Origin: Limisphaerales bacterium
GTDB taxonomy: Bacteria > Verrucomicrobiota > Verrucomicrobiia > Limisphaerales > UBA11358
Assembly (NCBI GenBank): GCA_003161635.1
Contig: PMOA01000065.1
Span: 159-39,845, forward strand
Reading direction: 5' to 3'
DNA length: 39,687 nucleotides
The notes under the pieces are model-generated. The model did not search any database and had not been told where the DNA came from. It saw only the letters and a list, made by a program, of their open reading frames with translations. Of this stretch, positions 1 to 39,687 are shown piece by piece (the first letter of the stretch is position 1; every line of letters starts with the position of its first letter). The translations under genes were made by a program, and so were the position numbers.

Positions 1-32
1 AAACCGTTGCTCTACCGCTGAGCTAAGCTGGC
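1..32 (-). tRNA. partial tRNA, 5' half (possibly tRNA-Thr(UGU))
   Basis: Reverse complement GCCAGCTTAGCTCAGCGGTAGAGCAACGGTTT has a 7-nt acceptor arm, TA at 8-9 and the D-arm GCTCAGCGGTAGAGC; it runs off the window edge before the anticodon. Confidence 0.85.
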
Positions 33-144
33 GCCTCCACATCCAACATCTTTTGCTTTGTCCGGTTTCCTGTCAAGCTTGCGGGAGCGGCGTTCGTCAA
101 CCGGGGTGCACCTTGACACTGCAATTATGCGGCATCACGGAAAG

Positions 145-219
145 CGGAGCGCCGATCTCCGAATCGGCGTGAACGGGCGATTCCCCGCGAATCTTGCCGA
201 ATCGGAGTTCGGCGCTCCG
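145..219. repeat. intergenic inverted repeat, 24-bp arms
   Basis: CGGAGCGCCGATCTCCGAATCGGC and GCCGAATCGGAGTTCGGCGCTCCG are reverse complements with 2 mismatches. Confidence 0.8.
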
Positions 220-267
220 TCGCAGTGCCCAGGTACGCTCCGCCAATTGCAAATCAGGAATTCAAAA

Positions 268-1182
268 TCACTCGTTGCCCCAGGTTGTTTTGATGTGGGC
301 GATGCCGCGTTTGACCGCTTCAACGGGCAATGCCGGATTGAGTTCAAGGACCTTGATGTGGCCCGGTTTCACGAATGGCTTGAGTGCGGCGAAGTTAACC
401 GTGCCGGAGCCGGGCGCGGCATGATCGTGCGCGGGAAACTGCACGTCGTGAATGTGAAATCCGGCCAGGCGCGCGGCGAGCGATTCGAGATGCTGTGTGT
501 GGTGAAGGAAGCCGAGGTTTTCCTTGATTTGCGCGTGGCCGGTGTCGTGCCAATAAACCACGTTCGGGCTGTCAAACTCGCGGAAGAAAAACTCGAAGTC
601 GCTTTCCAGCGGAATTTCCTCGAGCGCCTGCCGGTTTTCGATGCCGAGTTTGAGGCCGCACTTTTCGGCTTCGGGCAGAATTATGCGGAGCGTTTGGTAG
701 ACTCGTTCGACGGCTTTTCCCTTTTTGGCTTCGCGGTTGGCGGCGGCTTCGGCGCGGAGCTTTTCGTATTTGGGCGATTTTTCCCCGTCGCGTTCGAGCA
801 TTCCGGTCAGTTTGCCGGTGTAATCCTTCAAGTCCATGCTGCCGAGGTGCAGCACGACGGCCGGCGCCTTGACGCGCTGGGCGAATTCGAAGGTCTTGAG
901 CGTGTACTTGACCGCCAGTTCGCGCTGGCGCGCCCGCTCGTCGGAAAATTCGTAGAGGTTCGGCGAGGCATGATTCACGCCCAGCGGCAGCGGACAAAAA
1001 TTATGGAGGCTGGAAATTTTAATCTCGCCCGCGTCCACGGCTTCAAGGATGCCGGGCAGGAGACCGAGCCGGATGCCGTGGCTAAGTTCGGCGTATTCAA
1101 AGCCGAGGTCACGGATTTCGCGCAGCATGGCGCGACCGTCCGTGTGGCGTTTGGAATTCCAGCAGGTGGAAAGCGAATACAT
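268..1182 (-). CDS. sugar phosphate isomerase/epimerase (xylose isomerase-like TIM barrel)
   Basis: 304-aa ORF; motifs VVLHLGSMD, LGIENR, YWHDTGHAQ, GFHIHDV. Confidence 0.8.
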   Translation of the reverse strand: MYSLSTCWNSKRHTDGRAMLREIRDLGFEYAELSHGIRLGLLPGILEAVDAGEIKISSLHNFCPLPLGVNHASPNLYEFSDERARQRELAVKYTLKTFEFAQRVKAPAVVLHLGSMDLKDYTGKLTGMLERDGEKSPKYEKLRAEAAANREAKKGKAVERVYQTLRIILPEAEKCGLKLGIENRQALEEIPLESDFEFFFREFDSPNVVYWHDTGHAQIKENLGFLHHTQHLESLAARLAGFHIHDVQFPAHDHAAPGSGTVNFAALKPFVKPGHIKVLELNPALPVEAVKRGIAHIKTTWGNE

Positions 1183-1246
1183 GGTTCCGATTGGGGTGTT
1201 GCAGTGATGGAGTATTGGGAATCTGCATCACTCCAATACTCCCTTG

Positions 1247-1288
1247 AAAAAGGCCGGGCGCGACAAAAATTCAGCCGCGACCGGCCTG
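1247..1288 (-). terminator. rho-independent terminator downstream of rpsU
   Basis: On the minus strand, GGCCGGTCGCGGC...GTCGCGCCCGGCC hairpin followed by TTTTTC. Confidence 0.65.
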
Positions 1289-1302
1289 ACAAAACCATCC
1301 AA

Positions 1303-1500
1303 TTATAAATCCGCGTAGCGTTCTTTGAGCATCGCGGAAAAGCGCGCGGCTTTTTCCTTGCGGCGCCGCTTTTCACTCGGCTTTTCAAAATGCCGGTGAT
1401 TGCGCACGACCTTGAGGGTTCCTTCGCGGTCGACTTTTTTCTTCAGTCGCCGCAACGCACGTTCCACTGGTTCGCCTTTTTTTAATCTAATTTCGGTCAA
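1303..1500 (-). CDS. rpsU: 30S ribosomal protein S21
   Basis: 65-aa basic protein, MTEIRLKKGEPVERALRRLKKKVDREGTLKVVRNHRHFEKPSEKRRRKEKAA is typical bS21. Confidence 0.93.
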   Translation of the reverse strand: MTEIRLKKGEPVERALRRLKKKVDREGTLKVVRNHRHFEKPSEKRRRKEKAARFSAMLKERYADL

Positions 1501-1644
1501 CGCAACTCACTTCCTTTCCTGGTCGAGACAAGCCGTCTGAGGCTGGTTCTCGCAAATGGGCGCGTAGAATAGTTTTTCCGCCGCCGTTGTCAATGCGCAA
1601 AAGCGGGCGGTTGCTTTTACCCGCCGCAAAGTTATTCTGCCCGC

Positions 1645-2682
1645 ATGATTAAAGAAAAACAACCGGCCACACCCGCCGATTTGGAATTGCAACGCCGCAT
1701 CCAGGAACTCATCGCCTTCAAAGGCGGCGGCCACAATGAAGCCCAGGTCGCCGACATGATCGAAAACGCGCTCAAGCTGCTGGCCGACGTGAAGGACACC
1801 GGCGACGTGCGTGTGATCCAGACCGCTCTGCGCGAATTGCGTTATGCCTTCCGCCTTTTCGCGCCGTATGCGCGCGTCCGCAAGGTCACAATTTTCGGCT
1901 CGGCCCGGACGCAATCGGACAAAGTGGAATATCAACAGGCCGTGGATTTCGGGCGCAAGATTGTGAAAGCCGGCTTCATGGTCATCACCGGCGCCGGACC
2001 GGGCATCATGCAGGCCGGGCACGAAGGTGCCGGGACCGCAAACAGTTTCGGGGTGAACATCCGTTTGCCGTGGGAACAGTCCGCCAATCCCATCATTGCC
2101 GAGGACAAAAAACTCGTCACCTTCAAATATTTTTTCACGCGCAAACTGATTTTCATCCGCCACTCGGACGCCATCGTGCTGTTCCCCGGCGGCTTCGGCA
2201 CGCTCGACGAGGGTTACGAGGCGCTCACGCTCATGCAAACCGGCAAAGGCCTGCTCATGCCGCTCGTGCTCGTCGAACCTCCCGGCGGAACGTATTGGAA
2301 AGCCTGGGACAAATATATCCGCGAACATTTGCTCCGCGATGGGTTGATTTCACCCGAAGACCTGAATTTTTACCAGATCACCCATAACGCCGACGAGGCG
2401 GTAAAAATCATCACGCGCTTTTACCGGAATTACCAATCCACCCGTTTCGTGAAGGATTTGTTCATCATCCGGCTCAAAAACGCGCCGTCGGAATCCGCCA
2501 TTGCCGCGATGAACGAGGACTTCGCCGACATCATCAACGGCTCGCCCATCAAGTGCATCAAACCGACCCCAGAAGAGATTGAAGACAACGACAACCTGGA
2601 GCTGGCGCGAATCGCCTTTGGCTTCAACCGCCGCGATTACGGCCGCCTGCGGCAATTGATTGACGTGTTGAACGGGTTGTAA
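1645..2682 (+). CDS. LOG family protein (TIGR00730-like, lysine decarboxylase-like fold)
   Basis: 345 aa; VTIFGSART...VITGAGPGIMQAGHEGA and LFPGGFGTLDEGYEALTLMQTGK motifs. Confidence 0.9.
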   Translation: MIKEKQPATPADLELQRRIQELIAFKGGGHNEAQVADMIENALKLLADVKDTGDVRVIQTALRELRYAFRLFAPYARVRKVTIFGSARTQSDKVEYQQAVDFGRKIVKAGFMVITGAGPGIMQAGHEGAGTANSFGVNIRLPWEQSANPIIAEDKKLVTFKYFFTRKLIFIRHSDAIVLFPGGFGTLDEGYEALTLMQTGKGLLMPLVLVEPPGGTYWKAWDKYIREHLLRDGLISPEDLNFYQITHNADEAVKIITRFYRNYQSTRFVKDLFIIRLKNAPSESAIAAMNEDFADIINGSPIKCIKPTPEEIEDNDNLELARIAFGFNRRDYGRLRQLIDVLNGL

Positions 2683-2815
2683 AATTTAACAACCAAGAAA
2701 CAAAGTAACGAAGGCTGAAGCAAAACCATCCTTAACAACCCTTTATTTCTTGGTTGCTTTGTTGTTCGTCAGTCCCGCACTCGACAGTTTACACTCCGGT
2801 TGCTAGCGTTTGGCC

Positions 2816-2869
2816 ATGAATTTTCTGGTCACCGGCGGCGCCGGGTTCATTGGTTCGCACGGTGGCTGA
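2816..2869 (+). pseudogene. truncated duplicate of the 5' end of the downstream NAD-epimerase gene (MNFLVTGGAGFIGSHGG*)
   Basis: atgaattttctggtcaccggcggcgccgggttcattggttcgcac matches the start of the 3529 gene apart from synonymous changes, then stops. Confidence 0.9.
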
Positions 2870-2928
2870 AACATTTCCCCCTCTCCGCCAACGAAGTTGG
2901 GGGAGAGGGACGGGGAGAGTGGCACGTT

Positions 2929-3363
2929 TCAAAGCGTCTCCGGTGGAGGCTGAATCAATACATCAGCCTTCGATGGAAGAAAGCGATGGTTTTGCACCTT
3001 CCGCATCACGGCAACGCAGCCGGTTCTCCGATGCAAGGCATTCCAGATCTCCAACAGGATGCCTTCGCGGTTCTCTCGCCATTGATGGTTCCAAAAGCGC
3101 AATTCCTCGACGCCCTCTGATGCCAGAAATTTTTCGTGTTCCTCGTCACGCTGGCGTTGCTCTGGCAACCCATGCTGGAACCCGTCCAGTTCGATGGATA
3201 ACTTTGCGGTGGGACAATAGAAATCGAGAAAGTATTTCCCCAACGGATGCTGACGGCGGAATTTGAATCCCGCAAAGCGTCCGGCCCGCAGGGAGCGCCA
3301 CAACTCCTTTTCCTCGTCGGTCTGTTCACGACGGAGACGGCGGGCATTGCTTGTGGGATTCAT
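2929..3363 (-). CDS. DUF559 (Vsr-like) endonuclease domain protein
   Basis: 144 aa; RRLRREQTDEEKELWRSLRAGRFAGFKFRRQHPLGKYFLDFYCPTAKLSIELDGFQH...EELRFWNHQ. Confidence 0.9.
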   Translation of the reverse strand: MNPTSNARRLRREQTDEEKELWRSLRAGRFAGFKFRRQHPLGKYFLDFYCPTAKLSIELDGFQHGLPEQRQRDEEHEKFLASEGVEELRFWNHQWRENREGILLEIWNALHRRTGCVAVMRKVQNHRFLPSKADVLIQPPPETL

Positions 3364-3528
3364 AGGCGCAGCGTAAATGACAATTTTTTAAAGGCAACCC
3401 CTCTCCCTGGCCCTCTTCCCCGCGCTGCGCTGCGGGGAGAGGGAATGAAGCCGGCGGTTTGGTTTCCTCGTTACTTGGTTCATGTCCCCACACTCGACAG
3501 CCCGCTTTATCATTGTTAGCGTTCAGCC

Positions 3529-4548
3529 ATGAATTTTCTGGTCACCGGCGGCGCGGGTTTCATCGGCTCGCACGTTTGCGAACATCTCCTGCGCGATGGC
3601 CACGCCGTCTGGGCGTTTGATGACCTCAACCCGTTTTACGACCCGCACCTCAAACGCCGGAACCTCCGCGACATCCAGTCGCTCGCCCTGTGGAATAACT
3701 CGGCCAATGACCCCGCAACGGCAGGCAGCCCGGCCTATTCCACGGGGCGAGCCAAACCGTTCGAATTCATCCACGGCGATTTGTGCGACTGCATGGCGCT
3801 CGACGAATTGTTCGGCAGCGTGAAGTTTGACCAGGTCATCCACCTGGCCGCCCGCGCCGGTGTGCGGCCCAGCCTCGAAGAACCGGCGCTTTACCAGCGC
3901 GTCAACGTCGAAGGCACGGTCAACGTCCTTGAAGCCGCGCGAAAAAATCGTGTCAAAAAAATCATCATCGCCTCATCGTCGTCGGTTTACGGCGTGAATT
4001 CCAAGGTGCCATTCAGCGAGAGCGACCCGATTTTTTCCGCCATTTCGCCCTATGCCGCGAGCAAACTCGCTTGCGAAGCGCTCGGCCACGTTTATCATCA
4101 CATTTACGGCATGGATGTGGCGATGCTCCGGCTGTTCACCGTCTATGGTCCGCGCCAGCGGCCCGACCTGGCCATCCGCAAGTTTGCGACGCTCATTCAC
4201 GCCGGCAAACCGATTCCGGTCTTTGGCGATGGCAGCATGGAGCGCGATTACACCTACATCACCGACACGCTCGACGGCATCATCGCCTGCACGCAAAAGG
4301 AATTCGGCTTTGAAATTTTCAACCTCGGCGAATCACAAACCGTGAAGCTGAGCCGCGTCATCGAATTGCTCGAAGCCGCGCTCGGCAAAAAGGCCGTCAT
4401 TGACCGCCAGCCGCAGCAGCCCGGCGACGTGCCGGTTACGTTCGCCGACATTACGAAGGCGCGCGCCAAGCTTGGCTATAATCCGCAGGTCAAAATTGAG
4501 CCGGGCGTTAAATTATTTATAGATTGGTTTCGGAAACAAACTGGTTAG
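3529..4548 (+). CDS. NAD-dependent epimerase/dehydratase (UDP-glucuronate 4-epimerase-like)
   Basis: MNFLVTGGAGFIGSHVCEHLL Rossmann motif; SSSSVYG; YAASKLACE; TVYGPRQRPD. Confidence 0.92.
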   Translation: MNFLVTGGAGFIGSHVCEHLLRDGHAVWAFDDLNPFYDPHLKRRNLRDIQSLALWNNSANDPATAGSPAYSTGRAKPFEFIHGDLCDCMALDELFGSVKFDQVIHLAARAGVRPSLEEPALYQRVNVEGTVNVLEAARKNRVKKIIIASSSSVYGVNSKVPFSESDPIFSAISPYAASKLACEALGHVYHHIYGMDVAMLRLFTVYGPRQRPDLAIRKFATLIHAGKPIPVFGDGSMERDYTYITDTLDGIIACTQKEFGFEIFNLGESQTVKLSRVIELLEAALGKKAVIDRQPQQPGDVPVTFADITKARAKLGYNPQVKIEPGVKLFIDWFRKQTG

Positions 4549-4557
4549 AATCCCGCC

Positions 4558-5142
4558 ATGAAATCGGAAGCGCCGTTTACACGCCCCTCATTGAAGGAAG
4601 CTCTCAACGCCTGGAAAAAGCTGCTCGCCGAACGCGGTTTCGCAACGGACATCATCTGGATTTTCGCGGAAAATCTTTGCGTTGAAAAATCGCGCGCCGG
4701 GCAAGGCGGCTTTCATTTTGGTTTTCAAACCCGGTTCACTCCGGCGCCCGAGGATGCGCTCGACATTGCGTTCGCCCATTTTTCTGAATCCAACAAACCG
4801 GTGGTTTTTTACCGGCTCGGCGAACGTCCGGGCAAGTCCGTCTGCACTTTGCTGTGCGATTCGTGGTTTGAGCACCGGAGCGATGCCGACGGATTTTTGC
4901 ACCGCGACGAATGGCGGGTTTTATTTTATCCCGGCCAAAAGGATGAAATCGAGGAAGTCACCGATCTGACCCGCTGGTTGCGGCGCGTCAAACGCGACCG
5001 CGCGTTTCATGATCTGGATTTTTGCATGGCGCTGGAGGCAATTGACGAAATCAAAATTTACGGTCGGGCGCTCGCGCCTTACGAGCGCCTGGCCGCAGCA
5101 ATGCTTGGCCGCCTCCGCCGGTTTTTGGGACAGCCTGTTTGA
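4558..5142 (+). CDS. hypothetical protein
   Basis: 194-aa ORF directly downstream of the epimerase gene and in the same orientation; family not recognised. Confidence 0.7.
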   Translation: MKSEAPFTRPSLKEALNAWKKLLAERGFATDIIWIFAENLCVEKSRAGQGGFHFGFQTRFTPAPEDALDIAFAHFSESNKPVVFYRLGERPGKSVCTLLCDSWFEHRSDADGFLHRDEWRVLFYPGQKDEIEEVTDLTRWLRRVKRDRAFHDLDFCMALEAIDEIKIYGRALAPYERLAAAMLGRLRRFLGQPV

Positions 5143-5273
5143 ACCCTGCGCAAAATGGCGGTTCCGGTGTCAAATCCCGGGACAAAGGGTTTCAAAACAA
5201 GCCTTTTTAGCGCCTTTTTTTTGCTTCACCCACGCTCACTTAAGGTGGCCCGTGCCATGCTCAACATCATGGC

Positions 5274-5438
5274 ATGACCAAAATTGCTTACAACGTGAGC
5301 AGGAAGAGCCGTATTTTTAATACTACGCTCGTCCCGGCCAACCACTCGGAAGAGGCCCGGTTTGGCGCGATCGATGGCGCAGTCATTGTCTTCTTTCTCC
5401 TCTGCGTCGCGGGATTAATCTGTTTCCTCGTGGCCTGA
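5274..5438 (+). CDS. putative 54-aa single-pass membrane protein
   Basis: MTKIAYNVSRKSRIFNTTLVPANHSEEARFGAIDGAVIVFFLLCVAGLICFLVA* read manually; hydrophobic C-terminal segment; start overlaps the stop of a 6-codon ORF (ATGA). Confidence 0.5.
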   Translation: MTKIAYNVSRKSRIFNTTLVPANHSEEARFGAIDGAVIVFFLLCVAGLICFLVA

Positions 5439-5488
5439 GGGCTTTGGGCCAGGGGGTGCGACACGCGGTTTGAAAACCGGAGCATTGC

Positions 5489-5515
5489 CGCCGGTTTTTG
5501 GGGCAGTCTGCCTGA
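5489..5515 (+). repeat. degenerate copy of the 3' end of ORF 4558-5142
   Basis: 23/27 match between 5116-5142 (CGCCGGTTTTTGGGACAGCCTGTTTGA) and 5489-5515 (CGCCGGTTTTTGGGGCAGTCTGCCTGA), frame and stop conserved. Confidence 0.75.
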
Positions 5516-5517
5516 CC

Positions 5518-6744
5518 TTACTTTTTATTTTTTGGCTTTGCTGGCGGCGCGTTGGTTTTGAACGCCGAGCGCAACAGCCAGTGCCGTTTCAGTCCCTGAA
5601 CCAGATCGTCCGCATCCGTGACGGCTTTTGAAATTCCACCCAGCAGGTTCGTATTCGCCTGAACCTGCGCGTTCAAATTGCTGGTGATGTCGGAAAGGTG
5701 GATGAGTATCGCTTCGAGATTTGTGTCCGTGTTCGCGAGGATCGAGTTGGCATTGGTCAAGGCGTTTTGCACCTGTTGTTCGCCGTTGGTGCCGAGCGCC
5801 CAAACGCCGAGGCCGCCCGGCTCGCGTAATTGCGCGCTCAAGACAACCAAGTTCGTCAGTGCGGGCCGGGCTTCGACGACGGCGGCGTTGAGGTTTGATG
5901 TGGCGTTTGCTGTGTTGTCCAACACGGTGGCGATTTGATTCGTCAGGGCCAAAATGTTCGGCAGCGCCTGCTGCACCTGGGCGACGACGGCTTGTAGTTG
6001 TTCGGTGACCGCGGGCGATTCGTCGGCGGGCAGCCAGATGGCGTCCCGTTCGGGGGTGAAATTTTCGTAACGGTGCAAACGCCGGCGCCACGACGCCACG
6101 ATGCGGTTGCGGTTGACGGTTTTGTTGAAGGCGTAAATGGAATTGGATTCGGGTTTCAATTCCGCGATGCGCCGCAGGTTGGATTCGGTCAACATCGTGT
6201 AAGCGCCGAAAACCAAGTTGGAATTTTCATCAAAGATGTCCTGGTAAAGCTGCCATTGGTCGGTTTCGGTGGCGACCAGTTGCTCCAGTTCGGGGATGGC
6301 TTTCACGAAAACCGGCTGCGTGACGCAGAGCGCGTAACCGTTCGTCGCGCGCGTGACTTCAAGCTGCCGCTGGTTAAGAAATCCGGCGGCGTTGATTTTC
6401 ACATACGACCCGCCGGTCCAGATGTAGCGGAAATACGGCTCGCGGACATCAAATACCACCTCGACGTCGTGGGGTTCGCGCGGCGGCATGGGATGGACCA
6501 CAAGAATCTGGCCGACTTGAAAACCCATCATATAAACCGGATCGCCCACGTTCAAACCGGCCGAGCTGTGAATGTAGGTGTGAAATTTCGCCTTGATGAC
6601 GAACCAGCCTTTGCGCTCCGCCGTGTGGTAAACGTAATAGCCAAAGCCGAACAGCAGCAGCGCCGTCGCCAGAAACACAAACCACCCCACCGCGCGTTCC
6701 ATGCGGCTGAGGCGCGTTCGCAATTGCGGAGTCAAATCTTGCAT
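5518..6744 (-). CDS. MlaD/MCE-domain protein (ABC lipid transport, periplasmic component)
   Basis: N-terminal TM helix then FVIKAKFHTYIHSSAGLNVGDPVYMMGFQVGQI MCE motif. Confidence 0.85.
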   Translation of the reverse strand: MQDLTPQLRTRLSRMERAVGWFVFLATALLLFGFGYYVYHTAERKGWFVIKAKFHTYIHSSAGLNVGDPVYMMGFQVGQILVVHPMPPREPHDVEVVFDVREPYFRYIWTGGSYVKINAAGFLNQRQLEVTRATNGYALCVTQPVFVKAIPELEQLVATETDQWQLYQDIFDENSNLVFGAYTMLTESNLRRIAELKPESNSIYAFNKTVNRNRIVASWRRRLHRYENFTPERDAIWLPADESPAVTEQLQAVVAQVQQALPNILALTNQIATVLDNTANATSNLNAAVVEARPALTNLVVLSAQLREPGGLGVWALGTNGEQQVQNALTNANSILANTDTNLEAILIHLSDITSNLNAQVQANTNLLGGISKAVTDADDLVQGLKRHWLLRSAFKTNAPPAKPKNKK

Positions 6745-6756
6745 GCCATGTTTTCC

Positions 6757-7551
6757 TCACATTGTCGCCGCCAGCGGGACCGCCAGCAATTCTTTTACCA
6801 CCGGATCATTCGACGTTTCAACCCTGCTCCACGAACCCAGCGCCGTGAACCGTTTGTCTTTCAACAGCGCGAATCGCCGCGCCTCGTCCCGCCATCCTGC
6901 CAGACGGGACAAATCGTCCGTCGTCATGACCATCGTCACCGGCTTGCCGCCCAGCCACTCATGTCCCCGCCACAACCGGTCGAGAAACCGCAGCGACCAT
7001 TGCAGGTGCCGCGCGCCCAGTCCGCTGAATGGATTGTCCAGCAGCAACACTTCCGGCTTGAGGACCAGCGCCCGCGCCAGCGCCGCGCGTTGAAGCCAGT
7101 CGGCGGCGACGTTCGCGGGTGTCACGTCGGCCAGCGGCGCCAGTTCCATCAAGTCCAGCAACGATTCCACTTCCTGCGCCGCCGCGGCGGCGGTCAGATT
7201 GTGACGATACTGCAACGGCAGCGCCACGTTTTCACCGAGGGTGAGGCGATTGAACAATTGTCCGCCTTCGAAAACAAATCCCAGCCGCAACCGCGAGGGC
7301 AGTTCCGCCTCGCCAAACGTCTGCGTTTCATTGCCGAAAAGCTTGTAGCTGCCCTTGACCGGCGCCATCAGCCCGGCCGTCATCTTCAAAAAATCGCTCT
7401 TGCCCGAATGTTGCTGCCCGGCGAGGACCCAGAATTCACCCGGCGCCACTGTCCAGTTCACGTCCTCAACCACCGTGAAACTGGTGTCGCGCATGGCGCC
7501 GACGCTTACATCGCGCATCTCAATTGCCGCCGGATTTTGGTTTTCGTTCAT
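6757..7551 (-). CDS. MlaF-like ABC transporter ATP-binding protein
   Basis: AGQQHSGKSDFLKMTAGLM (Walker A-like), LLLDNPFSGLGARHL (Walker B region); gene order with MlaE/MlaD. Confidence 0.82.
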   Translation of the reverse strand: MNENQNPAAIEMRDVSVGAMRDTSFTVVEDVNWTVAPGEFWVLAGQQHSGKSDFLKMTAGLMAPVKGSYKLFGNETQTFGEAELPSRLRLGFVFEGGQLFNRLTLGENVALPLQYRHNLTAAAAAQEVESLLDLMELAPLADVTPANVAADWLQRAALARALVLKPEVLLLDNPFSGLGARHLQWSLRFLDRLWRGHEWLGGKPVTMVMTTDDLSRLAGWRDEARRFALLKDKRFTALGSWSRVETSNDPVVKELLAVPLAATM

Positions 7552-8560
7552 GCGACGAGGTAAAGGACGATGAACAACGCATCAATCAGGAGGCACACGA
7601 CGACGCCCTGCGTCACCGCGCGCACCGCCACGCGCGAAACCTCCTCGAGCCGCAGCGGCTGCGCCAGTCCGTGGTAACACGCCACAATCGCGATGAAAAA
7701 TCCGAACGCAACGGTCTTCAGCGCCAGCAGCGCGAAATCCAGCCAGCCCAGCGCCTCGGTCAGTTGTTTGAAATAGTCCCCCGGCGTCAGGGGCACGTCC
7801 TGCAAAAACGCCCACAAATACCCGCTCGCCAGCGCGCCGATGATCAAATAAACCGTCAGCGAAAAAATCCCCGCCATCATTCCCCACACGCGCGGCACGA
7901 TCAGGTAATGCACCGGGTCAATGCCCAATGCCTCCAGTGCCTCGACCTCGCCCATGGCGCGGGCCGTGCCCAGCTCGATCACGTGCGCCGTGCCCACGCG
8001 CGCCAGCACCAGTACCGCCGCCAGCAATGGCCCCAGTTCGCGCACCACCACAATCACCATCGTCGAGCCGAGATAATCCGTCGCGCCCACCCGCGCCAAG
8101 GCCGACACCGTCTGCCCGATGACGAGAAATCCCAGCGCGAACGCCACAAACATAAACATTGGCATCAACGCCACGCCCGCGCGGGCGATCTCCTGCCGGA
8201 TGCGTGGCCCCATCACGTTCCGCGCCACGCCGGTTTTTTTCAACATGACACCCAGCGTGATCAACGCAAACGCGCCCAGCCCCTGGATCGTGAGGAGCAA
8301 CAGGAACAATTTCCGGCCCAGAAGGTCGGTGTAGGATTTTGGCAGGGCGGCCCGGCGAAACACCTGCGTGTTCGTCAGTTCAAAGGCCTTTGCCGGATTC
8401 CCGCGCATCTCGTCAGCGTAGGGTTGTACCGGCGTCGGGTCAAAAAGGTTTTTCCCTTTGTTGGTAGGGACGAGCTGCCGCTCGTCCTGAAATTTGGGCC
8501 GCGCGGCAACGCGGCCCCACCATTCTTTCCTTTTAATTCGGGTATCGTTAAACTTCTGGC

Positions 8561-8567
<7 letters not shown>
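7548..8567 (-). CDS. MlaE-like ABC transporter permease (true start probably internal)
   Basis: GSTMVIVVVRELGPLLAAVLVLARVGTAHVIELGTARAMGEVEALEALGIDPVHYLIVPRVWG is characteristic of MlaE permeases. The N-terminal extension overlaps a REP doublet, so the start is uncertain. Confidence 0.85.
8464..8520. repeat. REP-like doublet beginning with GTAG
   Basis: GTAG-GGACGAGC-TGCC-GCTCGTCC then GGGCCGCG-CGGCAA-CGCGGCCC: two perfect stems. Confidence 0.8.
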
Positions 8568-12197
<3,630 letters not shown>

Positions 12198-12227
12198 CGG
12201 CGGCAGACGGAGCTGTAATTTACGCCG

Positions 12228-13424
12228 ATGTTTTTACATTCGCTGATGCAACGGCGACAGGGAGTTTTGATTTTGCTCATCGTGCTGGTTTTTTTGCCAC
12301 GCGTCTGGGCGGCGAGTTTTCTTTTTGACGCGACGAAGGCCGAGATGGCGGGCAACGCGGACTGGGTGATTGACGCGGACGTGCATAATCTCAAGGTGAG
12401 CGCGGCCAGTGACGGTTCGGGCACGCCGGGTTCAGGCAATGATTCCAATCCGCAGCGTTTTCCGACGCCCGACCAGATGAACGTGACGGCGAGCACGGCG
12501 GAAACTTACTGGGACGGCGCGCTTTCCGCGTGGGCGATTGATCTGGTCAAAAACGGGCATCACGTCGAAACACTACCTTACAACGGGCACATTACCTGGA
12601 ACGACGGGAGCAACGCGCAGGACCTGACGAATTACAATGTCTTTGTGACGGTCGAGCCGAACATCCTTTTCACCGCGACGGAAAAGGCGGCGCTCATCAA
12701 TTTCGTCAAAAATGGCGGTGGGCTTTTCATCGTCTCCGATCACGGCGGTTCCGACCGGAACAATGATGGCGCGGATTCCGTGCGGGTGTTGAACGACCTG
12801 ATGACGAATTCTGTCCAGAACAATCCGTTCGGCGTTCATTACAATGGCGACAACATCTCGCCCGACACTTTCAACGTGGACACGAACTCCACCGATCCGG
12901 TCACGCGCGGCCCAGCCGGAACGGTCGCAGATTTTTATTATAACAACGGGAGTTCCATCGCCATCAACACCAATCAAAATCCTTCCACGACCATCGCCAT
13001 CTGGAATGTTGGCACAACCCGCGCCACGAACAACGCAATCGTGGTCTATGGCACTTTCGGCGCAGGCAAGTTCGTCACCACCGGCGACAGCTCGCCGTTC
13101 GACGACGGCACGGGCGACCCGGGCGATGCGCTCTATTACGCCCAAGGCTATGCCGATCCGAGCACCAGCAACGGCAAGGTGATACTCAACGCTTCGCTCT
13201 GGCTGGCGCAGACTTCATCGCCGCCGGTTTTGAAGATGAGCGCGCTCAATAATAATCTTTTACAGCTCACCTGGCCGTTGGTGGCGGGAAATTATTCGCT
13301 GCAAACCAGCACCAACCTGTCCTCATGGAACACCATCTCCAACGGTATTCAAACTGCCGGCACGAACAGCGTCTTCACCAGTAATTTCTCCGGGCAGAAA
13401 CAATTCTTCCGGCTGAAGCAGTAG
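12228..13424 (+). CDS. secreted hypothetical protein (GATase/DUF4350-like) with a verrucomicrobial-type C-terminal beta-sandwich
   Basis: Hydrophobic leader LILLIVLVFLPRVWA; NFVKNGGGLFIVSDHGGSDRNNDG; C-term YSLQTSTNLSSWNTISNG...FFRLKQ. Confidence 0.65.
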   Translation: MFLHSLMQRRQGVLILLIVLVFLPRVWAASFLFDATKAEMAGNADWVIDADVHNLKVSAASDGSGTPGSGNDSNPQRFPTPDQMNVTASTAETYWDGALSAWAIDLVKNGHHVETLPYNGHITWNDGSNAQDLTNYNVFVTVEPNILFTATEKAALINFVKNGGGLFIVSDHGGSDRNNDGADSVRVLNDLMTNSVQNNPFGVHYNGDNISPDTFNVDTNSTDPVTRGPAGTVADFYYNNGSSIAINTNQNPSTTIAIWNVGTTRATNNAIVVYGTFGAGKFVTTGDSSPFDDGTGDPGDALYYAQGYADPSTSNGKVILNASLWLAQTSSPPVLKMSALNNNLLQLTWPLVAGNYSLQTSTNLSSWNTISNGIQTAGTNSVFTSNFSGQKQFFRLKQ

Positions 13425-13438
13425 GCTTTAATCCAAGA

Positions 13439-13489
13439 TCACTTCAGCTTGCGGCGAAATTCCGCGCAGGCTTTGGCCACATCCGGCGC
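13439..13489 (-). pseudogene. orphan copy of the thiE 3' end (APDVAKACAEFRRKLK*)
   Basis: 31/34 nt match between 13457-13490 and 14436-14469, the terminal codons of thiE; same frame and strand. Confidence 0.85.
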
Positions 13490-13514
13490 GTGAGAAGGAA
13501 ATTGAACCGCGCCA

Positions 13515-13924
13515 TTATTTTTCCAGCAACGCCACAAATTGCGCGGGGGTCAGCACCGGCACCTTGCCCGCAACGGATTTTGGGAAATGCCGGAGGTTGC
13601 CGGTGACCAGCGGGACGCCCGCCGTTCGGGCACATTCCAGAAACGGCGCGTCGTCCGGGTCCGGCAGTTCCCCCGCTCTCTGCCCGGCGGCGGCTTCAAC
13701 CCAAAATACCCGGGCGCGAATGGCCGCCAGCGCGATGTCCACTTCAATGGCGGGTAGTTGAAAGACCGGACGGGCCGGCACTTCGGCGTATTCGGCGGCA
13801 ATCCGGTCATCCAGCACCGCCTGCACGGCGCCCGACCGCAGCCATTCGACAATCCGGCCGGGCGCCCGGCGGGCGATAGAAAACCGGACACGATGACGTT
13901 GGTATCGAAGACCGCGCGGTTCAT
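13515..13924 (-). pseudogene. PIN-domain toxin (VapC-like), frameshifted
   Basis: MNRAVFDTNVIVSGFLSPAG is in one frame (ORF 13550-13924); RIVEWLRSGAVQAVLDDRIAAEYAEV...ARTAGVPLVTGNLRHFPKS is in the other (ORF 13515-13970). Confidence 0.75.
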
Positions 13925-14259
13925 CGGCGGATTTTGTGCGCCTTGCGCGTCGCGGCAATTTCGCGGTCAATCTGCTCCGGCGTGAACCGGGACACCCCGG
14001 TGCGCCGGGCCGTCTCCCGGATGCGGCTCAACGCCAGCCGGCTGCGCGAATCGCGGATGGACTGAAGGATGGTCTCCGGGTCCTCCGCGTTGTCCACGTT
14101 GATCAGCACGACCACCGGCCGTCCGTCGCAGGTCAGCAGCAATTCCTTTTCGGCCTGCAACCGCTGTTTCAACCGGCGCGGCTGTTTCAAATCTTTAATG
14201 GCTATCAGGTTCACAATAATAACCTTATAATCACCTTTTAAGATGATATCTAGGCGCAA
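13921..14259 (-). CDS. Phd/YefM-type antitoxin (start uncertain)
   Basis: LIAIKDLKQPRRLKQRLQAEKELLLTCDGRPVVVLINVD; 4-nt overlap with the PIN ORF. Confidence 0.6.
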   Translation of the reverse strand: MRLDIILKGDYKVIIVNLIAIKDLKQPRRLKQRLQAEKELLLTCDGRPVVVLINVDNAEDPETILQSIRDSRSRLALSRIRETARRTGVSRFTPEQIDREIAATRKAHKIRR

Positions 14260-14329
14260 AAAAACCGGTGGGAAGAGCAGTGACGAGACGGGGTTTCTGA
14301 AAATGGGCGGCTGATTTCATTCCGGCAAG

Positions 14330-14420
14330 AACATCGAACATCCAACGCTCAACATCCAACATCGAATTGATTCGCAGCCGCGCGGTTTGCTTCAGCGTTC
14401 GATGTTCAATGTTCGATGTT
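14330..14420. repeat. imperfect inverted repeat (aacatcgaacatccaac... / ...gttcaatgttcgatgtt)
   Basis: AACATCGAACATCCAACGCTCAACATCCAACATCGAA versus TTCAGCGTTCGATGTTCAATGTTCGATGTT; overlaps the thiE stop. Confidence 0.75.
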
Positions 14421-15110
14421 TTCCAACCTTTGCTTAAATTCCGCGCAGGCCTTCGCCACGTCCGGCGCGTTCAGAATCGCGGACACCACACAAACGCGCT
14501 TTGCGCCTGCCGTTAAAACATCATCGAGATTTCCCAAATTGATGCCGCCGATGGCGAACCACGGAAGGTTCACCCCGCTTTGCGGGGCCGCCGCCCACCG
14601 GATATATTCCAGTGTCACCGGTTTCGCCATCGGCTTCGTGCCCGTTGCATAGACCGGCCCGATGGCGATGTAATCCGGTCCGGCGGCCAGTGCCCGCTTG
14701 GCCTGCTCCGGCGAATGCGTCGAAAGCCCAATTCGCACTTCTGGCAGGGCGTGCTCTCCAAGCGCGCCGGGCGGACGCCGGAGCGCGGCGTCCCTGCCTT
14801 TGAGTTGAGAGACGTGGGTATTCCCCGCATCAAAAAAATCCTCCTGTCCCAGATGACACAATTCCGCGCCGGTTTCGCGCGCGATTTCCAGGTGGTCGTT
14901 GATGACCAGGCCGACGTTCGCGCGGCGGGTGACGGGCAGAATCGCCTCGGCCATGCGGCGGATTTCGTCGGGCGACGACTTTTTGGCGCGGAGCTGGATC
15001 AGGTCCGCGCCGCCGTCGCAAAGTTGTTGCGCGAAGACCTCCGGCGCGCGGCCATGGAAGTAGGCCGTGTCAATAAAAGCGTAGAGCCGGCAGTCCGCGA
15101 GCGGTTTCAT
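14406..15110 (-). CDS. thiE: thiamine phosphate synthase
   Basis: DLIQLRAKKSS, LVINDHLEIARETGAELCHLGQED, IGLSTHSPEQAKRAL, YIAIGPVYATGTKP, WFAIGGINLGN. Confidence 0.9.
   Translation of the reverse strand: MKPLADCRLYAFIDTAYFHGRAPEVFAQQLCDGGADLIQLRAKKSSPDEIRRMAEAILPVTRRANVGLVINDHLEIARETGAELCHLGQEDFFDAGNTHVSQLKGRDAALRRPPGALGEHALPEVRIGLSTHSPEQAKRALAAGPDYIAIGPVYATGTKPMAKPVTLEYIRWAAAPQSGVNLPWFAIGGINLGNLDDVLTAGAKRVCVVSAILNAPDVAKACAEFKQRLENIEH
14743..14798. repeat. palindromic element in frame within thiE
   Basis: GGCAGGGCGTGCTCTCC...GGAGCGCGGCGTCCCTGCC imperfect inverted arms; encodes GRDAALRRPPGALGEHALP. Confidence 0.65.
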
Positions 15111-15139
15111 TCAGGATCGAATTTCATTTTTGTGCATCC

Positions 15140-15342
15140 CCTCGCGGAGCGAGGTTTTGATGGTAGCCGTGGGATTTTATCCCACGGATAGATCGGGTCA
15201 GAGAGCAGCGCGTCGCGGAGCGACGCTTGAAATTTCCGCGAACGCGCCCCATTTCAATTGTCGCTTCGCGACGGAGAGGGACTCGGGTTTCTAACCGTGG
15301 CTTGAAAGCCACGGCTACCCTCCCAAGGTCGCTCCGCGACCG
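15140..15342. repeat. cluster of REP-like hairpins (BIME-like)
   Basis: CCTCGCGGAGCGAGG; GTAGCCGTGGGATTTTATCCCACGG; GCGTCGCGGAGCGACGC; CCGTGGCTTGAAAGCCACGGCTAC (inverse GTAG unit); GGTCGCTCCGCGACC. Confidence 0.8.
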
Positions 15343-15387
15343 GCTCAAAAATTGAAATGCGCCCTTCATTCTGCGAGTCTGGCAAAC

Positions 15388-16428
15388 TCACCGCGTCTTT
15401 TCAAACGCCATCCGCCAGAACCAGTCGCTGTGCGCAGCGAACCTGACCAGCACATTTTGGAGCGACGGCGTCAGCACGAACCGTTGCAGCCATTTTGCCC
15501 AGGTGAGCCGCCGGGCAAACGCGGCGTCGCAATGGCGGGCGATTCGCGGTTGGGTTTCGGCCCAGGAAATTTCCCCGCGACTCCACGCGACCAGCGGTTC
15601 GATGGCGAGTTCCGCCGATTCGAAGGCTATGGACATGCCGTTGCCGGTGACGGGCGGAATCATGGTGATGGCGTCGCCGATGCAGCAATCCACGTGCGCG
15701 ACCGCCCGGTATGGCCGCAACGAAAGGCCGGCGACGGCACAAAACGAGTTTTCATCAAATTCAGCCGAAGCCAGCCGCTGGTGCAAAGGCGAACCAGTTG
15801 GTCCGCGCAACAATTCGCGCCGGTTTTGCGGCCCGACACTTTCGCCGGCGCGCCGGTGGAACAATCCGCAGACGTTCACCCTGCCACCGTTGACACGGCA
15901 TAAGCCGACGTAGCCCCGGGGTGAAATGTGCATTTCGAGGTCCGCCGTGAGCGGAACGTTGCTTGCGTGCGCTTTCAATCCAAACCAGCGCGTGCCGTTT
16001 TCTTTCGCCTGCCCGCGGCGCCCGGTGGCGCGCACGATGCCTTCGCCAAAATTTTCAGCGAAGCGCCGGCCTTCGGACAATTCCCCGCCCAGTTCGCTAA
16101 AATTCTTTGCGAGCGCAGCATCCAAAGTGAAGCGCGAAAGACAGAGTGCACTGGAAGGCAAAGCGCGCGTCGGCGTTGATTTTGTTTCGGAAAAGAAGGC
16201 CGCCGTGTCCGCGCCCACCGCGCCCGCGCGTTTGAGCAAATCGCGCAAACCCAGCCGCGCCAGCGTTTCCTGGCCGCGGCCGCTGATGAATTCGCCGCAG
16301 ACGCGATGGCGCGGATAATGCCCGGCCTCCCACAAGGCCGCCGGCACACCGCGTTGACGCAGCCCGATGCCGAGCGTCAACCCCGCGAGTCCGCCACCGA
16401 CAATCGTAATGGATTTCATGACCGCCAT
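15388..16428 (-). CDS. FAD-dependent oxidoreductase/hydroxylase
   Basis: ITIVGGGLAGLTLGIGLRQRGVPAALWEAGHYPRHRVCGEFISGRG; GDAITMIPPVTGNGMSIAFESAELA. Confidence 0.85.
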   Translation of the reverse strand: MAVMKSITIVGGGLAGLTLGIGLRQRGVPAALWEAGHYPRHRVCGEFISGRGQETLARLGLRDLLKRAGAVGADTAAFFSETKSTPTRALPSSALCLSRFTLDAALAKNFSELGGELSEGRRFAENFGEGIVRATGRRGQAKENGTRWFGLKAHASNVPLTADLEMHISPRGYVGLCRVNGGRVNVCGLFHRRAGESVGPQNRRELLRGPTGSPLHQRLASAEFDENSFCAVAGLSLRPYRAVAHVDCCIGDAITMIPPVTGNGMSIAFESAELAIEPLVAWSRGEISWAETQPRIARHCDAAFARRLTWAKWLQRFVLTPSLQNVLVRFAAHSDWFWRMAFEKTR

Positions 16429-16431
16429 GTT

Positions 16432-17244
16432 CTATCCCGTCCGCCGCGCGATGAACAAATGGCTGAACCAACTGGCGCGCTGCTCGGTCAGTTGCCAATT
16501 TCTTTTGTCAGGCCAGAGCGCGGAAAGTTCTTCACGGACAAAACCCGCTCGCACGCTCACCGTCGCGTCGTGTCGCGTGACAGAATTGCAGCCAATCGCC
16601 CAAAGCAGCCGGCTGCAAAACAACGGCCAGGATGCGCGGCGCGGCTCGATGGCGATGAACAAGCGCGTGCGACCGGCAATCACGCGAAACAACCCGGCCA
16701 GACGCGCGTCGTCGAAATGGTGCAGAATTTCATTTGCAACAACGATTTCCGCCGGGGCCGAAGTTTGCGGCCAGTCAAAAACGTCCGCGACGACCGCTTC
16801 CGCGCGCCAGCCGAGCGATGCGAAAGCTGCCAGCGTTTGCGGCGTCACGACTTTTTGGCGGTCGAGCAGCGTCACGTTCACTTCATTCCACGGGCCCGTT
16901 GCCCGGAGTCCCGCCCCGCCCACTGCGGGACGGTTCGGGCCGTCCGGCGAAGTGCGGGACGGGACTCCAAACGATGAGAGCCGCCGCGCCACGCGCAGCA
17001 GGAAATCGCCGTCGCCCGCGCCGAGTTCGGTGATTTGTTTTGGCGTTTGGCCGTTCACGGCGGTTTGCAACGCGCGAACCATGATGGCGTGGTTGCGCAT
17101 CCAGGTGTTGAGCCGGCGCAAATCGCGGCGCGAGCCGGCGGCGCGCGGGTCGCCAGGCGGTAATCCATCGAGTAATTCCGGTTCGATGATGCGTTTCACT
17201 TTGCTCTTTGTATTTCTGGTGGGGCGAGGCTGCTGATCCCGCAA
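16432..17244 (-). CDS. class I SAM-dependent methyltransferase
   Basis: ITELGAGDGDFLLRVARRL; EIVVANEILHHFDD. Confidence 0.8.
   Translation of the reverse strand: MRDQQPRPTRNTKSKVKRIIEPELLDGLPPGDPRAAGSRRDLRRLNTWMRNHAIMVRALQTAVNGQTPKQITELGAGDGDFLLRVARRLSSFGVPSRTSPDGPNRPAVGGAGLRATGPWNEVNVTLLDRQKVVTPQTLAAFASLGWRAEAVVADVFDWPQTSAPAEIVVANEILHHFDDARLAGLFRVIAGRTRLFIAIEPRRASWPLFCSRLLWAIGCNSVTRHDATVSVRAGFVREELSALWPDKRNWQLTEQRASWFSHLFIARRTG
16905..16968. repeat. palindromic element in frame within the methyltransferase gene
   Basis: GGAGTCCCGCCCCGCCC / GTGCGGGACGGGACTCC arms (15/17) with inner GGACGG-TTCGGG-CCGTCC; encodes GVPSRTSPDGPNRPAVGGAGLRATG. Confidence 0.75.
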
Positions 17245-17286
17245 TGCGGGACGAGGACGCTCGCCCCACCGGTTTAACCAAGTAAA

Positions 17287-17573
17287 TCAAGTTTCTTTCA
17301 CTTCCAGCAATGCACCGTGGCAACTGAATCTCGCGCCGAACGCCGACATCCACCAGAGGCTGTCGGGCACGATGTCATGCAACGCACGTACGAGCACGAA
17401 AAAACGGTCGGGCTGCTCAGGATGCCGTTGTCGCCGCAGAGCACTTTTTGGAGAATGGCGCGCGACCGCGGCGCGAGCCGGGCGAATGGCGCGGATTTTT
17501 GCAGCGCGTCCCAGCATTCGCGCTGGGTGTAGCGTTGGGGCGGGGCGGCGACTCCGAGTCCGGCAATAAACAT
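17287..17573 (-). pseudogene. type III polyketide synthase remnant (N- and C-termini only, frameshifted)
   Basis: MFIAGLGVAAPPQRYTQRECWDALQKS...FARLAPRSRAILQKVLCGDNGILSSPTV in one frame; FFVLVRALHDIVPDSLWWMSAFGARFSCHGALLEV in another; no catalytic core between. Confidence 0.65.
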
Positions 17574-17655
17574 ATTCCAGCTTAACGCGCCTTTTGTTGG
17601 CGCGTCATTTCCATGGTAGGATGCCGAAAAAAATGACTTGTTCCAAGTTGATTTA

Positions 17656-17695
17656 ACAAAACAAAAACGGCGGCGGGAAAATCTTCCCGCCGCCG
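17656..17695 (-). terminator. rho-independent terminator of pfk
   Basis: On the minus strand, GGCGGCGGGAA-GATT-TTCCCGCCGCC followed by GTTTTTGTTTTGTT. Confidence 0.9.
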
Positions 17696-17712
17696 GGTGC
17701 GTTCGTAAAACC

Positions 17713-18999
17713 TTACTTCACGCCGACGAGATAACCGAAGCGTTCGCGGAACTGACCGGGTGTCATGGAAACGACGGCGGCGAGCCGGGAGAGCTGTTTC
17801 GCGTCCTCAAAATCGTCGCGTTCCAGCCGGATCATGTAGGCGCAAGCACATTCGTAAGCTTCGCCGTCCACGTTGACCTGGCGCGTTTGCATGCGGCCGG
17901 TCTGTGGATTGAGCATTTTGTCGAACGGCAGCGGAATCATTTTGCCGTCCACGAAGCTGATGATGGCGCCGTATTTTTCGGCTTCGGGCGAGAGCAGAAA
18001 TTTCACCGCGGCATAACCGAGGTCGCGCGTGTATTCGGCGTCGAACGGAATCGGGTCGGCGCAGCGGAGTTCGTAGCCGAGGTCCTTGTCAATGAAGCCC
18101 ATTTTAATGCCGAGCTTTTCGAGACGCGCGGTCAGCAGCTCTTTCATCAGGCGGCCAAATTCAATTTCACCGAGACGCAAATGGCCGTGCTCGTCGCGAA
18201 CGACTTTGCCGAAACGTTCCAAATGTCCGTCGGGCAGCGCCTTGACCAGTCCCTGCTCGCCCATCGCTTCGATGAGGCCTTCGGCGAGGATGGCAATGCC
18301 GTATTGCGAACCATCGGCGCGGCGCTTGATGATGGAGCCGATGATGATGTCGCACACCTCATCAATCGTGACCTGCCGTCCGCGAAATTCCTCCGGAATG
18401 ATGGCGAGCGTGGCCGCGGCGGCCTTGGCGATGCCGAGCGCGAGATGTCCCGCCGCGCGTCCCATGCTGATGATGATATACCAGCGCGAAGTGGTGCGCG
18501 CGTCCTCGGCGAGATTGCGGACAATGTGAACGCCGTAGTGCCGTGCCGTTTCAAATCCAAATGTCGGCGTCGAACCGGGCAGGGGCAGATCGTTGTCAAT
18601 CGTCTTCGGCACGTGAGCGACGCGGATTTTGCCTTTGCTTTGTTTGGCCACGACGCTGGCGGAAAACGCCGTGTCGTCGCCGCCAATCGTGACCAGCGCG
18701 GTGATGCCCAGCTTTTCAAAAACGCTGAAGACATTTTTCATCTGCGTTTCCGACTTCGTGGGATTCGTGCGGGCGGTTCCCAGGATGGAGCCGCCGCGCA
18801 GATGAATTTCCCTCACGTCACGAATCGCCAGCGGCCGGCAATACTGCACCTCGCCCTGCGCGAGCCACTTGAAGCCGTCCCGGAAGCCGATGACTTCGTA
18901 GCCCTGGTTGATGCCTTCGATGGTGGCCGCCGCGATGACGCCGTTGCTGCCCGGCGCCGGGCCGCCACCGACCAAAATTCCCAATCTGCCTTTGCTCAT
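17713..18999 (-). CDS. 6-phosphofructokinase, likely PPi-dependent
   Basis: GILVGGGPAPGSNGVI; TIGGDDTAFSA (GGDD); VPKTIDNDLPLP. Confidence 0.9.
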   Translation of the reverse strand: MSKGRLGILVGGGPAPGSNGVIAAATIEGINQGYEVIGFRDGFKWLAQGEVQYCRPLAIRDVREIHLRGGSILGTARTNPTKSETQMKNVFSVFEKLGITALVTIGGDDTAFSASVVAKQSKGKIRVAHVPKTIDNDLPLPGSTPTFGFETARHYGVHIVRNLAEDARTTSRWYIIISMGRAAGHLALGIAKAAAATLAIIPEEFRGRQVTIDEVCDIIIGSIIKRRADGSQYGIAILAEGLIEAMGEQGLVKALPDGHLERFGKVVRDEHGHLRLGEIEFGRLMKELLTARLEKLGIKMGFIDKDLGYELRCADPIPFDAEYTRDLGYAAVKFLLSPEAEKYGAIISFVDGKMIPLPFDKMLNPQTGRMQTRQVNVDGEAYECACAYMIRLERDDFEDAKQLSRLAAVVSMTPGQFRERFGYLVGVK

Positions 19000-19103
19000 T
19001 AAATTGGTTCGTTAATTGTTAAAATCGAAACTGGTTGAGGATGCGCAAGCGCCGGAAAGAATTCAATTCCATTCTTGCCATAATCAAACCACTATTTGCC
19101 AAA

Positions 19104-19658
19104 ATGAACCGGGCTGTTTTTCTCGACCGCGATGGGGTGTTGATTGCGGAAAGGAATTATCTGCACCGCGTCGAGGACGTGGTCTTCCTACCCGGGGTGG
19201 CGGCGGCGCTGAAGCGTCTCTCGGATGCCGGGTTCAAACTGTTCATCGTCTCAAACCAGTCCGGCGTCGGGCGCGGTTACTTCACGCTTGCGGACGTGGA
19301 GCGCGTGAACGAGCATCTTTGCTGCGAACTGGCCCGGGCCGGCGTGCGCTTTGAAAAAATTTACATTGCGCCCGAAGCGCCCGGCCAGCCCAGCCGCGAC
19401 CGCAAGCCGTCGCCGCAGTTTTTGTTCGACGCGCGCGATGAATTCGGCGTAGATCTGGCGCAAAGTTTCATGATCGGCGACAAGCTGATTGACTTGGAAT
19501 GCGGCTGGAACGCCGGAGTCAAAACGAGTATTCTGGTCCGCACCGGCTACGGCGCAAAACTTGAACGGAAATCGCCGGAACCACTCAAACTTGCGGTGAT
19601 GGTGGACGATTTGAACGGCGCGGCGGATTGGATTTTGAACTGTAGCGGCGGTCTATGA
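19104..19658 (+). CDS. gmhB: D-glycero-D-manno-heptose 1,7-bisphosphate 7-phosphatase-like HAD-IIIA phosphatase
   Basis: MNRAVFLDRDGVLIAERNYLHRVEDVVFLPG; VSNQSGVGRGYFT; RKPSPQFLFDA; FMIGDKLIDLECGWNAG. Confidence 0.85.
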   Translation: MNRAVFLDRDGVLIAERNYLHRVEDVVFLPGVAAALKRLSDAGFKLFIVSNQSGVGRGYFTLADVERVNEHLCCELARAGVRFEKIYIAPEAPGQPSRDRKPSPQFLFDARDEFGVDLAQSFMIGDKLIDLECGWNAGVKTSILVRTGYGAKLERKSPEPLKLAVMVDDLNGAADWILNCSGGL

Positions 19659-19697
19659 CCGTCGCGAAATAAACCGGCGCTCACAGAGCGCCGCTAC
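19642..19697. repeat. GTAG-type REP doublet spanning the gmhB stop codon
   Basis: GTAG-CGGCGGTC-TAT-GACCGTCG ... GGCGCTC-ACA-GAGCGCC-GCTAC; outer GTAGCGGCG/CGCCGCTAC. Confidence 0.85.
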
Positions 19698-19703
19698 AAA
19701 TTC

Positions 19704-21605
19704 ATGTGCGGCATCATCGGATACGTTGGTAAAAAAGCGGCCACGCCCATCATCCTCGAAGGATTGCGGCGGCTGGAATATCGCGGCTACGACAGCGCAG
19801 GCATCGCCGTGTTGCACAACGGCAGGTTACTGGTTCGCAAGAAAAAGGGGAAAATCGGCGAAGGCCTCGCCCGCCTGCTGAAATCCGAACCGGTCGCGGG
19901 GAATCTCGGCATCGGCCACACGCGCTGGGCCACGCACGGGCCGCCGTCGGATATCAATTCCCATCCGCACCTCGACCAATCCGGCCGGATCGCCGTCGTC
20001 CATAACGGCGTCATCGAAAATTACGACGCGCTCAAGCAAAAGCTGCTCGCCACCGGCCATAAATTCAAATCCGGCACCGACACCGAGGTGCTCGCGCATT
20101 TGATCGGCGATTATTACGAAAAACGGCGTAGCCGCCGATGTGAATCGGCGGATGGTCCGCGCTTTGACAAGCGCGGCTACAAGATTAACGGGAACGACCT
20201 TATCCAGGCCGTCTGCGATGCGCTGCGCGAAGTCATCGGCACCTACGGCATTGCGGTGATTTGCGCCGACGAGCCTGACACCATTGTCGGTGCGCGGCGC
20301 GGTTCGCCACTCATCATCGGCATCGGCACGGATGAAAATTTCCTGGCCAGTGATGCCAATGCCATCGTCGCCCACACAAAAAAAGTCGTTTATCTCAACG
20401 ACTACGACGTTGCGACGATTAAGTCCGAACGCTTCGACGTTCTGAACCTCGGCGCGGACACCGCCAACGTCCAGATCAGCAATCTCGAATTCAGCCAAGA
20501 GGACGCCGCGCGCGGGGATTTCGAGCACTTCATGCTCAAGGAAATTTTCGAGCAGCCGCGCACGGTGGAAAACGCCTTGCGCGGTCGCGTGGACACCGAA
20601 GGTGCGACCGCCAAGTTTGGCGGCTTAAACATGACGCCCGCGCAACTGTGCTCAATCAAACGCATCATCATCGCTGCCAGCGGCACGAGCTGGCACGCGG
20701 CGCTCGTGGGCGAGTATTTGATTGAGGAACTCGCGCAAATTCCGGTCGAGGTTGAGTTCGCGCACGAATTTTGTTACCGCAACGCGCCGCTCGAACGCGA
20801 CACCGTGCTGCTCGTTCTCTCGCAATCAGGCGAGACGGCGGACACGCTCGCCGCGTTGCGTGAGGCCAAGCGCCGCGGCCACCGCGCGCTCGCCATCGTC
20901 AACGTCGTCGGCAGCACCATCGCGCGCGAATCCGACGGCGGCATTTACATGCACGCCGGACCGGAAATCGGCGTGGCGTCCACCAAGGCCTTTGTCTCCA
21001 CGCTCACGATCCTGGCGCTGCTGGCTGTGCATCTGGGCCGGATGCGGACGTTGTCCGCCCGCCGGGCCCTGGAAATTCTACACGCGTTGGAGGCTGTGCC
21101 CAAACAGCTCGAATCCATCCTCGCGCAAAACAACGCGCTCAAAAAGATAGCGAAGAAATATGCGAAGGCCGACGACTTCTTTTTCCTTGGTCGCGGTTAC
21201 ACGTTCCCCATTGCGCTCGAAGGCGCGCTCAAGCTGAAGGAAATTTCCTACATCCACGCCGAGGGCTATTCGGCGGCGGAAATGAAGCACGGCCCGATTG
21301 CGTTGATTGACCCGAAGACGCCGACGGTTTTCCTGGTGCCGCAGGATTCAATGTATGACAAGACGATGGCTAACCTGGCAATGATTCGTGCGCGCAAAGG
21401 CCCCATCATCGCGCTGGCCACCGAAGGCGACAAACAAATCGGGAAGGTGGCCAACGACGTGATTTACCTGCCGAAGGCGTTGGAACTGATTAATCCGATT
21501 CTGGCCACCGTGCCGCTGCAGTTGTTCGCCTATCACATCGCCGTCGTGCGCGGCTGCGACGTGGACAAGCCGAGGAATCTGGCCAAGAGCGTGACGGTGG
21601 AATAA
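19704..21605 (+). CDS. glmS: glutamine--fructose-6-phosphate aminotransferase
   Basis: MCGIIGYVGKK; GYDSAGIA; LSQSGETADTLAALREAK; C-term RGCDVDKPRNLAKSVTVE. Confidence 0.97.
   Translation: MCGIIGYVGKKAATPIILEGLRRLEYRGYDSAGIAVLHNGRLLVRKKKGKIGEGLARLLKSEPVAGNLGIGHTRWATHGPPSDINSHPHLDQSGRIAVVHNGVIENYDALKQKLLATGHKFKSGTDTEVLAHLIGDYYEKRRSRRCESADGPRFDKRGYKINGNDLIQAVCDALREVIGTYGIAVICADEPDTIVGARRGSPLIIGIGTDENFLASDANAIVAHTKKVVYLNDYDVATIKSERFDVLNLGADTANVQISNLEFSQEDAARGDFEHFMLKEIFEQPRTVENALRGRVDTEGATAKFGGLNMTPAQLCSIKRIIIAASGTSWHAALVGEYLIEELAQIPVEVEFAHEFCYRNAPLERDTVLLVLSQSGETADTLAALREAKRRGHRALAIVNVVGSTIARESDGGIYMHAGPEIGVASTKAFVSTLTILALLAVHLGRMRTLSARRALEILHALEAVPKQLESILAQNNALKKIAKKYAKADDFFFLGRGYTFPIALEGALKLKEISYIHAEGYSAAEMKHGPIALIDPKTPTVFLVPQDSMYDKTMANLAMIRARKGPIIALATEGDKQIGKVANDVIYLPKALELINPILATVPLQLFAYHIAVVRGCDVDKPRNLAKSVTVE
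20128..20180. repeat. GTAG-type REP doublet in frame within glmS
   Basis: GTAG-CCGCCGAT-GTGA-ATCGGCGG-ATGGT-CCGCGCTT-TGAC-AAGCGCGG-CTAC: two perfect 8-bp stems with 4-nt loops and GTAG/CTAC termini. Confidence 0.9.
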
Positions 21606-21629
21606 AAGAGTAACAATCGGGCATACAGG

Positions 21630-21655
21630 TGTAAGAACAATAAAGTCGGAAACTG
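21630..21655 (+). promoter_or_regulatory. putative right-end transposase (TnsB-like) binding site
   Basis: TGTaagaACAATAAAGTCggAAACTG compared with Tn7-R TGTGGGCGGACAATAAAGTCTTAAACTG (recalled). Confidence 0.6.
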
Positions 21656-21964
21656 GACCGAACTTGTCCGGCTGCAATTTCTCAACGGTTCTGAGCATCT
21701 TAGCGCGAGTTTTTTGTGCTGCGGATACATTTCCCACAACTGTAGATTCGCTATTCCGCAACTACATATGGGGCCTTTTATGGCTCTTGCACCAATTTGT
21801 TGCGTGAACCTGGCCCGCCCGTGATAAGGTCGACCCAGCGAAGAGAAGTGGGCTGATTCATCCAGGTTGGACAGCGGATGAAGCTTCATTTCGGGTATGT
21901 TTCCAAACGGCAGAATGAATTGTAATTGAACGCCGCCGACGAATAAGATAATATCGCCCATGAA

Positions 21965-24900
21965 ATGAAAGAGATAGGAGTCAAGCGAGTCCAAAAGACG
22001 GATGCATTCGCAATAAACTATCACTTCTGCCGTCGCGTTTCCGGCGGTGTGTTCATCGCGCTGGTGTTGGCGATCTTCAGCGCCGCTCCGGCGCAGGCCA
22101 CCTCTGTGCTGGGCACAACCGCGCTTTTGGAAGGGCCGACGGCAGGCAGCGATAGCGTCGTTCTGGCTGTAGATCCTCCAGCCGCCTGGACGGCCACGGC
22201 CAATGACACCTGGCTGCACCTGAGTGTGGCCAACCAAAGCGGCACGGGCAGCACCAACGTGGTGTTCAGTTGCGACGCCAACCCGGGCGCCACGCGCGCG
22301 GGCACCCTCACCATCGCCGGCCACACGCTCACCGTAACCCAGGCTGCCCCGGGTTACGCCCCTGCGCCTTTAACGCCGACCGCGCTGGTGTCTTCAGGGC
22401 TGCACTATCCCGTTGGCGTTGTTGCGGACGGCGCGGGCAACGTTTACATCGCTGATACTATAAACAACGCCCTCAAACAATGGACGCCCGCAAGCAATAC
22501 CGTCACCGCGCTGGTTGCCTCCGGATTATCCTCTCCGTCGGGCATGGCCGTGGATGGCGCGGGCAATGTTTACGTCGCCGATCCCGGCAACAATGCGATT
22601 AAGGAATGGGTGGCGGCGAGCAACACTCTGAATACGTTGGTGGCCTCGGGATTGTCCTCCCCGTCCGGCGTCGCCATCGACGGCGCGGGGAATCTTTACA
22701 TTACCGAGACTGGCGGCAGCGCCGTAAAGAAATGGACGGCGACCAACAGCACCGTGAGCGTGCTGACGATATCGGGTTACGATGGCGGTCCAGCGGCGGT
22801 GGATTTGGTGGGCAATGTTTACTTTATCAATAACAACTTTGTCAATAACACTGCGCTCCAGAAGTGGACGGCCGCCAACGGCACGGTATTAACATTGGCT
22901 GTCTCGGGACCAATATATTCTCCGATTGGGATGGCCGTTGACGTATCCGGCAACGTTTACGTAGACGACCGGGACGCCATGATGATCAAGAAGTGGACGG
23001 CGGCCAGCAACACCTTGAGCACGCTGGTACAGTTCAGCCTGAACGCCATGTATGGTGGCGTGGCGGTCGATGGCGCGGGCAATATCTACTTCCCCTACTT
23101 CTCGGGCATCGATTACGCCATCTTGGAATTGCCGCATGCCTTCGTGGATGTAACGCCCAAATCGGAGACTGCCGACGCTGGCAGCGATGTCTTGTCCCAA
23201 GTGCTGCCCGCCACGGCCAATTTGCTTTCCCCGTTCGCGCCGACCAGCGATCGGTCCTGGCTGACCATCACGGGTACCACCAACGGTGTGGTGAGTTTTG
23301 CCTTTACCGCCACCATTTCCAATCGCACGGCTCATATCAATTTGCTGGGCCAAAACATTTCAATCAACCAGGGTCCCGTGTGTTCGCTGAGCCCAACTGC
23401 CCTCTCGGAAGGGCCAACTGCAGGAAGTGATAGTGTCGCTTTGACTGTGGTCCCTGAAACCGGTCTCTGGACGGCCACGGCCAATGCCAACTGGTTGCAT
23501 CTCAGCGCGACAAACCAAAGTGGCACCGGTAGCACCACGGTTGTCTTCAGTTACGATGCCAATCCCGGGGCCGCGCGCGTTGGCACCCTCACCATCGGCG
23601 GCCAGACGCTCACCGTGACGCAACAGGCCGCTCCAGCTTACCTGATTCCAACCGCGCTTTTGGAAGGGCCAACCGCGGGCAGTGATAGTGTCCTTCTCAC
23701 CGTGACTCCGGAAACCACTACGTGGACGGCTTCCGCCAATGATTCCTGGTTGCATCTCAGCGTGACGAACCAAAGCGGCACGGGTAGCACCACGATTGTC
23801 TTCAGTTACGATTCCAATCCCGGGGATACGCGCGTCGGCACCCTGACCATCGCCGGCCAGACGCTCACGGTGACACAACAAGGCCCTCCCTATGTCCTGG
23901 GCACAATTGCGCCTTTGGAAGGGCCGGCGGCGGGCACGGATAGTGTCGTTCTGGCCATCAGCCCTGAAAGCGACACCTGGACGGCTACGGCCAATGAGGC
24001 CTGGCTGCATTTGAGTGCGGCGAACCAAAGCGGCACGGGCAGCACCAACGTGGTGTTCAGTTACGACTCCAACCCGGGCGCCACGCGCGTGGGCACCCTC
24101 ACCGTCGCCGGTAAGACGCTCACCGTGACCCAAGCCGGCCCGACTTATGACGCCGTACCCCCATCATTGACCACGCTCGTTTCGACGGGTTTGTCCATGC
24201 CTTATGGCGTGGCGGTTGATAGCGCGGGGAATGTTTATATCGCTGACAGCTACCATAGCGCGATCAAGAAGTGGACGGCAGCCAGCAACACCGTGACCAC
24301 GCTGGTTTCCTCCGGATTGTCTTCTCCCCGAGGCGTGGCGATGGATAGCGTCGGCAATGTTTACATTGCTGATGCTTCTCTCAATGCGATCAGAAAGTGG
24401 ACGGCGGCCAGCAACACGGTAACCACGTTGGTCTCCTCGGGATTGTCCGCTCCCCAAGGAGTGGCGGTGGACGGCGGCGGCAATGTTTACATCGCCGACA
24501 CCTCGCACAACCTGATCAAAGAGTGGTCGGTGGCCAATAATAAAACGACTACACTGGTATCGTCGGGACTCAACGATCCCGAAGGCGTGGCAGTGGATGG
24601 CTCTGGCAATGTTTACATCGCCGATACCTACAACAACACGATCAAGAAGTGGACGGCGGCAAACAGCAACGTGACCACACTAGTCTCCTCGGGATTATAC
24701 TATCCTTCTGGCATCGCGGTCGATGGAGCGGGCAGTGTTTACATCGCTGACACCTATCACAGCATGATTAAGAAGTGGACGGCAGCCAGCAGCACCGTAA
24801 CCACGTTGGTCTCCTCGGGAGTCAGCTATCCGTGGGGTGTGGCGGTCGATGGCGCAGGCAACGTTTACATCGTCGACAACTACAGTAACTCGGTCAAAGA

Positions 24901-27895
24901 GCTGCCGCATGCCTTCGTGGACGCGACAACAAAATTCGAAGGTCCCGCCGCTGGGAGCGATGTATTGCCGGTGGTGCTGCCCGCCACGGCCAATTTGCTT
25001 CCGCCGTTCAGCCCGACCAATGACCAGGCATGGCTGACCATCAATGGAGTTACCAACGGCGTGCTGAGTTTCAGCTTCAGCGCCTCCGCCGCAACCAATC
25101 GCACCGCCCACCTGACTCTGCTGGGCCAATCCGTCCCGATTGTACAGCAGGGATCCAATTTCCTCGGCGCAACCGCGCTGCTGGAAGGGCCAGCGGCAGG
25201 CGCGGATAGCGTCGTTTTGCGCGTGATCCCGGAAACCTCTCCCTGGACGGCCAAAGCTAATGCCTCCTGGCTGCATCTGAGTGCGGCGAACCAAAGCGGT
25301 ACGGGCAGCACCAACGTGGTCTTCAGCTTCGATGCCAACCCGGACGTCACGCGCACGGGCACTCTCACTATCGCCGGCTGGACGCTGACCATTACCCAGG
25401 CCGGTTCAAGCTATATCGCGGCGCCTCAGCCACTGACAACGCTGGCCTCGGGGTTGAACCACCCGAATAGCGTGGCGATGGACGGCGCCGGGAATGTTTA
25501 CATCGCTGACACAGCCAATAACGCGATCAAAAAGTGGACGATGACGAGCAACGCGGTGACGACGCTGGTTGCCTCCGGGTTGAATGGTCCCGCCGGCGTG
25601 GCGGTTGATGGCGCGGGCAATGTTTACATTGCCGACCGCGGCAATAATGCGATCAAAAAGTGGATAGCGGCGAATAACGTCGTGGCCACGCTGGTCGCCT
25701 CGGAGCTGAACGCTCCCTCGGGTGTGGCGGTTGATGGCGTGGGCAATGTTTACGTTGCTGATACCGGCAATAACGCGGTCAGGAAATGGACGACGTCCAG
25801 CAACACGGTGACGACGCTGGTTGTCTCGGGGCTGAACGGTCCCGTCGGCGTGGCGGTGGACGGCGCGGGCAATGTTTACATTGCCGACACTGGCAATAAC
25901 ACGATCAAAAAGTGGACGGCGGCGAATAACTCCGTGACCACACTGATTGATTCGGCCTTGAATGGTCCCCAAGGGGTTGCGGTAGATGGCTCGGGCAATG
26001 TTTACATCGCTGACAGTGGCAATAACACGATCAAAAAGTGGACGGCGACTGACAACACTGTAACTACACTGGCTGCCTCGGGGTTGAACGGCGCCGCTGG
26101 CGTAGCGGTGGACGGCGCCCGCAATATTTACATTGCCGACACCGGCAACAACGCTGTTAAGGAACTGGTTTATGCCTTCGTCAACCCGATGCCCCGATAT
26201 GAAGGGGCTGATGCCGGCAGCGATGTGCCGATGGTGTTGCCGCTTACGGCAAATTTGCTCGCCCCGTTCACTCCGACCAGTGACCAGTCGTGGCTAACCG
26301 TCAACATCAGCACCAATGGCACGGTCAGTTTTACCTTCACCACCAACGTCGGCGACGTCCGCATAGCCCATGTCACTCTGCTCGGTCAAACCATCCTGTT
26401 CGTGCAGTCAGGTCTCTCATATGCCTTGGGCACAAGTTCCATTTTGGATGGTGCCACGGCCGGCACGGATAGCGTTGTTGTGGCCGTGAGTCCATCAATC
26501 GTTTCATGGACGGCCACGGCCAATGCCGGCTGGTTACACCTATCCACTGCAAGCCAAAGCGGAACGGGCAGCACCAACCTGGTGTTCAGCTACGATGCCA
26601 ACCCGGGCACCACCCGCACCGGCACCCTCACCATTGCCGGCCAGACGCTTGCTGTTGCTCAAGCTGGCTCAACCTATCTTGCGGCGCCAGCACCCGTTAC
26701 AACTCTGGTTTCTACGGGTTTGAACCAGCCTCTTAGCTTGGCAGTGGACGGCGCGGGCAATGTTTACATCGCTGATCGGGGCAATAACGCAATCAAGGAG
26801 TGGGTAGTGGCGAGCAATACCGTAACCACGCTTGTGGCTTCAGGATTGTCGTCGCCTTTTGGCGTAGCCGTGGATGGTGAGGGAAACGTTTACATCGCTG
26901 ACACTGGCAATAATGCGATCAAAAAGTGGGTGGCGGCGAGCAACAGCGTTATAATGCTGGTGGCCTCGGGTTTATCGTCCCCTTTTGAGTTGGCGGTGGA
27001 TGGCGCGGGCAACGTTTATATTGCAGATACTGGCGGGATCAAAAAATGGTCAGCCTTGAATAATACCGTGACCACGCAAGTGTCCATCTTCCAGCCCGCC
27101 GGGGTCGCGGTGGATGCAGCGGGTAACGTTTATATTGCTGACGACTATAGTGCGATCAAGAAATGGACGGCGGCTAAGAACATGCTGACCACGTTGGTTT
27201 CTGGGCTGAACGCGCCTGCCGGCGTCGCAGTGGATGGTGCCGGTAACGTTTACATCGCCGACACCTTCAATGGTGCAATCAAGAAATGGACAGCGGCGAA
27301 CAACACTGTGACCACTTTGGTCTTCACGGGATTAAATCGTCCGGAAAGCGTTGCGGTTGATAGCTCGGGCAATGTTTATATCGCTGATTCCAACAACAAC
27401 GCCGTCAAGGAACTGCCGCGCGCCTTCGTAGATCCGACTGGGAAGTTGGAAGCACCTGCGGCAGGCAACGATGTTTTGCCCGTAGTGCTGCCAGCCACGG
27501 TAAATTTGCTTCCCCCGTTCTCGCCGACGAGTGACCAACCATGGCTGGCCATCACCGGTTTCACCGATGGCGTCGTGAGCTTTACCTTTGGCGCCACCGT
27601 TTCCAACCGCAGCGCCAACATCACCTTGCTCGGCCAAACCATTTCCGTCACTCAAGCCGCTCCCCCGATCCTGGTTGACGCCCGGATGCTGACCAACGGC
27701 ATGTTTCAGTTTGCCTTCGCCTACGGCGACTCCAACGCCTCCTTTACCGTGCTGACGTCCACCAATCTTTCATTGCCGTTGGCCAACTGGATCGTGCTCG
27801 GCGTGGCCACCAATACCGCTCCCGGCCTGTTCCAGTTCGCCACTCCAGCCGCCACGAATGATCGGCAACGCTTCTACCGTGTCGCGTTGCCCTAG
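21965..27895 (+). CDS. giant secreted protein with alternating BACON-like and NHL-repeat modules (1976 aa)
   Basis: Signal-like leader ALVLAIFSAAPAQA; repeated WTATANxxWLHLSxxNQSGTGSTNVVFSYDANPGxTRxGTLTIAGxTLTVTQ (BACON-like) and SGLxxPxGVAVDGAGNVYIADTxNNAIKKWTAAxNTVTTL (NHL); C-term domain LTSTNLS...RFYRVALP. Confidence 0.92.
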   Translation: MKEIGVKRVQKTDAFAINYHFCRRVSGGVFIALVLAIFSAAPAQATSVLGTTALLEGPTAGSDSVVLAVDPPAAWTATANDTWLHLSVANQSGTGSTNVVFSCDANPGATRAGTLTIAGHTLTVTQAAPGYAPAPLTPTALVSSGLHYPVGVVADGAGNVYIADTINNALKQWTPASNTVTALVASGLSSPSGMAVDGAGNVYVADPGNNAIKEWVAASNTLNTLVASGLSSPSGVAIDGAGNLYITETGGSAVKKWTATNSTVSVLTISGYDGGPAAVDLVGNVYFINNNFVNNTALQKWTAANGTVLTLAVSGPIYSPIGMAVDVSGNVYVDDRDAMMIKKWTAASNTLSTLVQFSLNAMYGGVAVDGAGNIYFPYFSGIDYAILELPHAFVDVTPKSETADAGSDVLSQVLPATANLLSPFAPTSDRSWLTITGTTNGVVSFAFTATISNRTAHINLLGQNISINQGPVCSLSPTALSEGPTAGSDSVALTVVPETGLWTATANANWLHLSATNQSGTGSTTVVFSYDANPGAARVGTLTIGGQTLTVTQQAAPAYLIPTALLEGPTAGSDSVLLTVTPETTTWTASANDSWLHLSVTNQSGTGSTTIVFSYDSNPGDTRVGTLTIAGQTLTVTQQGPPYVLGTIAPLEGPAAGTDSVVLAISPESDTWTATANEAWLHLSAANQSGTGSTNVVFSYDSNPGATRVGTLTVAGKTLTVTQAGPTYDAVPPSLTTLVSTGLSMPYGVAVDSAGNVYIADSYHSAIKKWTAASNTVTTLVSSGLSSPRGVAMDSVGNVYIADASLNAIRKWTAASNTVTTLVSSGLSAPQGVAVDGGGNVYIADTSHNLIKEWSVANNKTTTLVSSGLNDPEGVAVDGSGNVYIADTYNNTIKKWTAANSNVTTLVSSGLYYPSGIAVDGAGSVYIADTYHSMIKKWTAASSTVTTLVSSGVSYPWGVAVDGAGNVYIVDNYSNSVKELPHAFVDATTKFEGPAAGSDVLPVVLPATANLLPPFSPTNDQAWLTINGVTNGVLSFSFSASAATNRTAHLTLLGQSVPIVQQGSNFLGATALLEGPAAGADSVVLRVIPETSPWTAKANASWLHLSAANQSGTGSTNVVFSFDANPDVTRTGTLTIAGWTLTITQAGSSYIAAPQPLTTLASGLNHPNSVAMDGAGNVYIADTANNAIKKWTMTSNAVTTLVASGLNGPAGVAVDGAGNVYIADRGNNAIKKWIAANNVVATLVASELNAPSGVAVDGVGNVYVADTGNNAVRKWTTSSNTVTTLVVSGLNGPVGVAVDGAGNVYIADTGNNTIKKWTAANNSVTTLIDSALNGPQGVAVDGSGNVYIADSGNNTIKKWTATDNTVTTLAASGLNGAAGVAVDGARNIYIADTGNNAVKELVYAFVNPMPRYEGADAGSDVPMVLPLTANLLAPFTPTSDQSWLTVNISTNGTVSFTFTTNVGDVRIAHVTLLGQTILFVQSGLSYALGTSSILDGATAGTDSVVVAVSPSIVSWTATANAGWLHLSTASQSGTGSTNLVFSYDANPGTTRTGTLTIAGQTLAVAQAGSTYLAAPAPVTTLVSTGLNQPLSLAVDGAGNVYIADRGNNAIKEWVVASNTVTTLVASGLSSPFGVAVDGEGNVYIADTGNNAIKKWVAASNSVIMLVASGLSSPFELAVDGAGNVYIADTGGIKKWSALNNTVTTQVSIFQPAGVAVDAAGNVYIADDYSAIKKWTAAKNMLTTLVSGLNAPAGVAVDGAGNVYIADTFNGAIKKWTAANNTVTTLVFTGLNRPESVAVDSSGNVYIADSNNNAVKELPRAFVDPTGKLEAPAAGNDVLPVVLPATVNLLPPFSPTSDQPWLAITGFTDGVVSFTFGATVSNRSANITLLGQTISVTQAAPPILVDARMLTNGMFQFAFAYGDSNASFTVLTSTNLSLPLANWIVLGVATNTAPGLFQFATPAATNDRQRFYRVALP

Positions 27896-28046
27896 CGGAG
27901 ATTCCCTCGGGGCGTACCCTGATTTGATGGGTTCGGTCTTCGATGCCCGCTCGCTACGCCAGTCGATGTTGAAGTTTTCTCCTGCCCCCGTCGGGTTGTA
28001 GTAACGCGTTACACTTCCAGCGGAAGGTCTTGGGGAACGTGGCAGC

Positions 28047-28197
28047 CAGTTCCCAACTTCATTACCTGCGGTTCCGTCGAAAGCACGTGAAAACAGGCAT
28101 CAGTTCCGAACTCTATTCCCCACCAATTGGATATTTCCCCGCTGGAAATCAACAGCTTGACGCGGTTCCCAGTTCCCATCTTAATTCCCGGAGTACA
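28047..28197. repeat. three dispersed putative left-end TnsB-like sites plus terminal ACA
   Basis: 28047 CAGTTCCCAACTTCATT; 28101 CAGTTCCGAACTCTATT; 28170 CAGTTCCCATCTTAATTCCCGGAGTACA. Confidence 0.65.
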
Positions 28198-28213
28198 TGC
28201 CGACGCCAATGTA

Positions 28214-28663
28214 ATGGTCTTACGGTCTTTCCATATTGAAGATTTCGACGCGGTCATCGCCTTGTGGCGGCGCACTGAGGGCGTAGGATTGAACGAGTCC
28301 GACACGCGTCGCGCCATCGCCGCGTATCTGCGACGCAATCCGAATCTCAGTTTTGTTGCGGAAAAGGACGGTCGAATCATCGGCGCCGTGCTGTGCGGCC
28401 ACGATGGCCGGCGCGGTTACCTGCATCACCTGGCCGTGTCAAAACGCCACCGGCGTTGCGGCATAGGCCGGCAACTCGTGAGTGCCTGTCTGGCAAAACT
28501 CCGCAAGGCGGGTATCCCAAAATGTAACATCTTTATCTTTGCTGACAACAGGGCAGGGATGAAGTTCTGGGCGCACACCGGCTGGAGTCTGCGAACAGAA
28601 CTACGGCTAATGCAAATCCGCCTGGATGACGGAGGTGGAGCAAGAGGAGACTGCCAGTGCTGA
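28214..28663 (+). CDS. GNAT family N-acetyltransferase
   Basis: LRSFHIEDFDAVIALWRRTEGVGL...GRIIGAVLCGHDGRRGYLHHLAVSKRHRRCGIGRQLV. Confidence 0.9.
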   Translation: MVLRSFHIEDFDAVIALWRRTEGVGLNESDTRRAIAAYLRRNPNLSFVAEKDGRIIGAVLCGHDGRRGYLHHLAVSKRHRRCGIGRQLVSACLAKLRKAGIPKCNIFIFADNRAGMKFWAHTGWSLRTELRLMQIRLDDGGGARGDCQC

Positions 28664-28792
28664 ACGGTTCTGGCTGCTGTCCGGCACGAAGGCCCCTGCG
28701 TCAGTTCAAAAACCTTTTTCAACTTTGGTTGTCATTGACACGGCCCGGCTAAAGCAGGAAATTTGAACTGTTAGTGATTACAGATTAAAATC

Positions 28793-29404
28793 ATGAAAGC
28801 CGTTGCCCTAAATGGAAGCCCGCGCAAGGGCGGGAACACTGAAATTCTTCTAAAAAAGGTGCTTGCGCCGCTGGCCGTATCTGGCTGGGAAACCGAGTTC
28901 ATCCAACTCGGCGGAACACCCATCCGCGGATGCCAGGCCTGTTACCAGTGTTTCAAGAAGAAAAATTCCCGGTGCAGCCAGAAGGGTGATGTTTTCAACC
29001 AGTGCATGGAGAAAATGGTCGCGGCCGACGCGATCATCCTCGGATCGCCGACGTACTTCACCGACGTGAGCGCTGAAATGAAGGCACTGTTGGATCGCGC
29101 CGGGCTGGTGGCGCTGGCCAACGGCGGATTGTTCCGCGGAAAAATCGGGGCCGCCGTGGTGGCGGTCAGACGCGGCGGCGGCACGCATGCCTTTGACACG
29201 ATGAACCACATGTTCCTCATGTCCGGCGCCATTGTGCCGGGATCCACGTATTGGAACCTCGGATTTGGCTTGGACAAGGGCGAGGTGGCCAAGGACGACG
29301 AGGCTTCGCGCAACATGAATGATCTGGGCCAAACCATCGCCTGGTTGGGCGCAGCGATCCATCAACACGCCGGGAGCCGCCCGCCCGCCGTGGTTCGCGA
29401 ATGA
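28793..29404 (+). CDS. flavodoxin family protein / NADPH-dependent FMN reductase
   Basis: MKAVALNGSPRKGGNTEILL; IRGCQACYQCFKK; IILGSPTYFTDVSAEMKALLDRAG. Confidence 0.88.
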   Translation: MKAVALNGSPRKGGNTEILLKKVLAPLAVSGWETEFIQLGGTPIRGCQACYQCFKKKNSRCSQKGDVFNQCMEKMVAADAIILGSPTYFTDVSAEMKALLDRAGLVALANGGLFRGKIGAAVVAVRRGGGTHAFDTMNHMFLMSGAIVPGSTYWNLGFGLDKGEVAKDDEASRNMNDLGQTIAWLGAAIHQHAGSRPPAVVRE

Positions 29405-30570
29405 ATTTCCTCGAACCCGTTGCCATGCAATTTCGCAAATTCGGCAAACTGGATTGGAACGCTTCGGTCCTGGGCTTTGGTTGCATGCGCCTGCCTACCG
29501 TGGAGGGAAATTCCCACGGCCCCAATATCAACGAAGCGGAATCTGTGCGCATGATCCGCCACGCCCTGGATCGGGGCGTGAACTATTTCGACACCGCTTA
29601 CATCTATCACGACGGCAACAGCGAGACCGTTCTCGGCAAGGCGTTGCGCGGCCATAGAGACCAGGTGAAAATAGCCACAAAGTCCCCGGTATGGTTGATC
29701 CAAAAGGAAGCCGATTTTGACCGGATGTTGAACGAGCAACTGCGCAAGCTCCAGACCGATTGCATTGATTTTTATCTGCTCCACGCCCTGGATAAAAAGC
29801 GCTGGAACGAAATCGTCCCGAAATACAAACTCCTGGAACACGCCGACGCTGCGATTCGCGACGGACGCATCCGCCACCTGGGTTTTTCGTTCCACGACAA
29901 TTACGAGAGCTTCCCTGACATCATCAACGGTTACGATCGCTGGACGTTCTGCCAGATTCAATACAACTACATGGACACGGAGAACCAGGCGGGCACTCAG
30001 GGATTGAAGCTCGCCGCCGCCAAGGGCCTGGCCGTTGTGATCATGGAACCACTTCTCGGCGGCAGGCTGGCCCATCCGCCGTCGTCCATTCGCCAGGTGA
30101 TCGAGCGCTCCAGCGTGAAGCGCTCTGCGGCGGACTGGGCGTTGCAATGGCTTTGGAACCAGCCCGAAGTGTCGGTTGTGTTAAGCGGGATGAGCAACAT
30201 GGACCAGGTGAAAGCCAACCTGGATTCGGCGGGTCACGCTCGCAGCCATTCGTTTCAGGCGGCGGAACTGAAACTGATCGCAGAATTGCAGCAAAAGTAC
30301 CGGGAACGAACCGCCATTCCTTGCACCAAGTGCAACTATTGCATGCCCTGTCCAAACGGAGTGAACATCCCGGCCAATTTTGAAATCTACAACGAAGCGT
30401 TTCTCCACGAAGACATTCCCGGCGCGCGCTTCAAGTATCAGATTTTTATCACGGAAGCAGCGCGGGCCGGTGTTTGCGTTGCCTGCCACGACTGTGAAGA
30501 CCATTGTCCTCAGAAAATCCCGATCAGCGAATGGATGCCCAAGGTTCACGCGCTGCTCGGCGTGGCGTGA
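29401..30570 (+). CDS. aldo/keto reductase with C-terminal cysteine-rich (4Fe-4S-like) region
   Basis: VLGFGCMRLPTVEG; YFDTAYIYHDGNSE; CTKCNYCMPCPNGVNIP; CVACHDCEDHCPQKIPI. Start may be 29425. Confidence 0.92.
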   Translation: MNFLEPVAMQFRKFGKLDWNASVLGFGCMRLPTVEGNSHGPNINEAESVRMIRHALDRGVNYFDTAYIYHDGNSETVLGKALRGHRDQVKIATKSPVWLIQKEADFDRMLNEQLRKLQTDCIDFYLLHALDKKRWNEIVPKYKLLEHADAAIRDGRIRHLGFSFHDNYESFPDIINGYDRWTFCQIQYNYMDTENQAGTQGLKLAAAKGLAVVIMEPLLGGRLAHPPSSIRQVIERSSVKRSAADWALQWLWNQPEVSVVLSGMSNMDQVKANLDSAGHARSHSFQAAELKLIAELQQKYRERTAIPCTKCNYCMPCPNGVNIPANFEIYNEAFLHEDIPGARFKYQIFITEAARAGVCVACHDCEDHCPQKIPISEWMPKVHALLGVA

Positions 30571-30702
30571 TTCATCGCAGCGGCGGAGATTACACCGCAA
30601 GCCCCGTTGGGCGAACAGCTCCTGGGCCGGAAGCAGGGCGATGTCCTGAAATTAAAACTCGCCGATGCGCAAAACCAATACCGGGTGACGGCAGTTGTCT
30701 GA
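30571..30702 (+). pseudogene. orphan C-terminal fragment of a GreA/GreB-like protein
   Basis: Reads EITPQAPLGEQLLGRKQGDVLKLKLADAQNQYRVTAVV*, resembling the GreA C-terminus (sPLGraLLGkkvGDevev...yeIv.V); no N-terminal part present. Confidence 0.55.
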
Positions 30703-30852
30703 GCAAAGGGCGCCGGTATCCACGGGAAAGCCCGGCTGAAGCTCCTCGGAGCGAAAGATAATAGCCCAGGGCAAACGACCCACCGCGTCGAAGTGAAACG
30801 AAGACGGGAGTACAATCAGTGAATCGTTCTCCCTCAACCATCGGTCCAAGGG

Positions 30853-31701
30853 CTATTTCACGGGGGGTTCAGGCGTCTCAGTTCCAGAGGACTGCGGTGG
30901 GGAATTAGTGGACGTACCGGGCTTCACTGCCGGCACGGTGTCGGCTCCGGCGAGTTCATCCGGCAGAATGGTGATGGCAATGCGGCGGTTCCTGGCTCTT
31001 CCCTCGGCGGTCGCATTGTCGGCGAGGGGGCGATATTCACCGTAACCGATGGCCCCGACGCGGTGCGGGTCCACACCCGCCTTTTCGGTGAGAAAATGCA
31101 CGGCCGCAAGGGCGCGGGCGGTGGAAAGTTCCCAGTTGCTGGCGAACCGATTGCGGGCTTCGGGCCGGATGGGCACGTTGTCCGTGTGACCAATGACGTG
31201 AATCTTCAGTCGAGGATGTCCGGCGAGAATGGCTGCAATCTTGCGCATCACGGATTCTCCGGCCGGTTTCAAGATCGCCTCGCCGGAATCAAACATGACG
31301 CGGTCGAGGATGTTCACGGTGAGCTTGCCTTGCAGATTGGAGATGGTGACATCCTTGGATTCGAGGTCTGCGCGCATCTCATTTTCGAGGCCTTTTGCCA
31401 TCTGGGCGGCGGTGTCCTTTTCCTGTTCCAGATCGGCAACCTTGGATTGCAGGGCCGCAATCTGGTCTTTGTCCTTCTGGTTTTCGCCTTGTGCGCTGGC
31501 GAGACTGGCATTGGCATCATCCAGCCTGGTCCGGAGCGATTCCAGTCCACGCAGTTTACCCATGGCCGAGGCCCAGAGCAGCAATGACACAATCAACAGC
31601 ACGGCAAGGATGCCGGCGGCAATCCAGCCCCACCGGGAGGCATCCGGGCCGCGCCTGGCCTTGGTCACATATTCAGTAAATGGTTGTTTGCCTTCGCTCA
31701 T
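30853..31701 (-). CDS. OmpA family protein with TM anchor and coiled coil
   Basis: IAAGILAVLLIVSLLLWAS; LKIHVIGHTDNVPI...NWELSTARALAAVHFL...GYGEYRPLADNATAEGRARNRRIAITI. Confidence 0.88.
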   Translation of the reverse strand: MSEGKQPFTEYVTKARRGPDASRWGWIAAGILAVLLIVSLLLWASAMGKLRGLESLRTRLDDANASLASAQGENQKDKDQIAALQSKVADLEQEKDTAAQMAKGLENEMRADLESKDVTISNLQGKLTVNILDRVMFDSGEAILKPAGESVMRKIAAILAGHPRLKIHVIGHTDNVPIRPEARNRFASNWELSTARALAAVHFLTEKAGVDPHRVGAIGYGEYRPLADNATAEGRARNRRIAITILPDELAGADTVPAVKPGTSTNSPPQSSGTETPEPPVK

Positions 31702-31922
31702 GTTGTGTCGGGTGGATTTAATCAGACCGCTCAGGACCGTCCAAGCGAAGAATCTTCCTTTCCGATTCTTGCCTTTCAACTCACACCTAACAGCCCGTTC
31801 AAGACGTAACAGCCGACGCCTGCCGGGTCGTAGCACTGGTGAGGAGCCTCTGACTTTTCATAACTCTCAACCCTCAACCCTCAACCCGATCAGAGCCTCG
31901 TCACCTCGTCTCCTACCGTGAT

Positions 31923-33962
31923 TCAATTGATGGCGCTGCGAAGGACGTCGAACATTTTTTTGCCGGCGGCCGGATTCACCGGCTGTTTGTCCCTGACATC
32001 GGCGTCCTCCACCAGTTCGGGCGGCAGTTCCTTCAGAAATCGCGATGGATGACAGGGCATCAACTGGCCGTAGCGCATCCGGCCTGCGCAATGGCTGAGG
32101 GTGAGCGACTGCATCGCACGCGTCACCGCCACGTAAAACAGCCGCCGTTCCTCATCGAGCGTGCCTTCCGCCGCCGAACGTGCGTGCGGCAACAGGCCAT
32201 CCTCCAATCCCACGATATAGACGCGCGGAAATTCCAGCCCCTTGCAACTGTGCATGGTGATGAGCGTCACGGCATCGCCAGTCTCCGTTTCCTCCTCGCG
32301 TTCGCTGTCGAGGGTGATGTCCTCCAAAAAGGATTGCAGCCGGTCGGCCAACGGGTCGGCGGGCCGGCCAAAATTGTCGAGCGTGGCGGTCAATTCGCGC
32401 AAGTTGCAAATGCGGGCCTCGGCGTTTTCGGGATTTTTTTCCAACCGCTGGAGTTCTTTGAAATAGCCGGTTTCCTCCAGAAAATGTTCGCTCCAGGATT
32501 GCAACGGCCGCGGTGACGAGGCGGCGTGATGCAGTTGCACGCGGGTCTTTTCGATGAAGGCAACAAACGCCTCGATGCTGCCGCGCGCCTTGGTTTGGAA
32601 ATCCGCCTGCACCACCGGATTTTTCATCGCGGCGAACACGGAACCCTTCCGTTCGTGGCTCGCGCCGAGCAGACGTTCCATGGTCACATCGCTCAACCCC
32701 CGCGCCGGCACGTTGGCAATACGCAGCAGGCTGATGTCGTCGTGCGGATTGATGAAGACCTTCAGATAGGCGAGAAAATCGCGGATTTCCGACCGGTCGA
32801 AAAAACTCTGGCCGCCGATGAGATGATAACGGACGCCGGCCGAGCGGAACGCGGTTTCGAGCGGCCGCGACTGCATGTTCGTGCGGAACAAAACGGCGTG
32901 GTGCAACCAGGGGACCCCGTGTGCGCGCCGGGCAAATTCAATCTGTTCGACCAGGTTGCGCGCTTCATCGTCATCATTCGTGTAGGCGCGCAGGACGATC
33001 TTGTCGCCCCGGCCTTTGCCCGACCAGAGCTGTTTGGGGCGGCGGCGCACGTTGTTTTTTATGATGGCATTGGCGGCGTCAAGAATCGTGTTCGTCGAGC
33101 GGTAATTCTGTTCGAGCTTGATGATTTTCACCTCCGGAAAATGTTTTTCCAGGTCGAGCAGGTTGCCGATTTCGGCGCCACGCCAGCCGTAAATGCTCTG
33201 GTCGTCGTCGCCCACGACGCAGAAATTCCGATGTTTCACGGTCAGGGCGTGGACGAGCTGGAACTGTGTGGCGTTGGTATCCTGATATTCGTCCGCCATG
33301 ACGTAACGATATCTGGCGCGGCACGCTTCGAGCACGTCCGAATGTTCCTTGAACAGCCGCAGCGTGAGCAGAATCAAGTCGTCGAAATCCACGGCGTTGC
33401 AGGCGCGCAGGGCGGTTTCGTAGCGCGACCGGATGTGCTGGGCCAGCGCGCGGACGCTTTCATCGGCAAAGACGGCGGCGCGTTCGCCCCCGTTTTTGAA
33501 CCGGCTCAACAGCGCCAGAACCGCCGCCGGGTCCGTTTTTTCGCTCCCGCCGCGCGGGACGGAAATTTGCGCGAGGATTTTTTTAACGGCGCCGAGCTGT
33601 TCCGATTCGTTGTAGATGACGAAATTCCGTTTGTAACCGAGCCGTTCGATGTGCTGGCGCAAAATCCGGACGCAAAGGGAATGGAACGTGCAGATGGTCG
33701 GGCGATTCAATTTATCGCCGGCTTTGGCGGTCTGGCGCGGAATCAATTTTGCCACGCGCTCCTGCATTTCGCGCGCTGCCTTGTTGGTGAAGGTGACGGC
33801 GAGGATATTGGCGGGTGGCACGCCCTTGGCGATGAGGTGGGCGATGCGGAACGTGATGACGCGGGTCTTGCCGGTGCCGGCCCCGGCCAGGATCAGCAGC
33901 GGCCCCTTGAGGGTTTCGACCGCCTGGCGCTGCTGAGGATTGAGCGAATTCAGATTCAACAC
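31923..33962 (-). CDS. UvrD/PcrA/Rep-family ATP-dependent helicase
   Basis: LNPQQRQAVETLKGPLLILAGAGTGKTRVIT; VMADEYQDTN; VVGDDDQSIYGWRGAEI; LEQNYRST; TMHSCKGLEFPRVYIVGLEDGLLPH. Confidence 0.95.
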   Translation of the reverse strand: MLNLNSLNPQQRQAVETLKGPLLILAGAGTGKTRVITFRIAHLIAKGVPPANILAVTFTNKAAREMQERVAKLIPRQTAKAGDKLNRPTICTFHSLCVRILRQHIERLGYKRNFVIYNESEQLGAVKKILAQISVPRGGSEKTDPAAVLALLSRFKNGGERAAVFADESVRALAQHIRSRYETALRACNAVDFDDLILLTLRLFKEHSDVLEACRARYRYVMADEYQDTNATQFQLVHALTVKHRNFCVVGDDDQSIYGWRGAEIGNLLDLEKHFPEVKIIKLEQNYRSTNTILDAANAIIKNNVRRRPKQLWSGKGRGDKIVLRAYTNDDDEARNLVEQIEFARRAHGVPWLHHAVLFRTNMQSRPLETAFRSAGVRYHLIGGQSFFDRSEIRDFLAYLKVFINPHDDISLLRIANVPARGLSDVTMERLLGASHERKGSVFAAMKNPVVQADFQTKARGSIEAFVAFIEKTRVQLHHAASSPRPLQSWSEHFLEETGYFKELQRLEKNPENAEARICNLRELTATLDNFGRPADPLADRLQSFLEDITLDSEREEETETGDAVTLITMHSCKGLEFPRVYIVGLEDGLLPHARSAAEGTLDEERRLFYVAVTRAMQSLTLSHCAGRMRYGQLMPCHPSRFLKELPPELVEDADVRDKQPVNPAAGKKMFDVLRSAIN

Positions 33963-34038
33963 GCGCGCGGAGTTTAATTTCCGTTCCGCTCAATGCAATG
34001 TTGTTGAGGTATTTTTTGCGCCGGTGAAATCGAAACGT

Positions 34039-34095
34039 CACGGCTGCGACGTGGACAAGCCCTGCAACCTGGCCAAGGGCGTGACGGAGCAGTGA
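34039..34095 (+). pseudogene. orphan copy of the glmS 3' end (HGCDVDKPCNLAKGVTEQ*)
   Basis: 47/57 nt match to 21549-21605 in frame, including the stop position. Confidence 0.85.
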
Positions 34096-34096
34096 T

Positions 34097-35344
34097 TTAC
34101 TGTTTCCGAAATTTCTCCAACTCGGCGATAAATGCTTGTGGGCCGCCGGACAAATAGCCGACTTGGCGGCCAATTTCTTTTCCGTCCGCGTTTAATGCAA
34201 CATAAGTTGGAAAACCATTCACTTTGAATTTTGTCTGAAGTTCTTCATTGTTTTTCTTGAGCGCATCGCTTTGATTTTTAGTATTTGGAAAATCCACCAG
34301 CACCAGTTCCAGGTTTGTCCTGGCGTAGGCGGCAAATTCAGGCTTGGACAAAATATCATCATCAAACTTCATGCACCACACGCACCAATCAGAGCCGGTG
34401 AAATCAAGCAGCACGATTTTGTTTGCGGCCCTGGCTTGCGCCAATGCTTTCGGCAAGTCGGTCGCCCAAGGCAATTCTGACACACGTTTTTCAGAAAGCA
34501 CCGCAGCCTGGCTCTTGCGAGTTTTGGCAAGCTTTGCCGCCCCTAATTCAGCCAAAATTTTCTGAAGCTCTTCGGAGGATTTGGCGATTTGTATGTCTCC
34601 TTTTGGCAGGGAAAATTCCTGGTCGGGTATTGGCTGGTTGATTTCTACTTTGTTATAAACCCAGTCCTCCAATTGTTCGCCAAGATGATTTCGTTCCGTA
34701 TGACCGATAATTACTGCGTCGCTTTTTCGCACGTAATAATCAGTTTCAGAACGAATGAATTTTCTAAAATCTCCGCCGAACGCTGCCTCTTCTTCTTTCG
34801 TACGGTCTTTGTAATAAACGGCTTTTATCGCGTCCAGGAACTTTGGCGTCATGCAACGGGCGATAACAATGCAGTCGTTTGTGCCAACCATCTCCGACTT
34901 GAGCACCTTGAATTCGTAAGGATGGTCGAATTTTGCAGCAATCGTTTTTTCCAAATCCTCTCCCGCTTCGTATTCCGTTTTGATTATCTGTCCATACGTG
35001 AAAGCGTAACCGCCACTTTTAAGTTTGTAACTCGTCCACTGAAAATTTCCATCCCGAATCGCTCTTTTGGTCTCCACAGATCCATCGGCGTTCCTTCTTT
35101 GAAAAAATTCTACGCGAGCGTCGTCATTGGTCTTGGCGAAAGGGTCTGTGATTTTTGAAGATGTGGAACCTGATTTTTCACCATGAAAAAAGGCCAGGCA
35201 CTGATTTGTTGATTGCGCCTTCTCCAAAACTTTTTCAGGCGAATCTTGCCGCCACCAGTTGTCCGCCAATGGTTGCGCTGCCAATCCGGCAACCGGCAAA
35301 AGCCAGGCCAAAAAAGCCGGCCAAAAAAGTTTTCTCATGGGCAA
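34097..35344 (-). CDS. thioredoxin-fold protein with N-terminal signal and extra domain
   Basis: LLDFTGSDWCVWCMKFDDDILSKPEF...LVLVDFPN...KFKVNGFPTYVALNADGKEIGRQVGYLSGG. Confidence 0.85.
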   Translation of the reverse strand: MPMRKLFWPAFLAWLLPVAGLAAQPLADNWWRQDSPEKVLEKAQSTNQCLAFFHGEKSGSTSSKITDPFAKTNDDARVEFFQRRNADGSVETKRAIRDGNFQWTSYKLKSGGYAFTYGQIIKTEYEAGEDLEKTIAAKFDHPYEFKVLKSEMVGTNDCIVIARCMTPKFLDAIKAVYYKDRTKEEEAAFGGDFRKFIRSETDYYVRKSDAVIIGHTERNHLGEQLEDWVYNKVEINQPIPDQEFSLPKGDIQIAKSSEELQKILAELGAAKLAKTRKSQAAVLSEKRVSELPWATDLPKALAQARAANKIVLLDFTGSDWCVWCMKFDDDILSKPEFAAYARTNLELVLVDFPNTKNQSDALKKNNEELQTKFKVNGFPTYVALNADGKEIGRQVGYLSGGPQAFIAELEKFRKQ

Positions 35345-35464
35345 CGTCTAGCATTTGTAAGGCTCGCGTGCAAAAAATCAATTTGATTAAAATGTGTATC
35401 CCATCCGTGTTCAATCTGTGATGTATTGCCCCGCGTTTTGTCGCAAGCTGCTGATGGCTTCAAG

Positions 35465-35812
35465 TCATCCAAACGTGTCGCCGTTCCAGCCCCAATTGCC
35501 GGCGGGGACGTCGGTGAAGTTCAGGTAAATCCGGTCCGGCGGCACGCCGAGGGATTCTTTCAACAAACTGCCAACCTTTTGCGAGAGCTGACGGTTCACG
35601 TCTCCACCCAGGCCACCGATGCTGCGGATGTCCACAAACGCGGCCTCACCCGGTTTGCCGGACATGAGGATGGCCGCGGGGCTGACGACGACCATGACGT
35701 ATTGTTCCGGTTTGCCGATTGTCCCGGCCACGATTTTGGAGAGGGACGCGAGCAACGCCTGCTTCTTGTCATCCGAGAGCGCGACGGTGGTTTCAAGTTT
35801 CAACAATGGCAT
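35465..35812 (-). CDS. MIF-like tautomerase family protein
   Basis: MPLLKLETTVALSDDKKQALLASLSKIVAGTIGKPEQYVMVVV...FVDIRSIGGLGGDVNRQLS...VPPDRIYLNFTDVPAGNWGWNGDTFG. Confidence 0.9.
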   Translation of the reverse strand: MPLLKLETTVALSDDKKQALLASLSKIVAGTIGKPEQYVMVVVSPAAILMSGKPGEAAFVDIRSIGGLGGDVNRQLSQKVGSLLKESLGVPPDRIYLNFTDVPAGNWGWNGDTFG

Positions 35813-35993
35813 AATGGTTTTTGGTTCAGGTTCGGTGTTGTAATCCGGTGTTCAGTCTAACCCCACTCCAGGTGCTTTTTCAATCCGCAGTTGCATCTCA
35901 CCTGTTTTCCCGGCCAGCCGCTCGCGCTCATCGCAGGGCGGTCTTTGTTTTCACAGCTTGCGAGCACAGGCTTTTGGGGATAGAAGTAATTCC

Positions 35994-36227
35994 ATGAGCG
36001 CAATTACTTTCAAAGCTCACTATGACGGCAAACGGATTTGCCTGGACGAGCCTTACAAGCTTCAGCGCGACTCGAAGCTCATCGTAACGGTTGTGTCTGG
36101 CGACTCGTTGGAAGATGAGCGGCAGGCGTGGCTGGCTGCGTCTCAAGCCGGTCTCGCCCGCGCCTACGGTGAAGATGAGCCGGATTATTTCCACGCCGCG
36201 CTCCGCGAAACGCCGCCAAACAAATGA
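35994..36227 (+). CDS. small protein, possible antitoxin
   Basis: MSAITFKAHYDGKRICLDEPYKLQRDSKLIVTVVSGD...; 4-nt overlap with a MazF-like start. Confidence 0.5.
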   Translation: MSAITFKAHYDGKRICLDEPYKLQRDSKLIVTVVSGDSLEDERQAWLAASQAGLARAYGEDEPDYFHAALRETPPNK

Positions 36228-36276
36228 AAGAGGGGGACGTAATTCTCGTCCCGCTGCCACAAGCGGATGGCCGACA
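36224..36276 (+). pseudogene. truncated MazF/PemK-like toxin N-terminus
   Basis: MKEGDVILVPLPQADGRQ matches the MazF/PemK start pattern, then homology breaks off. Confidence 0.5.
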
Positions 36277-36366
36277 AAGCCGTCCAAACCGGGCATCGGC
36301 GTGGAACTGGACTGGGACGCGATTGACCGTGCCTGTATGGAACATAAAATCACAAAAGTTTCTTAA
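36277..36366 (+). pseudogene. orphan C-terminal fragment, possibly enolase superfamily
   Basis: [29 protein letters not shown]: 'PG(L/I)GVE(L/V)(D/N)' is typical of mandelate racemase-like C-termini. Confidence 0.35.
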
Positions 36367-36371
36367 GACAA

Positions 36372-37145
36372 ATGAACAAACAAACCTTCAATCCGGCTTT
36401 CAATCTCGCCGGACAAATCGCGCTCATCACCGGCGGGGGAACCGGACTCGGTTTGGGCATGGCGCGCTGCTTTGTCGCGGCGGGCGCAAAGGTCGTTCTG
36501 GTCGGCCGCCGCAAGGAAGAATTGGAAAAAGCCTGTGTGGCGCTGGGCAAAAACGCGTTTGCGCTCGCCGGCGACGTGACCAGGCTCGAATCCGCGCCGG
36601 CCTTGGTTGACCAGGCCGAAAAACTGGCCGGGCCGTTGACCATTCTCGTCAACAATGCCGGTGTGCATCTCAAAAAGTTCGCGACGGACACCAACGACGC
36701 GGAATTTGCGAACGTCATTCAAACGCATTTGTTCGGGGCGTTCGCGCTTTCCCGCGAGGCCGGACGCCGGATGATTGAACGGCGCAACGGCTCGGTTCTT
36801 TTCATCGCTTCGATGGCCTCGTTCCTGGGGGTTCCCCAGGTGGTGGCTTATTCCGCGGCCAAGTCGGCTTACCTCGGCCTGGTGCGGACGCTCGCCACGG
36901 AATGGGGGCCGCACGGCGTGCGTGTCAATGCCATCGCGCCCGGATGGATTGCGTCGGACATGCTGGACAAGGCCATGAGCGGCGACCCGGTGCGAAAGGC
37001 AAAAGTCCTTGGCCGCACGCCCATGGCGCGCTTCGGCGACCCGGACGACATCGGCTGGGCGGCGGTATATCTCGCATCACCCGCGGCGAAATTTATCACC
37101 GGCGTGGTATTGCCGGTGGACGGTGGAGCGGCGATTGGTTTCTAG
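36372..37145 (+). CDS. SDR family oxidoreductase
   Basis: [72 protein letters not shown]. Confidence 0.93.
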
Positions 37146-37203
37146 CAGGTTAACCAAGTTGAAGGTTGATTGCCAATTTGGATGTGGGAAAGTACGGTGA
37201 ATC

Positions 37204-38346
37204 ATGCCTGCTCCAAAATCTTTTCCCCGGCAATGGCTCTGCGCGGGACAGGAAATTTTCCCGGCCATGTTGAAGGCCATAGCAGCGGCGCAGAAATCCA
37301 TCCGGCTGGAAACTTATATTTATTCCGACGGGAAGCTGGGGCGGCAATTTTTGGTAGCATTGCTGGCGGCGGCGCAGCGCGGCGTGCAGGTCCAAATCCT
37401 GGTGGATGCGCTCGGTTCGTGGCTGTTGTTGGATGATTTTTTTGAGCCGCTTGTTGCCGGCGGTGCGGAAGTGCGCCGCTTCAATCCCCTCCATCTCTGG
37501 CGGTTCGGGGTGCGCAATCATCGCAAGCTGTTGATTTGCGATGACGCCACGATGTTCATTGGCGGATTCAATGTGGCCGATGAATACGATGGCGACGGCG
37601 TGACGCGCGGCTGGTGCGATGTCGGCGTCCGGATTGAAAATCCCACCCTGGCCGTGGAGCTGGCGGCATCCTTCGATGAATTGTTCGCGCTGTCGGATTT
37701 TCGCCGCAACCCGCTGATGCGATTGCGCGCATTCAAACGCAGACGCAAACCTCTCAAAAAACCGGCGGGGGAATTATTGCTGAGCCATCCCGGTCGTGGT
37801 GCGGGCCCTTTTCAAACCGCGTTGTATCAGGATTTGGCCAAAGCCCGCGAGGTGCGGATCGTGAGCGCGTATTTTCTGCCGACCCGGCGGGTGCGGCGGG
37901 ATTTGATGCGCGTGGCGCGGCGCGGCGGACGCGTGCAACTGATTCTGGCCGGCCAATCCGACATCCTGGTTTCGCAACTGGCGGCCAGAAGTTTGTATCA
38001 TCGCCTGTTGAAAGCCGGCGTGGAGATTTACGAGTATCAACCGCAGGTTCTGCATGCCAAACTGATTCTCAGCGACGGGGTGGTTTACGTCGGCTCTTCC
38101 AATCTCGACATTCGCAGCCTCAATCTGAATTACGAACTGATGCTGCGTCTCGACGACAAGACGGTTACCGTTGAAGCGCGGGAAATTTTTGAGCGCCTGC
38201 TAAAACACTCTCAAAGAATCGAGCCCCGCCAATGGCGGAAATCACAGACCTTCTGGCAGCGTTGGAAAAATCACTGGGCGCATTTTTTACTGACCCGAAT
38301 CGATCCCTTCGTCGCCTTGCGCCAGTTTCGCACGATGAAAGGATAA
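37204..38346 (+). CDS. phospholipase D-like / cardiolipin synthase family protein
   Basis: Two HKD motifs: RNHRKLLICDDATMFIGGFNVADEY and LHAKLILSDGVVYVGSSNLDIRSLNLNYE. Confidence 0.9.
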   Translation: MPAPKSFPRQWLCAGQEIFPAMLKAIAAAQKSIRLETYIYSDGKLGRQFLVALLAAAQRGVQVQILVDALGSWLLLDDFFEPLVAGGAEVRRFNPLHLWRFGVRNHRKLLICDDATMFIGGFNVADEYDGDGVTRGWCDVGVRIENPTLAVELAASFDELFALSDFRRNPLMRLRAFKRRRKPLKKPAGELLLSHPGRGAGPFQTALYQDLAKAREVRIVSAYFLPTRRVRRDLMRVARRGGRVQLILAGQSDILVSQLAARSLYHRLLKAGVEIYEYQPQVLHAKLILSDGVVYVGSSNLDIRSLNLNYELMLRLDDKTVTVEAREIFERLLKHSQRIEPRQWRKSQTFWQRWKNHWAHFLLTRIDPFVALRQFRTMKG

Positions 38347-38634
38347 ATCGCTTTCAATGATATCAAAGCCTTCAAATCCAGGCGTTGAATTTGGAGGCGC
38401 GGGTTGGAATTGAACGCACCCACCTTCCAAAAGTCACGACGGTCGCGGGGTGCGTCCAAATTGTGGCTGATTATCATCCGTTGTGTGGTTGATTATACTC
38501 CGTTTTGAGTGGCGCTGACGCTCCTAGTTTGCATCGGATTCGTTCGCGCTTGCGGCTGTGCAACACCAATCCAAGGCTGCCAGCTTTGATTCAGTTAAGT
38601 CGGATGCACCCATGGTTGAGTTCGCCCGTCGGCG

Positions 38635-38938
38635 TCACGGACTCAGCCTGTTGAAGAATTGCTCAATCACGGTGAAATGTTTCTCCATGTCCGGTTCGAG
38701 GCCGCATTCCGCCGCCATCTCCGCGAATAGCGTGGACCACGAGGCCTGGCCTCATCGTTTGCTCACCACGAGCAGTTCGTCAAACCACTTCGGAAATTGT
38801 CCCCGGCGGCGTAGTTCCGATATTACTCGAACGGTTACCCTCCTTAACTCGTTTGGTGTCCGTTTTGGTGTCCGCTCCGACCCAGGCACATTGCGCCTCG
38901 GTCTTGGCTCCAGCGAGAGCCCGTGTGGAAAGTGCTGA
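38635..38938 (-). pseudogene. degenerate coding remnant, unknown family
   Basis: Same-frame minus reading ...RRVTVRVISELRRRGQFPKWFDELLVVSKR*GQASWSTLFAEMAAECGLEPDMEKHFTVIEQFFNRLSP*, interrupted by an in-frame TGA at 38752-38754. Confidence 0.4.
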
Positions 38939-39225
38939 CATGAAATTCGGTAACGATCAAATTTTTGGTGCGAGGCATTTTGCCGAAACGAACCGATGGA
39001 TTGCGACAAGACGCGCAATCTTGCCTCTGTCATGTTTCGAACAATACGCAACATAATCCATGCAAACTTTGAGCTTTTCGCTTTTATTTGGGCAAAAAAA
39101 ACAGAGTTGAATAGTGATAACGATGAAAATACATTGTTCTGCTATTATGAAGCTGCAAATGAAAGATAGAATCTAAAACGTGATCCAGAACGAAATTTAT
39201 GACAACCAATTCTCCCAATTCAATT

Positions 39226-39687
39226 ATGAAAAAATTGCACCTCTTCATCCTAGCCTTGTGTGTTGTGGCCTTGTTCCAAGGCTGCGACAACAAAAGCAGC
39301 GGGACAGCCAATGGCGCATCGCAAAAAAAATTGCGGCTGGCTTTTGTCGCCAACACTGCGGACGAATACTGGGCAATCGTGCACCTGGGTTGCGACTACG
39401 CAACGCGGTTACTCGGTGACGTGGATTTGGATTTCCGCTTTCCCGCCGAACACACGGCGAAGGCGCAGCAGGAAATATTGAGCGACCTCGTCGCGGGCGG
39501 CGTGGACGGCATCGCCATCAGTCCGATTGACGCCGAAAACCAGACGGATTTCCTGAACCACATCGCCGCCAAAACGCTTTTGGTCTGCGCGGACAGCGAC
39601 GCGGAAAAAAGCAAGCGCACTTGTTACATCGGCACGGACAATGTTGCCGCCGGAACGCAGGCGGCGGAATTGCTCAAAGCCGCGCTG
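39226..39687 (+). CDS. sugar ABC transporter substrate-binding lipoprotein (partial)
   Basis: MKKLHLFILALCVVALFQGCDNK lipobox; LRLAFVANTADEYWAIVHLGCDYA...VAGGVDGIAISPIDAENQTDFLN...; frame open to the window end. Confidence 0.88.
   Translation, partial: MKKLHLFILALCVVALFQGCDNKSSGTANGASQKKLRLAFVANTADEYWAIVHLGCDYATRLLGDVDLDFRFPAEHTAKAQQEILSDLVAGGVDGIAISPIDAENQTDFLNHIAAKTLLVCADSDAEKSKRTCYIGTDNVAAGTQAAELLKAAL

Follow-up and report, generated by a model that had tools for sequence, protein, structure and literature searches.

A stray copy of the glmS 3' end at the apparent edge of a small insertion in a Limisphaerales genome, and its counterparts in relatives

The 3' end of glmS contains the segment recognised by Tn7-type TnsD (PMC11406308). 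In Tn7 and Tn7-like elements at attTn7 this gene end is the recognised site, and the DNA analysed here (the window, a stretch of 39,687 nucleotides from a Limisphaerales bacterium) resembles them in having a Tn7-like element 24 nt after glmS. It differs in that Tn7 comes without duplication of the glmS end, whereas the window holds a second, orphan glmS 3' end (tail), which the element does not include and which no transposon end adjoins. Islands integrated by tyrosine recombinases at the 3' ends of tRNA or protein genes offer another comparison, as direct repeats of the gene's 3' end bound the insert and the gene is left intact; the old end is displaced and decays, tandem arrays are possible, and both features recur in the cases described below. 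Unlike such islands, however, the present inserts go down to a single gene and no integrase was found. To our knowledge, glmS is known as a Tn7 site and not as a target of integrative elements of this gene-3'-end kind. SCC-type elements at rlmH, together with CIMEs, likewise show repeats of a gene 3' end and several recombinase-less segments in tandem, but no Ccr-type recombinase was traced here, and some tails are found at a distance from the target gene. Integron gene cassettes are similar in being small units of one or two genes, each with a site-like sequence; in contrast, the repeat seen here is a glmS tail and not a structured attC, and no integron integrase adjoins it.

The window lies on contig C129 of a draft genome (G000) of 4.3 Mb in 159 contigs, and the 57-mer at 34039-34095 is present in it exactly as an earlier note had written it, with 47/57 bases identical to the last 57 nt of glmS (21549-21605); 45 of these matches fall among the 54 positions from GGCTG on, and two among the three positions before it. 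Homology to glmS begins at base 34041, giving a non-coding copy of 55 bases. Upstream of that base the match is 19/60, and past the stop it is 3/24, both at chance level, so that no rest of glmS lies beside the fragment, as had been claimed. The same note had correctly recognised the fragment as the glmS 3' end with the segment read by TnsD (PMC11406308), and a Tn7-like element is indeed present at the genome's own glmS. Its protein-altering changes, and the absence of a glmS reading frame before it, mark the fragment as a dead copy of that gene end. When the 4.3-Mb genome was searched with the 57-mer, the real glmS was the sole other match (E 3.9e-11) and there was no third copy. With a 54-position profile built from 32 glmS tails the fragment scored 70.7 bits, and in about 800 kb of shuffled windows nothing scored at least 10 bits. 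The suggestion that comparison of the 57-mer would identify a donor lineage was not borne out: the donor is not callable from 54 nt, and the best matches (49/54) were to two unrelated glmS genes.

The surroundings of the fragment were compared with those in close relatives (genomes are given as G numbers, loci as L numbers). G281 (L120) is collinear with the window at 85-94% nucleotide identity and has in common with it the gene order PFK, HAD, glmS, GNAT, FMN reductase, aldo-keto reductase (AKR), OmpA, uvrD, MIF, PLD. The homology upstream of uvrD stops at window position 34017 and resumes at 35465, and the stretch 34018-35464, comprising the tail and a thioredoxin gene, is replaced by 341 bp in G281. 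In G299 (L270), uvrD and MIF are ~330 bp apart with neither tail nor thioredoxin gene between them, and 190 bp of this spacer are common to G299 and G281 at 98%. The simplest reading of the comparison is one insertion in the window's lineage. As uvrD and MIF adjoin without tail or thioredoxin gene in two close relatives, the orphan tail is, by this comparison, the left edge of an AT-rich insertion of ~1.4 kb that consists of the glmS tail and a DsbH-like thioredoxin gene. The earlier note had named, as evidence against itself, the same fragment conserved next to uvrD in relatives that have no island, and unrelated to any glmS; in other relatives no tail adjoins uvrD. The thioredoxin gene is convergent to the tail, its stop codon starting 2 nt after the tail's stop, and the C-terminal domain of its product resembles DsbH with a score below the family cut-off. 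Its GC content is 46.2%, against 57% for the window, and is among the three lowest of 769 sliding windows. The insertion is located away from glmS, with tail at one side only, and among the matches listed no relative had the thioredoxin gene beside glmS. Elsewhere in the window, positions 30586-30699 hold a 38-codon 3' fragment of a GreA-like gene, which has a full copy on contig C53 and is the gene found beside glmS in G022 and G241, and positions 36121-36272 match, at 80% identity, a portion of the toxin-antitoxin-like module of two genes that G115 has in its tail array.

The 6.6-kb Tn7-like element behind glmS starts, 24 nt past the stop, with TGTAAGAACAATAAAGTCGGAAACTGG, and its TGT...ACA termini were placed by inspection. 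With a Tn7 end query sequence that matched plasmid R721 at 100%, the best TnsB-site match of the whole window (16/20) was the site at 21637, and the three distal sites lie on the opposite strand within 143 bp, so that both ends have inward-facing sites; none of 60 shuffles had three same-strand TnsB-type sites within 160 bp. The glmS-GNAT junction of G281 represents the empty site, without window 21630-28197. Tn7 target duplications are 5 bp, and no such duplication was found at the flanks of the element (ACAGG vs TGCCG); the element is therefore a remnant or rearranged. A search for tnsABC genes inside it found none, the NHL/BACON gene being alone there, and a search of the whole genome for TnsA gave no match. 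Comparable Tn7-like ends follow the glmS stop at 20-25 nt in G038, G034 and G223, and at about that distance in G299; in G223 the element comes with a gene for TnsA (PF08722) and, beside it, a large transposase-like gene. In this order, glmS is a Tn7-type site. The glmS-adjacent element of G223 (L110 194-3171), with these two genes, also has AATAAAGTCGCCAAC repeats, and in G299 a truncated IS21 IstB-like gene (L271 4118-4741) was observed just inside the Tn7-like end after glmS. The window's element ends 5.8 kb before the orphan tail, and no TnsB-type site was found near 34095, the tail having no transposon end beside it.

Table 1. Coordinates of the features discussed, as positions in the window.
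Feature	Position	Strand	Remarks
glmS, intact	19704..21605	+	translation; own tail 21552-21605 by tail profile
Tn7-like element remnant	21630..28197		TGT at 21630, ACA at 28195-28197; no tns genes
TnsB-type site, glmS-proximal end	21637..21656	+	16/20 to Tn7 site verified in plasmid R721
NHL-repeat/BACON protein, 1976 aa, sole cargo of Tn7-like element	21965..27895	+	Pfam PF01436, PF13004
TnsB-type site, distal end	28046..28065	-	15/20 to Tn7 site
TnsB-type site, distal end	28100..28119	-	14/20 to Tn7 site
GNAT acetyltransferase ORF, ancestral glmS neighbour	28127..28663	+	Pfam PF00583; directly after glmS in G281
TnsB-type site, distal end	28169..28188	-	15/20 to Tn7 site
uvrD, left neighbour of insertion	31923..33962	-	Pfam PF00580, PF13361
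Inserted segment (tail + thioredoxin gene) in uvrD-MIF spacer	34018..35464		right edge not exact; absent in G281, G299
Orphan glmS 3' tail, decayed	34041..34095	+	last 18 codons + stop; 47/57 to own glmS
DsbH/DsbD-like thioredoxin-fold gene	34097..35344	-	Pfam PF13098; NCBIfam NF043050 below cut-off
MIF/tautomerase gene, right neighbour of insertion	35465..35812	-	Pfam PF01187; adjoins uvrD in G281, G299

Orphan tails were found to form a class. A main profile survey covered 249 genomes, about 156 of them with a tail match, and with G299, which was found separately, nine orphan tails were recorded in seven genomes of the order: G000, G003, G022 (two, one of them very decayed), G115 (two), G241, G273 and G299. 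The six that are well preserved (G000, G003, G022, both of G115, and G299) come from five genomes in two families and are 37-54/54 identical to the glmS of their own genome from GGCTG on, while upstream of GGCTG the match to glmS is 10-20/60. All six have a common left edge 54 nt before the end of the stop codon, perhaps 4 nt earlier in G299. Since the search profiles were able to find longer tails, the search itself did not create this common edge, although shorter tails may have escaped it; for the most decayed tails (G241, G273) no left edge can be assigned. The right edges of the repeats vary between cases. In G003, G022 and G115 the insert lies between direct repeats of the glmS 3' end, against a tail at one side only in the window. 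The G003 insert measures 5.6 kb, has truncated genes at either end and is enclosed by two tails that are identical over 84 bp, and in G115 a tandem array consists of glmS, a 2.9-kb phosphoesterase gene, a tail, the two-gene toxin-antitoxin-like module and a further tail. In G115, the tail closest to the contig end is identical (54/54) to the glmS tail of G241, a genome of another family, and matches its own glmS at 50/54, which hints at transfer, although 54 nt are too short to be firm. The class is unusual, and no description of duplicated glmS ends was found among the papers on Tn7 and glmS that were searched.

A number of candidates were left out of this count. An extra tail near uvrD in G012 lies inside coding sequence and was attributed to chance, second tails in G005 and G097 reflected contig-end overlap or a different glmS contig, and a weak match in G041 fell inside coding-like sequence. 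Four tail matches in viral contigs were all real glmS, and a pattern scan of GTDB for tails lacking arginine in front gave, among the 80 loci listed, only glmS with leucine at that position. Several sequences near the tails were also recorded. The bases that precede the tail in two genomes belonging to different families (L270 7057-7090 and L078 293-322) resemble the start of kdsB (GTGAAAATCGTTGGTATTATTCCC), a tentative identification based on ten-codon resemblance and one tblastn match. An IS200-like Y1 transposase, possibly a RAYT, adjoins the tail array of G022 (L021 6290-6778). A dispersed repeat, GAAAGATAATAGCCCAGGGCAA, occurs in several genomes (window 30750-30774, L120 12210-12246 and L078 160-200), once directly after an orphan tail.

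The fate of the original gene end can be followed at glmS itself. In G281, glmS is followed directly by GNAT; in G241 a GreA-like gene lies between the two, and in G022 both recN, on the glmS side, and the GreA-like gene lie there. The sequence before GNAT in G022 gave a continuous alignment to the glmS 3' end, stop, spacer and GNAT of G281 (local score 208), and the original glmS end was therefore left at that place, with an intact-ended glmS further upstream. The tail parts alone scored 44 in G022 and 56 in G241, against shuffled maxima of 24.5 and 28.5. A second old tail was seen in G022 where recN meets the GreA-like gene, and the spacer behind it resembles that after glmS in G241. In both genomes glmS is intact and the old tail decayed. 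Inserts with a fresh tail thus appear from the series G281-G241-G022 to sit between glmS and its neighbour, the old tail decaying on the far side.

Direct observations are the duplicated gene end, the insertion as compared with two relatives, the recurrence of such tails in seven genomes, their shared left edge and the displacement in G241 and G022. Attachment-type integration at the glmS 3' end is given close to an even chance of explaining the tails, with microhomology-driven rearrangement as its main rival. Segments of one to a few genes would carry a copy of about the last 54 nt of glmS as an attachment-type sequence and would integrate into the glmS 3' end, where the segment's own tail would complete the gene; the old tail would be pushed to the far side of the insert and then decay. 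At times a segment may land elsewhere and leave one tail, and the window would be such a case. The glmS tail presumably travels with the segment, and integration would be carried out by a site-specific recombinase, probably supplied in trans or since lost. Integration at a gene 3' end is favoured because the gene stays intact, the insert supplies a fresh end, the old end is displaced and the left edge is common. No integrase, transposase or other recombinase was found inside the tail-associated inserts, and among the matches listed in a search of 28 genomes there was no Phage_integrase near glmS. Sharing of glmS flanks between species was 0.7% downstream vs 44% upstream, and the idea of a hotspot downstream of glmS was initially drawn from this low synteny. 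It was dropped, as a flank of the uvrD control was nearly as scrambled (1.1% on one side, 12% on the other); low synteny is therefore general here and was not used as evidence. The more specific proposal, in which this order has an undescribed mobile gene-cassette system that recombines at the glmS 3' end with its recombinase in trans, is considered unlikely.

The competing possibility that illegitimate, microhomology-driven rearrangement produced the tails, by template switching or end joining and perhaps during the uptake of foreign DNA, is a serious one, if less probable than attachment-type integration. Repair would copy a foreign or distant segment, re-enter glmS at the GC-rich CGCGCGGCTGCG 54 nt before the stop and recopy the tail. 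Such a process needs no recombinase, and none was found; the right edges are variable, and the inserted segment of G003 has truncated genes at both ends. Moreover, the pre-tail sequence of G299 and G115 resembles the kdsB start (GTGAAAATCGTTGGTATTATTCCCGCGCGG), with ~9-10 bases common to glmS at the junction, and in G136 kdsB is found ~1.1 kb downstream of glmS. However, six tails, spread over five genomes and two families, agree in their left edge more regularly than this mechanism leads one to expect, and there is little microhomology upstream in G000, G003, G022 and tail 2 of G115. A by-product of Tn7-like transposition, in which TnsD/TniQ-guided elements would duplicate or capture the glmS tail and so create pseudo-attTn7 sites, could be imagined from the Tn7-like ends 20-25 nt past the glmS stop in G000, G038, G034 and G223 (the last with tnsA/tnsB), and from the end near that position in G299 when set against the empty site of G281. 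In G003 the orphan tail is followed by a TGT-type end at +23/+24 with two Tn7-like 20-mers (14/20 each), and the 84-bp repeat extends a few bases into that end, making a link with Tn7-like transposition possible for this genome and not for the other tails. As a general account it is quite improbable: the other orphan tails have no Tn7-like end adjacent, the repeat reaches 54 nt into glmS as against target duplications of 5 bp in Tn7, the window's own genome has no TnsA, and the window's element stops 5.8 kb short of the fragment.

The earlier note had taken glmS and the fragment as direct repeats that bracket 21606-34038 and had suggested an island boundary or captured att site. As geometry the direct repeats stand, and displaced old tails do occur in G022 and G241, yet the reading of the two as the boundaries of one 12.4-kb island at glmS, with the fragment as its displaced original end, is very improbable. 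G281 has the same genes in the same order without the fragment, and the Tn7-like element ends at 28197 and not at 34038. Because G281 and G299 keep the intervening or adjoining genes with neither tail nor thioredoxin gene between uvrD and MIF, two losses would be needed, and the ancestral neighbour of glmS, GNAT, would fall within the supposed island. The idea of an att site was nevertheless partly right, and stray glmS ends do mark insertion junctions in relatives. That the orphan tail is a chance similarity or an assembly artefact, as its short sequence and the draft state of the assembly (159 contigs) could suggest, has a practically negligible probability, given the E value of 4e-11, a profile score of 70.7 bits that was not reached by chance, and fragments of the same kind in six other genomes; as 10 of its 57 bases are unlike glmS, it is not a misassembled copy.

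The window itself is thereby corrected from a 12.4-kb island to a 1.4-kb insertion and a separate 6.6-kb Tn7-like remnant. If attachment-type integration is the true origin of the tails, stray glmS ends would be usable as markers of past insertions, and if the attachment-type site is one apart from Tn7, two kinds of mobile DNA would have in common a gene end that is among the most conserved in bacteria. Should the cassette reading also hold, small tail-carrying segments would build arrays of passenger genes behind an essential gene.
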